64,000 nucleotides of DNA from NCBI GenBank assembly GCA_945874895.1, contig CAMCIC010000017.1:1-64000 (forward strand). Direction: 5' to 3'. The notes below the pieces were generated by a model. That model ran no database searches, was not told where the DNA came from, and saw nothing but the letters and a program-made list of their open reading frames with translations. Source of the stretch: Akkermansia muciniphila. GTDB lineage: Bacteria; Verrucomicrobiota; Verrucomicrobiia; Verrucomicrobiales; Akkermansiaceae. Made by a program: the position numbers and the translations under genes. Positions 1 through 64,000 of this stretch are shown piece after piece (position 1 is the stretch's first letter; each line of letters opens with the position of its first letter).

Positions 1-1
1 C

Positions 2-109
2 AAACTCCGTGCCTGGATCCATCACTACAACAACGACAGACCTCACCAATCACTCAAATACCTCTCACCTCACCTATATCACCAACACCTATGCAACCAA
101 GCAGCCTAA
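2..109 (+). CDS. IS3-family transposase, C-terminal end (partial)
   Basis: Only the last 35 codons lie in the window; the frame is open from the left edge to a TAA. The peptide ends in the tail typical of IS3-family DDE transposases (OrfB/InsK type), with 'YNNDRPHQSLKYLSP' followed by a short Tyr/His-rich end. In this family the tail follows the last catalytic glutamate, which would lie off the window. The reading is supported by the terminal repeat just downstream. The element is cut by the window edge, so whether the transposase is intact cannot be judged. Confidence 0.85.
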   Translation, partial: KLRAWIHHYNNDRPHQSLKYLSPHLYHQHLCNQAA

Positions 110-120
110 TGAACAAAAAA

Positions 121-149
121 GGCTGTCCAAATCTCAGGGGAGCACTACA
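121..149. repeat. Right terminal inverted repeat of an IS150-like IS3 element
   Basis: Read on the minus strand, the end begins TGTAGTGCTCCCCTGAGATT and continues TTGGACAGCC. From memory this resembles the IS150 end (TGTACTGCACCC..., then TTGGAC), and it lies about 12 to 40 bp after the transposase stop, as expected. The element boundary is placed at 149. Sulfatase coding sequence resumes directly on the other side. The left end and the target duplication are outside the window. Confidence 0.7.
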
Positions 150-1408
150 GAAACTCGATCGGGATGGGTGGAGTGCAGGTTTTTGGACTCGCTGAGGTCT
201 TCGCTGAGGTGAATCAGCGTTTTGGTTTTTGTGCCTTGTCCTGTCAGTTTCCATGGTCCTTGACGCACGGCCCACGCATGGCCGTGCTGCCAGTGGAATG
301 TACGCTCAGGCCAAGCTGCTGCTTTGCGGAAAACGGGCATCAGATTGGTGCCGTCGATCTGATGGTTCGGCGGAATGGTCGCACCAGCCCCTTGAGCGAA
401 GGTGGGTAGCAAATCCATCGTGAGAGCGGTCGCATCGCTGGTGGTTCCGGGAGCGATCACTCCCGGCCAGCGGGCGATCATGGGCACGCGATGCCCGCCT
501 TCCTCCATGCTGCCTTTTTTGCCGCGCAAGGAACCATTTGCCGCGAATCCGCTCGGAGCCTGCGGACCGTTGTCGGAACAAAAGATCACGAGCGTATGGC
601 GCTCGATTTGCTCCGCGCGCAAGGTATCGATCACGGCTCCCACAGACTCGTCCAGCACCGCGATCATTTCCTTGTAATCGGCAACAGGAGAGGGTTTTTT
701 GTGAGGGTCCCGACCTTGCCAAGGGTTGTGGGGTGCGGCATGGGCGAGATAGAGAAAAAACGGTGTCGTTTTGTTTTGCGTGATGAATGCGCGAGCATGT
801 TGGGTCAGCAAATCCGTGCTGTAGCCTTCTTCGTTGCGGATATGGCGATCGTGCCACCAGTCGAGCTCTTTCTTCCCATAGCCCGCGATGTGTGTGTGGT
901 AGTCCACATGGCCGCCGATGAATCCGCGGAAAACATCGAATCCGTAATTCATCGGATGAAACTTGAGATCATACCCCAGATGCCATTTGCCGATCAATGC
1001 CGTGCGGTAGCCTGCGCCCCGCAGCAGGGCGGGCAGGGTGGTTTCCTGAGCAGATAGGCCCCAGGCCCAGCGCTGAACGGGATTTTTGCGCCGTTGTTCG
1101 CGGAACACAGGTGACAACTCCTCATCCGGCACCCATGTGCACCGTTGTTGATAACGGCCGGTCATGAGGGCAGCACGGGTGGGCGTGCACATCGCACCGT
1201 TGCTGTGAAAGTCCGTGAATTTCATGCCTTCTGCCGCGAGGCGATCGATGTTCGGTGTTTTCACCTCGGTGTTGCCGTAACAACCTAACGAAGCGTAGCC
1301 CAGGTCATCGGCAAGGATCAGCACGATGTTCGGCGGTCGTTCCGCCCCCAGCGCCAGCGCGAGGGTGATGTAAGCGCCTGACAGAGCATGAAGAAGCATC
1401 GACCTCAT
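134..1408 (-). CDS. Secreted sulfatase, 3' end truncated by an IS element
   Basis: A type I sulfatase that would hydrolyse sulfate esters outside the cytoplasm. From the ATG at 1408 the product has 424 residues. A signal peptide is followed by the metal-binding 'ILADDLGY' (about 31-38), the formylglycine motif C-T-P-T-R (Cys74), a HNPW segment and a 'SDNGP' metal-ligand motif. The chosen start overlaps the stop of the upstream hydrolase gene as ATGA, implying translational coupling; the longer reading frame up to 1450 lies inside that gene. The last five codons (SVVLP) and the stop are supplied by the terminal repeat of the adjacent IS, so the native C-terminus is lost. Catalytic residues remain, and activity is uncertain. 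No sulfatase-maturing enzyme is visible in the window. Confidence 0.88.
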   Translation of the reverse strand: MRSMLLHALSGAYITLALALGAERPPNIVLILADDLGYASLGCYGNTEVKTPNIDRLAAEGMKFTDFHSNGAMCTPTRAALMTGRYQQRCTWVPDEELSPVFREQRRKNPVQRWAWGLSAQETTLPALLRGAGYRTALIGKWHLGYDLKFHPMNYGFDVFRGFIGGHVDYHTHIAGYGKKELDWWHDRHIRNEEGYSTDLLTQHARAFITQNKTTPFFLYLAHAAPHNPWQGRDPHKKPSPVADYKEMIAVLDESVGAVIDTLRAEQIERHTLVIFCSDNGPQAPSGFAANGSLRGKKGSMEEGGHRVPMIARWPGVIAPGTTSDATALTMDLLPTFAQGAGATIPPNHQIDGTNLMPVFRKAAAWPERTFHWQHGHAWAVRQGPWKLTGQGTKTKTLIHLSEDLSESKNLHSTHPDRVSVVLP

Positions 1409-2181
1409 TTTTTCGCGTGCTTGAGGATGAAATCGATCAATTCCTGGCATTGAAAAAACGCAGGACTTACCTCATGACCGCGACCGGGGATGATTTTTAC
1501 GTCACACGTGCCGCCCAGTGCCTGGTAGCGCTGCTGGAGCAGGAGAGTGTTCTCGTGATGAGGCACGGTGCGGTCTTGATCGCCATGCACGGAAAACATC
1601 GGCACATGTTGTTTCGCCAGTCCATCGAGCAAAGAAACGGGATTGAGTTTGTCCAGTTGAGAACGGAGCTCTGTCTCCGCCATGCCGTAATCGGCCAGGG
1701 TTTCTTTTTTCGATAGGCGCAGCGGGTAGCTATCGAGATGGCACACGGGGTAAATGCCCGCCCATGCGGTGACTTTATCGGGATGGCGACATGCCCAAGC
1801 CAGTGTCATCAATCCACCGCGGCTCTGGCCTAACAGAATCGGTTTGGGCGAGTAGCCACGCTGGATCATGGCCTCATAAAAATGCGAAAATTTCTTCGTG
1901 CTTGCGGGCGCGCCGCGCACCTCGCCGAGATCGTAACTGGCAAGGGCGATGCCTGCTTCCAGGAAGGCCTCCGTATACATCTTGTGCTGCAGGATGATGA
2001 ATTTCCCCCCCACATTCGGCGCATACCAAATCCACGGCTTGCCCGGTGCGGCCTTAGGTGCAGCGCGCAGATAGGCCTGATGACCCTCCACGGCGAAGGA
2101 CTCCGGTTTGTCCTGCGCCACCACCGCGGATGCCATGACACACACCATAGCAAAACAGAGGAAACGAGTGATTTTCAACAT
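1405..2181 (-). CDS. Secreted alpha/beta hydrolase (S9/esterase-like)
   Basis: A 258-residue protein with a cleavable signal peptide (hydrophobic core, then 'ASAVVAQ'). It has an alpha/beta-hydrolase nucleophile elbow G-Q-S-R-G-G (Ser about 120), an acid region 'HGDQDRTVP' (about 199-207) and a catalytic His in 'GRGHEVSP' (about 236). The ATG at 2181 is preceded by GGGAGGATCAGGA, a strong ribosome binding site; the longer frame to 2319 has no such support and no signal sequence. The gene is coupled by ATGA overlap to the downstream sulfatase, which suggests it de-esterifies or trims the same substrate. The substrate itself cannot be read from sequence. Confidence 0.8.
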   Translation of the reverse strand: MLKITRFLCFAMVCVMASAVVAQDKPESFAVEGHQAYLRAAPKAAPGKPWIWYAPNVGGKFIILQHKMYTEAFLEAGIALASYDLGEVRGAPASTKKFSHFYEAMIQRGYSPKPILLGQSRGGLMTLAWACRHPDKVTAWAGIYPVCHLDSYPLRLSKKETLADYGMAETELRSQLDKLNPVSLLDGLAKQHVPMFSVHGDQDRTVPHHENTLLLQQRYQALGGTCDVKIIPGRGHEVSPAFFQCQELIDFILKHAKK

Positions 2182-2322
2182 TCCTGATCCTCCCTTGATC
2201 AAGACACCGTGGCAACCTTTTTCCCATGGCAGAGGTGCGATGAACGTTGTTTTCCCATCTGCCAGCCTAGCCCTAACAGGATTCGCTTGGTCGATGGCTT
2301 CATGCGGAGGCTGACTCACGTC

Positions 2323-3399
2323 TCATAGCTCCACCGTTTTTCCGGTGCGGAAACTTTCGTCCGCAGCGGCGACGATGCGCATGGATTGGATGGCATCGGT
2401 CATGTGATCGACGAGGTCGATGTTTTCGCGGATGGCTTTGAGGAAATATTCCTGTTCGCGCAGACACAGACCGTCGTGATCGGGCTCGTCGTCGAGACGG
2501 ATCATTTCATCGCTGTGAACGAAGTTGCCGTTTGCATCGAGCGGCGAGTGGTGGAGCTTCAGCGCCTGGGTTTGCGTGTGGGCATTCACATCAGCGCTGT
2601 TGCCTTCAGCGGCCGCTTTATCGGCGACGATGCTGACGCAGCCCTTCGGACCGACGACGTCTTTGACGAAAAAGGCGACCTCGCTCATCATCGGACCCCA
2701 ACCGGCCTCATACCAACCCACCGAGCCGTCCTCAAAGGTCACTTGCAAATGACCGTAGTTGATTTTTCCGGCGGGGAGTTCCTCGGTGAGACGTGCGCCG
2801 ATGCCCGAGACGCGCACGGGCTTCGAGCGGGTCATCTGACACATCACATCGACGTAGTGCACGCCGCAATCGACGATGGGCGAGATCGACGACATCAGAT
2901 TTTTGTGTGTGTTCCAGTTCGCGCCGTAGGATTGCTGGTTGAGGTTCATGCGCATGACCAGTGGCTTGCCGAGGGTTTGCGCCATTTCGATGAACTTGAT
3001 CCAGCTCGGGTGATGGCGCAGGATGTAGCCGATCACCAATTTCCGGCCCGTAGCTACGGCCTTGGCGACGATGCGTTCGGCGGCCGCGACGGTTTCGGCG
3101 AGAGGTTTTTCGATGAATACATGGCAGCCAGCCTCGAGCGCGGCGATGGCGTAGTCGGCATGCGTATCAGGAAACGTGGAGATCGAAACAGCATCGGGCT
3201 TGGTCGTGGCGAGGGCCTCGTAGTAATCGCTGAAAAGCTCGTAGGCTCCGCCGAGTTCGGCATTCAACGCCTCGCGCGACGAAGCGGAGCGGGTGACGAT
3301 ACCGCAGATCGAAAATCCATCCAGTTGATGATACGCCAAGGCATGCGAACGCCCCATGTGACCGGCTCCTACACACAATACTCGAATCGGTTGCTGCAT
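2323..3399 (-). CDS. Gfo/Idh/MocA family oxidoreductase
   Basis: A cytoplasmic NAD(P)-dependent sugar or polyol dehydrogenase of about 358 residues. The Rossmann motif 'VGAGHMGRSH' starts near residue 9 from the ATG at 3399. 'VFIEKPLAET' carries the EKP lysine motif typical of the family, followed by the C-terminal alpha/beta domain. The longer frame to 3507 adds a basic stretch with no family counterpart, so 3399 is preferred. It lies 141 bp upstream of the hydrolase/sulfatase pair on the same strand and may handle the released sugar. The specific substrate is unknown. Confidence 0.88.
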   Translation of the reverse strand: MQQPIRVLCVGAGHMGRSHALAYHQLDGFSICGIVTRSASSREALNAELGGAYELFSDYYEALATTKPDAVSISTFPDTHADYAIAALEAGCHVFIEKPLAETVAAAERIVAKAVATGRKLVIGYILRHHPSWIKFIEMAQTLGKPLVMRMNLNQQSYGANWNTHKNLMSSISPIVDCGVHYVDVMCQMTRSKPVRVSGIGARLTEELPAGKINYGHLQVTFEDGSVGWYEAGWGPMMSEVAFFVKDVVGPKGCVSIVADKAAAEGNSADVNAHTQTQALKLHHSPLDANGNFVHSDEMIRLDDEPDHDGLCLREQEYFLKAIRENIDLVDHMTDAIQSMRIVAAADESFRTGKTVEL

Positions 3400-3550
3400 G
3401 CCTAAGACTAACGATGTGCTGCGCACGCTGTCGAGCGGGGAATTGTGGTGCCGGCGGGCTCGGATGACGACGAGATGACAGTGGATCGTCATCGAACCAT
3501 TGATCATACACTGCTGACAAAAACGTCCTGTTATTGCACGTATTCTCCTT

Positions 3551-4390
3551 ATGCGTTTCTGGTTATCGTTGCTATGGTACCTCTTGTCGATCGCGACGGC
3601 GGACGAGAAAAAGAACCCGCTGCAAGTGACGATGATCAGCGAAGCCTCGCAAGTGCGAGCAGGGGAAACCTTCTGGGTCGGCTTCCACTTGCAGCATCCT
3701 CCGGGTTATCATAGTTACTGGAAGCATCCTGGAGTGGTGGGTGTGGCCACGAAAATCTCATGGCAGCTTCCCGAAGGATTTCGCGCCGGAGATATTGTCT
3801 GGCCTGCACCGGAAAAGGTGATGATGAGGATTCATCCCGCACAAGGGTATCGCGGGGAGGTATTGCTAATGGTTCCCATCACGGCCCCCGCGAACTGGAG
3901 CAAACCAACTGTCACGCTGAAGGTCGAGCTCGATTGGATGTGCTGCGCCCAGGGCTGCCATCCAGCGCATCGCGTGCCCTTTGCGCTCACCGTCAAGGTG
4001 GGCAAGGAAGCGATCCTCCATCCGGAACATCATGCGATGTTTGAGAAAAGCCGTCAGCGAGTGCCGCGCCCTGATCCGCTGTGGGTCACAACGGCGCGGA
4101 TCGATGCGACGAAAATCATTCTCTGTGTCAAACCCGCGCCAGGAAATCCCCGTGGCATCAAAGACTTAGGCGATGTTTGGTTTTTTTCTGCCGATGGCGC
4201 CGTGCATTCCGCCGAGCCCCAGCACAAAACCATCCTTGCGGACGGGACGTTGCAACTGACCATGATGCGCTACGAATTCGGGCCTCAAGACCTTCCGCGG
4301 CTGCTAGGCGTGCTACGGGCGGAAAAGGGCTGGCATACCGATAGTGCGGTGCCATGCATCGAAATCAGCGCGCCCTTGTCAAAACCTTGA
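3551..4390 (+). CDS. Stand-alone DsbD alpha-domain-like secreted protein
   Basis: A 279-residue protein with a short signal peptide (MRFWLSLLWYLLSIATA). It resembles the N-terminal periplasmic domain of DsbD: 'GWHSYYRNPGG' of the full DsbD at 27511 corresponds to 'GYHSYWKHPGV' here, and the DsbD cysteine pair CKDSC corresponds to C-C-A-Q-G-C. It has neither the membrane domain nor the thioredoxin domain. It may be a thiol carrier or chaperone for thiol:disulfide exchange, but redox function is inferred only from the cysteine pair. It diverges from the Gfo/Idh gene across 151 bp. No clear ribosome binding site is seen before the ATG. Confidence 0.75.
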   Translation: MRFWLSLLWYLLSIATADEKKNPLQVTMISEASQVRAGETFWVGFHLQHPPGYHSYWKHPGVVGVATKISWQLPEGFRAGDIVWPAPEKVMMRIHPAQGYRGEVLLMVPITAPANWSKPTVTLKVELDWMCCAQGCHPAHRVPFALTVKVGKEAILHPEHHAMFEKSRQRVPRPDPLWVTTARIDATKIILCVKPAPGNPRGIKDLGDVWFFSADGAVHSAEPQHKTILADGTLQLTMMRYEFGPQDLPRLLGVLRAEKGWHTDSAVPCIEISAPLSKP

Positions 4391-4470
4391 GCGCGCATCG
4401 GCAAAACCAAGGCGATTTTTTCGCACGCCCCCCTTGTCAGCGAAAAAAATCGTTATATCTTCCGCGCACT

Positions 4471-4944
4471 ATGAGTCAACCAGCCTCCGGAGACAAAGCC
4501 CCGAGTTTCACCGCGTCCGCCATCGGCGGCGACTACAAGGAACCCACCATCATTTCCCTCGCGGACTTCCGCGGCCAATCGGTGGTGCTGTATTTCTATC
4601 CGAAGGATGACACCCCCGGCTGCACCAAACAAGCCTGCGCGCTGCGCGATGGTTGGCAGGAAATTTCCGCCAAAGCCGTGGTGCTGGGCGTGAGCATCGA
4701 CCCCATCAAGAGCCACCAGAAGTTCCTGAAAAAACACTCGCTGCCCTTCGCATTGATCAGCGATGAAGACCAAGCCCTCGTCCAAGCCTACGGCGTGTGG
4801 GTAGAAAAAAGCATGTATGGCAAAACCTACATGGGCACCGAGCGCACGACCTTTGTCATCGACCCCCAGGGCAAAATCAAAGCCGTTTTCCCCAAGGTCA
4901 AACCCGATGAGCACCTCGCTCTCGTGCTGGAGGCGCTGGGTTAA
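4471..4944 (+). CDS. bcp: Thioredoxin-dependent peroxiredoxin (Bcp/PrxQ)
   Basis: A 157-residue atypical 2-Cys peroxiredoxin that reduces hydrogen peroxide and organic hydroperoxides with thioredoxin as donor. The peroxidatic and resolving cysteines are Cys51 and Cys56 in 'DDTPGCTKQACALRD', with the five-residue step typical of the Bcp group. 'GTERTTFVIDPQGKI' near the C-terminus is also family-typical. The ATG at 4471 starts the usual 'GDKAPSFTA' N-terminus; the longer frame to 4354 runs back into the preceding gene. Length matches the family. Confidence 0.95.
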   Translation: MSQPASGDKAPSFTASAIGGDYKEPTIISLADFRGQSVVLYFYPKDDTPGCTKQACALRDGWQEISAKAVVLGVSIDPIKSHQKFLKKHSLPFALISDEDQALVQAYGVWVEKSMYGKTYMGTERTTFVIDPQGKIKAVFPKVKPDEHLALVLEALG

Positions 4945-4987
4945 GCCGCAGGCGAACCCCAGAAAACCTACCAGTTGGTATTTTAGG

Positions 4988-5018
4988 AGTCGATGCTTCG
5001 CATTCCTTGCCATCGACT
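4988..5018. other. Inverted repeat after bcp
   Basis: AGTCGATG and CATCGACT form a perfect 8-bp stem with a 15-nt loop about 45 bp after the bcp stop. No T-run follows, so it is not a canonical intrinsic terminator. The rest of the 248-bp gap to the next gene shows nothing else recognisable. Confidence 0.3.
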
Positions 5019-5192
5019 GCCAGTTGGGGAATTTCGTAGCAGCCAAAGACAGCTTTTTGCGTTTTTCGGGGCTCTTGATTGCGCTTTCCACTTTCTGTTT
5101 TCCTCGATGGGAACTTGATCCGAGATGGCGAATGGGAGTCGTTTGTTGCATTGAGCGCTTGTGATTTCGGCTCAAAACCCGCAGGGTGGGGA

Positions 5193-6809
5193 ATGCGGAA
5201 TATGGTGCGAGTGATGATGATGGCTGCTTTGATCGGCTGCGGCAACTTCGTGGAGACGAGTCTGGCGGATGTGACACCCGATCATTTGGAGTTCCGCCGT
5301 CAAGCGGTGCAACGCATGGTGTTTGATCGGTCGCAGGAAATTCCGCTCGCGGGATTTCATCCGGCGAAAGTCGTGGGGCTCGATGTGATGCATCCGGTGG
5401 TGGGCGCGTCGATGGGCGATATGAGCTGTGAAATCGATGGCGGCAATCTGCGATTGAACGCTAAGAGCGCATCGCGGATGACCCGCTGGGTGGGGGGATT
5501 CAATCCTTTTGCGTGCTATGACCTATCCATCGAGAAATTCAACGGATCGGGAACCATCGGCATGGCGTTTTGTGATTCGCAACAGGAGCATCGGATGACC
5601 GCGTCGTTGGTGGTGAAGGCCGGGAAATGTGGGGCGATCCAGTGGGTGGTGGTGAAAGAGGGCAAGGAAGTCGCTCGACAGGAGTATGCTATCGCCAAAG
5701 CCGTGGACGCTGGCTTGCCGCTGCGTTTGCGTGCGCAGATGCAAGCCGTGGGAGTCAATTTGTTTCTGGAAACTCATGGGGAGTGGCAGCTGCTGGGCTA
5801 TCCTGACTTTTCGCAACATTTCGAACTGCGGCAGAAATCGTGGATGCAGCGATTCGAGTTTTGTTTGCACAGTGATCTCGATGCCGGTGCTGCGGTGGTG
5901 ATACGCGAAATGACCGCGGCGCTTTCGCCCGGCACCGGGCAGGCCGATATCCGAGCCATCACACGACCTGATGGCGAGCCCTTGATGGAAGAGGGGCGTT
6001 TGTGGTTTACGATGACCGTGCGCGGTCGTGCCCTTCCCCATCCGCTGCAGGGTGTGTTCTCGATGAATCCCTCGGTATTTGATCTGAAGTTCGAGGGCAT
6101 CATTGTGTTCGATACGGGTGACGGACTGCTGCGCAATGAGCTTGCCTCGCATTTGTTTTATGATGACGGCGCGAAGGAATGGCGTGGCTGGACAGTGGGA
6201 TTCAGCGCTTATGGCAAGGATGCAAAAGGAGAGCAAAAGGCCATCCTTGCCGTGACCAGCAAGCGTGATCCGCGCAAGGGCTTTTCTGTGATGCGGGCCA
6301 GGCCCATCGGTCTGCCGCCAGGGATGCATGAGGATCCGCACGGGATCTATGATGCCGAGGCTGGTAAGTGGCGCATGCTTGTCGCCGAGCACCAAGGAAA
6401 ATTTCGTGCGAGTTTGTGGGAGTCGGAACATTGGGATCGCGGTTACACACGGTTGAGCGGTCCGGTGGAAATGGACAGCACGGGGACTTCGCTGCAGAAA
6501 ATCGGTTCCAAACGCTATGCGATGTTCGGTAGCGCCGATCGCAAGGTTTACATCCGCAGCTATCCGGGCTTGGAGCCCGCAGGTGAGCTCAAGATGCACT
6601 TGCCGCCTTGGGACGGTCAATCGGGCACGCGCATCTGGCCGAATGTCCTGCCACTGCCCGAGGGATATCCGGCCCGCTACATCGCCTTGATGATGGATCG
6701 CCTCAACTACCCCGGCATGCCCAAACAGAACTGGACCTATGGGGCGATGTATCTCTATCACGCCCATTTGCCTGCGGGAAATGACACGCCCTACGAATAC
6801 ACGAAATAG
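5193..6809 (+). CDS. Secreted beta-propeller glycosidase-like protein (GH43/GH32-like)
   Basis: About 538 residues from the ATG at 5193 (MRNMVRVMMMAAL...), which gives a signal peptide; the upstream extension to 5079 lacks one. The N-terminal third looks like a beta-sandwich with many short strands. The C-terminal part has features of a five-bladed propeller of the GH32/43/68 type: 'EDPHGIYDAEAGKWRM', then 'GKFRASLWES', then a final blade with 'RIWPNVLPLP'. The catalytic acids cannot be assigned with confidence. The aldose 1-epimerase gene follows after 48 bp, so a role in breaking down an exogenous sugar polymer is likely. The family call is tentative. Confidence 0.6.
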   Translation: MRNMVRVMMMAALIGCGNFVETSLADVTPDHLEFRRQAVQRMVFDRSQEIPLAGFHPAKVVGLDVMHPVVGASMGDMSCEIDGGNLRLNAKSASRMTRWVGGFNPFACYDLSIEKFNGSGTIGMAFCDSQQEHRMTASLVVKAGKCGAIQWVVVKEGKEVARQEYAIAKAVDAGLPLRLRAQMQAVGVNLFLETHGEWQLLGYPDFSQHFELRQKSWMQRFEFCLHSDLDAGAAVVIREMTAALSPGTGQADIRAITRPDGEPLMEEGRLWFTMTVRGRALPHPLQGVFSMNPSVFDLKFEGIIVFDTGDGLLRNELASHLFYDDGAKEWRGWTVGFSAYGKDAKGEQKAILAVTSKRDPRKGFSVMRARPIGLPPGMHEDPHGIYDAEAGKWRMLVAEHQGKFRASLWESEHWDRGYTRLSGPVEMDSTGTSLQKIGSKRYAMFGSADRKVYIRSYPGLEPAGELKMHLPPWDGQSGTRIWPNVLPLPEGYPARYIALMMDRLNYPGMPKQNWTYGAMYLYHAHLPAGNDTPYEYTK

Positions 6810-6857
6810 TGCTTTTGCCCTTGGCAGATCCATGGCGCGTGAGAGAATGGCCATGTT

Positions 6858-7994
6858 ATGAAAACCCATTTGCTCTTGGCCGCAGGCATGGCGGCGCTGC
6901 TCTCGTGCCAAAAACCGGTCGCATCCACCGCCGCTTCCGCGGTCCAACAGGAAACGTTCGGCACCATGCCCGATGGACGCGCCGTGAAAATCTTCACCCT
7001 CACCAATGCGAACGGACTCAAAGCCCGCGTCACGGAATACGGCGCGATTCTCGTTTCCATGGAAGTTCCCGACAAAGCAGGAAAGCTCGCGGATGTCACG
7101 CACGGCTATGACACCCTGGAAGGCTGGCTCAGCAATACCTCGTATTTTGGCGCCTCGGTAGGCCGATTCGGCAATCGCATCAAGGACGGCAAGTTCTCCC
7201 TCGACGGCAAGGAATACCAACTGGCGACCAACAATAAGCCCGGCGGCATTCCGTGCCATCTTCACGGCGGACCCAAGGGCTTCGACAAGGTTCTTTGGTC
7301 CGGTCGGGCGATCGGCAACGACGCGGTGGAATTCACCTATGTGTCACCCGATGGCGAGGAAGGATATCCAGGCAATCTCACGGTCAAGGTCACCTACACG
7401 CTGACCGCCGACAATGAACTCGTTTGGAAAGCGAACGCTACCACGGACGCGCCCACGATTCTGAACATCGTTCATCACAGCTACTGGAATCTATCCGGAG
7501 ATCCACGCAGCTCGATCAACGATCACGAGCTCACACTCCACGCGCCTCACTATCTTCCCACCAATAGCGGTCTGATCCCCACCGGCGAGATCGCTCCGGT
7601 GGCGGGCACTCCCATGGATTTCATACAAGCGACCACCATCGGCGCGCGTGTAAATGCCGGCACCGAGGCGCTCACATTCGGGGGCGGTTACGACCACTGC
7701 TGGGTCTTGGAGAAAGGCGAGGGTGTCAAACCGGCCGCAAGACTCAAAGATCCGGAAACAGGACGAGTGATGGAAATTTCCACCGACCAGCCAGCTGTCC
7801 AGTTCTACGGTGGCAATTTCCTCGACGGCAGCGTCTCCGGCAAGGGCGGCGTGAAATACGGTCACCGCAGCGCGCTGTGCCTCGAGACGGAGGGTTTCCC
7901 CGATGCTCCCAACAAGCCAGCCTTCCCCTCCTGCGTGCTCCGCCCCGGCGAGACTTACACGCATGTGATGATTCATCGATTTTCCGTGGAATAA
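6858..7994 (+). CDS. galM: Aldose 1-epimerase (mutarotase), predicted lipoprotein
   Basis: A 378-residue protein of the galactose mutarotase family, which interconverts alpha and beta anomers of aldoses. The N-terminus is a lipoprotein signal ending L-L-S-C (Cys17), so the enzyme is probably membrane-anchored outside the cytoplasm, unlike the cytosolic GalM of E. coli. Family landmarks follow in order: 'GRFGNRIKDGKF', 'HLHGGPKGFDKVLW', 'HHSYWNLSGD' (catalytic His), 'GGGYDHCWVL' and 'LETEGFPDAPNKPAFP' (catalytic Glu). It follows the beta-propeller gene closely on the same strand, consistent with extracellular sugar handling. Confidence 0.93.
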   Translation: MKTHLLLAAGMAALLSCQKPVASTAASAVQQETFGTMPDGRAVKIFTLTNANGLKARVTEYGAILVSMEVPDKAGKLADVTHGYDTLEGWLSNTSYFGASVGRFGNRIKDGKFSLDGKEYQLATNNKPGGIPCHLHGGPKGFDKVLWSGRAIGNDAVEFTYVSPDGEEGYPGNLTVKVTYTLTADNELVWKANATTDAPTILNIVHHSYWNLSGDPRSSINDHELTLHAPHYLPTNSGLIPTGEIAPVAGTPMDFIQATTIGARVNAGTEALTFGGGYDHCWVLEKGEGVKPAARLKDPETGRVMEISTDQPAVQFYGGNFLDGSVSGKGGVKYGHRSALCLETEGFPDAPNKPAFPSCVLRPGETYTHVMIHRFSVE

Positions 7995-8021
7995 GAAAAA
8001 CGCCCGCCGGGGATGCGAGCG

Positions 8022-8150
8022 ATGCGTATGAAAACACGACTCCTGCTACTTTGTGTTACCATGCACTCTGGCGCGATGGAGCCGCCCCAGGCGCCGAACA
8101 TCGATCGCATGACCGCACAATTGCTAGCCTGGCACCATACGATGCCGTAA
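8022..8150 (+). CDS. Possible 42-residue secreted peptide
   Basis: A short frame starts MRMKTRLLLLCVTMHSGAME and ends in TAA. The basic start and leucine run look like a signal peptide, leaving a tail of about 24 residues. It could also be the front of a decayed secreted enzyme gene. No ribosome binding site is visible and no family is recognised. Weak call. Confidence 0.25.
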   Translation: MRMKTRLLLLCVTMHSGAMEPPQAPNIDRMTAQLLAWHHTMP

Positions 8151-8271
8151 GTGAAAATGCGCGAAGCATGTCGCATTACCATCAGGCTCCAAAACATCCA
8201 TCCAAATTTTTGCTTGATGTCAGGATGCTCCCTGTCAGTCTGTATCCGTAACAGTTACAAACACTCATCCT

Positions 8272-8520
8272 ATGGCAGACAAATGCATCTACTGTGGTTC
8301 CAACTCCTACGGCTCCTGTTCCCGGAGTCCGCATAACAAGCATGAACACCAAGGCGACGAGAATGAGTGCAAATTTTGCGGCTCCTCCTCATATGGCAGT
8401 TGCAGCCGCAGCCCCCACGGACGTCACCAGCACGGCCACGGCAAAGACAAATGCGTCTACTGCGGCTCAACCTCCGTAGGCTCCTGCTCCCGCAGCCCAC
8501 ACGGGAAACATGAAAGGTAG
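8272..8520 (+). CDS. 82-residue protein of three Cys/His repeats
   Basis: The protein is three near-identical 28-residue units (84 bp each). Each carries the pattern C-x2-C-G-S-x-S-x-G-S-C-S-R-S-P-H-x2-H: Cys5, 8, 16 and His21, 24; Cys33, 36, 44 and His49, 52; Cys61, 64, 72 and His77, 80. Five potential metal ligands per unit suggest three small zinc- or metal-binding modules joined by His/Gly-rich linkers. There is no signal peptide and no membrane segment. A palindrome GTAAC-A-GTTAC (8248-8258) sits 13 bp before the ATG; a Shine-Dalgarno sequence is not evident. No named family is claimed. Function is unknown; metal storage or sensing, or RNA/protein binding, are options. Confidence 0.75.
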   Translation: MADKCIYCGSNSYGSCSRSPHNKHEHQGDENECKFCGSSSYGSCSRSPHGRHQHGHGKDKCVYCGSTSVGSCSRSPHGKHER

Positions 8521-8573
8521 GGGGGGGGGAGATGATTCGATGAGCGGATAACAAAGCCCGTAGGCTCCTAGCC

Positions 8574-9875
8574 TTACGAGCGTCCGCTGAGGCCGGAGAT
8601 GGTCTGGAAGATGGAGGTGAAGATCAGATACATCATGCTGCCGATCAGGCCGGCCATGATGACGAGGATCACCGGGGTGACGAGCGCCATGAGGCGTTGC
8701 ATGTCCTTGGCCATTTCGCGGTCGTAACGTTCCGCGGCGCGGCGCAGGGAGATGTCGATTTTCCCAGTCTGCTCGCCTACGGCCACCATGTCGATCAGCA
8801 GTGGCGGGAAAGCTCCGGCGCGGGTCATGGCTTTGGTAACAGAGCGGCCATCGCCGACCTGGGCGATCACTTGGTCGAGCTGCTTGCGCATCACCAGATT
8901 CCCTGTGGCATCACGGGCCAGCTCCAATGAACGCAGCAGCGGCAGGCCGTTGCCGACGAGGTTGGCCATGGTTTCCAGAAACTGCACGTAGAAGCGGCTG
9001 GAGATGAGTTTGCCGAAGAGTGGCATGTTGAGTTTGATCCCATCCCAGGCGTATTTGTTCTCGGGATTGTCCTTCCAGGCTTTGAAAAAGATCGCGGCGG
9101 CGACGAGCACGAGCGTGATGACGTGCCACCACTCCTTGAGGAAATCCGAGGCACCGATCATGATGGCGGCGCCGAGAGGAACTTTCGCGCCGGGTGTGCT
9201 CTGGATCAGCGAGGTGAGCTGCGGAATGAGCGTGGTGACCAGCAGAATGGAAACGCCGATGCAGGAAAGCACCAGAAATGACGGATAAATCAGCGCGAGG
9301 ACGAACTTCGATTGCAGCTCCTGCAAAGTCTTCAGATAGTGGGCCTGGCGGCGCAGAATCGTATCGAGCGCACCGGAGGCTTCACCGGCAGCGGCGAGGC
9401 TGCAGTAAAGCTGATCAAAGCCGGCACTGGTGCGGCGTAGGGCGTTGGAAAAATTCATGCCATCCCGCACATCCTGACGAAGTCGCTGGGCGATTGCTTT
9501 CAGATTGCCCAGTTCCTGACGGTTTTCCATGGCGAGCAAGGCGGGCTCGAGTTGGAGACCACCACCTAACATATCGGACAGCTCCTCGGTGAACATCACC
9601 ACCTCGGCGCGCTTCATTTTTAGCAGGCCATCGGACTTTTCGGCAGGCTTGGCTTTTTCGCCATCAGCGGGCTTGGAAGAAGGTTTGGCAGTTGGCTTAG
9701 CCGCGGCTTTGTTCGGTTTGGCGGAACCGCTGGTGGCGGAAATCTCCTTGATGGAGACGGGTTGCAGGCCTTTGCGATCGAGCAAACGCAGGGCTTCCGT
9801 GCGATCGGCGGCGTCGATTTCGCCTTGGCTAACGGAGCCCTTGCTGTTGAGCGCTTTGTAGGTAAAAACTGCCAT
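8574..9875 (-). CDS. Type II secretion/type IV pilus inner-membrane platform protein (GspF/PilC)
   Basis: A 433-residue platform protein that couples the assembly ATPase to pilin or pseudopilin polymerisation. A short N-terminal domain ('MAVFTYKALNSKG...') is followed by a Lys/Ala/Pro-rich linker (about 45-90) and two repeated T2SSF domains, each with a hydrophobic segment pair. 'AAAGEASGALDTIL' in the first copy and 'VAVGEQTGKIDISL' in the second are the family signatures. The linker is longer than usual. It sits 12 bp downstream of the GspE-type ATPase on the same strand, so the two form an operon. No pilin, secretin or peptidase gene is nearby. Confidence 0.93.
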   Translation of the reverse strand: MAVFTYKALNSKGSVSQGEIDAADRTEALRLLDRKGLQPVSIKEISATSGSAKPNKAAAKPTAKPSSKPADGEKAKPAEKSDGLLKMKRAEVVMFTEELSDMLGGGLQLEPALLAMENRQELGNLKAIAQRLRQDVRDGMNFSNALRRTSAGFDQLYCSLAAAGEASGALDTILRRQAHYLKTLQELQSKFVLALIYPSFLVLSCIGVSILLVTTLIPQLTSLIQSTPGAKVPLGAAIMIGASDFLKEWWHVITLVLVAAAIFFKAWKDNPENKYAWDGIKLNMPLFGKLISSRFYVQFLETMANLVGNGLPLLRSLELARDATGNLVMRKQLDQVIAQVGDGRSVTKAMTRAGAFPPLLIDMVAVGEQTGKIDISLRRAAERYDREMAKDMQRLMALVTPVILVIMAGLIGSMMYLIFTSIFQTISGLSGRS

Positions 9876-9887
9876 GACTGGATTTCG

Positions 9888-11678
9888 TTAGGCCTCATCA
9901 CCGCCGATGTCGGTGGCGGTGACGGAAATGATTTCCTCGATGGTGGTGAGTCCCTGCATGACCTTGTGCCAGCCGTAGATGCGCATGGGAACGTAGCCAT
10001 CCTTGAGGGCCTGGGCGCGGATCTCGGCGGCGGGGGCTTGGTGGGTGACCATTTCCTGAATCTGCGGTGAAATCAGCGCGGCTTCGTAAATGGCGAGTCG
10101 TCCGGAGAAGCCGGTATTGCGGCAGCGATCGCATCCGCGCGGGCTGTAGGCTTGGCCGACGATGTCGTGCGGGATGCCGAATTCCTCGCGCATCTGGAAC
10201 GTGACCTCACGCGGGACCTTGCAATGCGGGCAGAGGCGACGCACGAGACGTTGGGCGAGGAAGGCGCGCACGGCGGCGGCGACGAGGAAAGGCTCTACGC
10301 CCATATCGATCAGACGGCTGAGACCGCCGAGGGCATCGTTGGTGTGCAGGGTGGAAAACACCAAGTGACCGGTGAGCGAAGCGCGGATGGCGATTTCCGC
10401 CGTTTCTAGGTCGCGAATCTCCCCGATCATCACGATGTTCGGGTCGGCACGGAGAATCGAGCGCAGGGCGGTGGCGAAGGTGAGGCCGATCTCGGATTTC
10501 ACCGCGATCTGCATGACACCGGGGAGCTTGTTTTCCACGGGGTCTTCGACCGTCACGATGCGGCGGTCCGGGTGGTTCACCTCGGTGAGGAAACTGTAAA
10601 GGCTGGTGGATTTGCCCGAACCGGTGGGTCCGGTGATCAGGATGATGCCGTTGGAAAGGTGCAGCAGGGACTCGATGCGCTTGCGCACGAAGGGCTCCAT
10701 ACCGAGTTTATCGAGCGAGAATTTTTCCTGGTTGAGCAAACGCAACGAGACGCTCTCGCCCTCCACGGTGGGGACGGTGGCAACACGGACGTCGATGGTC
10801 TGTCCCTCGAATTGCAGGTTGATACGACCGTCCTGCGGCATGCGGCGCTCGGCGATATCGAGGCGCGACATGATTTTCAAACGGGCGATCACCGAGCTTT
10901 GCAGCGCTTTGATGTTTTCCGGCACGGTGACCTCGACGAGCTTGCCGTCGATGCGGTAACGGATGCGGAGGTTGGTGCTGAGAGGCTCGACATGGATATC
11001 CGTCGCGCGTTGTTCCAGCGACTCGCGGATGATCTGGTTGACGAATTTCACCACGCTGGCTTCCTCGTCGTCGTTGTCATCGATCACGTTGGCTTCGTCG
11101 TGACTTTCCAGGCGTTCGTAGTCGAGATCGCGGCCTTCGAGGATTTGTTCGAAAGTATCCGCACCCACCCCGTAGAGACGGCGGAGGGATTCATGGATGC
11201 GGCGGCGCGAGGCCATGCACCAGTCGATGGGGACGTCGAGCGCTTGTGAGGCGGCTTGGCGGGCGACAAGATTGAAGGGATCGAAGGTAGCGAGCTTGAG
11301 ACGTTTTTTGTCACCTTCCTCGATGATGGCGATGGGCAGCAGACGGTGCCGCAAGGCAATGCGTGGACCGCAAAGATCGCGCAGGGGCAGCGGTTGCTCC
11401 GCAGCGGGGATGGTATCCAGCCACTCCATGCCGATGTCGTGGGCTAGCTCGCGCAGGTATTTTTCCTCATCGACCACATTGGCATCGAGAATGTCATCCA
11501 GGGGAGAACGCTGGCGCAGCGAAGAAGCCTCGATGACTTTTTCTAAGTTCTCCAAATCCTCGCAACCGGAGCGGCGAGCGGGGTCGATCAGTAATTCCAT
11601 CATGGTGACAAGACTCTTCTGCAACAAAAACCGCTGGATGGCAAACTTGTCTTGGAAAAGTTTTGCGTGTGGATTCAT
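9888..11678 (-). CDS. GspE/PilB-family secretion ATPase
   Basis: A 596-residue hexameric ATPase powering type II secretion or type IV pilus extension. An N-terminal MshEN/GspE-N domain precedes the ATPase core with Walker A 'GPTGSGKST' (about 350), an Asp box around 'VTVEDPVE', Walker B 'IVMIGEIRD' and a His box 'HLVFSTLHTND'. A tetracysteine zinc motif CPHC ... CDRC (about 483-519) is typical of GspE/PilB. The ATG at 11678 is preceded by GTGAGGCTTCCG, a good ribosome binding site, and is preferred over the GTG at 11690. It is the first gene of an operon with the GspF/PilC gene. Confidence 0.94.
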   Translation of the reverse strand: MNPHAKLFQDKFAIQRFLLQKSLVTMMELLIDPARRSGCEDLENLEKVIEASSLRQRSPLDDILDANVVDEEKYLRELAHDIGMEWLDTIPAAEQPLPLRDLCGPRIALRHRLLPIAIIEEGDKKRLKLATFDPFNLVARQAASQALDVPIDWCMASRRRIHESLRRLYGVGADTFEQILEGRDLDYERLESHDEANVIDDNDDEEASVVKFVNQIIRESLEQRATDIHVEPLSTNLRIRYRIDGKLVEVTVPENIKALQSSVIARLKIMSRLDIAERRMPQDGRINLQFEGQTIDVRVATVPTVEGESVSLRLLNQEKFSLDKLGMEPFVRKRIESLLHLSNGIILITGPTGSGKSTSLYSFLTEVNHPDRRIVTVEDPVENKLPGVMQIAVKSEIGLTFATALRSILRADPNIVMIGEIRDLETAEIAIRASLTGHLVFSTLHTNDALGGLSRLIDMGVEPFLVAAAVRAFLAQRLVRRLCPHCKVPREVTFQMREEFGIPHDIVGQAYSPRGCDRCRNTGFSGRLAIYEAALISPQIQEMVTHQAPAAEIRAQALKDGYVPMRIYGWHKVMQGLTTIEEIISVTATDIGGDEA

Positions 11679-11700
11679 CGGAAGCCTCACAACGGATCAT

Positions 11701-11730
11701 AAAAAAACCACACTTCCGGAGAAGTGTGGT
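11701..11730 (-). terminator. Intrinsic terminator of the RRM-protein gene
   Basis: A perfect 10-bp stem, ACCACACTTC with GAAGTGTGGT around a CGGA loop (11707-11730), is followed on the minus strand by seven T residues. It lies 24 bp after the RRM gene stop and before the GspE start. An A-rich run on the other side gives a weaker plus-strand version. Confidence 0.9.
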
Positions 11731-11754
11731 GAAAAAATCTTACGTGCGAGGGAA

Positions 11755-12225
11755 TCAACCCCAATCGCCGCCGCCGCCGTAGCCACCGCCGCCACCGCGA
11801 CGATCACCACCGTAGCCACCGCCGCCACCACGACGGTCTCCACCGCCTTTGTAGCCGCCGCCACCGCCGCCGCCTTTGTAGCCGCCACCGCCGCCGCCTT
11901 TGTAGCCACCGGCGCCGCCACCTTTGTAGCCGCCGCCGCCACCACCTTTGTAGCCGCCGCCACCACCGCCACCTGAGCGAGGCTCACGGGCTTCTGCGGC
12001 ATTGATGCGCAAAGCGCGGCCTTGATAGTCTTGGTCATTCAATGCAGCAATCGCTGCATTGGCTCCCGCTACTTCGCCCATCGTAACAAATGCAAAACCA
12101 CGAGGGCGGCCCGTTTCACGATCGGTGACGATTTTCACGCGTTCCACCGTACCGTAGGGACTGAAGAGCTCGGTGATCTCATCTTCAGTAGCGGAGAAGG
12201 GCAGATTGCCCACATAGATATCCAT
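11755..12225 (-). CDS. RRM RNA-binding protein with a glycine-rich repeat tail
   Basis: A 156-residue single-RRM protein of the bacterial Rbp type, with RNP2 'IYVGNL' (3-8) and RNP1 'RGFAFVTM' (42-49). From residue 84 the tail is almost only Gly, Tyr, Lys and Arg: several copies of 'GGGYKGG', then 'DRRGGGGGYGG'. Such tails bind RNA non-specifically and can promote condensation; bacterial Rbps are known as cold-responsive RNA chaperones. The ATG at 12225 begins the RRM; the frame to 12405 adds unrelated sequence. The 262-bp upstream gap may hold a long leader. The repeat DNA may vary in copy number between strains. Confidence 0.92.
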   Translation of the reverse strand: MDIYVGNLPFSATEDEITELFSPYGTVERVKIVTDRETGRPRGFAFVTMGEVAGANAAIAALNDQDYQGRALRINAAEAREPRSGGGGGGGYKGGGGGGYKGGGAGGYKGGGGGGYKGGGGGGGYKGGGDRRGGGGGYGGDRRGGGGGYGGGGDWG

Positions 12226-12452
12226 AATCGTAACTGTAATAAAAACGCTGTTTTGATAAACGCCAGCCAAGCCAACAGCAATAGACTCGGAAGACGACCA
12301 CGACAATTCTGCCGTGGGACATCTGAGTGTTAAGGGATAAAATCGCATTTCACAAGAAAAAAAGTTGGATGCGGAAAATATCGGATTCGTGCTGGACATG
12401 GCCATTCACATGAAGCCCCAGAACATCTTCCGCATTCGCTACGAATAAATCG

Positions 12453-12481
12453 TTGAAAGTTGCGTCAGAAATACGTTATTT
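12453..12481 (+). promoter_or_regulatory. Possible promoter of the 12488 gene
   Basis: TTGAAA and TTATTT are separated by 17 bp. The -10 box ends 6 bp before the ATG, which would make the message almost leaderless. Matched by eye only. Confidence 0.3.
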
Positions 12482-12487
12482 GGTTTT

Positions 12488-13126
12488 ATGCATTCACTAC
12501 TATTGACACCGATTCGTTGCTGCGGGCTGCTGTGGATGGCAATGCTGGCGATGTTGCAGGCACAGGTTCGGTTGGATATGGATGCGCTGGGGCAAAGTCT
12601 GGGGGGCTGGGACAAAAAGCGAACCAAGGCCGCAGATTATGAACTCTCCGGCAGCACCTATCGTACCTATAAACCGGAAATCACGCCCACGCCCGAGGGA
12701 GGCATCTTCGTCTCGGTTCGCATCGATTACTGTCGCGGCATGTTTTCGAGCAATGACTTCGCCACATTGGAGATGACCTTCGATTCCAAAGGAGTGCTGA
12801 CCAGCGCGCAAAGTAGCATTGCCATCCAAGGACGGAAAATCAGCAGCGATGTCATGCGCACCAGCATGAAACTCAGTGAGTCCCAAGGGGCGGTCGGGGC
12901 TGCCGTGAAGATGGGTGGCGACCTCGTCGCGGACCTCACCGAAAAATTGTCGCGAGAAAATGTGGTGGAGGCAGGGCGCGTGACTTTTCCTTCCGCGGTG
13001 CGGCACAATTTCAACAAAGTCTTCCAAGCGGTGAACTATACCACTCCTGTGCAAGCTCCGCTGTTACCGGAAACCTTGCCCGCAGCACCGTCTGCCGTTC
13101 CGAACTCAGGCGAAGGCAAAAAATAA
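12488..13126 (+). CDS. Secreted protein of unknown function
   Basis: A 212-residue protein with a signal peptide (hydrophobic to about residue 25, 'MLAMLQAQ'). The mature part is a small mixed alpha/beta domain, with strand-like stretches such as 'GGIFVSVRIDYCRGMF' and an amphipathic helix around 'AAVKMGGDLVADLTEKL', ending in a Pro/Ala-rich tail. No family is recognised. It stands alone before the acyl-ligase fusion gene on the same strand, 105 bp apart. Confidence 0.7.
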   Translation: MHSLLLTPIRCCGLLWMAMLAMLQAQVRLDMDALGQSLGGWDKKRTKAADYELSGSTYRTYKPEITPTPEGGIFVSVRIDYCRGMFSSNDFATLEMTFDSKGVLTSAQSSIAIQGRKISSDVMRTSMKLSESQGAVGAAVKMGGDLVADLTEKLSRENVVEAGRVTFPSAVRHNFNKVFQAVNYTTPVQAPLLPETLPAAPSAVPNSGEGKK

Positions 13127-13231
13127 CCAGCTGGTTCCGTCCAAGTCTCGTTAGATCGGGCATTCTTCTCATTTCCTGTTTGGCAGAAACGCCTCCGGCA
13201 TGTAGTTTCGCGAGCACACACTGCATACACC

Positions 13232-15370
13232 ATGAGCCATTACCACATCATCGGCCAAGACCGCATTCCCAGCGGTGGGATTCTCGTGATTCCGGGGCGA
13301 GTGTCGCACGCGGAGATTACAGTATTTCGCAAGTTGTTTTCCGGCCGACCCATTACTTGGCTCGTCGAGGAAAATGCTGTGATACCCGATGAAATCAAGT
13401 CCCTCATTCAACAGGATCAGGGAGCGATGTTCAGTGTGGAGGACGATATCCTACTCGTAGGCGAGCAACTCAAAACCTATTTCGCCAAGCAGGGTGTCAT
13501 TGTATTTTTGCCCGGTCGTTCTGTGGCCCGCGCGGCTGTGCCGTGTCAGATTCCATCGCAGGTGCTGCATGCGCTCTGTGGTTTTGGACTGCCGGTCTTG
13601 CCTGTTGCCATCGATGTGCCGCGCGAAGGTGGATTTTTGATCGAAAAATCCATGCAACAACCCGAAGGGGTGATGGCGGTGGGACATCCGATGGAGGCGG
13701 GGCAGGCAACCGTGCCGCTTTTCCAAGAGCGACTTCTGCTGGCCGCGGAAGAAGCTTTTTCGCAACGCGGATTTCTCCAACAAAGTCTCGGTCTGGTATT
13801 GCTGAAGGGATTGAAAAAATTTGCCACGCAAGCACAGATTCACGACGGCACGGATGACTCATCCCTGACCTTCGACAAGGTTCTGGCTTCCGCGATTGTG
13901 TTATCGAAAGTCATTCGCCTTGAAACCGATCAACCGCGCGTAGGCATCGTATTGCCCCCTGGCAAGGCAGGTCTGATTGCCAACCTCGCGGTCATTTTCG
14001 CAGGCAAGGTGCCGGTGAATCTGAATTTCACGGCCAGTCAGGAGGCGGTTCGTTCGGCCATGCGACAAGCCGATCTCGATCGCTTCATCACGGTGGATCC
14101 GTTCGTGCGAAAATTCCCCGCCTTTCCGTGGCCACCCAATCGTGACTTGATCCTCATCGAGCGCATTCTTCCCAGTTTGAAGAAAAAAATTGGCTGGTGG
14201 TTGGTGCTGTCTAAAATTCTTCCTACCTCTGTTTTGGCCGCGCACCTGCGGATCACGCAGAAAAAACCCAGTGACGAGGCCGTGCTGCTCTTCACTTCAG
14301 GTTCTTCTGGTGAGCCAAAAGGTGTTTCCCTCACACATCGCAATGTACTCGCGAACGAACTGCAATTTCACTCGCGTCTCGATTGCAAACCGGGGGCCAA
14401 GATTTTCGGCTGTCTGCCGCTATTTCATTCCTTCGGATGTACCGCTACGCTCTGGTATCCTGTGATTGGCGGTCTGAATTTGGTGACCTACCCCAGTCCC
14501 GCAGAGAGCAAGCGCATCGCGGAATTGATTCACCAACAAAAAGTAGAGATCTTTCTTTCCACTCCTACATTTTTGCGCGGCTACATGAAACGCGTGGATC
14601 CGGAGCAGCTGGCCTCGCTGCGCTTGGTCGTGACTGGTGCGGAAAAATTGCCCGAGTCCTTTGCCCGTGCCTTTGAGGAAAAATTCGGCATTCGTCCTCA
14701 TGAAGGTTACGGACTCACCGAGACATCGCCCGCCACGAACTTGAATCTACCTGACCTGCCCAGCCTCCATGGCTTACCGGTTATTCCATCGGCACGCAGC
14801 GGATCCGTCGGCACCATGTTGCCGGGCATGGCCATACGCATCACAAATCCTGCCACCGAAAAACCGATCGCCCTCGACCAACAAGGGCTGATTTGGCTCA
14901 GAGGCGCGAATGTCTTCGGCGGATATCTGGATAACCCGAAAAAATCTGCTGAAGTTCTGCATGACGGCTGGTTCTTAACCGGAGACGTGGGCCGCATGGA
15001 TGCGGATGGGTTTTTATATATTGAAGGACGAATCTCACGCTTTTCCAAGATCGGTGGGGAAATGGTTCCTCATGAAACCCTTGAAGCAGAGGTGACCAAA
15101 GCATTGGGTCTGGATCAAGAAAGCGAGAGGAAAATTGCCATTGTCGGGGTGCCTGATACCCAAAAAGGCGAGGTCATTGTTCTGCTCTCCACCGTAGCCG
15201 GGTTGGCGCTGGAGCAGGAATGCATCGATCTACGATACAAGCTGATGGATGCAGGCATTCCCTCCCTGTGGTGTCCCAAACGCATCGTGCCAGTGTCTGA
15301 CATTCCCATGCTCGCATCGGGAAAACTCGACATCAAAGGTTGTGCCGAACTGGCTGTCCAAGGGGGGTGA
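13232..15370 (+). CDS. Acyltransferase-like/AMP-dependent acyl ligase fusion (Aas-like)
   Basis: A 712-residue protein with the layout of Aas, the 2-acyl-glycerophosphoethanolamine acyltransferase/acyl-ACP synthetase. Residues about 1-200 look like a PlsC-type domain, but the HX4D motif is changed (His26 in 'VSHAEITVF' lacks the Asp) and the usual FPEG block reads LPGRS (about 93-97). The AMP-binding enzyme domain follows: P-loop 'TSGSSGEPKG' (355-364), 'GYGLTETSP', 'GWFLTGDVGRMD', and a C-terminal 'SGKLDIKG' with the catalytic lysine. The ligase half should activate fatty acids as acyl-AMP. The acyltransferase half may be inactive or serve binding only. Likely role: membrane phospholipid or fatty acid recycling. 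Confidence 0.83.
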   Translation: MSHYHIIGQDRIPSGGILVIPGRVSHAEITVFRKLFSGRPITWLVEENAVIPDEIKSLIQQDQGAMFSVEDDILLVGEQLKTYFAKQGVIVFLPGRSVARAAVPCQIPSQVLHALCGFGLPVLPVAIDVPREGGFLIEKSMQQPEGVMAVGHPMEAGQATVPLFQERLLLAAEEAFSQRGFLQQSLGLVLLKGLKKFATQAQIHDGTDDSSLTFDKVLASAIVLSKVIRLETDQPRVGIVLPPGKAGLIANLAVIFAGKVPVNLNFTASQEAVRSAMRQADLDRFITVDPFVRKFPAFPWPPNRDLILIERILPSLKKKIGWWLVLSKILPTSVLAAHLRITQKKPSDEAVLLFTSGSSGEPKGVSLTHRNVLANELQFHSRLDCKPGAKIFGCLPLFHSFGCTATLWYPVIGGLNLVTYPSPAESKRIAELIHQQKVEIFLSTPTFLRGYMKRVDPEQLASLRLVVTGAEKLPESFARAFEEKFGIRPHEGYGLTETSPATNLNLPDLPSLHGLPVIPSARSGSVGTMLPGMAIRITNPATEKPIALDQQGLIWLRGANVFGGYLDNPKKSAEVLHDGWFLTGDVGRMDADGFLYIEGRISRFSKIGGEMVPHETLEAEVTKALGLDQESERKIAIVGVPDTQKGEVIVLLSTVAGLALEQECIDLRYKLMDAGIPSLWCPKRIVPVSDIPMLASGKLDIKGCAELAVQGG

Positions 15371-15430
15371 TCGGGTGTCTACGTCTGATTTTTTTGCATG
15401 ACTCATGTCTCACACGACGTATGAGCCTGC

Positions 15431-17602
15431 ATGCTGCGCATCTTACTCGTCTTGGCACTTGCGATAGGACCCGTGAGGGCCGCCGATCGTCCAAACATCC
15501 TTTTTTTGTTTTCGGACGACCACGCCCTGGCCGCCATTTCCGCCTACGGCGGGCGCTACGCCGAGATCGCGCCCACACCCCACATTGACCGCATCGGCCA
15601 AGAAGGCGCGCTGTTCCGCCGTTCCTTTTGCGCCAATTCGATTTGCGGACCCTCGCGTGCCTGCATCATCACGGGCAAACATTCCCACAAAAACGGCTAC
15701 CTCAGCAATGACTTCGATACCTTCGATGGCAATCAATCGACTTTACCGAAATTGCTGCAAGGAGCCGGTTACCAGACCGCTCTCATCGGCAAGTGGCACC
15801 TCGTCAGCGAACCCCAGGGCTTTGATCACTGGCATATCCTGCCGGGTCAGGGCAATTACTACAATCCCCAGTTCATCAACGCGCAAGGAACCAAGCGTCA
15901 TGAGGGTTATTGCACCGATCTCATCACGGATTTCTCTCTCGACTGGTTGAAAAATGGCCGCGACCCCAAAAAACCTTTCCTACTGATGTGCCAGCACAAG
16001 GCTCCGCACCGCAACTGGACTCCCGCATTGCGCCATATCGGCGGCTACAAGGACAAGACCCTGCCGCAGCCCGCGAACTTATTCGACAATTACGATAACC
16101 GTAGTAGTTCACTCAAGCTCCAACAAATGTCCGTGGCTAAGGATTTCTCGTGGGGTCATGACATGAAATTCCGCGGCAAAAACGAATGGCCCGCTCACTT
16201 TACTGCACTGGGAAACGGCGAGTATGAGCGCATGAACGGCGAACAGAAAAAAATCTGGGATGCTGTTTATGATCCGGAAAATCAGCAATTCCTCGCGCAA
16301 ATGCGTGCCGGGAAACTCTCTGAAAAACAGATCACCGAGTGGAAATTCCAGCGCTACATCAAGGACTATCTCCTCACCGTCAAGGCCGTCGATGAATCGG
16401 TGGGCCGCCTGCTGGAGTATCTCGAAACATCAGGGCTCGCGAAAAACACCATCGTAATCTACTCTGCGGACCAAGGATTTTATCTGGGCGAGCACGGATG
16501 GTATGACAAGCGCTGGATGTTTGAAGAATCGCTGGCGATGCCCTTTCTGATCCGTTGGCCGGGGGTGGTGAAGGCAGGTGGCAAACCTGAATCCATGATC
16601 CAAAACATTGATTACGCCCCCACCTTGCTCGAAGCCGCAGGACTGCCCGTGCCCGCCCGCATGCAGGGCAAAAGTTTTTTGCCAGTGCTGCAAGGGCGAA
16701 AAGACAAAACCGTCGAAAGCGTCTACTACGCCTACTACGGGGAGAACACCCACAGGGTGGCCGCTCATGACGGCGTGCGCACAGCCACTCACAAGCTCAT
16801 GCATTTCCCCACCACCAAGGAATGGCAACTGTTCGATCTCATCAACGATCCGCAAGAAATGAAATCGGTGCACGCAGATCCCGCATACGCCTCGGTGTTC
16901 GCTTTTATGAAAAAGGAATACGCTCAAAAACGCTCGGAATATGAGGTGAACGATGCCGTTGTGCCAAAGGATCGATCGAAAGAAGAATGGTGGATCCAAC
17001 GCCATCGCGAAAAAGTCCAAGAAAGCAAAAAGGCAGGCAACCCTGACTTGGTATTCCTCGGCGATTCCATCACACAAGGTTGGGAAGCTGCGGGTAAGCA
17101 AGCCTTTGACGCCAGCTTCGGCTCCCGCCCAACCCTCAACCTCGGTTTTTCCGGTGACCGCACCCAACACGTCTTATGGCGCTTGTTCAATGGCGAATGG
17201 AACGGCATCCAACCCAAGGCGGTGAGCTTGCTGATCGGCACCAACAACACCGGACATGTCAAACAAAACCCTTCAGAAACCGCCATGGGCGTGAAGCAAA
17301 TCATCGACTTCATCCGCGATCGCTCACCGGAAACGAAAATCATCCTGAACGATGTCTTCCCGCGCTCCGCCAACAAAGACGATGAGATGCGCAAACTCAA
17401 CGACGAAGTGAACCGACTCTGCGCGACCTACGTCGATCAGCAACACGTTTTCCGTCTCGATATGGGACCGCAATTTCTGCAAGCCGACGGCACCCTCTCG
17501 AAAGAGGTCATGCCCGATCTCCTTCACCTCAACGCTGCCAGTTACGAAAAGTGGGCCAAAGCCCTAGCCGAGAAGCTCAAGGAAATCGGCGTGCAGCCCT
17601 GA
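15431..17602 (+). CDS. Sulfatase-SGNH esterase fusion protein, secreted
   Basis: A 723-residue two-enzyme protein. After a signal peptide, residues about 19-500 are a type I sulfatase with formylglycine motif C-G-P-S-R (Cys72), metal-binding 'FLFSDDHA' and 'SADQGFYLGEHGW'. From about 537 a complete SGNH/GDSL esterase follows: block I G-D-S-I-T (Ser546), a block II Gly in 'NLGFSGDRTQHVLW', block III 'LIGTNNTGH' and block V 'DLLHLNAASY' with the Asp/His pair. This C-terminal type resembles the PAF-acetylhydrolase/carbohydrate deacetylase group. One chain could remove both sulfate and an ester such as acetate from the same glycan. NagA is encoded 121 bp downstream. Confidence 0.92.
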   Translation: MLRILLVLALAIGPVRAADRPNILFLFSDDHALAAISAYGGRYAEIAPTPHIDRIGQEGALFRRSFCANSICGPSRACIITGKHSHKNGYLSNDFDTFDGNQSTLPKLLQGAGYQTALIGKWHLVSEPQGFDHWHILPGQGNYYNPQFINAQGTKRHEGYCTDLITDFSLDWLKNGRDPKKPFLLMCQHKAPHRNWTPALRHIGGYKDKTLPQPANLFDNYDNRSSSLKLQQMSVAKDFSWGHDMKFRGKNEWPAHFTALGNGEYERMNGEQKKIWDAVYDPENQQFLAQMRAGKLSEKQITEWKFQRYIKDYLLTVKAVDESVGRLLEYLETSGLAKNTIVIYSADQGFYLGEHGWYDKRWMFEESLAMPFLIRWPGVVKAGGKPESMIQNIDYAPTLLEAAGLPVPARMQGKSFLPVLQGRKDKTVESVYYAYYGENTHRVAAHDGVRTATHKLMHFPTTKEWQLFDLINDPQEMKSVHADPAYASVFAFMKKEYAQKRSEYEVNDAVVPKDRSKEEWWIQRHREKVQESKKAGNPDLVFLGDSITQGWEAAGKQAFDASFGSRPTLNLGFSGDRTQHVLWRLFNGEWNGIQPKAVSLLIGTNNTGHVKQNPSETAMGVKQIIDFIRDRSPETKIILNDVFPRSANKDDEMRKLNDEVNRLCATYVDQQHVFRLDMGPQFLQADGTLSKEVMPDLLHLNAASYEKWAKALAEKLKEIGVQP

Positions 17603-17680
17603 TGTTCCCGTGGGCGCCGCCACGCTGCTGCAATAAGTGAGACTGGATTCCAAAAGCAAGATGATTTGCCCAATTCACCC

Positions 17681-17709
17681 TTGCTGAAATCTGTTTCTTT
17701 TTGTAATAC
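17681..17709 (+). promoter_or_regulatory. Possible nagA promoter
   Basis: TTGCTG and TAATAC are separated by 17 bp, and the -10 box ends 14 bp before the nagA ATG, implying a leader of only a few bases. Found by eye. Confidence 0.4.
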
Positions 17710-17723
17710 AACTGCCCCCACGC

Positions 17724-18869
17724 ATGAAAACACTGATCCACGATGTCACCGTCATTTCTCCTCGGCAGCGTCACGAGTCCACCTCGATTTTGATCGAGAA
17801 CGGGCGCATTGCGGCCATGGGCGGGAATCACGGGGATGTGGATGAACGGATCGATGGTCGAGGATTGACGGCAGTGCCGGGATTGTTCGACATCCATTGC
17901 CACGGAGCTGATGGAGCCGATGTGTGCGACAATACTCTGGAAGCCGTGCGGCACATCGCGAGCAAAAAGCTGGCGGAAGGCGTGACGACATGGTTGCCCA
18001 CGACCTTGACGCAGCCAAAGGATACCCTGCGCGAGATCGTGGGCAAAGTGGCGCTCTATCGGCAACAGCAGGATCTGACTCGTTGTCCCGGTTTGCACAT
18101 TGAAGGTCCCTTCATCAACAAAGAAAAAGCGGGAGCACAGAACCCGGAGTATGTGCGTTTGCCCGACTGGGAGGAGCTACGCGCCCTGCATGAGATCGCG
18201 CCGGCACTGATTGTTTCTCTGGCCCCCGAAATGCCCGGAGCCACCGTTTTGATCGAGCAAGCAACGCGTGCAGGCATTGTCTGCTCTGCGGCTCACACCT
18301 CTGCAACCTACGCGCAGCTTGCGGCAGGCATCTCTGCGGGACTGAAGCATCTCACACATTTCGGCAATGCCATGACACCTCTGCACCATCGAGAAATCGG
18401 AGTGGTGGGTGGCGGTTTGTCTGACCCGCGCCTTCATTTGGAACTGATTTGCGATACGATTCACCTCTGTCCTGACATGCTGAAACTGCTCTTTACCCTC
18501 CTCCCCATCGAGCGACTCATGATGATCACCGACAGCGTAGCGGCATCTTGGATCGGCAACGGAACCATGCAATTGGGCGGACTCGACGTGGTGATCGAAA
18601 ATCATGTAGCTCGTTTGAGAGAAGGTGGTGCGCTCGCTGGATCCACCCTACGGGCCAACGAAGGTCTCCGCCACGTGGTCGAGGTCACAGGTAAGGGGCT
18701 CGAAGACATCATTCAGACCACCTCATGGAATCAGGCTCAGTCCCTCGGGCTCGAGGGCTTTGGCAAGATCGAAATCGGCTATCATGCGGACATCGCTTTA
18801 CTGCATCATGATTTTCGTGTGGCACGTACCATCGTCGCTGGGGAATCGCGTTTCATCAGCCAAGCGTGA
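17724..18869 (+). CDS. nagA: N-acetylglucosamine-6-phosphate deacetylase
   Basis: A 381-residue amidohydrolase that removes acetate from GlcNAc-6-phosphate in amino-sugar catabolism and cell-wall recycling. Landmarks: 'GLFDIHCHGADG' near residue 53, 'LHIEGPFIN' with the metal-binding Glu, 'SLAPEMPGA', 'CSAAHTSATYAQ', 'THFGNAM' and 'MITDSVAA' with the catalytic Asp. Length is normal for the family. The next enzyme, NagB, is encoded 11 kb away at 29640, not in the same operon. The position just after the sulfatase-esterase fusion suggests that GlcNAc-containing glycans are the target. Confidence 0.95.
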   Translation: MKTLIHDVTVISPRQRHESTSILIENGRIAAMGGNHGDVDERIDGRGLTAVPGLFDIHCHGADGADVCDNTLEAVRHIASKKLAEGVTTWLPTTLTQPKDTLREIVGKVALYRQQQDLTRCPGLHIEGPFINKEKAGAQNPEYVRLPDWEELRALHEIAPALIVSLAPEMPGATVLIEQATRAGIVCSAAHTSATYAQLAAGISAGLKHLTHFGNAMTPLHHREIGVVGGGLSDPRLHLELICDTIHLCPDMLKLLFTLLPIERLMMITDSVAASWIGNGTMQLGGLDVVIENHVARLREGGALAGSTLRANEGLRHVVEVTGKGLEDIIQTTSWNQAQSLGLEGFGKIEIGYHADIALLHHDFRVARTIVAGESRFISQA

Positions 18870-18960
18870 AATGCTCCACTGGTGACGATTCCGTAACGGA
18901 AGCACTCTCGTCGTTCGGGGCTGCTGTGACAAACTCCCATGACCACGAGCAAAAACACGC

Positions 18961-20910
18961 ATGCGCATCGACATCATCACCGATACCTTCGCACCTGACA
19001 TCAACGGAGTGGCGATGACCCTTGGTCGTCTCAGCCAAGGATTGATCCAAAGCGGACATCGAGTCACGGTCATTTGCTCTGGAGAAAAACCGACTTCATC
19101 TACGAGCATCAGCGCCATCCCGCTGCCCGGATACAAGGAAGTGCGCATCGGTTTGCCTGGCCCCTTCAAATTGCGGAAACGTTGGATGAAAAAACGTCCA
19201 GACGTCATTTACGTCGCTACGGAGAGCCCACTGGGCGTTTCTGCCGTCAGCGTTGCCTGTGGTCTCGGCATTCCTGTGACCACGGGATTTCACACGAATT
19301 TCCACGAATACATGGAACAATACAAGCTCAAGGCTCTGCAACCTGCGGCCATGAGTTACCTGCGGCACATCCACCGCCGGGCGCACGCTACCATGGCTCC
19401 GAGCCAGGAAGTGATCGACATGCTGCAACGCGAAGGAATCGAACACGCGCATTTGTTAGGTCGGGGTGTCGATACCCAGTTGTTCTCTCCATCGCATCGC
19501 GATGAAAAGTTACGGGCGGCATGGGGCGCTGGAGAAGGATCCCCAGTTTATCTGGTCGTGGGACGCGTCGCGGCGGAAAAGAACATCCCGTTGGCGATGC
19601 GTGCCTTTGAGCAGTTGCATGCGACCCAGCCGCAAGCGCGGTTCGTGGTGGTGGGTGATGGCCCATTGCGGGAATCATGGCAAAAGACGCAGCCATGGGT
19701 GCACTTTGCCGGCATGCAGCGGAACGAGGATCTAGCGCGCCACTATGCATCCGCCGATGTATTGCTGTTTCCCAGCGAAACCGAGACCTTTGGCAATGTC
19801 GTGCTCGAGGGTATGGCCAGTGGGCTGATTGTGATCGCCTACGATTACGCTGCCGCCGCCCATCACATTCAACATCAGAAGAATGGACTTAAGGCACCCA
19901 AGGGCCATGAGTCAGCATGGCTGGAGCTCGCTCTTTCCAGCTCGGATCAACAATTCCTTGCTCCCTTGCGAGAATCCGCGCGCCAAACAAGCTTGCCGCT
20001 TTCCTGGGACCACATTGTCGGACGCTTTGAAGCCATTCTCGCGCAAAGCGCACGCACGCGTCAGCCGATGTTCGATCATCAGGGCAAACGCCGCAAACCG
20101 GAAAAATTTTCCTGCCGTACGGTTTTCATATCCGATGTCCATTTGGGCACGCCCGAATGCAAGGCCGATGAGGTGGTTTCCTTTCTGAAGCATCTCCAAT
20201 GCGAGACGCTCGTGCTCAATGGCGATATCATCGACGGCTGGGCACTGCGCCGCGGAACCCGTTGGCAAAATCGACACAGTCGTGTCATTCGAACCATTCT
20301 GAAAAAGATGGAAAAAGAAGGCACGGCCGTGATTTATCTGCGCGGCAATCACGATGACATTCTGGAGCGTTTTCTGCCGCTGAGTTTCGGATCCATGCGC
20401 ATCGTCAAGGAATACATCCATTTTAGTCCCGATGGGAAGAGGTATCTGGTGATTCACGGCGATGGTTTTGACAGCGTAGCAACCAATCACCGCTGGCTGG
20501 CGATGCTCGGGGCATTCGGATATGACAGTCTGCTCGCCATCAATCGCGTGTATAACAAGTGGCGCTCGCTGATGGGCAAAGATTACTACTCGGTCAGCAA
20601 GGCAATCAAAAGCAAAGTCAAAAGCGCGGTGTCATTTGTGGATCAATATGAAGTTCAGTTGCAAAAACTCGCTCACCAGCGCGAATGCCAAGGTATCATC
20701 TGCGGCCACATCCACACTCCTGCGGACAAACAAATGGACGAAATCCACTACTTGAATTCCGGCGACTGGGTGGAAAGTCTTAGCGCGATCATCGAGCACC
20801 ACGATGGCCGCATGGAGCTCATCACCTATCAGGAATTCATGCATCGCATCGCCGGGGAGATGGAAAACAAAATGATCGCCCTCGCTGAGATGGAAGAGAT
20901 TCTTGAATAA
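18961..20910 (+). CDS. GT4 glycosyltransferase fused to LpxH-like metallophosphoesterase
   Basis: A 649-residue fusion. Residues 1 to about 365 are a GT-B glycosyltransferase of family 4: N-terminal 'IITDTFAPDINGVAMTL', then 'VGRVAAEKN', and the nucleotide-sugar E-x7-E motif in 'SETETFGNVVLEGMASG'. This subgroup commonly glycosylates lipids. Residues about 385-649 are a calcineurin-type phosphoesterase like UDP-2,3-diacylglucosamine hydrolase: 'FISDVHLGT', 'NGDIIDGW', 'RGNHDD', 'IHGDGFD' and 'CGHIHTP' supply the metal ligands. Both activities on one chain suggest consecutive steps in membrane-lipid or lipid A-like synthesis. The last 337 bp are duplicated downstream at 22087-22431. Confidence 0.9.
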   Translation: MRIDIITDTFAPDINGVAMTLGRLSQGLIQSGHRVTVICSGEKPTSSTSISAIPLPGYKEVRIGLPGPFKLRKRWMKKRPDVIYVATESPLGVSAVSVACGLGIPVTTGFHTNFHEYMEQYKLKALQPAAMSYLRHIHRRAHATMAPSQEVIDMLQREGIEHAHLLGRGVDTQLFSPSHRDEKLRAAWGAGEGSPVYLVVGRVAAEKNIPLAMRAFEQLHATQPQARFVVVGDGPLRESWQKTQPWVHFAGMQRNEDLARHYASADVLLFPSETETFGNVVLEGMASGLIVIAYDYAAAAHHIQHQKNGLKAPKGHESAWLELALSSSDQQFLAPLRESARQTSLPLSWDHIVGRFEAILAQSARTRQPMFDHQGKRRKPEKFSCRTVFISDVHLGTPECKADEVVSFLKHLQCETLVLNGDIIDGWALRRGTRWQNRHSRVIRTILKKMEKEGTAVIYLRGNHDDILERFLPLSFGSMRIVKEYIHFSPDGKRYLVIHGDGFDSVATNHRWLAMLGAFGYDSLLAINRVYNKWRSLMGKDYYSVSKAIKSKVKSAVSFVDQYEVQLQKLAHQRECQGIICGHIHTPADKQMDEIHYLNSGDWVESLSAIIEHHDGRMELITYQEFMHRIAGEMENKMIALAEMEEILE

Positions 20911-20950
20911 ATCGACGCCGGAAAGCTGTGAGAAACCACTTTTCAACAGT

Positions 20951-20988
20951 AGGCAAAATTTTCTGATATTGTGATCAGAAAATTGCCT
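20951..20988. terminator. Hairpin after the GT4/LpxH-like fusion gene
   Basis: An inverted repeat of about 14 bp, GGCAAAATTTTCTGAT with ATCAGAAAATTGCC (one 2-nt bulge, 6-nt loop), lies 41 bp after the stop. The plus-strand downstream side has only TTT, so termination may be modest; it could serve transcripts on either strand. It is absent after the duplicated 3' copy at 22431. Confidence 0.55.
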
Positions 20989-21087
20989 TTCACCTTCATC
21001 ACAAAGGGGATCAAAATCAGCTCATATCATGATCGAATGAACGGTTTGAAAGTTTCGCTCGTAGGCAAACAAACTTCGAAAACCACA

Positions 21088-21468
21088 TCAATCATCAGTA
21101 GCGTTCTGACTCATGCTTGATTGACGAATCACAGGTTTGTCTTTGGCTCGTGGTTGGCGGCGGAGCATGAACAAGCCCTCCTTCGCTTCTTGAGTGAGCC
21201 CATCATAAACCACACCTGTCAAATCTCTCAGGCGAGTGGATACACGTGACTTCGGATTCCAAGTATAGACCAATGTGCGTCCTTGCCGTTTGCAAACCAA
21301 AGCTCCTGATCGCTCAAAACGATCCAGCTGCCTCTGAACTCCGTCCAAGGCCACTCCGAAATCCCTAGCAATCGCACGACCATACGCTTCTCCATGATGA
21401 AACATTGACAAAAGAACAGCCTCGGCCGCTTTGCCTCCAAACAAGTCCTGTAAAACGGTGGAAATCAT
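21088..21468 (-). CDS. Small winged-helix transcriptional regulator
   Basis: 126 residues from the ATG at 21468 (133 if the ATG at 21489 is used). 'AEAVLLSMFHHGEAYGRAIARDFGVALDGVQRQLDRFERSGAL' has the shape of an ArsR/MarR-like winged helix with a recognition helix around 'VALDGVQRQLDRFE' and a wing 'CKRQGRTLVYTWN'. The C-terminus is basic and unstructured. It diverges from a nucleotidyltransferase gene, and each candidate start codon lies inside a copy of a direct repeat. Likely an autorepressor of the pair, possibly the antitoxin-like partner. Family membership beyond a winged helix is not certain. Confidence 0.7.
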   Translation of the reverse strand: MISTVLQDLFGGKAAEAVLLSMFHHGEAYGRAIARDFGVALDGVQRQLDRFERSGALVCKRQGRTLVYTWNPKSRVSTRLRDLTGVVYDGLTQEAKEGLFMLRRQPRAKDKPVIRQSSMSQNATDD

Positions 21469-21499
21469 GACCGATAAATAAGGTTGCATGACCGATAAA
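21466..21499. repeat. Direct repeat in the divergent regulator/nucleotidyltransferase region
   Basis: CATGACCGATAAA occurs at 21466-21478 and 21487-21499, 21 bp apart (two helical turns), overlapping both possible starts of the minus-strand regulator. Identical, evenly phased copies at a divergent promoter are typical of operator half-sites, so this is the probable binding site of the regulator. Confidence 0.55.
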
Positions 21500-21518
21500 G
21501 CAAGTCAATAATTCCTCT

Positions 21519-22067
21519 ATGCAAGAACCCAGTTGGAAAAACTGTACGGAAGAAGAAGTCTGGCATTACGTGGCTTGGCATCTTGAGGGGGAGGGAATTC
21601 GCTCTGTGCTCGTGGGTGGCGCGGTCGTCGCGATTTACACATCGGGATTGTATCGCTCGGGTGACTTGGACATGGTGCCCGACGATTGGGGAAGAAGTCG
21701 ATTGTCTGAGTCTTTGGCAAAAATCGGATTTATAGCGACAAAATCAAGGTATTACAAACATCCGGAATGCTCACACTTATTCCTAGAATTTCCGCGGGGA
21801 CCCGTAGAAATCGGCGAGCAATATCCTGTGGTTCCAGACGAAATCACGGTGGAAGGCAGAAAATTGCTCATTCTTTCTCCCACCGACAGCGTGAAAGACC
21901 GACTCGCCGGATACATCCATTGGAAAACGCGAAGTTACTTCGATCAGGCACTGCTCATTTGTCGACAACAAAAGATGCGTGTAAATCTTCATGAAATCAA
22001 GGATTGGTGCAGCAAAGAAGGCGGGACGGAAGCCTTTGAGGAGTTGGAGGACAAATTGTCAGATTAA
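21519..22067 (+). CDS. Nucleotidyltransferase-fold protein (AbiEii/DUF6036-like)
   Basis: A 182-residue protein with a minimal nucleotidyltransferase signature: 'VLVGGAVVAIYTSGLYRSGDLDMV', where GG and the D-x-D pair are the expected nucleotide/metal site, followed by 'PTDSVKDRLAGYIHW', a segment common to this group. The gene is more AT-rich than its neighbours and has a winged-helix gene 50 bp away on the other strand, which resembles two-gene toxin or defence cassettes such as AbiE. That role is inference. It sits between a gene 3' end and a second copy of that 3' end, so the cassette looks acquired. Confidence 0.7.
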   Translation: MQEPSWKNCTEEEVWHYVAWHLEGEGIRSVLVGGAVVAIYTSGLYRSGDLDMVPDDWGRSRLSESLAKIGFIATKSRYYKHPECSHLFLEFPRGPVEIGEQYPVVPDEITVEGRKLLILSPTDSVKDRLAGYIHWKTRSYFDQALLICRQQKMRVNLHEIKDWCSKEGGTEAFEELEDKLSD

Positions 22068-22086
22068 ATCCTACTCAACATGGTGT

Positions 22087-22431
22087 ATGATGGTCGGTAA
22101 GGAATCCTACTCGGTGAGCAAGGCGATCAAAAGCAAAGTCAAAAGCGCGGTGTCATTTGTGGATCAATACGAAGTCCAATTGCGAAAACTCGCTCACCAG
22201 CGCGAATGCCAAGGCATCATTTGCGGCCACATCCACACTCCTGCGGACAAACAAATGGACGAAATCCACTACTTGAATTCCGGCGACTGGGTGGAAAGTC
22301 TTAGCGCAATCATCGAGCACCACGATGGCCGCATGGAGCTCATCACCTATCAGGAATTCATGCACCGCGTGGCCGCGGAAATGGAAGAGACTTTCACGGC
22401 ATCGATGGAGTCAGCCGAAGTTTTCGCATGA
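22087..22431 (+). pseudogene. Duplicated 3' end of the GT4/LpxH-like gene
   Basis: From 22108 to 22368 this matches 20587-20847 at 251 of 261 positions (10 differences, 9 synonymous, one Gln to Arg). It encodes the final part of the phosphoesterase domain, including 'CGHIHTP', then a different C-terminal tail ('AAEMEETFTASMESAEVFA'). Two ATG codons at 22087 and 22090 could start a 114-residue peptide, but the metal-binding 'SDVH', 'GDIID' and 'GNHD' motifs are all missing, so it cannot be a working enzyme. It is a relic of a paralogue or a displaced gene end left by insertion of the cassette at 21088-22067. Confidence 0.85.
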
Positions 22432-22507
22432 CGTTCCGATGTCATGAACGATGAAAATTTCCGCGCCTCTTCCCGTATAGAAAATAGCGTGCCGTCGCTG
22501 ATGCTTC

Positions 22508-25348
22508 ATGTCGGTCCTCTCTGCCATCCGTGCCATCAAACCATACCCGCTCATCGCACGATGTTCCGTGGTGCGCATGGGTGTGGCATGGATGCCGTTT
22601 TTCTTCTCACTGCATGCGGAAGAGCATTGGTCCTACCGTGCCCCACAGAGAGTCACCAGCCTCCCCGCTGACCAGCATCCCATCGACGCTCTGCTCGCAA
22701 AAACATGGCGGCAAGCCGGCATTGTGCCCGGGGAAATAGCGGCTCCACGGCAATGGGTGGAACGCGCGGCGCACACCCTCACGGGATTGCCGCCGACCAT
22801 GGCGCAAATCGAGCGGATCGAAAGAAATCCCACGGAGGAAACGTGGAAATCCCTTGTGGAGGAAATGCTCGCTGCTCCGGCGTACGGCGAGCGCTGGGCG
22901 CGGCACTGGATGGATGTGGCGCGTTATGCGGATACGCAAGGCTACAACTTTGATCGCGATAACCGCTATCCTTTCGCCTACACCTATCGGGATTGGTTGA
23001 TCCGTGCGTTTCAAAACGACATGCCCTATGATCAATTCATCCTGCGGCAACTCGCCGCCGATCATCTGGGTCTGGGACCGGATCATCCCGATCTCGCCGC
23101 GCTGGGATTTCTCACCGTGGGACCCAAACTCCTGCGCGAGGCCGATACGATTGATGACAAGGTGGATGTCATCACGCGCGGGTTGTTGTCCAGCACCGTC
23201 GCTTGTGCGCGATGCCACAAGCACAAGAGCGATCCGATTGAGATGGAAGATTATTACTCGATCTACTCCATCATCCAGCATGCTAAAGAACCGCCGACAC
23301 TTCCGGTCATCGGCAAGCCATCGAACGAAAACGCGCACCGAGAGTTTCTCGCTAGGATGGCCGCGTTTGAAAAAAAAGATCGCGATGCCAGCCAAAAGAT
23401 CATCGATCAACTGCACGCGCCATCGTCCATGGCGATCTATCTGGAAGCCGCGTGGCTGGCGGAGAAGGAAAACTGGTCGATGGAAAAAGCCACGAGCGAA
23501 TCGTTCAAGCGCGGCAATCTGCGGCCCAAAGCGGTGATGCAGTGGCGCAAGTTTTTCCAACAGAAGACGCGCAAAGAACATGCCGATCCCGCCCTTGCCC
23601 CATGGTGGGCGGAAATGCATGCCGCGGGTGATGCGGCTCAAAGACAGGTCATTGGCAAACGATGGGCCGAGACCTGGGCGGCGGCGGCTCCTGACTCTCC
23701 TCTCGCTCTGCTCGCCAAGGACCCGCAATGCCCGCTTTCGTATGACATCGAAAAAGTCGATGAGTTCATGCACCGCGAGGATCTGGAGAACAAAGCGAAG
23801 CGACTCGGGGAACGGAAAAAAATCGAAGGCACGCATCCCGGTTCACCGCCGCGCGCCATGAGTTTGGTGGATTTGCCCAAAATCGGCAAACCTCGCATTT
23901 TCAAGCGCGGCAACCCCGATGACCCGGGCCCGGTGTTTGAGCGAGCATGGCTGAGTTTCCTCGGAGGCGGAAAATTTCCCGACGATCAAGCACCGCGTCT
24001 GTGGTTGGCGAAAAAAATCATCGATCCACAAAATCCGCTCACAGCCCGCGTGATGGTCAACCGCGTGTGGGGTTGGCACTTCGGCGTGCCGCTCGCCGAT
24101 CCCAGCGACTTCGGCCCGCAGGAAGCCTCACCACCTTTGTTGACTCTGTTCGATGAACTGGCACTGCATTTTCAAGAACAGGGTTGGTCGATCAAGGAGC
24201 TTCACCGGTTCATTCTCACTTCCCGCGCGTATCGCTTGTCCGCGCAAAGTCGTGCGGAAAACGACCGCATCGATGAAGTGAACTCGTTGTTTTGGCGATG
24301 GAATCGCCGGCGCTCGGATTTCGAATCGATGCGCGATCGTTTGCTCTTCACCGCCGGTTCTTTGCAAGTTCCGTCAGCCGGAGGACAGCCCGTAGCCCTC
24401 CAGGAAGCCGCGGCCGATCATCGACGCAGCATCTATGGATTCATCGATCGCTACGCCCTGCCGACCACCATGGTTTCCTTCGATGTGCCGCATCCCGATC
24501 ATCATGCACCGAAGCGCGCCGAGACCACCGTGCCGCAGCAAGCGCTGTGGTTTCTCAACGACCCGCTGATTCTGCGGCAGTCCGCGCATTTGGCAAAACA
24601 TCCGGAATTTCAGTCCTTGCCAAGCCCCTCCAACCGGGTCGATTGGCTCTATCAACGCATCTACCAACGCCTACCGCAAGCGCAGGAAAAACAGAGGATC
24701 ATCGATTGGGTCGCCGCAGCGCAGCCCGCCGATTACCAACCACGCCTCTCCGGCACCTGGCGCGCGCTTTATGCCACGGATCAGGGAAAAGAGACCTCAC
24801 ACGCGCAAGCATTTCCGATGTTTCGCGATGGTGTTTGGAAGACTGGACAAGATCTCGCGCATGCTCCCGTGCCTTACCTCCACGCGGGTCCCAAGAGCGG
24901 TCATGTGGGAAACCGGCATCTGCTCATACTCCGCTGGGTCGCCGGCGGGTCGGGTGAGGTCCGTTTGAATGGACATCTGCGCCGCACCCAACAAGGTGGC
25001 AAGGATCTGGCATGGTTCGTTTCGTCCACAGCCGCCATGGCCGAGCATAACGGCATCCTTGCGGTAAACGGTCAATCATCCCTCACCTCCCATTGGATTT
25101 CGGTGAAACCCGGAGACGTCATCGACTTCGTGCTGCATGCGCCGCAGGGCAATGTCTGCGGTGGCGTCGCATGGGATCTGGCGATCGAAGGCTCTGAGGA
25201 AAAAGGCGGAAAGGTCCGGCAGATTTCCGATTGGGAAAAAGATTTTGCACAAACCAACGCGCCCCTTCCCACGGCCACGGTGGGCGATCCTTGGGCCGAT
25301 GTGATCCAACTGTTGTGGTCGTCTAACGAATTTCATTTCATCGAATAA
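22508..25348 (+). CDS. DUF1549/DUF1553 (PSCyt2/PSD1) secreted protein
   Basis: A 946-residue protein of the family abundant in Planctomycetes and Verrucomicrobia. DUF1549 covers the N-terminal third, with 'RWARHWMDVARYADTQGYN' and a C-x2-C-H haem-like motif 'CARCHKHKSDPI' (about 234-241). DUF1553 follows with 'NPLTARVMVNRVWGWHFG' and 'ETTVPQQALWFLNDPL'. A C-terminal domain with 'HAPQGNVCGGVAWDLA' resembles a carbohydrate-binding fold. A signal-like segment precedes 'LHAEEHW'; the true start could be any of several codons between 22508 and 22577. The DUF1501 gene follows 6 bp later, the standard partner. The pair is often linked to polysaccharide breakdown, but the biochemical role is not established. 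Confidence 0.9.
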   Translation: MSVLSAIRAIKPYPLIARCSVVRMGVAWMPFFFSLHAEEHWSYRAPQRVTSLPADQHPIDALLAKTWRQAGIVPGEIAAPRQWVERAAHTLTGLPPTMAQIERIERNPTEETWKSLVEEMLAAPAYGERWARHWMDVARYADTQGYNFDRDNRYPFAYTYRDWLIRAFQNDMPYDQFILRQLAADHLGLGPDHPDLAALGFLTVGPKLLREADTIDDKVDVITRGLLSSTVACARCHKHKSDPIEMEDYYSIYSIIQHAKEPPTLPVIGKPSNENAHREFLARMAAFEKKDRDASQKIIDQLHAPSSMAIYLEAAWLAEKENWSMEKATSESFKRGNLRPKAVMQWRKFFQQKTRKEHADPALAPWWAEMHAAGDAAQRQVIGKRWAETWAAAAPDSPLALLAKDPQCPLSYDIEKVDEFMHREDLENKAKRLGERKKIEGTHPGSPPRAMSLVDLPKIGKPRIFKRGNPDDPGPVFERAWLSFLGGGKFPDDQAPRLWLAKKIIDPQNPLTARVMVNRVWGWHFGVPLADPSDFGPQEASPPLLTLFDELALHFQEQGWSIKELHRFILTSRAYRLSAQSRAENDRIDEVNSLFWRWNRRRSDFESMRDRLLFTAGSLQVPSAGGQPVALQEAAADHRRSIYGFIDRYALPTTMVSFDVPHPDHHAPKRAETTVPQQALWFLNDPLILRQSAHLAKHPEFQSLPSPSNRVDWLYQRIYQRLPQAQEKQRIIDWVAAAQPADYQPRLSGTWRALYATDQGKETSHAQAFPMFRDGVWKTGQDLAHAPVPYLHAGPKSGHVGNRHLLILRWVAGGSGEVRLNGHLRRTQQGGKDLAWFVSSTAAMAEHNGILAVNGQSSLTSHWISVKPGDVIDFVLHAPQGNVCGGVAWDLAIEGSEEKGGKVRQISDWEKDFAQTNAPLPTATVGDPWADVIQLLWSSNEFHFIE

Positions 25349-25354
25349 CGCCTC

Positions 25355-26770
25355 ATGCACCATCCGTTCACAGCGAATGATTTTGTCCTTGATCGCCGCG
25401 ACTTTCTCCGCCGCTGCGGCATGGGTTTCGGCGGCTTGGCGCTGACGGGATTGCTGGAAAACGCCCATGGCGCTCCGATGATCTCGCCCGCACCGCACTT
25501 CGCGCCCAAGGCAAAACGGGTCGTGCACCTGTTCATGAACGGCGGTCCCTCGCAGGTCGATACCTTTGATCCCAAGCCGCAGCTTCAGGCCCGTCATGGT
25601 CAGGCGATTCCGTTAGAGGGATTGAAGACCGAGCGTCCCACCGGCACGGCCTTGCGCTCGCCCTTTTCCTTCGAGCAATATGGCGAATGCGGACTGTCCG
25701 TGAGCGAGCTTTTCCGCAACACCGCCCAGCATGCCGATGACTTGTGCGTGATCCGCTCGATGACCGCCGACGTGCCGAACCATGAGCCCTCGCTGATGCT
25801 GATGAATTGTGGCGAAGGACGCCTGCCTCGACCATCGATGGGATCATGGGTCACCTACGGTCTTGGCAGCGAGAACGAAAACCTGCCCGCCTACGTGTCG
25901 CTGTGCCCCGGGGGCATGCCGATCAAACGCTCGGAAAACTGGCGCTCGGCGTTTTTACCTGGAAAATTCCAAGGCACCTATCTCGATACCTCGATCCAGG
26001 AAGTGAACCAGATGATCGAGAATTTGCACAACTCCCTCGCCCGCGATTCCCGGCAGGCGGCGCAATTGGAACTGCTGCGCCAGCTCAATGAAGAACACCT
26101 CCGCAGCCATCAGCATGACCCGCAACTGGAAGCCCGCATCCGCAGCTTTGAGCTCGCCTATCGCATGCAGAGCGAAGCCTCGGATGCCTTTGACGTGACC
26201 AAGGAACCACAAACGATTCGCGACCTCTACGGCCCGGGGGATTTTGCGCGACAGTGCCTCATGGCGCGCCGCTTGCTCGAACGCGGCGTGCGTTTCATCC
26301 AACTCTGGCATGGCAAAGGCCAACCATGGGATTCCCACGACAACATTGAAGACCATCGACGTCTCGCGCGCGAGTGCGATCAGGCGATTGGTGCTTTTCT
26401 CACCGACTTGAAACAACGCGGTTTGCTTGATGAAACGTTGGTCTTGTGGGGTGGGGAATTCGGTCGCACACCCGTCGTGGAAATGCCACAGGCGGGATCG
26501 AACAAGGGCGTCATGAAAGGCCGCGACCACAATCATTACGGCTTCACCGTGTGGATGGCGGGCGGCGGTGTGAAAGGCGGCTACACGCACGGCGCCACCG
26601 ATGACTTCGGCTTCGCGGCTGTGAAGGACAAAGTCCACGTCCACGATCTCCACGCCACCATGCTGCATTTGTTAGGCCTGAATCACGAGAAACTCACCTA
26701 TCGCTATTCCGGTCGCGACTTCCGCCCCACGGATGTGCATGGAAACATCGTGCGGCAGATCCTAGCGTGA
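25355..26770 (+). CDS. DUF1501 protein with Tat signal
   Basis: A 471-residue protein of the DUF1501 family, which has an alkaline-phosphatase/sulfatase-like fold. The twin-arginine signal 'DRRDFLRRCGMGFGGLAL' (from residue 13) predicts export in folded form. Further landmarks: 'HLFMNGGPSQVDTFDPKP', 'ARRLLERGVRFIQLWHG', 'LWGGEFGRTPVVE' and 'DHNHYGFTVWMAGGGVKGG'. It lies 6 bp after the DUF1549/DUF1553 gene, forming the conserved pair of PVC bacteria. Hydrolytic activity is assumed from fold only. A weak stem (CTCAA/TTGAG at 26793-26807) follows the stop. Confidence 0.92.
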   Translation: MHHPFTANDFVLDRRDFLRRCGMGFGGLALTGLLENAHGAPMISPAPHFAPKAKRVVHLFMNGGPSQVDTFDPKPQLQARHGQAIPLEGLKTERPTGTALRSPFSFEQYGECGLSVSELFRNTAQHADDLCVIRSMTADVPNHEPSLMLMNCGEGRLPRPSMGSWVTYGLGSENENLPAYVSLCPGGMPIKRSENWRSAFLPGKFQGTYLDTSIQEVNQMIENLHNSLARDSRQAAQLELLRQLNEEHLRSHQHDPQLEARIRSFELAYRMQSEASDAFDVTKEPQTIRDLYGPGDFARQCLMARRLLERGVRFIQLWHGKGQPWDSHDNIEDHRRLARECDQAIGAFLTDLKQRGLLDETLVLWGGEFGRTPVVEMPQAGSNKGVMKGRDHNHYGFTVWMAGGGVKGGYTHGATDDFGFAAVKDKVHVHDLHATMLHLLGLNHEKLTYRYSGRDFRPTDVHGNIVRQILA

Positions 26771-26876
26771 AAGGCATGCTGCGAAAATGATCTCAATCGA
26801 TTTGAGCTTTTGTATGCGGATTTTCGGCAAACGGTCTTGAGTTGAAAAAATCGCAGAAGCGCGATGTGGGCACGCT

Positions 26877-27146
26877 TTACGATTTGTGAATCAGATCACC
26901 TTCAACATACTGATGAATCAGACCCGAAATCAATGACTGGTAGGGAATTCCCTTTGCGGCCGCAACGCGTTGAATTCCCGCCATGTCACGCTCGGACAAC
27001 CGTATGTTGATACGGCGATCTTTCCGGAAAGTTTTCTCCGCTGCTGAACGCAAGTTGCCCAACAATTTTTTGCTTGGCTTGGTAAGCGAGAGTTCATCGT
27101 TTTCCAAGAGCGCTTCAATTTCTCTTTGTTCTTGATTCAGTTTCAT
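26877..27146 (-). CDS. CopG-family antitoxin
   Basis: An 89-residue protein whose C-terminal half is a ribbon-helix-helix domain, 'INIRLSERDMAGIQRVAAAKGIPYQSLISGLIHQY', typical of CopG/BrnA-type antitoxins that pair with BrnT toxins. The N-terminal half ('EIEALLENDELSL...') would be the toxin-binding part. The ATG at 27146 has a very good ribosome binding site, GGAGGAAATCGAGA. The expected toxin gene directly upstream on the same strand is only a fragment, so this is probably an orphan antitoxin. Confidence 0.83.
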   Translation of the reverse strand: MKLNQEQREIEALLENDELSLTKPSKKLLGNLRSAAEKTFRKDRRINIRLSERDMAGIQRVAAAKGIPYQSLISGLIHQYVEGDLIHKS

Positions 27147-27303
27147 TCTCGATTTCCTCCAAATACATTTTTGTTGCTTTGCGACTGGGGATGATGGTGA
27201 AAAGCCAAATGAATTTGTCTAATGTGCATGATTTCCCGCAAGTGCGGCTGATGAAGCCAGAACGAGGCACTTTTTCACGACGGGTGAACGGATGGCACGA
27301 ATT
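27115..27303 (-). pseudogene. C-terminal relic of a BrnT-like toxin
   Basis: A 62-codon frame ends inside the antitoxin gene and begins right after a TAA at 27304-27306. It ends 'IWLFTIIPSRKATKMYLEEI' plus a short charged tail, which matches the end of BrnT-type RNases ('...IISARKATKKE..YEE'). Upstream residues do not resemble BrnT and there is no ATG near the expected start. The overlap with the antitoxin start is the normal arrangement for such pairs. The remaining 27304-27510 shows nothing recognisable. Confidence 0.5.
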
Positions 27304-27510
27304 TTACGGATGCAAAGAACGAGACGAAAACCAGGGAGAGGCTCAGAAACTTCGGGCCATCTTCCAGAGCTCATCACGAAGCCTCGACTTGTGGCGTCAT
27401 GGCGTTTACAGTCATGTGGCGAACAGGAAATCGCGCGATCGTTTCGATGGGGCGAAACACACAAACTTGAACGAGTTGCCGGTTTCCTGTCGTTAAGCTC
27501 TTTGCACGCT

Positions 27511-29613
27511 ATGATACGATTTTTCTGCTCATTTCTGTTTGGTTCATCGCTCGCATTCGCCCAGTTCGAGAATGTGACGGACGGCTTGCAAGCGGATGAA
27601 TCATCGAAGTCCTCTCTCGTCAGCGAAGCGAAGTCCATTTCTCCGGGGCAAACCTTTTCCGTTGCCATCGCGTTGTCTCATCCGCAGGGCTGGCACTCGT
27701 ATTATCGCAATCCCGGAGGCATTGAGGAAAGCCCATCGGTCAGCTGGAAACTGCCGCCGGGGTTTTCCGCGGGATCCATCCAATGGCCGGCACCTCATGT
27801 GACCGAGCCCGCCTTCCAAATGGATGAAACCCAACCGGAAAAGTCCTACACGTATACCGACGACCAAGCGTTTCTCATCACGCAGATCACGGCACCAGCA
27901 GACGCATCACTGATCGGCACAAGCATCACGATCCAGGCCGATGCCAAATGGCAGATCTGCAAAGATTCTTGCAAAAACGAAAAGGCCAACCTGACGATCA
28001 CCTTGCCCGTGACGACCAAGGGCGAAGCCGATAGCGCTCAACAAGCGGACTTTGCCAAGGCCCGTGCCAGCCAGGCCCAGGCCTCCGATCTCGCCTTCAC
28101 GGCCATCCGCAACGGTGCCGACCTACAACTGCGCATTCGCGGTGTCAAGCAGATGGACAAGGCGCATTTCATTGCCGACCAGAACATGATCGTGCCTCTA
28201 TCCTCGATGCAAGCGCGCGCCGAGGGCGAGGAGTTCGTGATCGATCTGAAAACCCGCAAGGAATTGTTCAGCGGTACCAAAACCGATGTGGCTTCTTCGC
28301 TATCGGGCATCCTGTGTTTCTCCGATGCCAGCGATGAAAAAGTGGTAGCTGTGCCGGTGACCGCCATCACCAAGGCTCCGGCTCCACCGTTGCCCTGGGC
28401 CAAGTTTTTGCCCGTTTTGTTAGGCATGTTCCTCGGCGGTCTGGTGCTCAATCTCATGCCCTGCGTGTTTCCTGTGATCGGCATCAAGATTCTCGGTTTC
28501 GTGCAACAATCCGGTCAGGACAAACGCAAGATCATGCTGCACGGCCTGGCCTTCACGTTGGGAGTTCTCGTTAGCTTCTGGATCCTCAGCGGATTTCTTT
28601 TCGCTGCCCGCCAAGCGGTGGGGGGCGAGGAATACGGTTGGGGCTACCAATTGCAAAACCCGTGGGTCGTTCTCGGCTTGATGATGCTGATGTTTGTGAT
28701 GGCGCTCAATCTTTTCGGCGTATTCGAAATGGGCACCTCGGCCACAGGCGTGGGCGGCAAACTGCAAAGCAAACAGGGCATCGGGGGCTCGTTTTTCTCT
28801 GGTTTTCTAGCGACCGTAGTAGCGACACCTTGCTCGGGACCCTTCCTCGGCGCCGCCATCGGCGCGGCGATTGCGCTGCCTCCCGTGCAGTTCTACACCG
28901 CCTTCACCGTGATGGCACTGGGGCTGGCGTTCCCGTACTTGCTGATGTCGGTTTTTCCCAAACTGGTGGACTATCTGCCCCGCCCCGGCGCGTGGATGGA
29001 GACCTTCAAACAAGGCATGTCTTTTCTGCTCTTCGCCACGGCGGGCTATCTGTTGTGGGTCTACACCGGATTGATCGAACTGGACAACATGCTCAACCCA
29101 GTCTTCGGCCTAGCCGCCGTCGGTCTCGCCTGCTGGATTTACGGTCGCTGGAACACCCATGCCCAAACACGCGCGGTACGAATCTACGCCCTCATCGCGG
29201 CATTGCTTTTCAGTGGTGGCGGTATCTACTATGCAGGTAGTATTAAAAAAGGTGTCGAATGGGAAACGTGGTCGCAGGATCGCGTCGATGAATTGTTAGC
29301 CGAGGGAAAACCGGTGTATGTCGATTTCACCGCCAAGTGGTGCCTGACCTGCCAAGTGAACAAACGCAATGCCTACAGCGAGGAGGTCATCGCGCTGATA
29401 AAGGAGCGTGGCGTGGTCGCACTCAAAGCGGACAAAACCAAACCGGATGCCAACATTGAGGAAAAACTTCGCGAGCTCAACCGCACGGCAATTCCTGTGA
29501 ATGTGCTGTATGTGCCCGACAAGGAGCCCATCATCACGACTGAGCTTCTTTCGCCAAAATACCTACTTGACCTATTCCGTCAAAACACCCCGGAACGAAA
29601 AAGCGATCCGTAA
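27511..29613 (+). CDS. dsbD: Thiol:disulfide interchange protein DsbD
   Basis: A 700-residue three-domain protein that carries electrons from cytoplasmic thioredoxin to periplasmic thiol proteins. Signal peptide 'MIRFFCSFLFGSSLAFAQ', then the alpha domain with Cys150/Cys154 (C-K-D-S-C), then a membrane beta domain of about eight helices with Cys318 ('LMPCVFPV') and Cys441 ('ATPCSGP'), then a C-terminal thioredoxin domain with W-C-L-T-C (Cys611/614). All six expected cysteines are present. The ATG at 27511 gives the signal peptide; the frame back to 27292 adds 73 residues of non-coding character. A paralogous alpha domain alone is encoded at 3551. Confidence 0.95.
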   Translation: MIRFFCSFLFGSSLAFAQFENVTDGLQADESSKSSLVSEAKSISPGQTFSVAIALSHPQGWHSYYRNPGGIEESPSVSWKLPPGFSAGSIQWPAPHVTEPAFQMDETQPEKSYTYTDDQAFLITQITAPADASLIGTSITIQADAKWQICKDSCKNEKANLTITLPVTTKGEADSAQQADFAKARASQAQASDLAFTAIRNGADLQLRIRGVKQMDKAHFIADQNMIVPLSSMQARAEGEEFVIDLKTRKELFSGTKTDVASSLSGILCFSDASDEKVVAVPVTAITKAPAPPLPWAKFLPVLLGMFLGGLVLNLMPCVFPVIGIKILGFVQQSGQDKRKIMLHGLAFTLGVLVSFWILSGFLFAARQAVGGEEYGWGYQLQNPWVVLGLMMLMFVMALNLFGVFEMGTSATGVGGKLQSKQGIGGSFFSGFLATVVATPCSGPFLGAAIGAAIALPPVQFYTAFTVMALGLAFPYLLMSVFPKLVDYLPRPGAWMETFKQGMSFLLFATAGYLLWVYTGLIELDNMLNPVFGLAAVGLACWIYGRWNTHAQTRAVRIYALIAALLFSGGGIYYAGSIKKGVEWETWSQDRVDELLAEGKPVYVDFTAKWCLTCQVNKRNAYSEEVIALIKERGVVALKADKTKPDANIEEKLRELNRTAIPVNVLYVPDKEPIITTELLSPKYLLDLFRQNTPERKSDP

Positions 29614-29639
29614 ACCGGGGAGAATCGATCATTTCCGCC

Positions 29640-30380
29640 TTACCCCAACGCCGAGGCCGAGGCAGGATCGAGATGAAAATGGGCTTCCGGATGGTTCTGG
29701 AGAAAACTGGCACTGACTTGGTCCGTGACGGGTTCACGCAAGGCGCGCCGCACGATATCCGCCTTGCTCTCACCGAATGCCAATAACGCAATCTTGCGAG
29801 CCGCGAGAATCGTGCCGCAGCCCATCGTGATCGCATGCTTGGGGACATGGGCGAGATCACCAAAGGCGGGAGCGGCATCCTGACGCGTGATGGCATCGAG
29901 ATGGATGCGACGTGTGATGCTGTCAGCTGGAGATCCCGGCTCGTTGAAACCGATGTGCCCAGTGCGCCCTATGCCTAAAATCTGGTAATCGATCCCGCCC
30001 GCCACGCGAATGGCATCCTCATACGCTTCGCAATGAGAAAGGATATCCGCTTCCGCCAATTGCGCGTGCGGCATGTGAATGTTCGCCGCTGGGATGTCGA
30101 TGCGATCGAACAAATGCCTGTGCATGAAATTCCAATACGTCTCCGGATGGGTCGGCTCGAGACCAAGGTATTCATCGAGATTGAAAGTTGTCACCTGACG
30201 GAAGGACAGGCCCTCCTCACGATGCAAGCGCACCAATTCCCGATAGAGCGGGATCGGCGTCGCTCCCGTCGCCAATCCCAATACGGCGTGAGGCTTGTTG
30301 CGAATCAATGTGGCTATTTCCCGGGCAACCGATCGAATCGCCACATCGCGACAGGAATGAAGGTGGATTTGGAGGCTCAT
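29640..30380 (-). CDS. nagB: Glucosamine-6-phosphate deaminase
   Basis: A 246-residue enzyme converting glucosamine-6-phosphate to fructose-6-phosphate and ammonia, the step after NagA. Landmarks: 'VLGLATGATPIPLYREL' (phosphate loop), 'TFNLDEYLGL' with the catalytic Asp, and 'GIGRTGHIGFNEPGS'. The ATG at 30380 has GGAG eight bases upstream; the frame to 30416 adds a non-conserved leader. It is convergent with dsbD (26 bp between stops) and divergent from the SirB1-like gene. The length is close to the short GamA/NagB form. Confidence 0.95.
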   Translation of the reverse strand: MSLQIHLHSCRDVAIRSVAREIATLIRNKPHAVLGLATGATPIPLYRELVRLHREEGLSFRQVTTFNLDEYLGLEPTHPETYWNFMHRHLFDRIDIPAANIHMPHAQLAEADILSHCEAYEDAIRVAGGIDYQILGIGRTGHIGFNEPGSPADSITRRIHLDAITRQDAAPAFGDLAHVPKHAITMGCGTILAARKIALLAFGESKADIVRRALREPVTDQVSASFLQNHPEAHFHLDPASASALG

Positions 30381-30407
30381 AGAGATACTCCACGAAGTTG
30401 GATCCAT

Positions 30408-30436
30408 TTGTGACAAAGATCAAGACAGTTTTTATT
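30408..30436 (+). promoter_or_regulatory. Possible promoter of the SirB1-like gene
   Basis: TTGTGA and TTTATT are separated by 17 bp in the nagB/SirB1-like divergent region, about 90 bp before the chosen start. By eye only. Confidence 0.3.
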
Positions 30437-30523
30437 TGGGTAATTTTCGATCCATCGCGAAGACCTCAACAAATTCCCGCTTGCGGAAGTTGGCAGGCAA
30501 TGCGTAGATTCAGGCATCCGTTT

Positions 30524-31363
30524 ATGTCATCCGTCGCTCAATTCGAATCGCTGCTTCGTCTGCTGGATGACGATACCCCCGCGGTGCGTGACATGGTGAG
30601 TGAAAAATTGCGGGAATACGGCGGCGATGTCAGCGAGGTGTTGGCGGAGTGCCGCCACCCGCTCACCGACTCGGAGATCGGCCTGCTATCGGATGTGCTC
30701 AAACCCTGCCGTCGCGATGCCTTGTTGGTCGATTGGGAAGTGCCCTTCCATGGATGGCGGGCGATGGATGACGACTGGGATCGTCTGGAAGCTTGCCTGC
30801 GGCAAATTTCCGACTTCCTGCACGACGGTGTCTCATTGCGTCCACCGCTTTCCGATCATCTTGATTTGCTTGCGGAAGAAGCCCAGCAAGCCTGTGATGA
30901 GGCCGGCATCGACGGTCTGCGCATCTATCTATTCGAGAGCGGTCGCTTCAAGGGCAATCACGAGCATTATCACGATCCTCGCAATTCCGATCTCGCCTGG
31001 GCGATCGAGTCTGGAAAATCCAACCCCATCGGTCTGGCCACCATTTTCATTCTTATCGCCCAACGTCTCGGTCTGGAAGTGGAAGGGGTGAACTTCCCGG
31101 GGCATTTCCTCTGCCGTGTCGAACACGGCGGACAACCATTGTTGGTCGATTGTTTCAACAGCGGACGCATGCACGATCTCAACGACATCCTTTCCCGCCG
31201 GGAGGAGATCGATGACAACATCGCGCGCGCCCTTTCTACCAGCGCGACACCGGGGGAAATTCTCATTCGCATCCTTCGCAATCTGGAGGTTTCCTTGCAA
31301 CGTCATGACGAAAACGAAGACGCTGCATTGATCCATCGTCTGATCGAATCGCTCAAACCTTGA
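30524..31363 (+). CDS. SirB1-family transglutaminase-like protein
   Basis: A 279-residue cytoplasmic protein of the SirB1/transglutaminase-like 2 group. The N-terminus 'LLRLLDDDTPAVRDMVSEKL' resembles a HEAT-like helix pair. The core holds 'NHEHYHDPRNSDLAWAIESG', 'GLATIFILIAQRLGLEVEGV' and 'NFPGHFLCRV', the region of the family that carries a His in place of an active transglutaminase site. 'DCFNSGRM' and a C-terminal tail 'ILRNLEVSLQRHDENEDA' follow. The ATG at 30524 begins the conserved part; an ATG at 30500 is an alternative. Its biochemical role is unknown. Confidence 0.85.
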   Translation: MSSVAQFESLLRLLDDDTPAVRDMVSEKLREYGGDVSEVLAECRHPLTDSEIGLLSDVLKPCRRDALLVDWEVPFHGWRAMDDDWDRLEACLRQISDFLHDGVSLRPPLSDHLDLLAEEAQQACDEAGIDGLRIYLFESGRFKGNHEHYHDPRNSDLAWAIESGKSNPIGLATIFILIAQRLGLEVEGVNFPGHFLCRVEHGGQPLLVDCFNSGRMHDLNDILSRREEIDDNIARALSTSATPGEILIRILRNLEVSLQRHDENEDAALIHRLIESLKP

Positions 31364-31558
31364 GTGGTAGGGCGAGCAAGCCAGGCAAATAGAGGGTAAA
31401 TGAATCTTTGCCGACGAGCTGTGAAGAAGCCATACACCAACCTTGGTATCACAAGGCGACCTGCTGCGCTGCACGGTGGTGATCACCGATCTTGTGAATC
31501 CGATCGAAGATGGTTTTCCGCCTTGTCGAACGGATGATCCTCGCGAAAGATTCTTTGC

Positions 31559-32545
31559 ATGACTCCTTATCGTCGCTGTGGTCGTTCGGGCCTTTTGTTG
31601 CCGGAAATTTCGTTAGGCCTGTGGCATAATTTTGGCGATGTCGATGACGCCAACGAAGCCCGCGCGATGATTCTCTCGGCATTTGACAAAGGCATCACGC
31701 ACTTTGACCTCGCGAACAACTACGGCCCGCCACCGGGGTCCGCAGAGAAAAATTTTGGTACCATTTTCCATCAGGATCTCGCCGCGCATCGCGATGAGAT
31801 GGTGATCTCCACCAAAGCCGGACACACGATGTGGCCGGGCGTGTATGGCGAATGGGGCTCACGCAAGCATGTGCTGGCATCGCTCGATCAATCCCTGCAA
31901 CGCATGCGTTTGCCCTATGTGGACATTTTTTACTCGCATCGACCCGACCCTGACACGCCGTTGGAAGAAACCATGTCGGCACTGGCCACTGCCGTGCAGT
32001 CCGGTCGCGCGCTTTATGTCGGTCTCTCGAAATATCCTCTGCCCATGTTGCAAGAAGCCGTGGGTCTGCTGCGGGACATGGGCGTGCGGCCGCTGATCTA
32101 TCAGCCTCCTTATTCCATCCTCAACCGTTGGCCGGAAGCCACAGGCATTCACACTTGGCTCGAACAGGAAGGCATAGGCTCCATCGTGTTCAGTCCTCTG
32201 GCGCAAGGCATGTTGACGCCGAAGTATGTCGATGGCATACCTGCTGGCTCCCGCGCCGCTCGGCCCGAAGGATTTTTGCAAGAGGCGCAGGTGCTGGCGC
32301 AACAAGAAAAAATTCGCGCCCTGCATGCGATCGCCTGCGAGCTGGGAATCCCGTTGCACCACTTAGCGCTCCGTTGGGTTTTGCAACAGCAAGGCGTGAC
32401 CTCACTGATCATCGGCGCTCGAACGGTCGCACAACTTCACGACAACCTCGCCGCGCTGGATCTGCCCGCGCTATCGGCCGATGTTCTCGCCGCCATGGAC
32501 CGCATCGCTCCTGCAGAAGCCAGTTCGAAAGCCGATAACGGTTGA
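31559..32545 (+). CDS. Aldo/keto reductase (YghZ/Gpr-like)
   Basis: A 328-residue NADPH-dependent (beta/alpha)8 reductase. 'GITHFDLANNYGPPPGSAE' carries the catalytic Asp and Tyr, 'VISTKAGHTMWPG' the Lys, and 'DIFYSHRPDPDTPLEET' the His. The motif set around 'GPPPGSAE' and 'STKAG' resembles E. coli YghZ, an L-glyceraldehyde-3-phosphate reductase. Physiological substrate is not shown. It is a single gene with 195 bp before it, where a palindrome GGTGATCACC (31478-31487) is the only structure noticed. Confidence 0.9.
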   Translation: MTPYRRCGRSGLLLPEISLGLWHNFGDVDDANEARAMILSAFDKGITHFDLANNYGPPPGSAEKNFGTIFHQDLAAHRDEMVISTKAGHTMWPGVYGEWGSRKHVLASLDQSLQRMRLPYVDIFYSHRPDPDTPLEETMSALATAVQSGRALYVGLSKYPLPMLQEAVGLLRDMGVRPLIYQPPYSILNRWPEATGIHTWLEQEGIGSIVFSPLAQGMLTPKYVDGIPAGSRAARPEGFLQEAQVLAQQEKIRALHAIACELGIPLHHLALRWVLQQQGVTSLIIGARTVAQLHDNLAALDLPALSADVLAAMDRIAPAEASSKADNG

Positions 32546-32702
32546 ATCAAGCGATGCGACACACCTTGCTCACAAACCGACCAGCCTTCGTGCGCGCGCC
32601 ATTCTCCCTGTTTACCTCATGACCTCGCAGGGAGGGATACGGTGCTTGGGCCAGTCCTAAGATCGCTTGCAAGGAAGATCCGCAGCGCACGTATGCAGGT
32701 GG

Positions 32703-34205
32703 ATGAAATATTTCGCCCTCATGCTCGGCTGTGTTGCCTGGCTCTGCACTCCCGGAATGGCCGCCAAGGCACCGAACATCGTGGTGTTTCTCGTGGATGA
32801 CATGGGTGTCATGGACACCTCGGTGCCGTTCCTGACCGATGAGACAGGCGCGCCCAAGGCCTATCCGCTCAATGCCTGGTATCGCACCCCGAACATGGAG
32901 CGCCTCGCGCGTCAGGGGGTGCGTTTCTCGCAGTTTTGTGCGATGAGTGTCTGCTCGCCCACACGGGTTTCCCTGCTCACCGGGCAGAACGCCGCGCGTC
33001 ATCACGTGACGAACTGGATCAATCCGGATGCCAACAACCGCGGACCGCTGGGGCCGCCGGATTGGGATTGGCGCGGCTTGGACAAGAGCGACATCACTTT
33101 GCCGAAACTTCTGCAACAACAGGGATACCGCACCATCCACGTCGGCAAAGGGCACTTCGGGCCCAATGATACGGAGGGATCAGATCCCAAACAGTTGGGC
33201 TTCGATGTGAACATCGGCGGCAATTCCTACGGACAACCGGGCAGTTATTATGGCGAAAAAAACTATGGCAAAGGAACGAAACAAGCGGTGCCGCATTTGG
33301 AAGAATATCATGGATCGTCCACGTTTCTCACCGAAGCCCTAACGCGGGAAGCCAACAAGCAGATCGATGCGAGCCTTCGCGACCAAAAGCCGTTCTTCCT
33401 CTACTTCGCGCAATACGCGGTGCACTCGCCGTTCCAGGCCAATCCCCGCTTCGCCGCAAACTATGCGAAAAGCGATCGCTCGCTTCAGGCGAAAGCCTTC
33501 GCCACCTTGATCGAAAGCATGGACAAATCCCTCGGCATGCTGATGGATCATCTGGAAAAAACAGGTGAAGCGAAAAACACGATGGTCTTTTTCCTCGGCG
33601 ACAATGGCAGCGACTCCCCCTTGGGAGAGGCGCACAACGTCGGCAGCTCGGCTCCGTTGCGCGGGAAAAAAGGCTCGCACTACGAAGGAGGCGTGCGGGT
33701 GCCGTTCATCGCCGCGTGGGCCCAGGTGGATGCCGCGAATGCCCATCAGAAAAACCTGAGCATTCCCGCGGGCCGGTTGCGAAACGAGCTGGCGTCAGTG
33801 GAAGATCTTTTCCCCACGGTGCTGACGCTGGCAGGCGTAAAAGCGCCCGAAAAGCACATCGTGGATGGACGCGACCTCCGGCCCTTGCTGCTCGGCGGCA
33901 AGGATGCGAGCCACCGCGAACATTTTCTCATGCATTACCCCCACGCACCCCATCGCAGCGACTACTGGAGCAGCTTGCGCGATGGCGAATGGAAAATCAT
34001 CTATCACTATCTCCCCAGACCGAAAGGCAAAAGATACGAACTCTTTCACCTCAAGGATGATCCTTACGAGCAGAACGACCTTGCGGGTAAGGATTCTGCT
34101 ACCCTAAAGCATATGATAGGAAAGCTCATCCGATCTCTCGAAAGCTGCAATGCCCAGTATCCACGGGACAAGCAAGGCGCGGAGCTGCACCCACAATGGC
34201 CGTGA
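32703..34205 (+). CDS. Secreted sulfatase
   Basis: A 500-residue type I sulfatase with signal peptide 'MKYFALMLGCVAWLCTPGMA', metal site 'FLVDDMGV', formylglycine motif C-S-P-T-R (Cys84), 'GKGHFGPN' and 'FFLGDNGSDSPLG'. The C-terminal part ends 'YELFHLKDDPYEQNDLA', the standard sulfatase end domain, so this gene is complete, unlike the one at 134. Its stop codon directly abuts the stop of the convergent phosphate transporter gene with no bases between. The ATG at 32703 gives the signal peptide. The substrate cannot be assigned. Confidence 0.93.
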   Translation: MKYFALMLGCVAWLCTPGMAAKAPNIVVFLVDDMGVMDTSVPFLTDETGAPKAYPLNAWYRTPNMERLARQGVRFSQFCAMSVCSPTRVSLLTGQNAARHHVTNWINPDANNRGPLGPPDWDWRGLDKSDITLPKLLQQQGYRTIHVGKGHFGPNDTEGSDPKQLGFDVNIGGNSYGQPGSYYGEKNYGKGTKQAVPHLEEYHGSSTFLTEALTREANKQIDASLRDQKPFFLYFAQYAVHSPFQANPRFAANYAKSDRSLQAKAFATLIESMDKSLGMLMDHLEKTGEAKNTMVFFLGDNGSDSPLGEAHNVGSSAPLRGKKGSHYEGGVRVPFIAAWAQVDAANAHQKNLSIPAGRLRNELASVEDLFPTVLTLAGVKAPEKHIVDGRDLRPLLLGGKDASHREHFLMHYPHAPHRSDYWSSLRDGEWKIIYHYLPRPKGKRYELFHLKDDPYEQNDLAGKDSATLKHMIGKLIRSLESCNAQYPRDKQGAELHPQWP

Positions 34206-35684
34206 TCAAGGCAGCCAGCCGCAGAGTTGGAACAACTTCACCATCAGATAACCCACCAAGCCGGCGGCAGGCAAGGTCAGAACCCAGGCCCAGATGATGC
34301 GCTCCACGAGCGAGAGCTTCAGCGCGTTGAAACGTTTGGCGCAGCCCACGCCCATGATGGACGTGGTGATGCTGTGCGTGGTGGAAACCGTCATGCCCAT
34401 GCTGCCTGTCACCGCTAACAAGGTCGCGGCTGTGGTTTCGGCGGCAAAGCCGTGCACGGGATGAAGTTTCACCATCTTGTGTCCCAGGGTCTTGATGATT
34501 TTCCAACCACCCGCCGCCGTTCCGGCCGCCATAGTCATCGCACAGATCACCTTGATCCACGCAGGGACATCTGGCGATAGGTCCTTGACCTTAACGGCAG
34601 CGACTTGAATGGGCACTTTGTTCGCTGCAGCCGCAGCCGTCATTTCGGCATCGAGGGTTTTTTTCCAATCGGTGTATTTTGCCGTCAGCATTTTACCGAT
34701 CAGCGGCGTTTTTGGCAACCAACGTCGAGCTTCATGATCGAGCAAATCATCATGAGTCTTGCGCGCGGCCGCCATCGCCCGTTGCGAGGCATCGTCCTGC
34801 CCAGCTTCGCGGTAAGCACAGGCTGAAAGGGTCAAAAAAGCCTCGCGGAATTCGCCATTTTTCAAGCGCTGCGCCTCGGTCTCCAGCACACCTGCCGCCT
34901 GGGACAAGGTTTCTCCCGATACGTCCTTGGTCTGCAAGGACTTCAGAGCTTCCTCGGCCTGCAGGGTTTTATCCATTTTCAAAAAGGAACACCAACCGGG
35001 CAGATTCTGGAAACTTCCTGCAGCTGTGGCCGTCACCAGAGCCAGGGTGATCACGCCCATGGTTTTCTGAGCATCCGCCAATCCGTGGGCAAACCCCATG
35101 TATGCCGCACTGGCAATCTGCGCCTTGCCGAAGAAGCGATTCACAAAACGCGGACGAGCGCTCCGCAGCAACAGGTAAAACAAACCCATGACGATGAAAC
35201 CGCCCACAAAACCAATGACTGGCGATGTCACCATCGGAATCACCACCTTGTGCAGCACTCCTTCCATCACCATCTTGCCATCCTTCATTTTTTCCACCGA
35301 CCAGATGATGGCCTTCGCGTTATGATGCGCGCTGGCAAAAGCAGCGCCGCAAAGCCCGCCGACCAAAGCGTGCGTCGAGCTAGAGGGAAGTCCGAACCAC
35401 CAGGTGATCAAGTTCCAGACAATGCCGCCCAACAAGGCGCAGGCAATCACCAATGGCGAGACGTAGGCGGAATCCACCAACCCCGAGGATACGGTCTTTG
35501 CCACCGCATGACCTGCCAAGGCACCCACAAGGTTGGTCAAAGCAGCCAATGCGATCGCCTGACGTGGCGTCAGCACTTTCGTGCCTACCACCGTGGCAAT
35601 CGAGTTCGCCGTGTCGTGAAAGCCATTGATGTATTCAAAAGCCAGCGCCACGAAGATGACGAAAAAAATGATCCACAAGCTCAT
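34206..35684 (-). CDS. PiT-family inorganic phosphate transporter
   Basis: A 492-residue membrane transporter. The N-terminal repeat has the PiT signature 'EYINGFHDTANSIATVV', and 'GLPSSSTHALVGGLCGA' follows; the second half repeats it with 'VSTTHSITTSIMGVG'. Between the halves (about 225-360) there is an insert of roughly 130 residues, mostly charged helices ('AEEALKSLQTKDVSGETL...'), which the compact bacterial members lack. It lies 10 bp downstream of a DUF47/PhoU-like gene, the usual partner. Transport of phosphate with a cation is the family function. Confidence 0.93.
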   Translation of the reverse strand: MSLWIIFFVIFVALAFEYINGFHDTANSIATVVGTKVLTPRQAIALAALTNLVGALAGHAVAKTVSSGLVDSAYVSPLVIACALLGGIVWNLITWWFGLPSSSTHALVGGLCGAAFASAHHNAKAIIWSVEKMKDGKMVMEGVLHKVVIPMVTSPVIGFVGGFIVMGLFYLLLRSARPRFVNRFFGKAQIASAAYMGFAHGLADAQKTMGVITLALVTATAAGSFQNLPGWCSFLKMDKTLQAEEALKSLQTKDVSGETLSQAAGVLETEAQRLKNGEFREAFLTLSACAYREAGQDDASQRAMAAARKTHDDLLDHEARRWLPKTPLIGKMLTAKYTDWKKTLDAEMTAAAAANKVPIQVAAVKVKDLSPDVPAWIKVICAMTMAAGTAAGGWKIIKTLGHKMVKLHPVHGFAAETTAATLLAVTGSMGMTVSTTHSITTSIMGVGCAKRFNALKLSLVERIIWAWVLTLPAAGLVGYLMVKLFQLCGWLP

Positions 35685-35694
35685 GCGAAAAAGA

Positions 35695-36324
35695 TCAGGA
35701 ATTTTTCAACACGATTTGCGTCACCACATTGCCCGCGTCGCGGCAACGATCGATCACTTTTTCCAGCAGATCGTAGAGATCGCGCATGGCCATGGCCTTG
35801 ATCGGCTCAACTCTTCCGCTGTAGATCTCCTTGAGATACCCCAGCACCAGTTGATCCGCACGAACCTCTAACTCCTGCAGTTGGTCGTTCTGATGCTTGA
35901 CGTCCTCCAGCTTGGGGCTCTTGGAAATCATTTCCACCATGCGGCATACGACGGCGGCCGCTTCCTTGGCGATGGTCATCTGCCCCACGAAGTCTGCAGC
36001 GGTCACGTGATGATGCATGACATCGAAGCGTTCACCGAACTTTTCCACGGTCTTGGGAATGCGATAGAGCGCGCGTGACAAGGATTCGATGTCCTCGCGA
36101 TCCAGTGTGGTAACAAATGTGTTGACCAGTTCCTCGCTGATTGTCTGAGCGATTGCTTTCTCTTCACGTCTCGTGACGGAGAGCTCCGCTAGGGAAACGT
36201 GCCCTTCCGCTTGCCCCATGACACGCTCCAGAGCCTCGATGCTCTGATACGATGCCTTGGCGCTGGCGTTCAACAATTCAAAGAAACGATCCGACTTTCC
36301 GAAAATTTTTGCTAACGAAATCAC
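35695..36324 (-). CDS. DUF47 PhoU-like phosphate transport regulator
   Basis: A 209-residue all-helical protein of the DUF47 group (PhoU-like), which accompanies PiT transporters and is thought to control their activity. The GTG at 36324 gives the family-type start 'ISLAKIFGKSDRFFELL'; a GTG at 36369 would add 15 residues with four unusual residues of Cys/Ser-rich sequence and is less likely. The pattern 'VMHHHVTAADF' and the C-terminal 'DLYDLLEKVIDRCRDAGNVV' are typical. It precedes the PiT gene by 10 bp on the same strand. Confidence 0.88.
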   Translation of the reverse strand: MISLAKIFGKSDRFFELLNASAKASYQSIEALERVMGQAEGHVSLAELSVTRREEKAIAQTISEELVNTFVTTLDREDIESLSRALYRIPKTVEKFGERFDVMHHHVTAADFVGQMTIAKEAAAVVCRMVEMISKSPKLEDVKHQNDQLQELEVRADQLVLGYLKEIYSGRVEPIKAMAMRDLYDLLEKVIDRCRDAGNVVTQIVLKNS

Positions 36325-36380
36325 GACGGCATTCTGCCCGCTACTGCAACGTGAGCAAGAAGAATCCACCTACGTTTTTG

Positions 36381-37685
36381 TCACATCGTTTCCGGCGTCG
36401 GGCTAGGATCATGGGGATGCGGAGCCTTACCATCATCGCGCCGATCCATCGCGCGGATGATTTTAAGATAGAAGATCGTGCCGGTGAAATACAACACAGC
36501 CGTCGTGAGGAAGACGGCCCAGTAAGGGAAATCCGCTGCACGAAGCACCTGGAATACCCGTGCCGCCAACCACCAAGCACCGCTCCAGATCGCCCCGTTG
36601 CAAGCGCTGACGAGCTCACGGTTTCTTTCTCCCACATAGGACATGGTCAGCTCGCTGATCGCCGGACCCGCCATGCTCATCAACGGTTGTCGCAATATAA
36701 AACAACACACGGCGAGAGGGAGTGACCAAAGCAGGTGGTTCCAAAGTTCCGTCAGCCCCATCATGACCAGAAGCAGCACCGCCACGCTCTGCACGCCGAT
36801 GATTGCGCCACGCCAGCCGAAGCGGCGACGGATTTCCGGTACCATCAATCCGGTGAATAAGACTAGCACATTGCTGATGGTGCCATAGACGGAATACTGC
36901 GCAGATGTCACATGGTGCACGGTGTGAAAAAACAAGTTGAGAAACTGAATGCTCAGTCCCGCACCCGTGGCGATAACGATGGAGGGCAAGAGCGAACGCA
37001 GCAGTAAGGGCAGGTCCTCGCGTTGCAGATGCAGCCACTTCTTTGCTACCGATGGATCGGGCGGTGGATCAGGCATGCGAGCGTAAATGAATGGCGCGCC
37101 AAACCCCGCCAGAGTCAACAACAACAGGGTCGCGTATTCATCCAACACGATGTGCCTGCCTAAGAGATCGATCTGCCCCAGCCCTTGCAACACGCTCGAT
37201 AGCAAACCACCGCAGATGCTGGCAGCCGCCCAAGTGGCGAATAGCAGGCTCAATGCCTCGCTCGATTTTGCGGCACTGACCATGCGCAACACCATCGGCA
37301 TGCTGCCCACATTCAATACCAGGCCGGCGAAACCCATCAGCAAAAAGCACCAAGAGGCCGCACCCATGGCTCCGTGCTGCACTGCTTCCAACGAGGCCAA
37401 TGCGGTCAAGGGAAACAACACCGCACCCATCACCAGTGGCCAACGCAGGCAGCGACCGCGCAACCATAAACCCGCTGGGATCGCCAGGAAAAAAGTGCCC
37501 ACAAAGCGCTGCGAAGTCAGCGCCGCGATGGTCGGATCATCGAGCTGGTGCGAACGCAGAAAGAGATTCAGCAATAAAAACTGCGCCGTGTTGATCAAAT
37601 TGATCAAAAACTGACCCACGGCGAACCACAGCACACAACGTGGCAAGGCACCATACCGCCGCAACCATGAGGGCATACTCGACAT
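36381..37685 (-). CDS. MFS transporter
   Basis: About 434 residues with 11-12 hydrophobic segments, starting at 'LWFAVGQFLINLINTAQFLLL'. The loop after the second helix ('PAGLWLRGRCLRW') has the basic pattern of MFS loop 2-3. A cytoplasmic linker with 'DPPPDPSVAKKWLHLQRED' separates the halves. The start is uncertain among ATGs at 37676, 37685 and 37715; none has a perfect ribosome binding site. Substrate unknown. It is the gene upstream of the DUF47/PiT pair on the same strand, 56 bp away, and may be cotranscribed. The 181 bp before it show nothing recognisable. Confidence 0.82.
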   Translation of the reverse strand: MSSMPSWLRRYGALPRCVLWFAVGQFLINLINTAQFLLLNLFLRSHQLDDPTIAALTSQRFVGTFFLAIPAGLWLRGRCLRWPLVMGAVLFPLTALASLEAVQHGAMGAASWCFLLMGFAGLVLNVGSMPMVLRMVSAAKSSEALSLLFATWAAASICGGLLSSVLQGLGQIDLLGRHIVLDEYATLLLLTLAGFGAPFIYARMPDPPPDPSVAKKWLHLQREDLPLLLRSLLPSIVIATGAGLSIQFLNLFFHTVHHVTSAQYSVYGTISNVLVLFTGLMVPEIRRRFGWRGAIIGVQSVAVLLLVMMGLTELWNHLLWSLPLAVCCFILRQPLMSMAGPAISELTMSYVGERNRELVSACNGAIWSGAWWLAARVFQVLRAADFPYWAVFLTTAVLYFTGTIFYLKIIRAMDRRDDGKAPHPHDPSPTPETM

Positions 37686-37866
37686 CCTACTGCGCCATTC
37701 GCGCCTCCTCGCCATGATCTTGTTTCCGCGCCCCATGGGGAGAACGATCCGCGATTGGGTGGACAAAATCTTTCATTCCAAAATGAACCACAAGGGTCGT
37801 CCTTGTGTTTGCCACGAAGCCACCACCGGTCAAGCCGAAACTGGACGATTTCCGCTCGGCGGCCCC

Positions 37867-38160
37867 TTATTCAGAGGGCTCCGCCTGCCAATTTCCCAGC
37901 AATTCTCCCATCACTACGGTATAGCTCAAGTTGCCGTCACTGAGATCGACATCGGGAAGAAATTCATCATCCAGAGAAGACAGCAACGTAGGAATTTCCG
38001 ACTCCTTCAACCCAGAGGATTGAAGCACGATCACAGTGCCGGAAATGTTTCCTTGCGGCAAGTAGTGCAAATCCACAGCCGCCGCCTCCTTGCCGTGATA
38101 CAATGCCAGAAACCTCTCGGAGGATGGCGTGCGCAGTGTTCGTTTCCAAGTAATGTTCAT
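37867..38160 (-). CDS. 97-residue protein of unknown function
   Basis: A small soluble protein without signal peptide or membrane segment. It has a strand-rich start ('RFLALYHGKEAAAVDLHYL') and an acidic end. Its ATG overlaps the stop of the DUF4236 gene (ATGA), so the two are translationally coupled. The sequence, including 'ISGTVIVLQSSGLKESEIPTL', is not recognised as a known family. Confidence 0.65.
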   Translation of the reverse strand: MNITWKRTLRTPSSERFLALYHGKEAAAVDLHYLPQGNISGTVIVLQSSGLKESEIPTLLSSLDDEFLPDVDLSDGNLSYTVVMGELLGNWQAEPSE

Positions 38161-38414
38161 GACAGATGATGGATGAGTTGATGAACGATAGCCGTGACTG
38201 CCGATGCAGCGGGAAGGACTAACAGCAGACCCAGGCAGCCTTTGCCGCGATAGCCCACGCCCGTACCGGGGATGCTGAAGGTGGAGTAACTGCGACCACG
38301 CGCACTCTTTCCCACGCGGAACGCACGACCGCCCACCGAGTAGCCCACACCCGATTTGCTCAAATTGACCCGAAAGGGCCCAAAATTCACCGATTTGCGA
38401 TAAAAAAATCCCAT
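38157..38414 (-). CDS. DUF4236 small protein
   Basis: An 85-residue protein. The N-terminal 'GFFYRKSVNFGPFRVNLSKSGVGYSVG' and 'FRVGKSARGRSYSTFSIPGTGVGYR' are the DUF4236 pattern. A single hydrophobic segment (about 58-75) follows, so it is probably membrane anchored. It is the first gene of a coupled pair with the 97-residue protein. DUF4236 proteins are widespread and of unknown role. Confidence 0.88.
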   Translation of the reverse strand: MGFFYRKSVNFGPFRVNLSKSGVGYSVGGRAFRVGKSARGRSYSTFSIPGTGVGYRGKGCLGLLLVLPAASAVTAIVHQLIHHLS

Positions 38415-39078
38415 GGCGTCAAAAGCTTGCGAAAAGAGATACGATCGATAAATCGTAAAATCAAGATCAAACGTAAAAAATGCCGCATCTTTCTGAAGTT
38501 TCCAGGTTGCGTGGCCTACTACGAAAAATGCCGCTTGTTGTCTCTCGTGGCCCCGATCTCAGCCATGTGTGCCCTTTATCAAGCTGACGTATCTCAAGTT
38601 TGACATCGCGTGAAGATGGTTGATTCGCAACATATCTACCTAGAACAAAGTGCCTGAGCGCGCAAGTCAAAACAGCTCTGCGGCGACTACGACGATCAAG
38701 CCAGAGAAAGCCATGTCCTCTGAGGCAGTGAGAAAGGATCCGGTTTTCTCGATAGGAGGAAGCTGACTCGAAAGAATTTCAGAATGTTCCGAATGACCAC
38801 AGAAGGAGATGAACCCCTGTTCAGTCACCCATACGAATCGGAATCGGAATGGCGGATCGCGGGACGATTGCCATGTCCAAATTCTGAAAAATTCTGTCCA
38901 AAGCGGTCTCGATGCTCAGCTTGTGTTTCTATCAGGGAAGATGCTCTCTTTGACTGAATCGCCGTGTGCGGATGACTGGCGCACCACTCCTGCGCGCAAA
39001 AAGATGGTTGATTTTCGCCCGCAATAGAAGCAGGCGCGCGGAGTCTTCGTTTGCTATGTTACTTAGACGATCTTTTGG
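38415..39078. other. 664-bp region without a convincing gene
   Basis: No known gene, RNA or repeat was recognised. The best small candidate is a plus-strand frame at 38784-38957 (57 residues) with Cys spacing C-x6-C-x5-C-x2-C in its second half and a plausible hydrophilic composition, but its only purine-rich upstream box, AGGAGGAAG, is about 20 bp away. A minus-strand frame at 38467-38670 is equally weak. The stretch is less GC-rich than its flanks and could be a decayed gene. Confidence 0.4.
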
Positions 39079-39945
39079 TCACAAGAAACGCCCCAACCAA
39101 TCGAGGCGATGTCGCAATTTTTGGAGACGCTCGGAAGAAGGATTCGGGTAGAGAATGGGATACCAAGCACTCATCACAGCAGCGCGGGCGATGAGGCACT
39201 GGTCGAGGACGTTATCATCGATCGAGGTGCCACAAGAAGCGTAGGCTTGGACGATGGCATTTGCTGTGGCATCATCGTTCTCTAACAATTTTGCATTCCA
39301 GATCACGGAGGCAAGGTCCCACTCGACGGGACCAGCAAAGGCGTCTTCCCAATCGTTCCACAACAGACCATGGGTGGTCATCAGGAGATTGCCGATGTGG
39401 GCATCCCCATGGAGCGCTTGTAGCGGACAAGGGGCGAGCCTTTCGATGGATGCATCCAGATGCCGCGCGAGGAGATCGATGTCATCGCGGGGCAGAGCAT
39501 CGCGGACGACTTGTTGTTCTAAGATCGTAAGGCTTTCGTGAAGGATGGCGAGAGCTGGCAGCGGCTCATCAAAAGTCCGCAATACTTGATGACACTGGTG
39601 CAATGAAACACCAATCTCGCGGGGACTCGGTGATGCATGAGTAGCGGTGACAAACTGCCAGAAGTTCATGGCGAACCCGTCTTGCATGTGAGCGGTGGGC
39701 GGGATTTCTGGGTGCAAAGGAATCACCGGAGCCTGGTGACGAGTGAGGTGCGCGGCCATCGCGGTTTCGCGGGAAAACCAGGTCGTGCCCTGACGCGGAC
39801 CATCAGTATCGCTGACAATGCGGGCGACCAATGTATGGGTTAGGCGCACCACGATGGTGTGGGCGTCCTGTAACACATCGCATCGGTCAGGCTCTACGCC
39901 GTAAGACTGGCTGCAGCGTATGGCTGCAAGGATTGCAGGTTTCAT
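39079..39945 (-). CDS. Aminoglycoside phosphotransferase-family kinase
   Basis: A 288-residue protein with the APH/choline-kinase fold: 'LHGDAHIGNLL' is the Brenner-type catalytic loop with Asp and Asn, followed by 'LWNDWEDAFAGPVEWDLAS', equivalent to the metal-binding D-F/W-E/D segment. The N-lobe has 'IVVRLTHTLVARIV' with a possible nucleotide-binding strand. Substrate is unknown: an antibiotic, choline or a metabolite are possible. The gene starts 7 bp after the panD stop on the same strand, so it shares that transcript. Confidence 0.87.
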   Translation of the reverse strand: MKPAILAAIRCSQSYGVEPDRCDVLQDAHTIVVRLTHTLVARIVSDTDGPRQGTTWFSRETAMAAHLTRHQAPVIPLHPEIPPTAHMQDGFAMNFWQFVTATHASPSPREIGVSLHQCHQVLRTFDEPLPALAILHESLTILEQQVVRDALPRDDIDLLARHLDASIERLAPCPLQALHGDAHIGNLLMTTHGLLWNDWEDAFAGPVEWDLASVIWNAKLLENDDATANAIVQAYASCGTSIDDNVLDQCLIARAAVMSAWYPILYPNPSSERLQKLRHRLDWLGRFL

Positions 39946-39952
39946 CTGCGGA

Positions 39953-40381
39953 TCAGCGGCCGGGACGGATGATCTCGTTTTGATCGTTGAGTACCACCTT
40001 GCGAGCTGGCACGGGTGTGTCCGCGAGTGCGAAAGCCATGATCGCGACGCGCTCGCCTTTTTTGATACGATGAGCCGCGCCGCCGTTGATGATGATGTGA
40101 CCAGTGCCAGCAGGCCCGGGTTGCACGTAGGTTTCCAAGCGGTTGCCGGTGCTGATCGAGGCCACCAAGACTTTTTCTCCCTCCCATAAGTCGACGGCTT
40201 CCATCAGGTCTCGGGGGATTTCGATGCTGCCTTCATACTCCACATCGGCCGCACTGATCATAGCGCGGTGAAGTTTCGATTTCAAAACTTGGCGTAACAC
40301 GCGCCCAAGCAAGCGCGAGACGACGTCGGGGTCAAGCTTTCGCTGTGATTTTTTCCCATCGATCTCGATTGACCCAGGCAT
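39953..40381 (-). CDS. panD: Aspartate 1-decarboxylase
   Basis: A 142-residue pyruvoyl enzyme making beta-alanine for pantothenate and coenzyme A. Self-cleavage should occur at Gly51-Ser52 in 'VEYEGSIEIP', giving the pyruvoyl group on Ser52. 'KLHRAMISAADVEYEGS' and 'NGAAH' (here 'GGAAHRIKKGERV') match the family. The usual protein begins near residue 34, so there is an N-terminal extension of about 32 charged residues. The ATG at 40381 is 22 bp from the divergent start at 40404. Internal start codons exist (GTG at Val28), so the extension needs proof. The other pantothenate genes are not in the window. Confidence 0.92.
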   Translation of the reverse strand: MPGSIEIDGKKSQRKLDPDVVSRLLGRVLRQVLKSKLHRAMISAADVEYEGSIEIPRDLMEAVDLWEGEKVLVASISTGNRLETYVQPGPAGTGHIIINGGAAHRIKKGERVAIMAFALADTPVPARKVVLNDQNEIIRPGR

Positions 40382-40403
40382 TCCGTTTGCCTAGCGTTCC
40401 ACA

Positions 40404-41108
40404 GTGCCGGACAGCGAGACCAAGCCCCAAACCCTATCACCCAAAAGATACAACCGCGTAGAACGCGTTCTGGTCTTTGCCGTGGTGATGTTCATTGCCG
40501 CGCTTGGCTATGCATTGCTGTTGATTTTTCAGCCGCAGAACTTGAGTGATATTGGTATGGGTGAGGATCCCGCGCATCCCGTGAAAGCGAGGGATTTGCC
40601 TCAGGTGTTCTCCAAAGCGCTCGAGGGATCCTATCTGCTGCGTATCACAGAGGAAGAAATCAACGCCTATCTTGAAAAAACCTTAGCGGCACGACAAGGG
40701 GGCGCTCTGGCTGGTGTGGTTACGTTGGAAAAAGTATTGGTTCGATTGGAAAACGAGCGGGCAGAGATCATCATGGTGCGCAAGTGTGCGGGGCGGATCT
40801 TGACGACATCGATGTGGGTAATGATCGAACAAACCGAAGATGATCAGGGCACGGTCGAGACTCACATTGATCCGACTGGTGGGCCGATGGGACTTTTGCC
40901 ATTCATGGATCGTGGCGGTCGATTCGGCCGACTGGTGGTGCCGCAGGGTTTCTTGCACCTTGTGCAATCATCTTTCGCGCGGCTGGCGGGTTTGTATCCT
41001 GAGGAAATCCGCTTGGGTTTGGAGGAAATGGCGCGCATCCGGATCGAAGAAGGAGCGTTGGTGCTTGATCCTCGACATGATCAAGGCGCGGACGTGATGG
41101 ATTTTTAG
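40404..41108 (+). CDS. Single-pass membrane protein, unknown
   Basis: A 234-residue protein from a GTG start. One membrane segment (about 22-42, 'VLVFAVVMFIAALGYALLLIF') anchors it, with the remaining 190 residues outside. 'LPQVFSKALEGSYLLRITEEEINAYL' starts a soluble domain that continues in alternating strands. The pattern is like verrucomicrobial membrane-anchored proteins of unknown function. It is divergent from panD with only 22 bp between start codons, so the promoters overlap. Confidence 0.7.
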   Translation: MPDSETKPQTLSPKRYNRVERVLVFAVVMFIAALGYALLLIFQPQNLSDIGMGEDPAHPVKARDLPQVFSKALEGSYLLRITEEEINAYLEKTLAARQGGALAGVVTLEKVLVRLENERAEIIMVRKCAGRILTTSMWVMIEQTEDDQGTVETHIDPTGGPMGLLPFMDRGGRFGRLVVPQGFLHLVQSSFARLAGLYPEEIRLGLEEMARIRIEEGALVLDPRHDQGADVMDF

Positions 41109-41140
41109 TACCCTACGAACCTTCATCTTGCGTTGCCTTG

Positions 41141-41638
41141 TTACTCGGCAGAGGTTGAGTCAGATTTGTTTTTTCCTTGCCCTAGGGCGGGAATCATCCG
41201 TCGCACGAGTTTCACGAGACCATGGTCCTGTTGTTCGGCGAGTTGTTCCGCTTCGCGCAGGGCTCGCTCCCAGGCTTGGGCAAATCCCGGAGCCTGTTCC
41301 CGCATGGAGCGCACGGCGGCTTCTGTGATTTGTAGGTGCCGCATTTCTGCGCGACCAGGCTTTTGCTGCGAGGCTGCCAGATTGATGCGCAAGGTTTCAT
41401 TTTGCGCACGAAGTTGGTCCAGTTCCTTCTGCAATGACTCATTGCCGCTGGCATTGATTTTCAGCTGTGTCTGCAGGTGTGTTTGGAGTTCGTCCAACTC
41501 CTTGGTATGTTTCTGTCGTTCTTTTTTGGCGAGCAGACGCGTGCTGAGTGCGCTCTTCCATGCCAGTGCCGTGGGTAGCAATCCTACCATCAGACCGAGC
41601 ACAAAAGGTTCGGACAAGAGATGTTTGAGAAATTCCAT
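41141..41638 (-). CDS. Membrane-anchored coiled-coil protein
   Basis: 165 residues from the ATG at 41638 ('MEFLKHLLSEPFVLGLMVGLLP'). The N-terminal hydrophobic stretch is an anchor, followed by 'KKERQKHTKELDELQTHLQTQL...' with heptad-like Leu/charged repeats, a probable coiled coil over about 40-95, and a basic C-terminus. The longer frame to 41752 overlaps the murG end. It lies 75 bp downstream of murG on the same strand; a role with cell-wall synthesis is only suggested by position. Confidence 0.65.
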   Translation of the reverse strand: MEFLKHLLSEPFVLGLMVGLLPTALAWKSALSTRLLAKKERQKHTKELDELQTHLQTQLKINASGNESLQKELDQLRAQNETLRINLAASQQKPGRAEMRHLQITEAAVRSMREQAPGFAQAWERALREAEQLAEQQDHGLVKLVRRMIPALGQGKNKSDSTSAE

Positions 41639-41712
41639 AACGGATGGATTGGGCGTGACAAGGTGAAGATGCCGCAAAAGGGAACGGGTGTCCAGAACGA
41701 GTATGGATTCTC

Positions 41713-42813
41713 TTAGGACCGCGATGAGGTAGTGGTCTCGATGGCGTTGCAAATGCGCGAAGCGGCGTCCGGCACATCGAGATCGTATGCCGCCTGCCGC
41801 ATGGTCTGCTGGCGCTGGGAGTTGGATAAAATGTCATGGACCAGCGAGCTCAGTGTTTTCCGGTTCAGGTCCGCTTCTTGCACCAGAAATGACGCACCGG
41901 CCTTGGCGAAAACTTCAGCGTTTTTCGTTTGATGGTCATCTGCGGCATACGGATAAGGCACCAGAATGGAAGGCAGACCGGCATGTGCCAACTCGGTAAG
42001 GCTGGATGCCCCCGAGCGACAGAGCACCACGTCTGCCAATGCGTAGACCGAGGCCATGTCATCACAAAAACCCATCACATGATACCCCGCGCGATCGCCA
42101 GCGGCGTCGCGAATGCGGGCTTCATCGCCACTTCCAGCAATGTGCAGCACTTGAGTGTGAGCAGGAAAATCCTCGCAGGCCTCGGCCACTAAAGCATTCA
42201 AACGCCGCGCGCCTTGGCTGCCTCCCATCACCACCATGGTCGGATGTGAGGAATCCAGCCCAAACTTGGTGGCCGCAGTGGAACGATCGGGCAAGCGATT
42301 CATTTCCTTGCGCACAGGAGTGCCAGTCACTGCTACGGCGCGACCCGAAAAATAAGCGGCGGCCTCTTTCATTCCCACGAATACCTGATCGCACCATCGC
42401 GCGGTCAGGCGGTTTGCTTTGCCAGGGAGCGCATTCGAATCATGGATGAATGTGGCCAGACCCATTTTGCGTGCTGCATAAATCGGGGCAAGTGAGGTGA
42501 AGCCGCCCATACCGATCACGGCATCTGCGCCGCGCTGTTGCAAAATCGCTTTGCATTGACGAATCGAGCCCCACATTTTCCATAAAAAAGGGATCATGCG
42601 CGGCGAGGTCGCCGCCGGCTTGGCGATAGCAGGAATGGCAATGAATTCGAGATCCCCATACTTGCGCGAGGCCTCACGATCCACCGATTTTTGAGAAATC
42701 AGCAAGAGCGGCTGATGTCCACGAGCGCGCAGTTCTTCCGCCACTGCGATGCCGGGAAACAAATGCCCTCCCGTGCCCCCACAAGCGATCACCACTTTCA
42801 ACGATTTTGCCAT
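41713..42813 (-). CDS. murG: UDP-GlcNAc:lipid I N-acetylglucosaminyltransferase
   Basis: A 366-residue peripheral membrane GT-B enzyme (family GT28) that adds GlcNAc to lipid I to make lipid II. 'ACGGTGGHLFPGIAVAEEL' (from about residue 9) is the MurG signature. 'GMGGFTSLAPIYAARKMG' and 'HDSNALPGKANRL' are lipid-binding G-loops, and 'VMGGSQGARRLN' and 'CRSGASSLTELAHAG' form the UDP-GlcNAc site. The ATG at 42813 begins the conserved start. Other division and cell-wall genes normally adjacent to murG (ftsW, murC) are not seen here. Confidence 0.96.
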   Translation of the reverse strand: MAKSLKVVIACGGTGGHLFPGIAVAEELRARGHQPLLLISQKSVDREASRKYGDLEFIAIPAIAKPAATSPRMIPFLWKMWGSIRQCKAILQQRGADAVIGMGGFTSLAPIYAARKMGLATFIHDSNALPGKANRLTARWCDQVFVGMKEAAAYFSGRAVAVTGTPVRKEMNRLPDRSTAATKFGLDSSHPTMVVMGGSQGARRLNALVAEACEDFPAHTQVLHIAGSGDEARIRDAAGDRAGYHVMGFCDDMASVYALADVVLCRSGASSLTELAHAGLPSILVPYPYAADDHQTKNAEVFAKAGASFLVQEADLNRKTLSSLVHDILSNSQRQQTMRQAAYDLDVPDAASRICNAIETTTSSRS

Positions 42814-43044
42814 GCTGTCTTTTGCGATTTGACGGATTCCCCCCATGACCGGATGATTTCTGCTCATCTGCCTCCGAAAGGGCAGGGAATCTTGCTGTCG
42901 TAGGCTCCTCCGCGCAATGCCGAAATGTGGCAATTTTCCGCTTTGTTCATCGTCGAATGCAAGAAGAAATGATCAATTTTTATGAAATATCAAGACTCAA
43001 TCCGACAAAATCATTCGTTTTTTCAGTTTTTTTTTCAGGTGAGC

Positions 43045-43072
43045 TTGACAAATTTTAGTCGATTCCTATCAT
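43045..43072 (+). promoter_or_regulatory. Promoter of rpmE
   Basis: A consensus -35 TTGACA (43045-43050), a 16-bp spacer and a -10 TATCAT (43067-43072) lie 39 bp before the rpmE start. It is the strongest sigma70-type promoter seen in the window, and the upstream T-rich tract may add an UP element. Confidence 0.75.
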
Positions 43073-43111
43073 TCTCGCCCCGCGCGTTGGAACCGCGCGA
43101 AACATGAATTC

Positions 43112-43381
43112 ATGAAAAGCAATCTTCATCCCAATTACCATCCCGTTATTTTCGTTGATATGACGACGGGCGCACGCGTGGTCACACGTTCTACGAAAAC
43201 ATCCGATCGCAAAGAAGTGATCGATGGCGTTGAGCATTACGTAGTCTCCGTAGGTATCACCTCGGATTCCCATCCGTTCTTCACCGGTCAGAAGCAATTT
43301 GTCGACACCGAAGGTCGGATCGACAAGTTCCAGAAGCGTTTCGGTGCGCCGATTCGCCGTGCCGCGAAGCCGAAGCTGTAA
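43112..43381 (+). CDS. rpmE2: 50S ribosomal protein L31 type B
   Basis: An 89-residue ribosomal protein. 'MKSNLHPNYHPVIFVDMTTG', 'TRSTKTSD' and 'SHPFFTGQKQFVDTEGRIDKFQKRFG' match type B L31, which lacks the zinc-binding cysteines of type A. Cys-less L31 is often the zinc-sparing paralogue, induced when zinc is low in other bacteria, but here no operator for a zinc regulator was found and it may be the only L31. It is transcribed alone between a strong promoter and a strong terminator. Confidence 0.95.
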   Translation: MKSNLHPNYHPVIFVDMTTGARVVTRSTKTSDRKEVIDGVEHYVVSVGITSDSHPFFTGQKQFVDTEGRIDKFQKRFGAPIRRAAKPKL

Positions 43382-43427
43382 TCGCTCCGGCCGAATCTTT
43401 TTTCTGTTGTTGTCTATTGTTGTTTTT

Positions 43428-43473
43428 CCATCTGTCTTTCTCCTTAGGTGCGGGGAAAGGCAGATGGTTTTTT
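43428..43473 (+). terminator. Intrinsic terminator of rpmE
   Basis: A 16-bp stem (CCATCTGTCTTTCTCC with GGGGAAAGGCAGATGG, two G-U pairs) with an 8-nt loop is followed by TTTTTT (43468-43473). It lies 47 bp after the rpmE stop. The following 43474-43795 shows no gene. Confidence 0.93.
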
Positions 43474-43795
43474 ATGCCCTGGGGGAAAAATCCTTTCGAT
43501 GGTGGCAAGGCGCGCGAATCCGTGCGGATCAAGAGAGAATCGTATCTCTTCAGATCGCATCGCAAAATAGCACGATGATGATTTCTGAGAAAAATTCAGA
43601 ATAGGTCTCTCAAGAAAACATCCCACTTTGCGCCATCGCTTGTCAGATATCCAGCCTAGTAACAGGGGACTTGAGTCGTTTTTTTGTTTGAAATGGTAGG
43701 GTGCAGCTGCGCCACGGACTCAAAACGATTTTGTGCTTGCCGTCGCAGCGATTCTATGTTTCGATCGCGCCGGAGAAGCTTCCGACGTAAGAAAG

Positions 43796-43822
43796 GAGTG
43801 GGTTTGTTACCCACTCTTTTTT
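43796..43822 (+). terminator. Terminator/attenuator in the nusA leader
   Basis: GAGTGGGT and ACCCACTC form an 8-bp stem with a TTGTT loop, followed by TTTTTT. It lies 56 bp before the nusA ATG with no gene in front of it (43474-43795). It could end a short RNA or be an attenuator in the nusA-infB message. The other observation in this stretch is a small stem CGGA/TCCG just upstream. Confidence 0.7.
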
Positions 43823-43878
43823 GTCTCGGGATGTTTCGTCTTTACCTTTCCTTTGAACTGCCCATCGTACCAACCATC

Positions 43879-45141
43879 ATGACAAACGATATCGAAGCCT
43901 TGATCGATTATTACGAACGTGAGAAAGCCATCGACCGCAGTCGCGTAGTGGCTGCGTTGGAATACGCATTTTGCGCAGCATACCGAAAAATGGTTCCTGG
44001 AGCGGAACACATTGCGACGTTGCGTGCCGATATCAACGTGAAAAAAGGTGAGACGAAAATCTATGCAACGCTCACCGTGGTAGCAGATGACGACTATCAG
44101 GATAAATTCAACGAAGTGCCTTTGAAGGTCGCTCAAAAGAAGAATCCCGAGGCCGTTATTGACGACAAGCTCGATTTCAACGTCACGCCCAAGGACTTCG
44201 GTCGTATTGCTGTTCAGACCGCAAAACAAACGATGCAACAACGTCTGCGCATGGCAGAAAAGGAAATGTTGTTCGAGGAGTTCAAGGACCGCGCCGGCGA
44301 GATCGTCTCAGGCGTGGTGCACCGCTTCGAGCGCTCGGACGTTTACATCGACCTTGGCAAATTCGAGGCCATCATGCCTTCTCGCGAGCGAGTTCCTACA
44401 GAAGAATACAACATCAATGACCGCATCCGCGCCTATGTGGTGGCAGTGGAAAACGAAGGGCGTGGACCTGAGGTGATTCTCTCGCGCAGCCATCCGCATT
44501 TCGTGCGTCGCTTGTTTGAGGCCGAGGTCAGCGAAATCGCCGACCGCACTGTAGAAATCCGCGCCATCGCCCGCGAAGCAGGGCACCGCACCAAAATTGC
44601 CGTGTGGAGTAAGGACGACAAAGTGGATCCCGTGGGTGCGTGCGTAGGTCTGCGTGGAGCCCGTGTGAAAAACATTGTGCGCGAACTCAACAATGAGAAA
44701 GTGGACATCATCCGTTGGAGTGATGACCCAAAACAATTGGTGGAAGAGGCTCTCAAACCTGCCGCCATCCGCTCGATTTCGCTGGATTACGATAAAAAAA
44801 TCGTGCACGTCACCGTCTCCGAGGAAGACCTCAGCAAAGCCATCGGTCGCCGTGGTCAGAACGCTCGGCTCACCTCGCGGCTCATCGATTGGGATGTGCA
44901 AGTACGACGCGACGAATCGCAGCAAAAAATGTTCGATGACCGTGTCAATAACGCCGCTCATGGTTTGGGCGAGCAACTAGGTCTCAATGATGATCTTGCT
45001 GCGAAACTGTTCCGCGCCGGCGGCATTACGCTGGATCTTGTTTTGGAAATGCCTGCCGATTACATCGCGGACTCGCTCGAAATTTCCGAAGACGAAGCCC
45101 AGGTGATTCTCAACAAAGCTCAAGAGCTCACCACTGCGTAA
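43879..45141 (+). CDS. nusA: Transcription termination/antitermination factor NusA
   Basis: A 420-residue RNA polymerase-binding factor. The N-terminal RNAP-binding domain covers about 1-135 and the S1 domain begins near 'AGEIVSGVVHRFERSDVYIDLG'. Two KH domains follow, with 'DPVGACVGLRGARVKNIVRELN' (KH1) and 'EDLSKAIGRRGQNARLTSRL' (KH2). The acidic C-terminal repeats are reduced to a short tail with a helical pair. The ATG at 43879 starts the family-type 'NDIEALIDYYEREKAIDR'; the frame to 43684 is non-homologous leader. infB follows after 36 bp and rbfA after that. The usual upstream rimP gene is missing. Confidence 0.96.
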   Translation: MTNDIEALIDYYEREKAIDRSRVVAALEYAFCAAYRKMVPGAEHIATLRADINVKKGETKIYATLTVVADDDYQDKFNEVPLKVAQKKNPEAVIDDKLDFNVTPKDFGRIAVQTAKQTMQQRLRMAEKEMLFEEFKDRAGEIVSGVVHRFERSDVYIDLGKFEAIMPSRERVPTEEYNINDRIRAYVVAVENEGRGPEVILSRSHPHFVRRLFEAEVSEIADRTVEIRAIAREAGHRTKIAVWSKDDKVDPVGACVGLRGARVKNIVRELNNEKVDIIRWSDDPKQLVEEALKPAAIRSISLDYDKKIVHVTVSEEDLSKAIGRRGQNARLTSRLIDWDVQVRRDESQQKMFDDRVNNAAHGLGEQLGLNDDLAAKLFRAGGITLDLVLEMPADYIADSLEISEDEAQVILNKAQELTTA

Positions 45142-45177
45142 GCCCTCCGCCTCCCCGAAACGTCGCCACTACCACTG

Positions 45178-47367
45178 ATGCCATCCGATAGCGAAAGCAA
45201 ACCACCAAAGAAAAAAGTGTTGGACCTCATTGAGGACCAACCCAAGCCATCGCGCCGTGAACGGCAACGTGAAGCCGCGGCCAAACAGGTCGCTCCCACT
45301 CCGCCGCCCCCACCGCCGAAAAAAATGGCCCTCGATATTTTCGAGGACAAAGGTGAGAAGAAAAAAAGCAGCGGCATTCGCAAAACCGAGCGCTCAGGCA
45401 AATCTGTCGTTCCCACCATTTCTAAGATCCTTGATAAGGAAGACGCTGATCTCGCATTACCGCCACTGCCGACTCTGCCTGACATCACCAAGATTCTTCC
45501 CACCATCGGTGGTTTGCCCGATGCAAGTCCCGCAGCTGCGGGTGCAGCGGAACCTGCTTCCAGCACCGAATCGGAAGACTCTCAAAGCAAGGTCATCAGC
45601 ATCAAGCCACCCATCATCGTAGCAGATCTCGCTACGCGCATGGGCTTGAAATCCTTCATCCTGATGAAGGACCTGATCGAGCTCAAAATTTTCGTTTCTC
45701 CCAATCAGGCCATCGAGCCCGACGTAGCGGCCAAGGTTTGCGAAAAACATGGTTTCACTTTCGAGCGTGAGAAACGCGAAAAGGGTGCTGGCGTACACAA
45801 ACAAGAGGAAATCATCGCCGAACCGGAAGCTCCCGTGGAAGAACCCGAGGAGTTGCTCAAACCGCGCGCTCCGGTCATTACCATCATGGGTCACGTCGAC
45901 CACGGCAAAACGACCTTGCTCGATACCATTCGCAAGAGCCGCGTTGCCTCCTCTGAAGCTGGTGGCATCACCCAGCACGTCGGCGCTTACCAAGTCTTCC
46001 ATAACGACCATCCGATCACGTTCCTCGATACACCAGGCCACGCGATCTTCTCCAACATGCGCGCCCGCGGGGCTGATGTTACCGATATCGTCATCATTGT
46101 GGTGGCTGCCAACGACGGCGTGATGCCCCAGACCCGAGAGGCCATCGAACATGCGAAAAAAGCCAGCCGCACGATTGTGGTATGCTTCACCAAGTGCGAT
46201 CTGCCCACCGCTAACGTCATGCGAGCAAAGACGCAGTTGGCCGAGCTGGGATTGCAAACCACCGACTTCGGTGGAGATACGGAATTCGCTGAAGTCTCTG
46301 CTTACACAGGCGAGGGCATGGATCATTTGTTGGAACTGCTCCTCCTCCAAGCCGAAGTGCTGGAGCTCAAAGCCAACCCAAAAGGTCATGCTCGGGCAAA
46401 TATTATCGAGGCTCGCGTTGTGGCCGGTCGCGGTGCCACCGCCACCGCCATCGTGGAAAGCGGCACACTCAAGGTCGGCACGCCCTTCATTTGCGGTCCC
46501 TTCGCTGGGAAAGTCCGCAATCTCACCAACGATCTCGGTCAAGCCATCAAATCGGCAGGTCCAGGAACTCCCGTGGAGATCATCGGCTTCGAGGACATGC
46601 CCCACGTGGGGGATGAACTGGTAGAAATGGAGAATGAACGCTCCGCCAAGCGCCTCGCTGAGGAACGCCAAGCCGAGCGCCGATCTGCCCGCCTCGTCAA
46701 TCCTCTCAAAGCCCGCATGGAGGACATTTTCTCCATGGTCAACGACAGCGCCGGCAAACAAAAGCTCAAACTGGTGCTCAAATGCGACGTGCAAGGCTCC
46801 GTCGAGGCGATCAAAAACGCGCTCGAGGCCATCGATTCGAAAAAAGTCGAATGCCAGATTCTTGTCGCCGGTGTCGGTCCTATCTCGGAGTCGGACATTC
46901 TGATGGCCAGCTCCGCCAACGCGATCGTGATCGGCTTCAACGTGAAGGTCGAAGGCAAGGCGGTGAAATCAATCAAGACGGAAAACGTGCAAGTCAAGCT
47001 CTACTCGGTGGTCTATGAACTCATCGATCAGGTGCGCGAGGCAATGAAAGGACTGCTCGAACCGCTCAATCGCGAAAACATCGTCGGACTCGCCGATGTG
47101 AAAAAAGTCTTCAAGCTCACGAAAGGTGTGGCCGCCGGATCCTATGTCAAACAAGGCAAGATCCTGCGCAAGGCCCACGCTCGTGTGGTGCGCAATGGCG
47201 TGCCCATCTTTGATGGCAAGATGTCTACCCTGCGTCACTATCAGAATGAGGTGGATGAAATCAAGGTCGGCAGCGAATGCGGCATTCGTCTCGGAGACTT
47301 CGATGAATACCTGGAAGGCGACCTCATCGAATGCTACACCCTGGAAAAAGTTGCCCAGGATCTCTAA
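45178..47367 (+). CDS. infB: Translation initiation factor IF-2
   Basis: A 729-residue GTPase that brings fMet-tRNA to the 30S subunit. The N-terminal 140 residues are charged, Pro/Lys-rich and variable ('[17 protein letters not shown]'). The IF2-N domain follows, then the G domain with '[17 protein letters not shown]' (G1), '[10 protein letters not shown]' (G2), '[17 protein letters not shown]' (G3), 'TKCDL' (G4) and 'SAYTGEGM' (G5). Domains II to IV end with '[18 protein letters not shown]'. The variable N-terminus is shorter than in E. coli IF2 alpha. It sits between nusA and rbfA in the classical order. Confidence 0.97.
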
Positions 47368-47387
47368 CCGATTTTTCTTCACCACCC

Positions 47388-47756
47388 ATGTCCCAACGTC
47401 AGGATCGAGTCAACGAACTGTTGCGTCGCGAAATTAGCGCCGTCCTGGCTCGTGATTACGAATGGCCAGGGCAACTGGTCACAGTGAGCGAGGTGGAAAT
47501 CACGCAGGATTTCCGCGAAGCGAAAGTCTGGATGAGTGTGCTGGGCGGTCATGTGCAACCGGTGCTGGATCGATTGAATCGTGACCACGGTCGCATCCAA
47601 AGCCGCGTGATGAAACGCGTCGTGCTCAAGACCACCCCGATCATGACTTTCCGTCACGATGATTCTGCCTCCAAAGGTGTGGACATGGTCAACCTCCTGC
47701 AAGAAGTGGACCGCATTCCCAAAGCACTGGATGCCGCAGACGAATCGTCCACATGA
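47388..47756 (+). CDS. rbfA: Ribosome-binding factor A
   Basis: A 122-residue 30S maturation factor with a KH-like fold. 'MSQRQDRVNELLRREISAVL' at the start, 'VTVSEVEITQDFREAKVWMSVLG' in the core and a 'L.RDHGRIQSRVMKRV' helix match the family. The ATG at 47388 gives the family N-terminus and lies 20 bp after the infB stop. It ends the nusA-infB-rbfA operon; truB or ribF, often next, are absent. Confidence 0.93.
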   Translation: MSQRQDRVNELLRREISAVLARDYEWPGQLVTVSEVEITQDFREAKVWMSVLGGHVQPVLDRLNRDHGRIQSRVMKRVVLKTTPIMTFRHDDSASKGVDMVNLLQEVDRIPKALDAADESST

Positions 47757-47865
47757 TCAGTGATAAGAGGGCCATTCAGAAAATGATGGCGAGCGGTGAA
47801 GGGCTGCTTTCTTCGAACATGGTCGATTCGCGCATGAAAAGCGACGGAGGACAGCCACGCCATCA

Positions 47866-48639
<774 letters not shown>

Positions 48640-48656
48640 ACGATGAATATTTTTTG

Positions 48657-50057
48657 TTAGACAATGACTTCACGGCCTTGCACAGCGATCTCGATGCGGC
48701 CTTCGTGTTGTTGATCAAGCGCTTCTTTCAGCGCTTGCGAGCCATTTGGTTCGCCGTGAACGAGAAAAACATGGTGCTTGGGTCCTGTCATGCGGGTGAA
48801 ATATCCTAACAACTCCGAGTGATCCGCGTGGCCGGAGAAACTGTCAATTTTTTCAATCTGAGCGCGCACAGGGTAGCGATCGCCGAGGATAGGCACTTCC
48901 TTTTCGCCCTCGCGGATTTTGCGACCAAGGGTATTTTCTGCGCAGTAGCCGACGAAGAGTACGGTGTTTTTCGGATCGCCGATGCCGTTTTTCAAATGAT
49001 GCAGGATGCGTCCTGCCTCACACATGCCAGAAGCGGCGATGATGATGGCCGTGCCTCGGCGCTCGTTCAGTTCTTTCGAGGCCTTTACCGCGCGAATGAG
49101 AGTGAGGTTCTCAAAGCCGAAGGGATTTTCGCGATCGAACAGATGCTCGTATACCTTGTGATTGAAGCCCTCGGGATGGAGGCGAAAAATTTCCGTGGCG
49201 CTTACGGCGAGCGGACTGTCCACAAACACCGGAACGTCGGGAATCACCTTGTTTTCAAACAGCTTGTGCAAGACGTAGAGAATTTGCTGGGTGCGCTCCA
49301 CGGCAAAAGCAGGGATGAAGATTTTTCCCTTGCGCGCGATAGCTTCATTGATGACGTTGCCGATGTGGGCATCCACTCCGGCCGGGACCTCGTGCTCGCG
49401 GCCGCCGTAGGTGCTTTCCATAATGAGAATATCGATGTTTTCCGCGATGGCGGGATCATTGAGCAGATCGTTGTTACCGCGTCCTACATCGCCGGAGAAG
49501 AGCAGGCGCTTGTGTTTGCCGTCCTCCTCATCATCAATCTCCAGCAGCACTTGCGCGCTACCGAGGATGTGACCCGCATCGAGAAAAGTCAGCTTCACCC
49601 CAGGCGCTATGAACATGGGTCGCTCGTAGTTGATCGTGACAAACTGGCGCAGACAACGCTCGGCATCTTGCTCGGAATAGAGTGGCTCCACGGGTGGCAG
49701 GCCCTTGCGTTTGTTGTGCTTGTTCAGCCAGTTGACATCGCTCTCCTGAATGCGGGCAGAATCGGCGAGCATGATTTGGCAAAGATCGCGCGTAGCAAAA
49801 GTGGCAAAGATATTACCGCGGAATCCCTTGCGGCAAAGATTGGGGAGATTTCCCGCGTGATCGATATGAGCGTGGGACAGCACCACCGTATCGATCTCGG
49901 TAGGATCGAAGTAGGGGAAATTGCAATTGATGTCATAGCTCTTATCGCGATGTCCTTGGTAGAGGCCGCAATCGAGCAGGATGGCCTGGCCATTGACGTG
50001 CAAGAGATGCTGGGAACCGGTGGTGGTGCCAGCCGCACCGCAGAAAGTGATTTTCAT
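48657..50057 (-). CDS. Beta-CASP metallo-beta-lactamase RNase-like protein
   Basis: A 466-residue protein with an MBL core 'VLSHAHIDHAGNLP' (His62, His64, Asp66, His67), 'AGHILGSAQVLLE', 'FSGDVGRGNNDLL' and 'MESTYGGREHE', and a beta-CASP/RNA-specificity region ending 'IDSFSGHADHSELLGYF'. This is the KH-less YSH1/CPSF-type group of bacterial RNase-like enzymes, expected to bind two zinc ions and cut RNA. It is divergent from purD across 118 bp and precedes the isomerase gene. Confidence 0.92.
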   Translation of the reverse strand: MKITFCGAAGTTTGSQHLLHVNGQAILLDCGLYQGHRDKSYDINCNFPYFDPTEIDTVVLSHAHIDHAGNLPNLCRKGFRGNIFATFATRDLCQIMLADSARIQESDVNWLNKHNKRKGLPPVEPLYSEQDAERCLRQFVTINYERPMFIAPGVKLTFLDAGHILGSAQVLLEIDDEEDGKHKRLLFSGDVGRGNNDLLNDPAIAENIDILIMESTYGGREHEVPAGVDAHIGNVINEAIARKGKIFIPAFAVERTQQILYVLHKLFENKVIPDVPVFVDSPLAVSATEIFRLHPEGFNHKVYEHLFDRENPFGFENLTLIRAVKASKELNERRGTAIIIAASGMCEAGRILHHLKNGIGDPKNTVLFVGYCAENTLGRKIREGEKEVPILGDRYPVRAQIEKIDSFSGHADHSELLGYFTRMTGPKHHVFLVHGEPNGSQALKEALDQQHEGRIEIAVQGREVIV

Positions 50058-50175
50058 TCTCCTCTTCTAATCGCACTGCGCTTCACTGACAAGAGACAAT
50101 TGGTTCGGTTCTCTTCGCATGATTGCAGTTTGTGATTGTATCAACGGAGGAATTCATTGATAAGCTCGCCTTAGC

Positions 50176-51426
50176 ATGAAAATACTCGTAGTAGGAAAAG
50201 GTGGTCGTGAACACGCCTTGGTGCGCGCTTTGGCAGAATCGCCCGCCCAACCGGAGATGCATTGCTTTCCCGGTAGCGACGCGATTTTTTCCCTTGCACA
50301 CCCCGTTCCAGTCAAGACGCTGCATGAGTTGGTCGCGTGGATGAAACAAAATGCGATCGACCTCTGCGTGGCAGGTGAAGAAAGTTACCTCGTAAAAGAC
50401 GAAGGATTGGCCAATCTCTGCGAACAGGCTGGTATCCCATGTTGGGGGCCTCACAAACAATCGGCGCAGCTCGAAGCGAGCAAGGAATTTTCCAAAGCGT
50501 TTCTGCTTCGTCACGGCATTCCTACTGCCATGGCTACGATCGTCGAGACGCGCGATGAAGCAATGGCCGCGATTGCTGGAACCTACCCGACCGTATTGAA
50601 ATTCGATGGTCTCGCCGCAGGCAAAGGCGTGGCGGTATGCCCCGATGAAAGTAGTGCCGAAAGTTTCCTGCAAGAGGTGCTCGTGCAACAACGCTTCGGC
50701 CCAGGACGGTTGCTGGTGGAGGATTGCCTCACGGGGCCAGAGGTTTCGATCTTCGCCGCCATTGTCGATGACGACTATATGATTTTCACTCCGGCGCGAG
50801 ATTACAAGCGCGCGCTCGATGGAGATGCAGGTCCGAACACCGGCGGCATGGGCGCGGTGGCGAGCCGACAACTGATCGATGCGACTTTGTTAGAAACCAT
50901 CAAACGAACCATTGTCGAGCCTACGGTGCGCGGTTTGCGCGAAGAAAATCTACCCTATCGTGGATTTTTGTATTTCGGCCTGATGCTTACACCCGATGGT
51001 CCCAAGGTGATCGAATACAACTGCCGTTTCGGAGATCCAGAGTGCCAAGCGGTGATGCCCTTGGTGAAGGGCGATTTGGCACAGTTCTGTTTGGACGGTG
51101 CACGCGGTGCATTGCGACCTGAGCTCATCGACTTTTCCGAGGGATGGAGTGTGGCGGTCATTCTGGCATCGGCCGGCTACCCGGAAATTTCGCGCAATGG
51201 CGATGAAATCCTTGGTCTCGAAGAAGTAAACTCGGCTCGCGTCTACCACGCCGGCACGAAACTTCATCAAGACGGCACTTGGGTGACCCATGGCGGCCGC
51301 GTGCTTGCTGTGGTAGCACAAGCGAACACCCTTGAAGAAGCTGCAGACATGGCTCACCGCGAAGCCGCCAAAGTGCAATTCCCTGGTTCGCAACGCCGTT
51401 CCGATATCGGCATCCTCCATTTCTAA
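50176..51426 (+). CDS. purD: Phosphoribosylamine-glycine ligase
   Basis: A 416-residue ATP-grasp enzyme making GAR in purine synthesis. 'VVGKGGREHALVRAL' begins the N domain, 'FDGLAAGKGVAVC' the ATP-grasp domain, and 'GPNTGGMGAVASRQ' and 'EYNCRFGDPECQAVMP' are diagnostic. Length is standard. The next gene, pyrR, begins 11 bp after the stop, so purine and pyrimidine genes share a transcript. A GGAGGAATT box lies too far upstream (about 25 bp) to be the ribosome binding site. Confidence 0.97.
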   Translation: MKILVVGKGGREHALVRALAESPAQPEMHCFPGSDAIFSLAHPVPVKTLHELVAWMKQNAIDLCVAGEESYLVKDEGLANLCEQAGIPCWGPHKQSAQLEASKEFSKAFLLRHGIPTAMATIVETRDEAMAAIAGTYPTVLKFDGLAAGKGVAVCPDESSAESFLQEVLVQQRFGPGRLLVEDCLTGPEVSIFAAIVDDDYMIFTPARDYKRALDGDAGPNTGGMGAVASRQLIDATLLETIKRTIVEPTVRGLREENLPYRGFLYFGLMLTPDGPKVIEYNCRFGDPECQAVMPLVKGDLAQFCLDGARGALRPELIDFSEGWSVAVILASAGYPEISRNGDEILGLEEVNSARVYHAGTKLHQDGTWVTHGGRVLAVVAQANTLEEAADMAHREAAKVQFPGSQRRSDIGILHF

Positions 51427-51437
51427 GCATTTTTTCT

Positions 51438-51962
51438 ATGAGCACATCATTGACTGCTGAAGACATCGCTACGGCCATCGAATCACTAGCGGCGCAGATC
51501 CGTGAGCGCCATCCGGCGCAACCTCTCACCATCATCGGCATCCGCAGTCGCGGCGACGAGGTGGCGGAACGACTTTGCACCTTGTTGGCCGCAGATGACC
51601 GCGAACTGAATTTCGGCACTCTGGACATTTCACTCTACCGGGACGATTTCGAGCACCTGCGGGAAAATCCAAAGTTGCAGGGAAGCGACATCGATTGTCC
51701 GATCGATGATGCCACCGTGATTCTGGTGGATGATGTTCTTTTTACTGGCAGAACCATCCGCGCGGCCTTGGACGCGCTCTCGGATTACGGACGCTCCGGC
51801 AAGGTCGAATTGGCGGTATTGATCGATCGTGGGCACCGCGAAATGCCCATCCAACCGGATTTTGTGGGGATTTCTCTCGCCACCGAGCGTTCGGATCATG
51901 TATGGGTTTGCTTAGAGAGCACTGATGGTGAAGACAAGGTGCTCGTGTCGCCGCGCTCATGA
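51438..51962 (+). CDS. pyrR: Bifunctional PyrR: pyrimidine regulator/uracil phosphoribosyltransferase
   Basis: A 174-residue PRTase-fold protein. The PRPP loop 'VILVDDVLFTGRTIRAALDAL' is characteristic, with 'TIIGIRSRGDEVAERL', 'LDISLYRDDF' and 'VLIDRGHREMPIQPDFVG' around it. In Bacillus PyrR attenuates pyr transcription by binding an RNA hairpin in response to UMP. Here no matching leader or attenuator was found between purD and pyrR or before pyrB. It overlaps the next gene by 4 bp (ATGA) and sits at the head of the pyr part of the operon. Confidence 0.95.
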   Translation: MSTSLTAEDIATAIESLAAQIRERHPAQPLTIIGIRSRGDEVAERLCTLLAADDRELNFGTLDISLYRDDFEHLRENPKLQGSDIDCPIDDATVILVDDVLFTGRTIRAALDALSDYGRSGKVELAVLIDRGHREMPIQPDFVGISLATERSDHVWVCLESTDGEDKVLVSPRS

Positions 51963-52642
51963 GTTCCATTCCCCAGCGCAAGAAAACGCCGGAAGAGCTG
52001 GCCGCTCTTCGCGCTCAGGAATTCTCCCATCTTCCATTGGCTCCGTCTCACCCTATTTCCCTGCCGATCGCGCCCGCACCGGATGGGGTGTCCATCGACA
52101 TGACGGCGCATCGCTTGGTGACTGATACACCAGAAGTGGCCCCATCCATCGACCTGGCAGAAGAGTCAGTGGAACGCATCCGCAAATCCCCGCCGCTCAA
52201 AAACGGACAAATGCGGGCATTCACTGGTTTGCGACCCGAGGCAGCACGCGAGCTGTCTCCCGGAATCCGCGGTATCTCCGCGCGACTGCCGCAGCGCAAG
52301 CATGATGGTCGCGAATTGCAGGAACTGCGTCATCGCGGATTGATGCAAACGCGCCCTCCGGTTCAAAGGATCGTCGCCATGCAACTTCATCCGTTTTTTA
52401 CGACCTTGCTTTATGTCATGGCGGTTGCAGTCATTGTGCTGACCATACGCTACTGGAGTCTCGAGGGCCTACAACGATTTTACACTCCTGGAGCAGGATG
52501 CGCCTTCCTGCTGCTCACCAGTCTGTGCCTCTATTTCAACAAACCCCGCGCCCGTCATCATGCCGCTATCCTCAGCGGCATTTCGTTGATTGTGCTCGGT
52601 TTTGTCATCATGCTCACCCTGAAAAATCCCTATGCCACGTAA
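51959..52642 (+). CDS. Membrane protein in the pyr operon, unknown
   Basis: A 227-residue protein. The first 140 residues are hydrophilic and Pro/Arg-rich ('MSSIPQRKKTPEELAALRAQ...'), then three membrane segments follow (about 147-163, 172-189, 198-218). The start overlaps the pyrR stop by 4 bp and the end overlaps the pyrB start by 11 bp, so translation is coupled on both sides. No family is recognised. Its place between pyrR and pyrB suggests a link to pyrimidine metabolism or simply a captive gene. Confidence 0.75.
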   Translation: MSSIPQRKKTPEELAALRAQEFSHLPLAPSHPISLPIAPAPDGVSIDMTAHRLVTDTPEVAPSIDLAEESVERIRKSPPLKNGQMRAFTGLRPEAARELSPGIRGISARLPQRKHDGRELQELRHRGLMQTRPPVQRIVAMQLHPFFTTLLYVMAVAVIVLTIRYWSLEGLQRFYTPGAGCAFLLLTSLCLYFNKPRARHHAAILSGISLIVLGFVIMLTLKNPYAT

Positions 52643-53561
52643 GGACTTGTTAGACATTCATTCGCTGCAAACGGAAGAGATCATCGCTCTTCTCGACCAA
52701 GCCGCACCCTTCAAAGAAATCTTCACGCGCTCGGTGAAAAAAGTTCCCGCCCTCAAAGGCAAGGGCGTGCTCATGCTGTTCTACGAGCCCTCCACCCGCA
52801 CGCACTCCTCGTTTGAAGTCGCCGCCAAGCGCCTCTCCGCGGATGTCACGAACTTTGACGTCCCCTCGTCCTCGATCACCAAAGGAGAATCGGTGAGAGA
52901 AACCATCGAGACCTTACAAGCGATGCGCACCGACTACATCATCGTGCGCCACGGACGTTCCGGACTGCCTGCTGCCATCGCCAAGATGACCAACGCCAGC
53001 GTAATCAATGCCGGCGACGGTGCGCATGCGCATCCTACCCAAGCATTGCTGGACGCCTTCACCTTGAGGGAAATCCATCCCGATCTCGGCGGCAAAAGAA
53101 TACTCATCATCGGTGATATTCTGCACAGTCGCGTCGCTCGATCGACCACGGAAATTTTCCAACGCCTCGGGGCTGAAGTCGCTTGGCTCGCTCCCGGCTC
53201 CCTCCTTCCCGCCTACCCACCGGAAGGCGTTACTTGCTATACCGACTACGATACAGCGATGAATAGGAAACCTTGCGCGATCTATCTGCTGCGCGTGCAA
53301 ATGGAGCGCCAGGACGTGCAATATTTTCCCAGCCTGCGCGAGTATCATCGCGTCTACGGAGTCACAGAAGAGCGACTCAAACGCATCGCGGATGCTGGCA
53401 TCCACATCATGCATCCTGGTCCAGTGAATCGCGGGGTGGAATTGTGTGATGCGGTGATGGATTATCCGCTTTCTCTCATCAATCAACAAGTTGAAAACGG
53501 CATCGCGGTACGCATGTCGGTTCTGTATTCGCTCAAACCGGGAAATCATGTTTCAGCATGA
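52632..53561 (+). CDS. pyrB: Aspartate carbamoyltransferase catalytic subunit
   Basis: A 309-residue enzyme joining carbamoyl phosphate and aspartate. 'FYEPSTRTHSSFEVAAKRL' is the carbamoyl phosphate loop, 'DGAHAHPTQALLDAF' the mobile loop, 'MERQDVQYF' and 'HPGPVNRGVE' the aspartate site. The regulatory subunit PyrI is not encoded here. The start lies 11 bp inside the preceding gene. pyrC follows after 37 bp. Confidence 0.97.
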   Translation: MPRKDLLDIHSLQTEEIIALLDQAAPFKEIFTRSVKKVPALKGKGVLMLFYEPSTRTHSSFEVAAKRLSADVTNFDVPSSSITKGESVRETIETLQAMRTDYIIVRHGRSGLPAAIAKMTNASVINAGDGAHAHPTQALLDAFTLREIHPDLGGKRILIIGDILHSRVARSTTEIFQRLGAEVAWLAPGSLLPAYPPEGVTCYTDYDTAMNRKPCAIYLLRVQMERQDVQYFPSLREYHRVYGVTEERLKRIADAGIHIMHPGPVNRGVELCDAVMDYPLSLINQQVENGIAVRMSVLYSLKPGNHVSA

Positions 53562-53598
53562 ATTTTCCGGACCTTTCGTTTTTTAATGCCCCGATATC

Positions 53599-54879
53599 AT
53601 GAATGCTCTTTTCCTCAAAAACTGCCTGATCGCTCACGAAGACTCACCCGCTCTGACACCCGGCCATGTCTGGGTCGAGGACGGGAAGATTAAGGCGGTG
53701 GGTATGGACGTGCCAAAACCTCCGCATGCTCGCGAAATCGATGCCGCCGGACGTGTGCTGCTGCCCGCGATGTTTGATGCCCATGTTCATTTCCGTGAGC
53801 CTGGCTTTGAGGCGAAAGAGAACATCGCCAGTGGTGCGCGCGCGGCCATCAACGGCGGTGTCACCGGCGTTGTGATGATGCCTAACACTTCGCCCGCCCT
53901 CGACAATCCGGCTACCATCCGCACCGTGCTCGATGCCGGAAAAGCCACGGGAATCACCGTGCTCACCAGCGGATGTATCACCAAAGGACGCCACGGCAAA
54001 GAATTGGCGGCCATCGATGGCATGCGCCACCTGGGTGTCACCATGCTCACCGATGATGGTGACTCTGTGTATGATTCCGCCGTGCTCTATCGGGCGATGC
54101 AGTATGCGAAGGAATTCGGTATGTTTTTTGCCAGCCACTGCGAAGTGCCTGAACTAGCCGGTCCGCGAGCCCTTACGGAAGGACCCACGGCTTTTCGACT
54201 GGGCATCAAGGGATCACCCCCCTGCGCGGAAGAAATCATCATCGATCGCGATATTCGCCTCGCTCACGCTACCGGAGCCCACATCCACATCCAACACGTC
54301 TCCTCCGCTCTGGGGATGGAAACCATTCGCTGGTGGAAAGAACGGGGTGACGTCAAGGTCACAGCGGAAGTAGCTCCCCACCACCTGATGTTCAGCGAGG
54401 ATGACATCGGTGATTTCGATACGAATTACAAAATGAATCCCCCTTTGCGAACAAGACGCGATAACGCCTTGCTGCTAGAGGGTTTGAAGCAAGGAATTTT
54501 CGATCTCATCGCCACCGATCACGCCCCGCACACGGCATTTGAAAAATCTCAAGATTTCGTGAGCGCTCCCAATGGTATTACCGGACTGGAAACTGCTCTC
54601 ATCAGCTTGTATCACTACTATGTTCGTAGTAATTCGTTCGGTTGGGATTTGGTGGTCAAGCGTTATTCAGCAGAGCCACGCCGCTTCATGGGTCTCGAAC
54701 CCGTTCCTATCGAAACAGGGAGAACAGCAGAGTTTGTGTTGTTCAATCCATCCGCTCAAACGACTTTCACTCGCGATTACATGCAGTCTCGCAGCACGAA
54801 CACTCCTTTCCTTGATCGGACTTTGCAAGGATCCATCGATCTTGTGATCCGGGATGGACGCGTCCTACTGGAAAGATAG
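53599..54879 (+). CDS. pyrC: Dihydroorotase
   Basis: A 426-residue amidohydrolase making dihydroorotate from carbamoyl aspartate. 'PAMFDAHVHFREPGFEAKENI' is the metal site, 'VMMPNTSPALDNPATI' the substrate loop, 'HIQHVSSALGMETIRWWK' a zinc-His region, and 'IATDHAPHTAFEK' the catalytic Asp. The layout matches the class I/III type found next to pyrB in many bacteria. It ends the purD-pyrR-orf-pyrB-pyrC operon. Confidence 0.96.
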   Translation: MNALFLKNCLIAHEDSPALTPGHVWVEDGKIKAVGMDVPKPPHAREIDAAGRVLLPAMFDAHVHFREPGFEAKENIASGARAAINGGVTGVVMMPNTSPALDNPATIRTVLDAGKATGITVLTSGCITKGRHGKELAAIDGMRHLGVTMLTDDGDSVYDSAVLYRAMQYAKEFGMFFASHCEVPELAGPRALTEGPTAFRLGIKGSPPCAEEIIIDRDIRLAHATGAHIHIQHVSSALGMETIRWWKERGDVKVTAEVAPHHLMFSEDDIGDFDTNYKMNPPLRTRRDNALLLEGLKQGIFDLIATDHAPHTAFEKSQDFVSAPNGITGLETALISLYHYYVRSNSFGWDLVVKRYSAEPRRFMGLEPVPIETGRTAEFVLFNPSAQTTFTRDYMQSRSTNTPFLDRTLQGSIDLVIRDGRVLLER

Positions 54880-54951
54880 ACTCTCTGTGGCATTACGACA
54901 AAAACTCGGTCGCCACTGGCAATGATCCAGATTCATGCGATGGTGTGATGA

Positions 54952-55332
54952 TTGAATGATCCACGAACATGCCAATGCTGCGGGCGCACCATCGAATGGC
55001 GGCGGAAATGGAAAAATGTGTGGGATTCGATTCAATATTGTTCGGATGCCTGTCGTCGTATCCGGCTTCGTTCGCATGATCACGCTCTTGAAACATCGAT
55101 CATCCGGTTGCTGCAAAAGCGCGCGATGGATGCGTCGATCTGCCCGAGCGAGGCGGCTCGTGAAGTTTTTCCCTCGGACTGGAGCAGCCGTATGGAAGAG
55201 GCGCGTCGAGCGGCACGCCGAATGACGGCGTTGGGACAAATCGAAATCACGCAGGGCGGAAGAGTAGTCGACCCCTCTACAGCCAAGGGTCCCATCCGAC
55301 TGCGCCGAGGCTGTGAGTTCCCCGCATCATGA
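54952..55332 (+). CDS. DUF2256-DUF3253 fusion protein
   Basis: A 126-residue protein. The N-terminal DUF2256 part is a small zinc finger, 'CQCCGRTIEWRRKWKNVWD' followed by 'YCSDACRR', with four cysteines. The C-terminal DUF3253 part is a winged-helix-like domain ('SEAAREVFPSDWSSRMEEARR', 'RRMTALGQIEITQ'). Translation must start at TTG (54952) because a stop codon lies immediately upstream in frame and no later Met precedes the zinc finger. The combination suggests a nucleic-acid-binding role; none is proven. Confidence 0.82.
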   Translation: MNDPRTCQCCGRTIEWRRKWKNVWDSIQYCSDACRRIRLRSHDHALETSIIRLLQKRAMDASICPSEAAREVFPSDWSSRMEEARRAARRMTALGQIEITQGGRVVDPSTAKGPIRLRRGCEFPAS

Positions 55333-55339
55333 ATGTTGA

Positions 55340-55705
55340 ATCCGAGATGGCATTCCAGGCCCACGTAGCGCGGAAAAAGAATTTGCGGTGTGGTTGGCTG
55401 GGTATTTCCCCAATCTTGCCGAGGGCAAACTCGGCAACCTGCTCACGCCCGCGAATGTAAGCGACCCTAGCGACGGACATCTCATTCATCTCGCCGGCCT
55501 CAATCTGACCCGCGCTTGAACCATGAGAGGCATAGCCTCCGCGCTGCCCGAGGACGACGCAAGACGAAAAATTTTGTTCGATAGTGCCGCGGCGCACACC
55601 GAGGCGGGCCTCAAGCACGTGTCCAGCGGTCACTATGGGGGCGAGCACTGGCTGGCGTCTTTTGCTGTCTATTTGCTAACCGATGTGGGCGTGGCGGCTC
55701 GCTGA
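55340..55705 (+). pseudogene. DUF2891 pseudogene (C-terminal part, in-frame stop)
   Basis: The frame from 55340 reads 'AEKEFAVWLAGYFPNL', then 'VSDPSDGHLIHLAGLNLTRA', TGA, 'TMRGIASALPEDDARR', and ends '...GEHWLASFAVYLLTDV'. This is the end of DUF2891, in which 'GLNLSRAW' continues directly into the next part; the Trp codon TGG is TGA here (55517-55519). The N-terminal two thirds of the family are missing, and the frame upstream of 55340 is closed by TGA. The gene is therefore a relic, though a 60-residue peptide could start at the ATG at 55523. Confidence 0.8.
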
Positions 55706-55713
55706 TTTTTCCA

Positions 55714-58700
55714 TCAGGGTTGAGTGACGCGCAGGCGCATGAAACGACGCGGTGTTCCGATGGGGACGCTGAGGGTGGCGGTCACTTGTTCGAAGCTCCC
55801 CATGTCTTGCACCGTTTCAGTGATGCCTGAGGCAGACCACGATGCGGCGGAAAGATCTGCGCTCCATTGCACCGTTCCGGTGACGCCAGTGATGTTTTTG
55901 GCACGCTGATACCGATAGGTCATTTGGTGGGAAGTGAATTGCATCGAGGCCCCACCCGCATTGCTGGATCCTGGATGCGTGCCTCCAAAATACTCTATCA
56001 GATTGCTCAGGCCATCGCCATCAGGATCGTCGCTCGCAGCGGTGAGCGAGAGTGACGGATAGAGCGATAGCCAAGCTGCATAGGTCTGCTGGGAGGCAAC
56101 GGGAACGCCGGTGAGTTTGACATCATCGATGCGAAATTGCGTTGTTGTGCTGGTTTGAGTGAACTTGATGCGCAAGTTGCTGGTCGAGGGGATGGTTCCG
56201 CTGGGACTCAATCTCGTCCATGTAGCGGTTCCTGATCCAGTGGCACGGGAGTAGGTCATAGGAGTGAAATTCACTCCATCGGCACTCACCGAGATGAGCA
56301 ATTCATTGTTTCCCGATGTGGTAGATTTCAGATGGCCCAAAGAAAGCGTTAGATTCGAAAAAGACGAGGTATTGATTCCCGAGATTTGAAAGAAGACCCC
56401 GTTCGTTTGGGCGATGAAGACATTTCCTCCGCCCGAAGATTCCGTATAGCCGGATGACACCAACGTGGATCTCACATCAGCCGTGCCTGAAAAAGCGAGG
56501 GATGGATTTTGAAAAACATTCGTAGCAATGCTGGTCGTCGTGCCCGGCGTTCCCATGTTTTCTGAAAAAATCACCAAGGGGTCGACGCTGGCAGGTTGGA
56601 TGGTGAGGATGAGGGCAGCACTGGTCTGCCCCGCAGCATTGGTCGCGCTTATGGTAACGTTGGAAGTCCCTGAGGCGAGGGGAGTGCCGGAAATCAGACC
56701 GGTAGTGGTGTTCACGTTCAAGCCAGTGGGCAATCCAGACGCTGCGTAGGATGTGGGTGAATGGGTGGCAGTGATTTGGTAAGTGAATGAGGATTGGACC
56801 TTGCCTGTGGCAGTCGATGCGCTGGTAATCACAGGTGCGATGCTGGAATTTGCAGTACCACCGGTAACGATCAGGGAATACACTTGGCTGCTTGTGGTGA
56901 GCGCTCCGTCCAGCGATACCGTGATCGTATAAGTGCCCGCTTGCGAGGGAGAGGCAATGAAGACCTGTTCGACGGTATCGACATTGTTTTTGCCGTTGAT
57001 GGCAGGGCTAGACATGGAAGCGGTGGTCCATGTGCCTACAAATGGCATCACATACGGTTGGTGGATGGTGATGCCATTCGGCGCGGTAATTTTCGCATCC
57101 AAATTGTGCAGCAAATTTGGGGTGCGGCTGTTGGCATTGGTCTGTGTGGCGCCTGCTGGTTCGGTCCAACAGAGCGTGGCTCGGATGGGGCTAATGCCAT
57201 CCCAGGTAAAGGTATGTGTTGCTGTGCTTGCGGCGCTGGTGATGGTGCCCTCGATGATTTTCGGCGCAGCTGAGCTATTTTTATGCGCCAGTAGCAGATC
57301 CGCAGCAGTTTTTACGTTCAGCAGACCCCAGCCGTAGGTGTAGTCGGGCCCAATAGGACCGCGGTCATCGGCGGTATGAATGAGCAGAGCTTTCAGTGAA
57401 CTGGCGCGCATCCGCTGTCCGGAAAATTCGCGAGCATAAAGTTGTTCGATCAAAATCGCCGAGCCAAGAGCGTTGGGAGTCGCCATGCTGGTGCCGTCAT
57501 ATGTGCCATCGTATGCAGAGTTATGGGTGGCAATCGATGAATACACTCCGACACCATTGGCGACGATATCTGGCTTGATACGCCCGTCATCACAAGGTCC
57601 GAGGCTAGAAAAACTGGCAATGGTGGCATTTGTGGGACTTCGTACACCACTTGACACAGCATCATTGACGGCTCCCACGGTCATGATGTTTTTTGCCAAA
57701 GCATTGAATGTGATGGATTGAAACCCTCCATGGACTGTGAGCAAATCTTGCTCATTTCCTGCTGCCCAAAAGGGGAGATAAAAGGGAAGGCTTGCCGCAA
57801 TCGCATCCACGGATGCGGCTTCTGCTTCATAACGTCCCATGTCCGCTGTGACTACGTCATAGCCGTAGGAGTGGTTTGACAATGGCAATCCCGTCGTGTC
57901 GATGGCGCTGACCGTGCCAGCGGCAGTCATTTCCGCGTAGTCGGCATCCCAATCGTAGGAGTCGATGCTCGTCGCGGGAGCCATTCCCTTCGCTGCGGTC
58001 TGCACACCAGAGGCTCCGATGGTGCCTGCCACATGAGTGGCATGATCGTCATTCGGAGCGAGAGAGTTTTTTTTCGTTACGCGACCTGTCAGTTCTTGAT
58101 GAGTGGAACGCACGGAACCACCGTCCCAAACGCCGACCTTGATGCCGCTGCCATTGAGGTTGTAGGGCGCTGGCAATAAAAGGTTCGCGCCAGTAGAAAT
58201 CGCGGCATTTTGATTTTTATGAGAGCGATACAGAGGATCATCCCCGCGAAAATCATAGAGAGTCGCCAATTTGTGGCCCGGGCCATCGATGCGCAGTGGC
58301 ACACCCAGTTTCCGTGCTTTCTCCTCAACGGCTGCTCTCTGTGTTTTTTGCAACTGCTGCATTTCCGCTACCACGCGCTGCCGCACCTGAGGGTCATTCA
58401 AGTCGGCATCTTTCAGGATGGTGGCCACGCTTTGATCTGGAGCGGCCAGTGCGCGGGTCGAGGAACCGCCCTTGGCTGGTGGATTCGATCTCGTAGCAGT
58501 GGGCAAGGAAGATGTGGTTGGCGAGGCAGGTTGGGCTGGATCGGCAGAAGCACTTTCATTCGCGATCGGGCGTTCCTTCATGGGGAAGCTTTGCTTGATG
58601 GGTTGGGTATCAGTGCCTCCATCCGCGACCTCGTTGTTCTCGGTTGCGGTGTGAGTCATGGAGAAAGAGCGACGGAACTTTTTGCCCATCATCAGGCTGA

Positions 58701-58752
58701 AAGTTAGGATGCCAAAAATCACGAGGGCGCGGAAAACAACACGCGTTGACAT
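55714..58752 (-). CDS. Large secreted subtilisin-like serine protease
   Basis: A 1012-residue protein. A signal/anchor segment ('RALVIFGILTFSLMM') is followed by a charged propeptide. The S8 protease domain has Asp210 ('VGVWDGG'), the His motif 'HATHVAG' (the usual HGTH Gly is Ala) and Ser422 in 'GTSMATP'. A pre-C-terminal beta domain, a putative Ig 'He_PIG' repeat ('GLPTGLNVNTTTGLISGTPLASGTS'), a beta-sandwich, and a C-terminal region with an EF-hand-like 'DDPDGDGLSNLIEYFGG' follow. The C-terminal segment resembles those on large exported verrucomicrobial proteins. It is divergent from opgG. Substrate is unknown. Confidence 0.92.
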   Translation of the reverse strand: MSTRVVFRALVIFGILTFSLMMGKKFRRSFSMTHTATENNEVADGGTDTQPIKQSFPMKERPIANESASADPAQPASPTTSSLPTATRSNPPAKGGSSTRALAAPDQSVATILKDADLNDPQVRQRVVAEMQQLQKTQRAAVEEKARKLGVPLRIDGPGHKLATLYDFRGDDPLYRSHKNQNAAISTGANLLLPAPYNLNGSGIKVGVWDGGSVRSTHQELTGRVTKKNSLAPNDDHATHVAGTIGASGVQTAAKGMAPATSIDSYDWDADYAEMTAAGTVSAIDTTGLPLSNHSYGYDVVTADMGRYEAEAASVDAIAASLPFYLPFWAAGNEQDLLTVHGGFQSITFNALAKNIMTVGAVNDAVSSGVRSPTNATIASFSSLGPCDDGRIKPDIVANGVGVYSSIATHNSAYDGTYDGTSMATPNALGSAILIEQLYAREFSGQRMRASSLKALLIHTADDRGPIGPDYTYGWGLLNVKTAADLLLAHKNSSAAPKIIEGTITSAASTATHTFTWDGISPIRATLCWTEPAGATQTNANSRTPNLLHNLDAKITAPNGITIHQPYVMPFVGTWTTASMSSPAINGKNNVDTVEQVFIASPSQAGTYTITVSLDGALTTSSQVYSLIVTGGTANSSIAPVITSASTATGKVQSSFTYQITATHSPTSYAASGLPTGLNVNTTTGLISGTPLASGTSNVTISATNAAGQTSAALILTIQPASVDPLVIFSENMGTPGTTTSIATNVFQNPSLAFSGTADVRSTLVSSGYTESSGGGNVFIAQTNGVFFQISGINTSSFSNLTLSLGHLKSTTSGNNELLISVSADGVNFTPMTYSRATGSGTATWTRLSPSGTIPSTSNLRIKFTQTSTTTQFRIDDVKLTGVPVASQQTYAAWLSLYPSLSLTAASDDPDGDGLSNLIEYFGGTHPGSSNAGGASMQFTSHQMTYRYQRAKNITGVTGTVQWSADLSAASWSASGITETVQDMGSFEQVTATLSVPIGTPRRFMRLRVTQP

Positions 58753-58950
58753 GGTGAGTATCGAAATCTCTTCGACCGACGATCTGTTAGCAAACCGAAA
58801 AAGTGAGATCCGTGTGCGGGAGTGAAATTGTCACACAAACGATTCCCATCCCGATCCATTTGCAGATGTTTCTGCCGATGACTGCGCGGGTTCCTGCTGC
58901 AAGCATTCTCTTGACCTTGGCGAGAGATTTTGTCATTTTCATCCAGCGCC

Positions 58951-60501
58951 ATGTTACACCCTCTTGTTGCCTCTTTCGGTATCGTATGCATTTTGCCACT
59001 GACTTTGCAGGCATGGGAGCGTGAAGACATCCGCTTCTCAAAGATTGAGGAGAAAGCCCGCGACTTGGCGGCCAAGCCCTACGTGGCGCCCAACAAGGAA
59101 GGCTTGCCCGGATGGATGAAGTCGCTGAGTTACGATCAATACCGTGACATTCGTTTCCGATTGGATCGTTCGCTGTGGGCATCGGATCAGAGCAAATTCC
59201 GCGCGCAGTTTTTCCATCCCGGCTATCTTTTCCGCGAGCCTGTGATCATGAACGAGTTCACCGATACACATCAGCAGGAAATCCGCTTCTCGCAAGACTA
59301 CTTCGAGTATGGTCCGCTGGTGACCGACCATGCCGAAGAGCGAGGGGATTCAGGGTATGCGGGCTTCAAGATCATCAATGATTTTCATGGCAAAGGAGTG
59401 ATTGATGAGCTTGCGGTTTTTCAGGGTGCGAGTTACTGGCGCGCGCTGGGAAAAAATGCCCGCTATGGGCTTTCCGCGCGGGGTTTGGCCATCGACACGG
59501 GTGCCGAAGACAAGCCGGAGGAGTTCCCGCGATTCACAGAGTTCTGGTTGGGCAAACCTAAGCCAGGGGATTCGCGGGTCGAGCTTTTTGCTTTGCTTGA
59601 CAGTCCATCCGTGGCCGGAGCCTATCGCATTTTTATCACTCCCGGAGAGGATACGATCATGGAAGTGCGCTCGGTGCTTTTCCCTCGCACCGTGATCAAA
59701 CGTTTTGGCGTGGCGCCTTTATCGAGCATGTATTGGTTCGGAGAAAACTCGAAGCGCCGCTTCGATGACTTCCGTCCGGAGGTTCATGATTCGGATGGTT
59801 TGGCCATTCACATGGCCAGCGGCGAGAGGGTCTGGCGTCCGATTGCCAACGACAGTGGACGCCTTGATTTCAGTTTCTTTTCCGCCGATCACGTCAAGGG
59901 TTTCGGTCTTGCGCAACGCGACCGCCGTTTCGCCGCATACGAAGACGGTGAAGCGGCCTATGACGTGCGGCCGTCTGTATGGATCGAGCCCACCAACCAC
60001 TGGGGCAAAGGTAAGGTCATGTTGATGGAAATCCCGACAGTGCGCGAGCTGGATGACAACATTGTTGCCACCTGGGTGCCTGATGAAGCACCGCAGCCGG
60101 GAAAACGCTATGAGTTTTGTTACAAACAGCGCTGGACACTCCAAGGCGATGTCGCTGGTGCTGGGGGTCATGTAGTCGCCACTCGCACTGGTGTCCATGA
60201 GTGGGAGCCGGACCAGCGAACGATGATCGTGGAATTCAAGGGTGGACTGCTCGATGCGGTGAAAGATCCTTCTGAACTTAAGCCTGTGGTGGAGATTTGT
60301 GGGGATGCGGCTGCGAAATTGAAAATCAAGTTTTCTGACGTTCAACAAATGGAAGGCGGTCGTTGGCGGGCAAGCTTCCGCCTGGCGCCGGCGCAAGAAG
60401 GCGGCAAGTTATCAGAGGTGGGACCAGCGGAAATGCGCTGCTGTTTGAAAAAAGGCGAAGATTTTGTGACGGAGACATGGGTATATCGCATCCAGCCATA
60501 A
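58951..60501 (+). CDS. opgG: Periplasmic glucan biosynthesis protein OpgG/MdoG
   Basis: A 516-residue periplasmic protein acting in the synthesis of osmoregulated periplasmic glucans. The ATG at 58951 gives the signal peptide 'MLHPLVASFGIVCILPLTLQA'. 'YDQYRDIRFRLDRSLW', 'RGLAIDTGAEDKPEEFPRF', 'SMYWFGENSKR' and 'KGFGLAQRDR' are typical of MdoG/MdoD. It overlaps the next gene by 25 bp and precedes opgH, its functional partner. OpgD is not present, so this protein may cover both roles. Confidence 0.94.
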   Translation: MLHPLVASFGIVCILPLTLQAWEREDIRFSKIEEKARDLAAKPYVAPNKEGLPGWMKSLSYDQYRDIRFRLDRSLWASDQSKFRAQFFHPGYLFREPVIMNEFTDTHQQEIRFSQDYFEYGPLVTDHAEERGDSGYAGFKIINDFHGKGVIDELAVFQGASYWRALGKNARYGLSARGLAIDTGAEDKPEEFPRFTEFWLGKPKPGDSRVELFALLDSPSVAGAYRIFITPGEDTIMEVRSVLFPRTVIKRFGVAPLSSMYWFGENSKRRFDDFRPEVHDSDGLAIHMASGERVWRPIANDSGRLDFSFFSADHVKGFGLAQRDRRFAAYEDGEAAYDVRPSVWIEPTNHWGKGKVMLMEIPTVRELDDNIVATWVPDEAPQPGKRYEFCYKQRWTLQGDVAGAGGHVVATRTGVHEWEPDQRTMIVEFKGGLLDAVKDPSELKPVVEICGDAAAKLKIKFSDVQQMEGGRWRASFRLAPAQEGGKLSEVGPAEMRCCLKKGEDFVTETWVYRIQP

Positions 60502-61067
60502 GCACCTTGCGTCCGCTCAGCGAGACCGAACTTGCCGAGTGGGAAGAGGCTTACATTTCTGTAGAGTGCTACCTGCGGGCTCTGCAGTTGAGGAACCGTC
60601 TGCTCGTTGCCGACATGGTGCGTGCGATTCTTTTCCGTGCGTCTGACCGTCAGGCGCATGAGCCGGATAAAGTGCCGCGCGTTCTTGCCATGGAGGAAAC
60701 ACTCAAGGCCGTGGCTGACTGGACATCGAACGTTCTGAATGAGGAATTGCAGGACAACCGGCTCGCTGCTCGTGGACGTCTCGCGCTATTGCTGGCGGAT
60801 ATGCCGGGCAAGTGGCAGCCGGTGTTTCTAGCGCAGGCGCCGTGGCCGGAACCATTCGTTCAGAAAATGCGCTCTTCCTACCTTGCCGCAGGTCCGCAGT
60901 TTGCCGCGCTCACCATGACGCCTCAGCCTCTGGAATTGAATGCGATTGGCAGCGGTGCGGCTCAATGGTTTGGCATGATGGAGCGACGACCCTTGCTCAA
61001 AAAAATCTATCGTCTCGGAATCTTCCTACTGCTCGCTGCCGCAGGTTGGCTCATTTGGAAAGGATAA
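60477..61067 (+). CDS. Membrane-anchored protein between opgG and opgH, unknown
   Basis: A 196-residue protein from the ATG at 60477, which lies inside the end of opgG and has GGAG two bases in front. The N-terminal 170 residues are mainly helical and soluble ('ELAEWEEAYISVECYLRALQLRNRLLVADMVRAILF' region), and one C-terminal membrane segment ('RLGIFLLLAAAGWLIWKG') tail-anchors it. opgH starts 3 bp after its stop, so the three genes are co-translated. It may be an accessory factor of glucan synthesis. No family is recognised. Confidence 0.75.
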   Translation: MGISHPAISTLRPLSETELAEWEEAYISVECYLRALQLRNRLLVADMVRAILFRASDRQAHEPDKVPRVLAMEETLKAVADWTSNVLNEELQDNRLAARGRLALLLADMPGKWQPVFLAQAPWPEPFVQKMRSSYLAAGPQFAALTMTPQPLELNAIGSGAAQWFGMMERRPLLKKIYRLGIFLLLAAAGWLIWKG

Positions 61068-61070
61068 GGT

Positions 61071-63317
61071 ATGGAGCACAAGAACACTTCACTGGATCAT
61101 GGTCATGGCGAGCATGCGACATTTGCGCATGTGGTTGACGCTTCCGCTTTCTCGGGAAAGACCACCCGCCTGCTTGATGCTGACTTGCCCCCTCCGATCT
61201 CGCCACCGGCCTGCGCACCCGCGCTGGTCAGTCGCTTCCGTGTGACTCTGCGGCGGCTGTTTTTCTTCGGTTCGGTGATCTGTGTGAACCTGATCGCCGT
61301 GTTGTGGATGGCCGATCTTTTTTACCGTCAAGGATTTCATAATTCCCATTTCCTAATTCTCGCTATTTTTGCCCTGTTGAATGGCCTCTTGGTATTGGGA
61401 TCTTTTCATGCCCTGGCCGGGGTGTGGGACTGGATGTTTTCTTGGCGCACAGTGCGCATCACCCGACTCACGGAAAAACAAGAGGGACCACTGGGGCATC
61501 GCTATGCCGTGGTCATGCCCGTTTACAATGAGGACATCGTCAAAGTCTGCGCGCGCGTGGAGGCGATCTATCGGTCCATCGAGGCCACTGGGCAATTGGC
61601 TTTCTTCGATTTTTTCATTCTCAGTGATACCACCCAGCTTGCACTCTGGGTGGAGGAGGAGGTTGCCTGGACCAATCTATGCCGCAAGCTGAATGCCTTC
61701 GGCAGGATCTTTTACCGTCGACGTCGCATCAATGAGAATCGCAAGGCGGGCAACATTGGAGATTTCGTCAAAACCTGGGGCGGTCGTTACGAGGGGATGT
61801 TGGTGTTGGATGCCGATAGCTTGATGGAGGGGCGTGACATTGTGACGATGGCACGTTTGATGGATGCCAGCCCTCGTTTGGGAATTCTGCAAACTCCTCC
61901 GAAGTTGATTCGCGGAGCCTCGGTATTCACCCGATTGCAACAATTCGCCATGCGTGTCTATGGGCCGCTGTTCATTCGAGGATTGAATTTTTGGCAACTC
62001 GGCCAAGGGAGCTACTGGGGGCACAATGCTCTGATCCGTGTGAAGCCGTTTTCCGAATTTTGTGAACTGCCCGCGCTGCCTGGCAAAGAGCCCTTCGGCG
62101 GGAAAATCCTTAGTCATGATTTCGTGGAAGCTGCCCTGATGGTCAAGGCTGGCTGGGAGGTTTGGCTGGCTTGGGATCTGGAAGGCACGTATGAAGAAGC
62201 GCCGCCCACATTGATCGATCACTTGAAGCGTGACCGTCGCTGGTGCCAAGGCAATCTCCAGCATCTCTGGTTGGTCTTTGCCCGAGGTTTTCCCTTTCCC
62301 TGCCGGGCTCACCTTTTCATGGGCATCATGGCCTACCTCGGCAGTCCGGTATGGTTCCTGTTTCTACTGATCAGCACATGGGTGGCATGGGATTTCCGCA
62401 CCAGCAATTTGAGTCAACTGCCTTACGACGGCTATGTTGCCAAATATCTAGGTTTGAGCGGCTCAGAGCAGGCTTGGTATTTGGCCGGAATGGTGCTGAC
62501 ACTTTTGTTTATGCCCAAGGTATTGGCCTATGTGGGAACCGCATTGCATCCACGGCGCCGGAAAAGTTTTGGCAATTTTTTCGCTCTTACCATTGGTGTG
62601 TTGATGGAGGCGCTATTGTCCGCACTGCTCGCGCCCTCAATCATGGTATCTCACACGCTCATGGTTCTGGGCATGGTTTTAGGACGATCTGTGAACTGGG
62701 GCAATCAAACGCGCGAAACCGATGGCACTCCATGGTGGGAAGCCATCCGTTACCATGGTCCCGCGATGGCATTGGGCGTGGCCTGGTCGGCCCTCGCTTA
62801 CTTCATCGGCTGGTCGTTTTTCCTTTGGATGACCCCGATTCTTGCTGGTTTGATTCTCTCCGCCGTAGTTTCTGTGTTGACGAGCCGCACGCGCTACGGG
62901 GGCGCATTGTTGCGCCACAAGATTCTGGCAACGCCTGAAGAAATCCATCCGCCCAATGTCATGTGTTTGGCCGATGGAGCCGTGGCCGCCGTGGACGCGG
63001 CGCTGACAGCTCACGCCTCTGCGCGCGAAGGAGTGGTGGCCGCCGTCGTTGACCCGTATGTCAATGGTGTTCACGTCTCTCTGCTCGAAGCGGAAGCCGA
63101 TCCATTCCCAGAGGCTTTGATGGAGAAATGGTTGTCCGAAGGACCGGATTGTCTCAACAAGCAGGAAATGGCGGAAGTGATGTATAGTCCGCAAGCAATG
63201 TTGCAGATGCATCGCAGCGTGTGGTCGCGTCCTTTTGAACAAATGCATCTGCAGTGGAGTCGCGCAGTGGAAAGTTATCGTACGCGCTTGGAGGACTTTA
63301 CTGGTGCTGATGTCTGA
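61071..63317 (+). CDS. opgH: Glucan glucosyltransferase OpgH/MdoH
   Basis: A 748-residue inner-membrane family GT2 enzyme that polymerises periplasmic glucans from UDP-glucose. Several N-terminal membrane helices precede the GT2 domain with 'AVVMPVYNEDI', 'FILSDTT', 'RRRINENRKAGNIGDF', 'LVLDADSLMEG' (the D-x-D), and 'LKRDRRWCQGNLQHL' (the Q/RxxRW motif). More membrane helices follow. It is slightly shorter than E. coli OpgH (about 847 residues), mostly in the termini. It is in an operon with opgG and a small unknown gene. Confidence 0.95.
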   Translation: MEHKNTSLDHGHGEHATFAHVVDASAFSGKTTRLLDADLPPPISPPACAPALVSRFRVTLRRLFFFGSVICVNLIAVLWMADLFYRQGFHNSHFLILAIFALLNGLLVLGSFHALAGVWDWMFSWRTVRITRLTEKQEGPLGHRYAVVMPVYNEDIVKVCARVEAIYRSIEATGQLAFFDFFILSDTTQLALWVEEEVAWTNLCRKLNAFGRIFYRRRRINENRKAGNIGDFVKTWGGRYEGMLVLDADSLMEGRDIVTMARLMDASPRLGILQTPPKLIRGASVFTRLQQFAMRVYGPLFIRGLNFWQLGQGSYWGHNALIRVKPFSEFCELPALPGKEPFGGKILSHDFVEAALMVKAGWEVWLAWDLEGTYEEAPPTLIDHLKRDRRWCQGNLQHLWLVFARGFPFPCRAHLFMGIMAYLGSPVWFLFLLISTWVAWDFRTSNLSQLPYDGYVAKYLGLSGSEQAWYLAGMVLTLLFMPKVLAYVGTALHPRRRKSFGNFFALTIGVLMEALLSALLAPSIMVSHTLMVLGMVLGRSVNWGNQTRETDGTPWWEAIRYHGPAMALGVAWSALAYFIGWSFFLWMTPILAGLILSAVVSVLTSRTRYGGALLRHKILATPEEIHPPNVMCLADGAVAAVDAALTAHASAREGVVAAVVDPYVNGVHVSLLEAEADPFPEALMEKWLSEGPDCLNKQEMAEVMYSPQAMLQMHRSVWSRPFEQMHLQWSRAVESYRTRLEDFTGADV

Positions 63318-63376
63318 ACCGGGCCTTTGACGAGGACTGGCGCTTGCACTTTGGGCAAACCCGTCCATCTTTCGGT

Positions 63377-64000
63377 ATGCGCGCTCTTCGCTTCATTCAA
63401 CTTTTTCGTATGATCTTCGGTCCCGTGGATAAACTGGATCCGCGGAAAATCGAAAGCATGGGTTTGTTGGCTGTAAAAATCGCCCAGATGTATGCGATCC
63501 GCGCGGATTTGTTAGGTCCCGAAAAAACCGCGAAGCTCAGCGGATTCTATGAGGAAGCGAGTCCGATGGCGGCGGGAGAATTTCTCGCGACCGTGAAGCG
63601 CGAGGCCCCCGCACGGTTTTGGGACGATTTGGATCATCTGGAGGAAACACCGCTGGCCGTCGCTTCGCTGGGGCAGGTCCACCGCGGACGACTCAAGAAC
63701 GGTGATGCCATTGTGGTGAAGGTTCTGCGTCAGGATCACGCCGCGGAATTCCAGCGGGATGTGGCGGCGGTCAGACTGCTGGCAAAAACCTCCTTGTTTT
63801 TTTACCCACCTCTGCAGCGTCTGGCTGATCCGCTCGGCACGCTCGAAACGATTCGCCGCACTACCGTGACGGAAATGAATCTGTTAGCCGAATCCGATGG
63901 CACCGAGGAAATGATACGCCTGCGTGATGAAGGCATGGCCACCCTGCCTCATTTGGAAAAATTGGCGTTTCCCAAGATCTATCGGGAATATTCGAATGCG
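63377..64000 (+). CDS. ABC1/UbiB-family atypical kinase (partial)
   Basis: A frame of 208 codons is open to the right edge. 'LLAVKIAQMYAIRADLLGPE' corresponds to the family KxGQ segment (here K-I-A-Q), 'AVASLGQVHRGRLKNG' to the Ala-rich nucleotide loop, and 'VVKVLRQ' to the strand with the conserved Lys. 'VTEMNLLAESDGTEEM' is also typical. These proteins support quinone synthesis or membrane lipid metabolism. It follows opgH by 59 bp on the same strand. The C-terminal catalytic part is off the window. Confidence 0.82.
   Translation, partial: MRALRFIQLFRMIFGPVDKLDPRKIESMGLLAVKIAQMYAIRADLLGPEKTAKLSGFYEEASPMAAGEFLATVKREAPARFWDDLDHLEETPLAVASLGQVHRGRLKNGDAIVVKVLRQDHAAEFQRDVAAVRLLAKTSLFFYPPLQRLADPLGTLETIRRTTVTEMNLLAESDGTEEMIRLRDEGMATLPHLEKLAFPKIYREYSNA

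Follow-up and report, generated by a model that had tools for sequence, protein, structure and literature searches.

The window analysed here, a stretch of 64,000 nucleotides from Akkermansia muciniphila, carries a short gene for a protein built of three Cys/His units (Table 1). The same start is found in the orthologues of two congeners, which are 72% identical to the window protein. When the gene was compared with a congener orthologue, 25 codons were identical, 34 differed synonymously and 23 non-synonymously; YN00 gave a dN of 0.31 and a dS of 1.54 (NG86 returned no valid dS), and the gene is under purifying selection. A simple scan found no promoter-like site between positions 7900 and 8700, which might speak for a spurious reading frame, but this selection and the orthologues in several phyla that share start, length and ligands make that explanation practically inconceivable, and it was dismissed.

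Table 1. Features of the three-unit gene and its immediate neighbours in the window.
Feature	Position	Strand	Remarks
Aldose 1-epimerase gene	6858-7994	+	5' neighbour
Three-unit Cys/His miniprotein gene	8272..8520	+	82 aa, stop codon included; ATG start
Unit 1	8278..8361	+	putative ligands C5, C8, C16, H24; H26 also family-conserved
Ser-Arg directly after unit 1 third Cys	8320..8325	+	member of matched triplet
Unit 2	8362..8445	+	putative ligands C33, C36, C44, H52; H54 also family-conserved
Ser-Arg directly after unit 2 third Cys	8404..8409	+	Ser codon AGC vs TCC in units 1 and 3
Unit 3, shorter	8446..8517	+	putative ligands C61, C64, C72, H80; no second His (R82)
Ser-Arg directly after unit 3 third Cys	8488..8493	+	member of matched triplet
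Type II secretion F protein gene	8574-9875	-	3' neighbour, opposite strand

The starts of the units follow an 84-bp period, corresponding to units of 28 residues. At a lag of 28, 31 of 54 residues of the window protein match, whereas in 100,000 shuffles of the same protein the matches averaged 4.8 and never exceeded 15, so the periodicity is not due to chance. An earlier reading of the sequence alone had described three almost identical units on an 84-bp tandem repeat. The three units and the period were borne out, but the near-identity was not: residues agree at 16/28 positions between units 1 and 2, 19/24 between units 1 and 3 and 15/24 between units 2 and 3, and bases at 43/84, 52/72 and 41/72 (51, 72 and 57%), the repeat being worn at the DNA level. 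The 84-bp array is absent from the output of Tandem Repeats Finder. The same reading had placed three Cys and two His at fixed positions of each unit. All five positions are indeed fixed in the window protein, which has 9 Cys and 9 His among its 82 residues, and units 1 and 2 also carry His24, but one of the two, His19, is not kept in the family.

The G+C content of the gene (0.570, against 0.555 for the window) gives no sign of recent foreign origin. No second match to the window protein was found in its own genome up to an E-value of 10, and no Rfam family reached its gathering score between 7000 and 9500. A run of ten G spans 8520-8529, its first G being the last base of the stop codon. Farther along, a tandem array of 24-bp units (11766-11970, Tandem Repeats Finder score 101) lies just beyond the start of an open reading frame on the minus strand (9888..11690), which judged by eye alone is GspE-like.

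Extent of the family and its conserved pattern

A profile of the unit matched 26 of the 387 genomes of the phylum at an E-value of 0.01. In 12 of the 26, the window's own genome included, the E-value was at most 2e-5 and the unit pattern was present on reading; the other 14, with E-values above 2e-5, were rejected as members because the unit pattern was found in none of their loci. With an alignment of nine relatives as the query, 156 relatives were found in named genomes, and the best 80 of the 156 were read, a subset biased towards complete three-unit proteins; each set of identical proteins was counted as one. Viral contigs contributed 65 relatives, reached only with alignment A3, and the window protein alone as the query found nothing in viral contigs, annotated phages or plasmids. 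The 128 distinct proteins comprise a three-unit set of 80 and a two-unit set of 48, the latter all viral. The 80 and the window protein make up the 81 three-unit proteins counted below, among which L118, L119, L120 and L170 are from viral contigs only. L108, in which the third His is Tyr, was placed in the three-unit set by hand, and L133, with a degenerate third unit and without a fused domain, stands in the two-unit set. The truncated L180 and rows with unknown bases were excluded; L012 (unknown bases) and the two-unit bacterial copies L013 and L014 are outside the 81. Alignment A4 consists of the window protein and 59 of the 80 relatives (60 members).

The best 80 of the 156 relatives come mostly from gut or rumen bins titled Kiritimatiellae, Verrucomicrobia or uncultured bacterium, and include strains of Dyella, Limnohabitans, Brucepastera and Treponema bryantii. 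Bins with the titles Chlorobiaceae, Desulfovibrio, Planctomycetota, Acidobacteriota, Fibrobacter and Lachnospiraceae are also represented among these 80, and bins can be contaminated. The gene is present in 3 of 10 genomes of the genus of the window organism and in 4 of 98 genomes of the genus sample around T. bryantii, with one copy split over two contigs. No flanking gene is common to the first 30 kb of the window and the 17 kb around each congeneric orthologue. In a tree of 81 rows and 71 columns, which is poorly resolved (8 of its 76 inner branches are starred), the window protein is nearest to rows from Spirochaetota and Acidobacteriota and then to its congener. The family is patchily scattered across phyla and the gene is non-syntenic. 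By eye, a -10 box close to the consensus and a site resembling a Shine-Dalgarno sequence can be made out in many of the 79 upstream stretches. N-termini resembling signal peptides were likewise seen by eye in L041, L052, L084, L099, L100 and L113 (6 of the 81) and also in L008 and L009; an exported-looking copy sometimes occurs beside a plain copy in the same genome, with L095 and L113 on one contig.

Every unit of all 81 three-unit proteins contains C-x2-C-x(7-9)-C. His22, eight residues after the third Cys, is present in 81, 79 and 80 of the 81 in units 1, 2 and 3, so that three units with both the Cys pattern and His22 were found throughout the window protein and its 80 relatives apart from 0, 2 and 1 missing His22. 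A His two residues past His22 is present in 80, 79 and 2 of the 81, and His19 in only 14, 4 and 8. The sequence-only reading had named loss of the Cys/His pattern in homologues as a result that would count against it; the Cys set and His22 were kept, and His19 was lost. It had also suggested counting units across genomes, and each of the 80 genome loci read has three, with the two-unit L013 and L014 apart. The unit part has exactly nine Cys in 80 of the 81 proteins and a net charge above zero in 80 of the 81, with a mean of +5.1. In 77 of the 81 the three units have loops of the same length between the second and third Cys (8,8,8 in 63, 7,7,7 in 13 and 9,9,9 in 1); a tree-corrected test of loop length, with 2 pairs on starred branches, was not significant. 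Gly, Ser, Tyr and Pro residues that are not putative ligands are nearly as conserved as the ligands, and the linkers are unit-specific, with a family consensus of HEHxDD after unit 1 and HxHGxG after unit 2. The retention of three Cys and one His in nearly every unit points to one CCCH site per unit, and the odd number of Cys in each unit suits a metal better than disulphides. We infer from these patterns one metal site per unit, of the form C-x2-C-x(7-9)-C-x7-H.

No Pfam or NCBIfam family reaches its cut-off with the window protein. Its Pfam matches, ferredoxin and zf-CHCC among them, all fell under the cut-off and were rejected, and phrog_4694, phrog_29066 and phrog_17317 (E-values of 0.004 to 0.008) were too weak to be taken as evidence of kinship. 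Among the 60 members of A4 the best Pfam E-value was 0.00012 (UPF0547, one member), the commonest family was GF_recep_IV (12 of 60, best E-value 0.0017) and the best NCBIfam E-value was 0.0096 (three members); these tables hold E-values without cut-offs and record weak matches rather than proven absence of a family. The earlier statement that the protein could not be connected to a named family or function agrees with this, as no Pfam or NCBIfam model convincingly recognises the family. A description of the three-unit architecture was not found among openly licensed PubMed Central papers searched by motif strings and concepts. AlphaFold, run with 60 sequences, modelled the window protein at good confidence (pLDDT 86.7, pTM 0.68) and with almost no regular secondary structure. 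Foldseek against the PDB gave a best E-value of 6.7 and the viral structure library one of 4.8, a second fold comparison placed 0 of 7 chains at Z 2, and a profile search against PDB sequences gave no match up to an E-value of 1.

Matched change of the three units

In a set of 26 non-redundant three-unit proteins (75% filter), at three positions, one directly before and two directly after the third Cys, the units of the same protein share their residue in 69-92% of cases, against 14-35% between proteins. Over six columns, chosen by the analyst, 289 of 468 comparisons matched, compared with a mean of 122.7 (sd 9.7, maximum 159) in 2000 permutations, which correct for relatedness only through the 75% filter. 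Columns c+1 and c+2 and the Tyr and Glu/Arg columns show little or no within-protein excess. A weaker excess at the columns five to seven residues past the third Cys indicates that the effect extends past these three positions. The dipeptide after the third Cys is of one kind three times in 14 of the 26 proteins and of two kinds in 12; among all 81 it is of one kind in 43, two in 34 and three in 4. The window protein has Ser-Arg three times, with Ser codons TCC, AGC and TCC, and its congener has Val-Arg three times, with Val codons GTA, GTC and GTG. Changes at the first of the two residues that follow the third Cys in unit 1 were counted on a tree built without the columns of the loop and of this residue pair. 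About 14 of 20 independent changes recurred with the same two letters in unit 2, and for unit 3 the figure was about 12 of 20; because the tree is weakly resolved, this recurrence is only indicative.

Matched change might reflect mere gene conversion between the repeats, without functional meaning. Codons are identical at 95 of 185 matched flanking pairs, against 468 of 1594 same-residue pairs at non-homologous positions, and this is in keeping with conversion. Yet nearby positions are unit-specific (Tyr in units 1 and 2 and rarely in unit 3; Glu, Arg and Glu after His22), which conversion could produce only with very short tracts or with tracts undone by selection, and the matched Ser of the window protein and Val of the congener have mixed codons. 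We consider conversion a doubtful explanation by itself, and in our view selection for equal units is the best account of the matched change. The sequence-only reading had left the choice between three metal sites and a multivalent binding module. Both ideas gained support, the former from ligand conservation and the latter from the matched change of the units, although the presence of metal is deduced from sequence.

Phage forms, mobility and neighbouring genes

In the more frequent phage form, two units are fused to a C-terminal helical domain of about 130 residues. Both units satisfy a stricter unit pattern in 40 of the 48 distinct two-unit proteins, and C, C, C and H are invariant in both units of all 33 that were aligned. 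Profile comparison related the three-unit form to the two-unit form at 99.7% (E-value 2.1e-25). The model of the phage form has a pLDDT of 80 and a pTM of 0.36. Its C-terminal part matches phrog_2086 and phrog_18642, both without annotated function, in 22 of 33 members each, and weakly matches gp61.1 of Escherichia phage RB16 (E-value 9e-6). The RB16 gene (L182:2567-3058) is annotated as conserved hypothetical, and its product has no Cys and no finger units; a methyltransferase gene precedes the RB16 gene, and primase gene 61 follows with one small gene in between.

Neighbours of the two-unit phage form were tested on three contigs, and each has replication or recombination genes close by: L131 has a UvsY-like gene and a helicase, L148 a helicase of phrog_16, which we take to be UvsW-like, and L130 a primase and a QueE-like gene. 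The three-unit viral copies L119 and L120 are near DNA ligase, thymidylate kinase, HNH and QueC-like genes. At L118 and L133 one neighbour each was tested, with no match.

The copy in Candidatus Achromatium palustre (L107, 6001-6255) is the first cassette beside an integron integrase, identified by TIGR02249 at 438 bits, over the cut-off. GTTAGGC precedes the gene, and its complement GCCTAAC opens a strong hairpin after the stop codon. The contig numbering was taken to be that of the record, which fits the open reading frame at L107:4670-5656. The order in L107:4670-6400 is integrase, three-unit gene and attC-like hairpin, followed by a gene that is glycosyltransferase-like by eye only. Cassette hallmarks were convincing at this one of 89 loci; a loose filter was passed by 5 of 890 random placements, all with hairpins weaker than that of L107. 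Rfam searches of eight loci found a single element, a group I intron (RF00028, 69 bits; L046:7793-8046, minus strand) that lies some 1.5 kb from the gene copy in Dyella monticola.

A scan of 150 of the 153 open reading frames listed at 34 loci (31 in genomes and 3 in viral contigs) revealed no recurrent partner gene, as the commonest Pfam families occur in 3 each among the 150 neighbours. Sequence clustering of neighbours within 6 kb at 79 loci gave a widest group present at 9 loci of various titles, an AAA-DUF4143 protein according to the one member tested (L050). Four Treponema-type loci (L101, L103, L105 and L109) are followed, 0.5-0.9 kb further on and on the opposite strand, by genes related to each other; the one tested, at L103, contains a WYL domain (Pfam).

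Possible function and known systems

The reading we favour, tentatively, is that the gene is a solitary accessory one that has spread horizontally and encodes a zinc-binding miniprotein with three sites, which would act by multivalent binding, perhaps of nucleic acid. Each unit of 28-29 residues would fold around one metal, and the three units, in fixed order and joined by unit-specific linkers, would show the same side chains flanking the third Cys three times. Such threefold presentation suggests multivalent binding of a repetitive partner, and most likely the protein would contact a repetitive or extended partner through three equivalent contacts. Nucleic acid is the leading candidate ligand, as a guess, in view of the basic charge of the protein and of the replication and recombination genes close to the phage forms examined; the exported-looking copies mean that an intracellular role on nucleic acid cannot be general. 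A bolder proposal, which we think unlikely as it stands, is that of a threefold recognition module. The flanks of the third Cys would read a repeated feature of the partner, a change in the partner would force the same change in all units, and lineage-specific readings (SR, VR, SY, IH, PY and others) would have been passed between phyla by phages and integrons. The protein is compact, has three comparable units and is present in cultured bacteria, so what the matched residues read is directly testable. If this is true, the protein would provide a small modular scaffold for binding and a case in which selection keeps three repeats in step.

The abundant Cys and His could instead provide capacity, in a metallothionein-like buffer or store serving as an accessory metal-tolerance factor. 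The Cys and His content of the window protein, the patchy spread of an accessory gene and the exported-looking forms are all consistent with a store. We nevertheless judge it unlikely, given the conservation of residues that are not ligands and the constant three units in the genome loci read; moreover, no metallothionein model was seen among 25 of the 29 Pfam families touched by the 60 members at an E-value of 0.1, and no metal transporter or regulator recurred among 25 of the 115 families of the 150 neighbours. Occurrence in viral contigs, an integron and scattered phyla would also suit a protein-protein adaptor in conflict between phage and host, such as a decoy or counter-defence factor, whose partner has several copies of one surface, and the variable matched residues resemble an interface that follows a changing partner. 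Against this, PADLOC matched neither the window protein nor its orthologue, no defence gene recurred beyond GmrSD_N in 3 of the 150 neighbours (the one placed is at L060, some 4 kb away from the gene), and two three-unit proteins had no match in annotated phage and plasmid collections. An adaptor of this kind seems to us improbable.

With regard to integron gene cassettes, the L107 copy is alike, while the window copy lacks the hallmarks (GTTRRRY before the gene and its complement in a hairpin after the stop codon). Metallothioneins form high-capacity metal clusters and their expression is induced by metal. The bacterial SmtA-type proteins are similarly small, with 9 Cys, CxxC motifs and His; the miniprotein differs in its regular three-unit architecture and its many conserved non-ligand residues. 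A zinc ribbon has two CxxC knuckles per site, whereas each unit here has one CxxC, giving three in all 81 proteins, and 80 of the 81 contain just three Cys per unit. The RanBP2-type zinc finger is a short unit with a CxxC, aromatic residues and C4 ligands. The resemblance to it lies in the short CxxC unit with aromatic residues and the difference in the ligands, C3H in the miniprotein against C4, and 2 of the 60 members touch Zn_ribbon_RanBP, with a best E-value of 0.025. The CCHC zinc knuckle of the retroviral nucleocapsid type, with the consensus C-x2-C-x4-H-x4-C, likewise places short tandem metal units on a basic chain, but ligand order and spacing differ from those of the unit described here, and the knuckle is not among 25 of the 29 Pfam families of the 60 members. 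The N-terminal module of environmental T4-like phage proteins has the same unit and the same CCCH pattern but two units rather than three, fused to a helical domain, and RB16 gp61.1 matches only the C-terminal part of these proteins. Small metal-finger proteins are already a known kind; the new finding here is that the residues flanking the third Cys match within a protein and vary between proteins.
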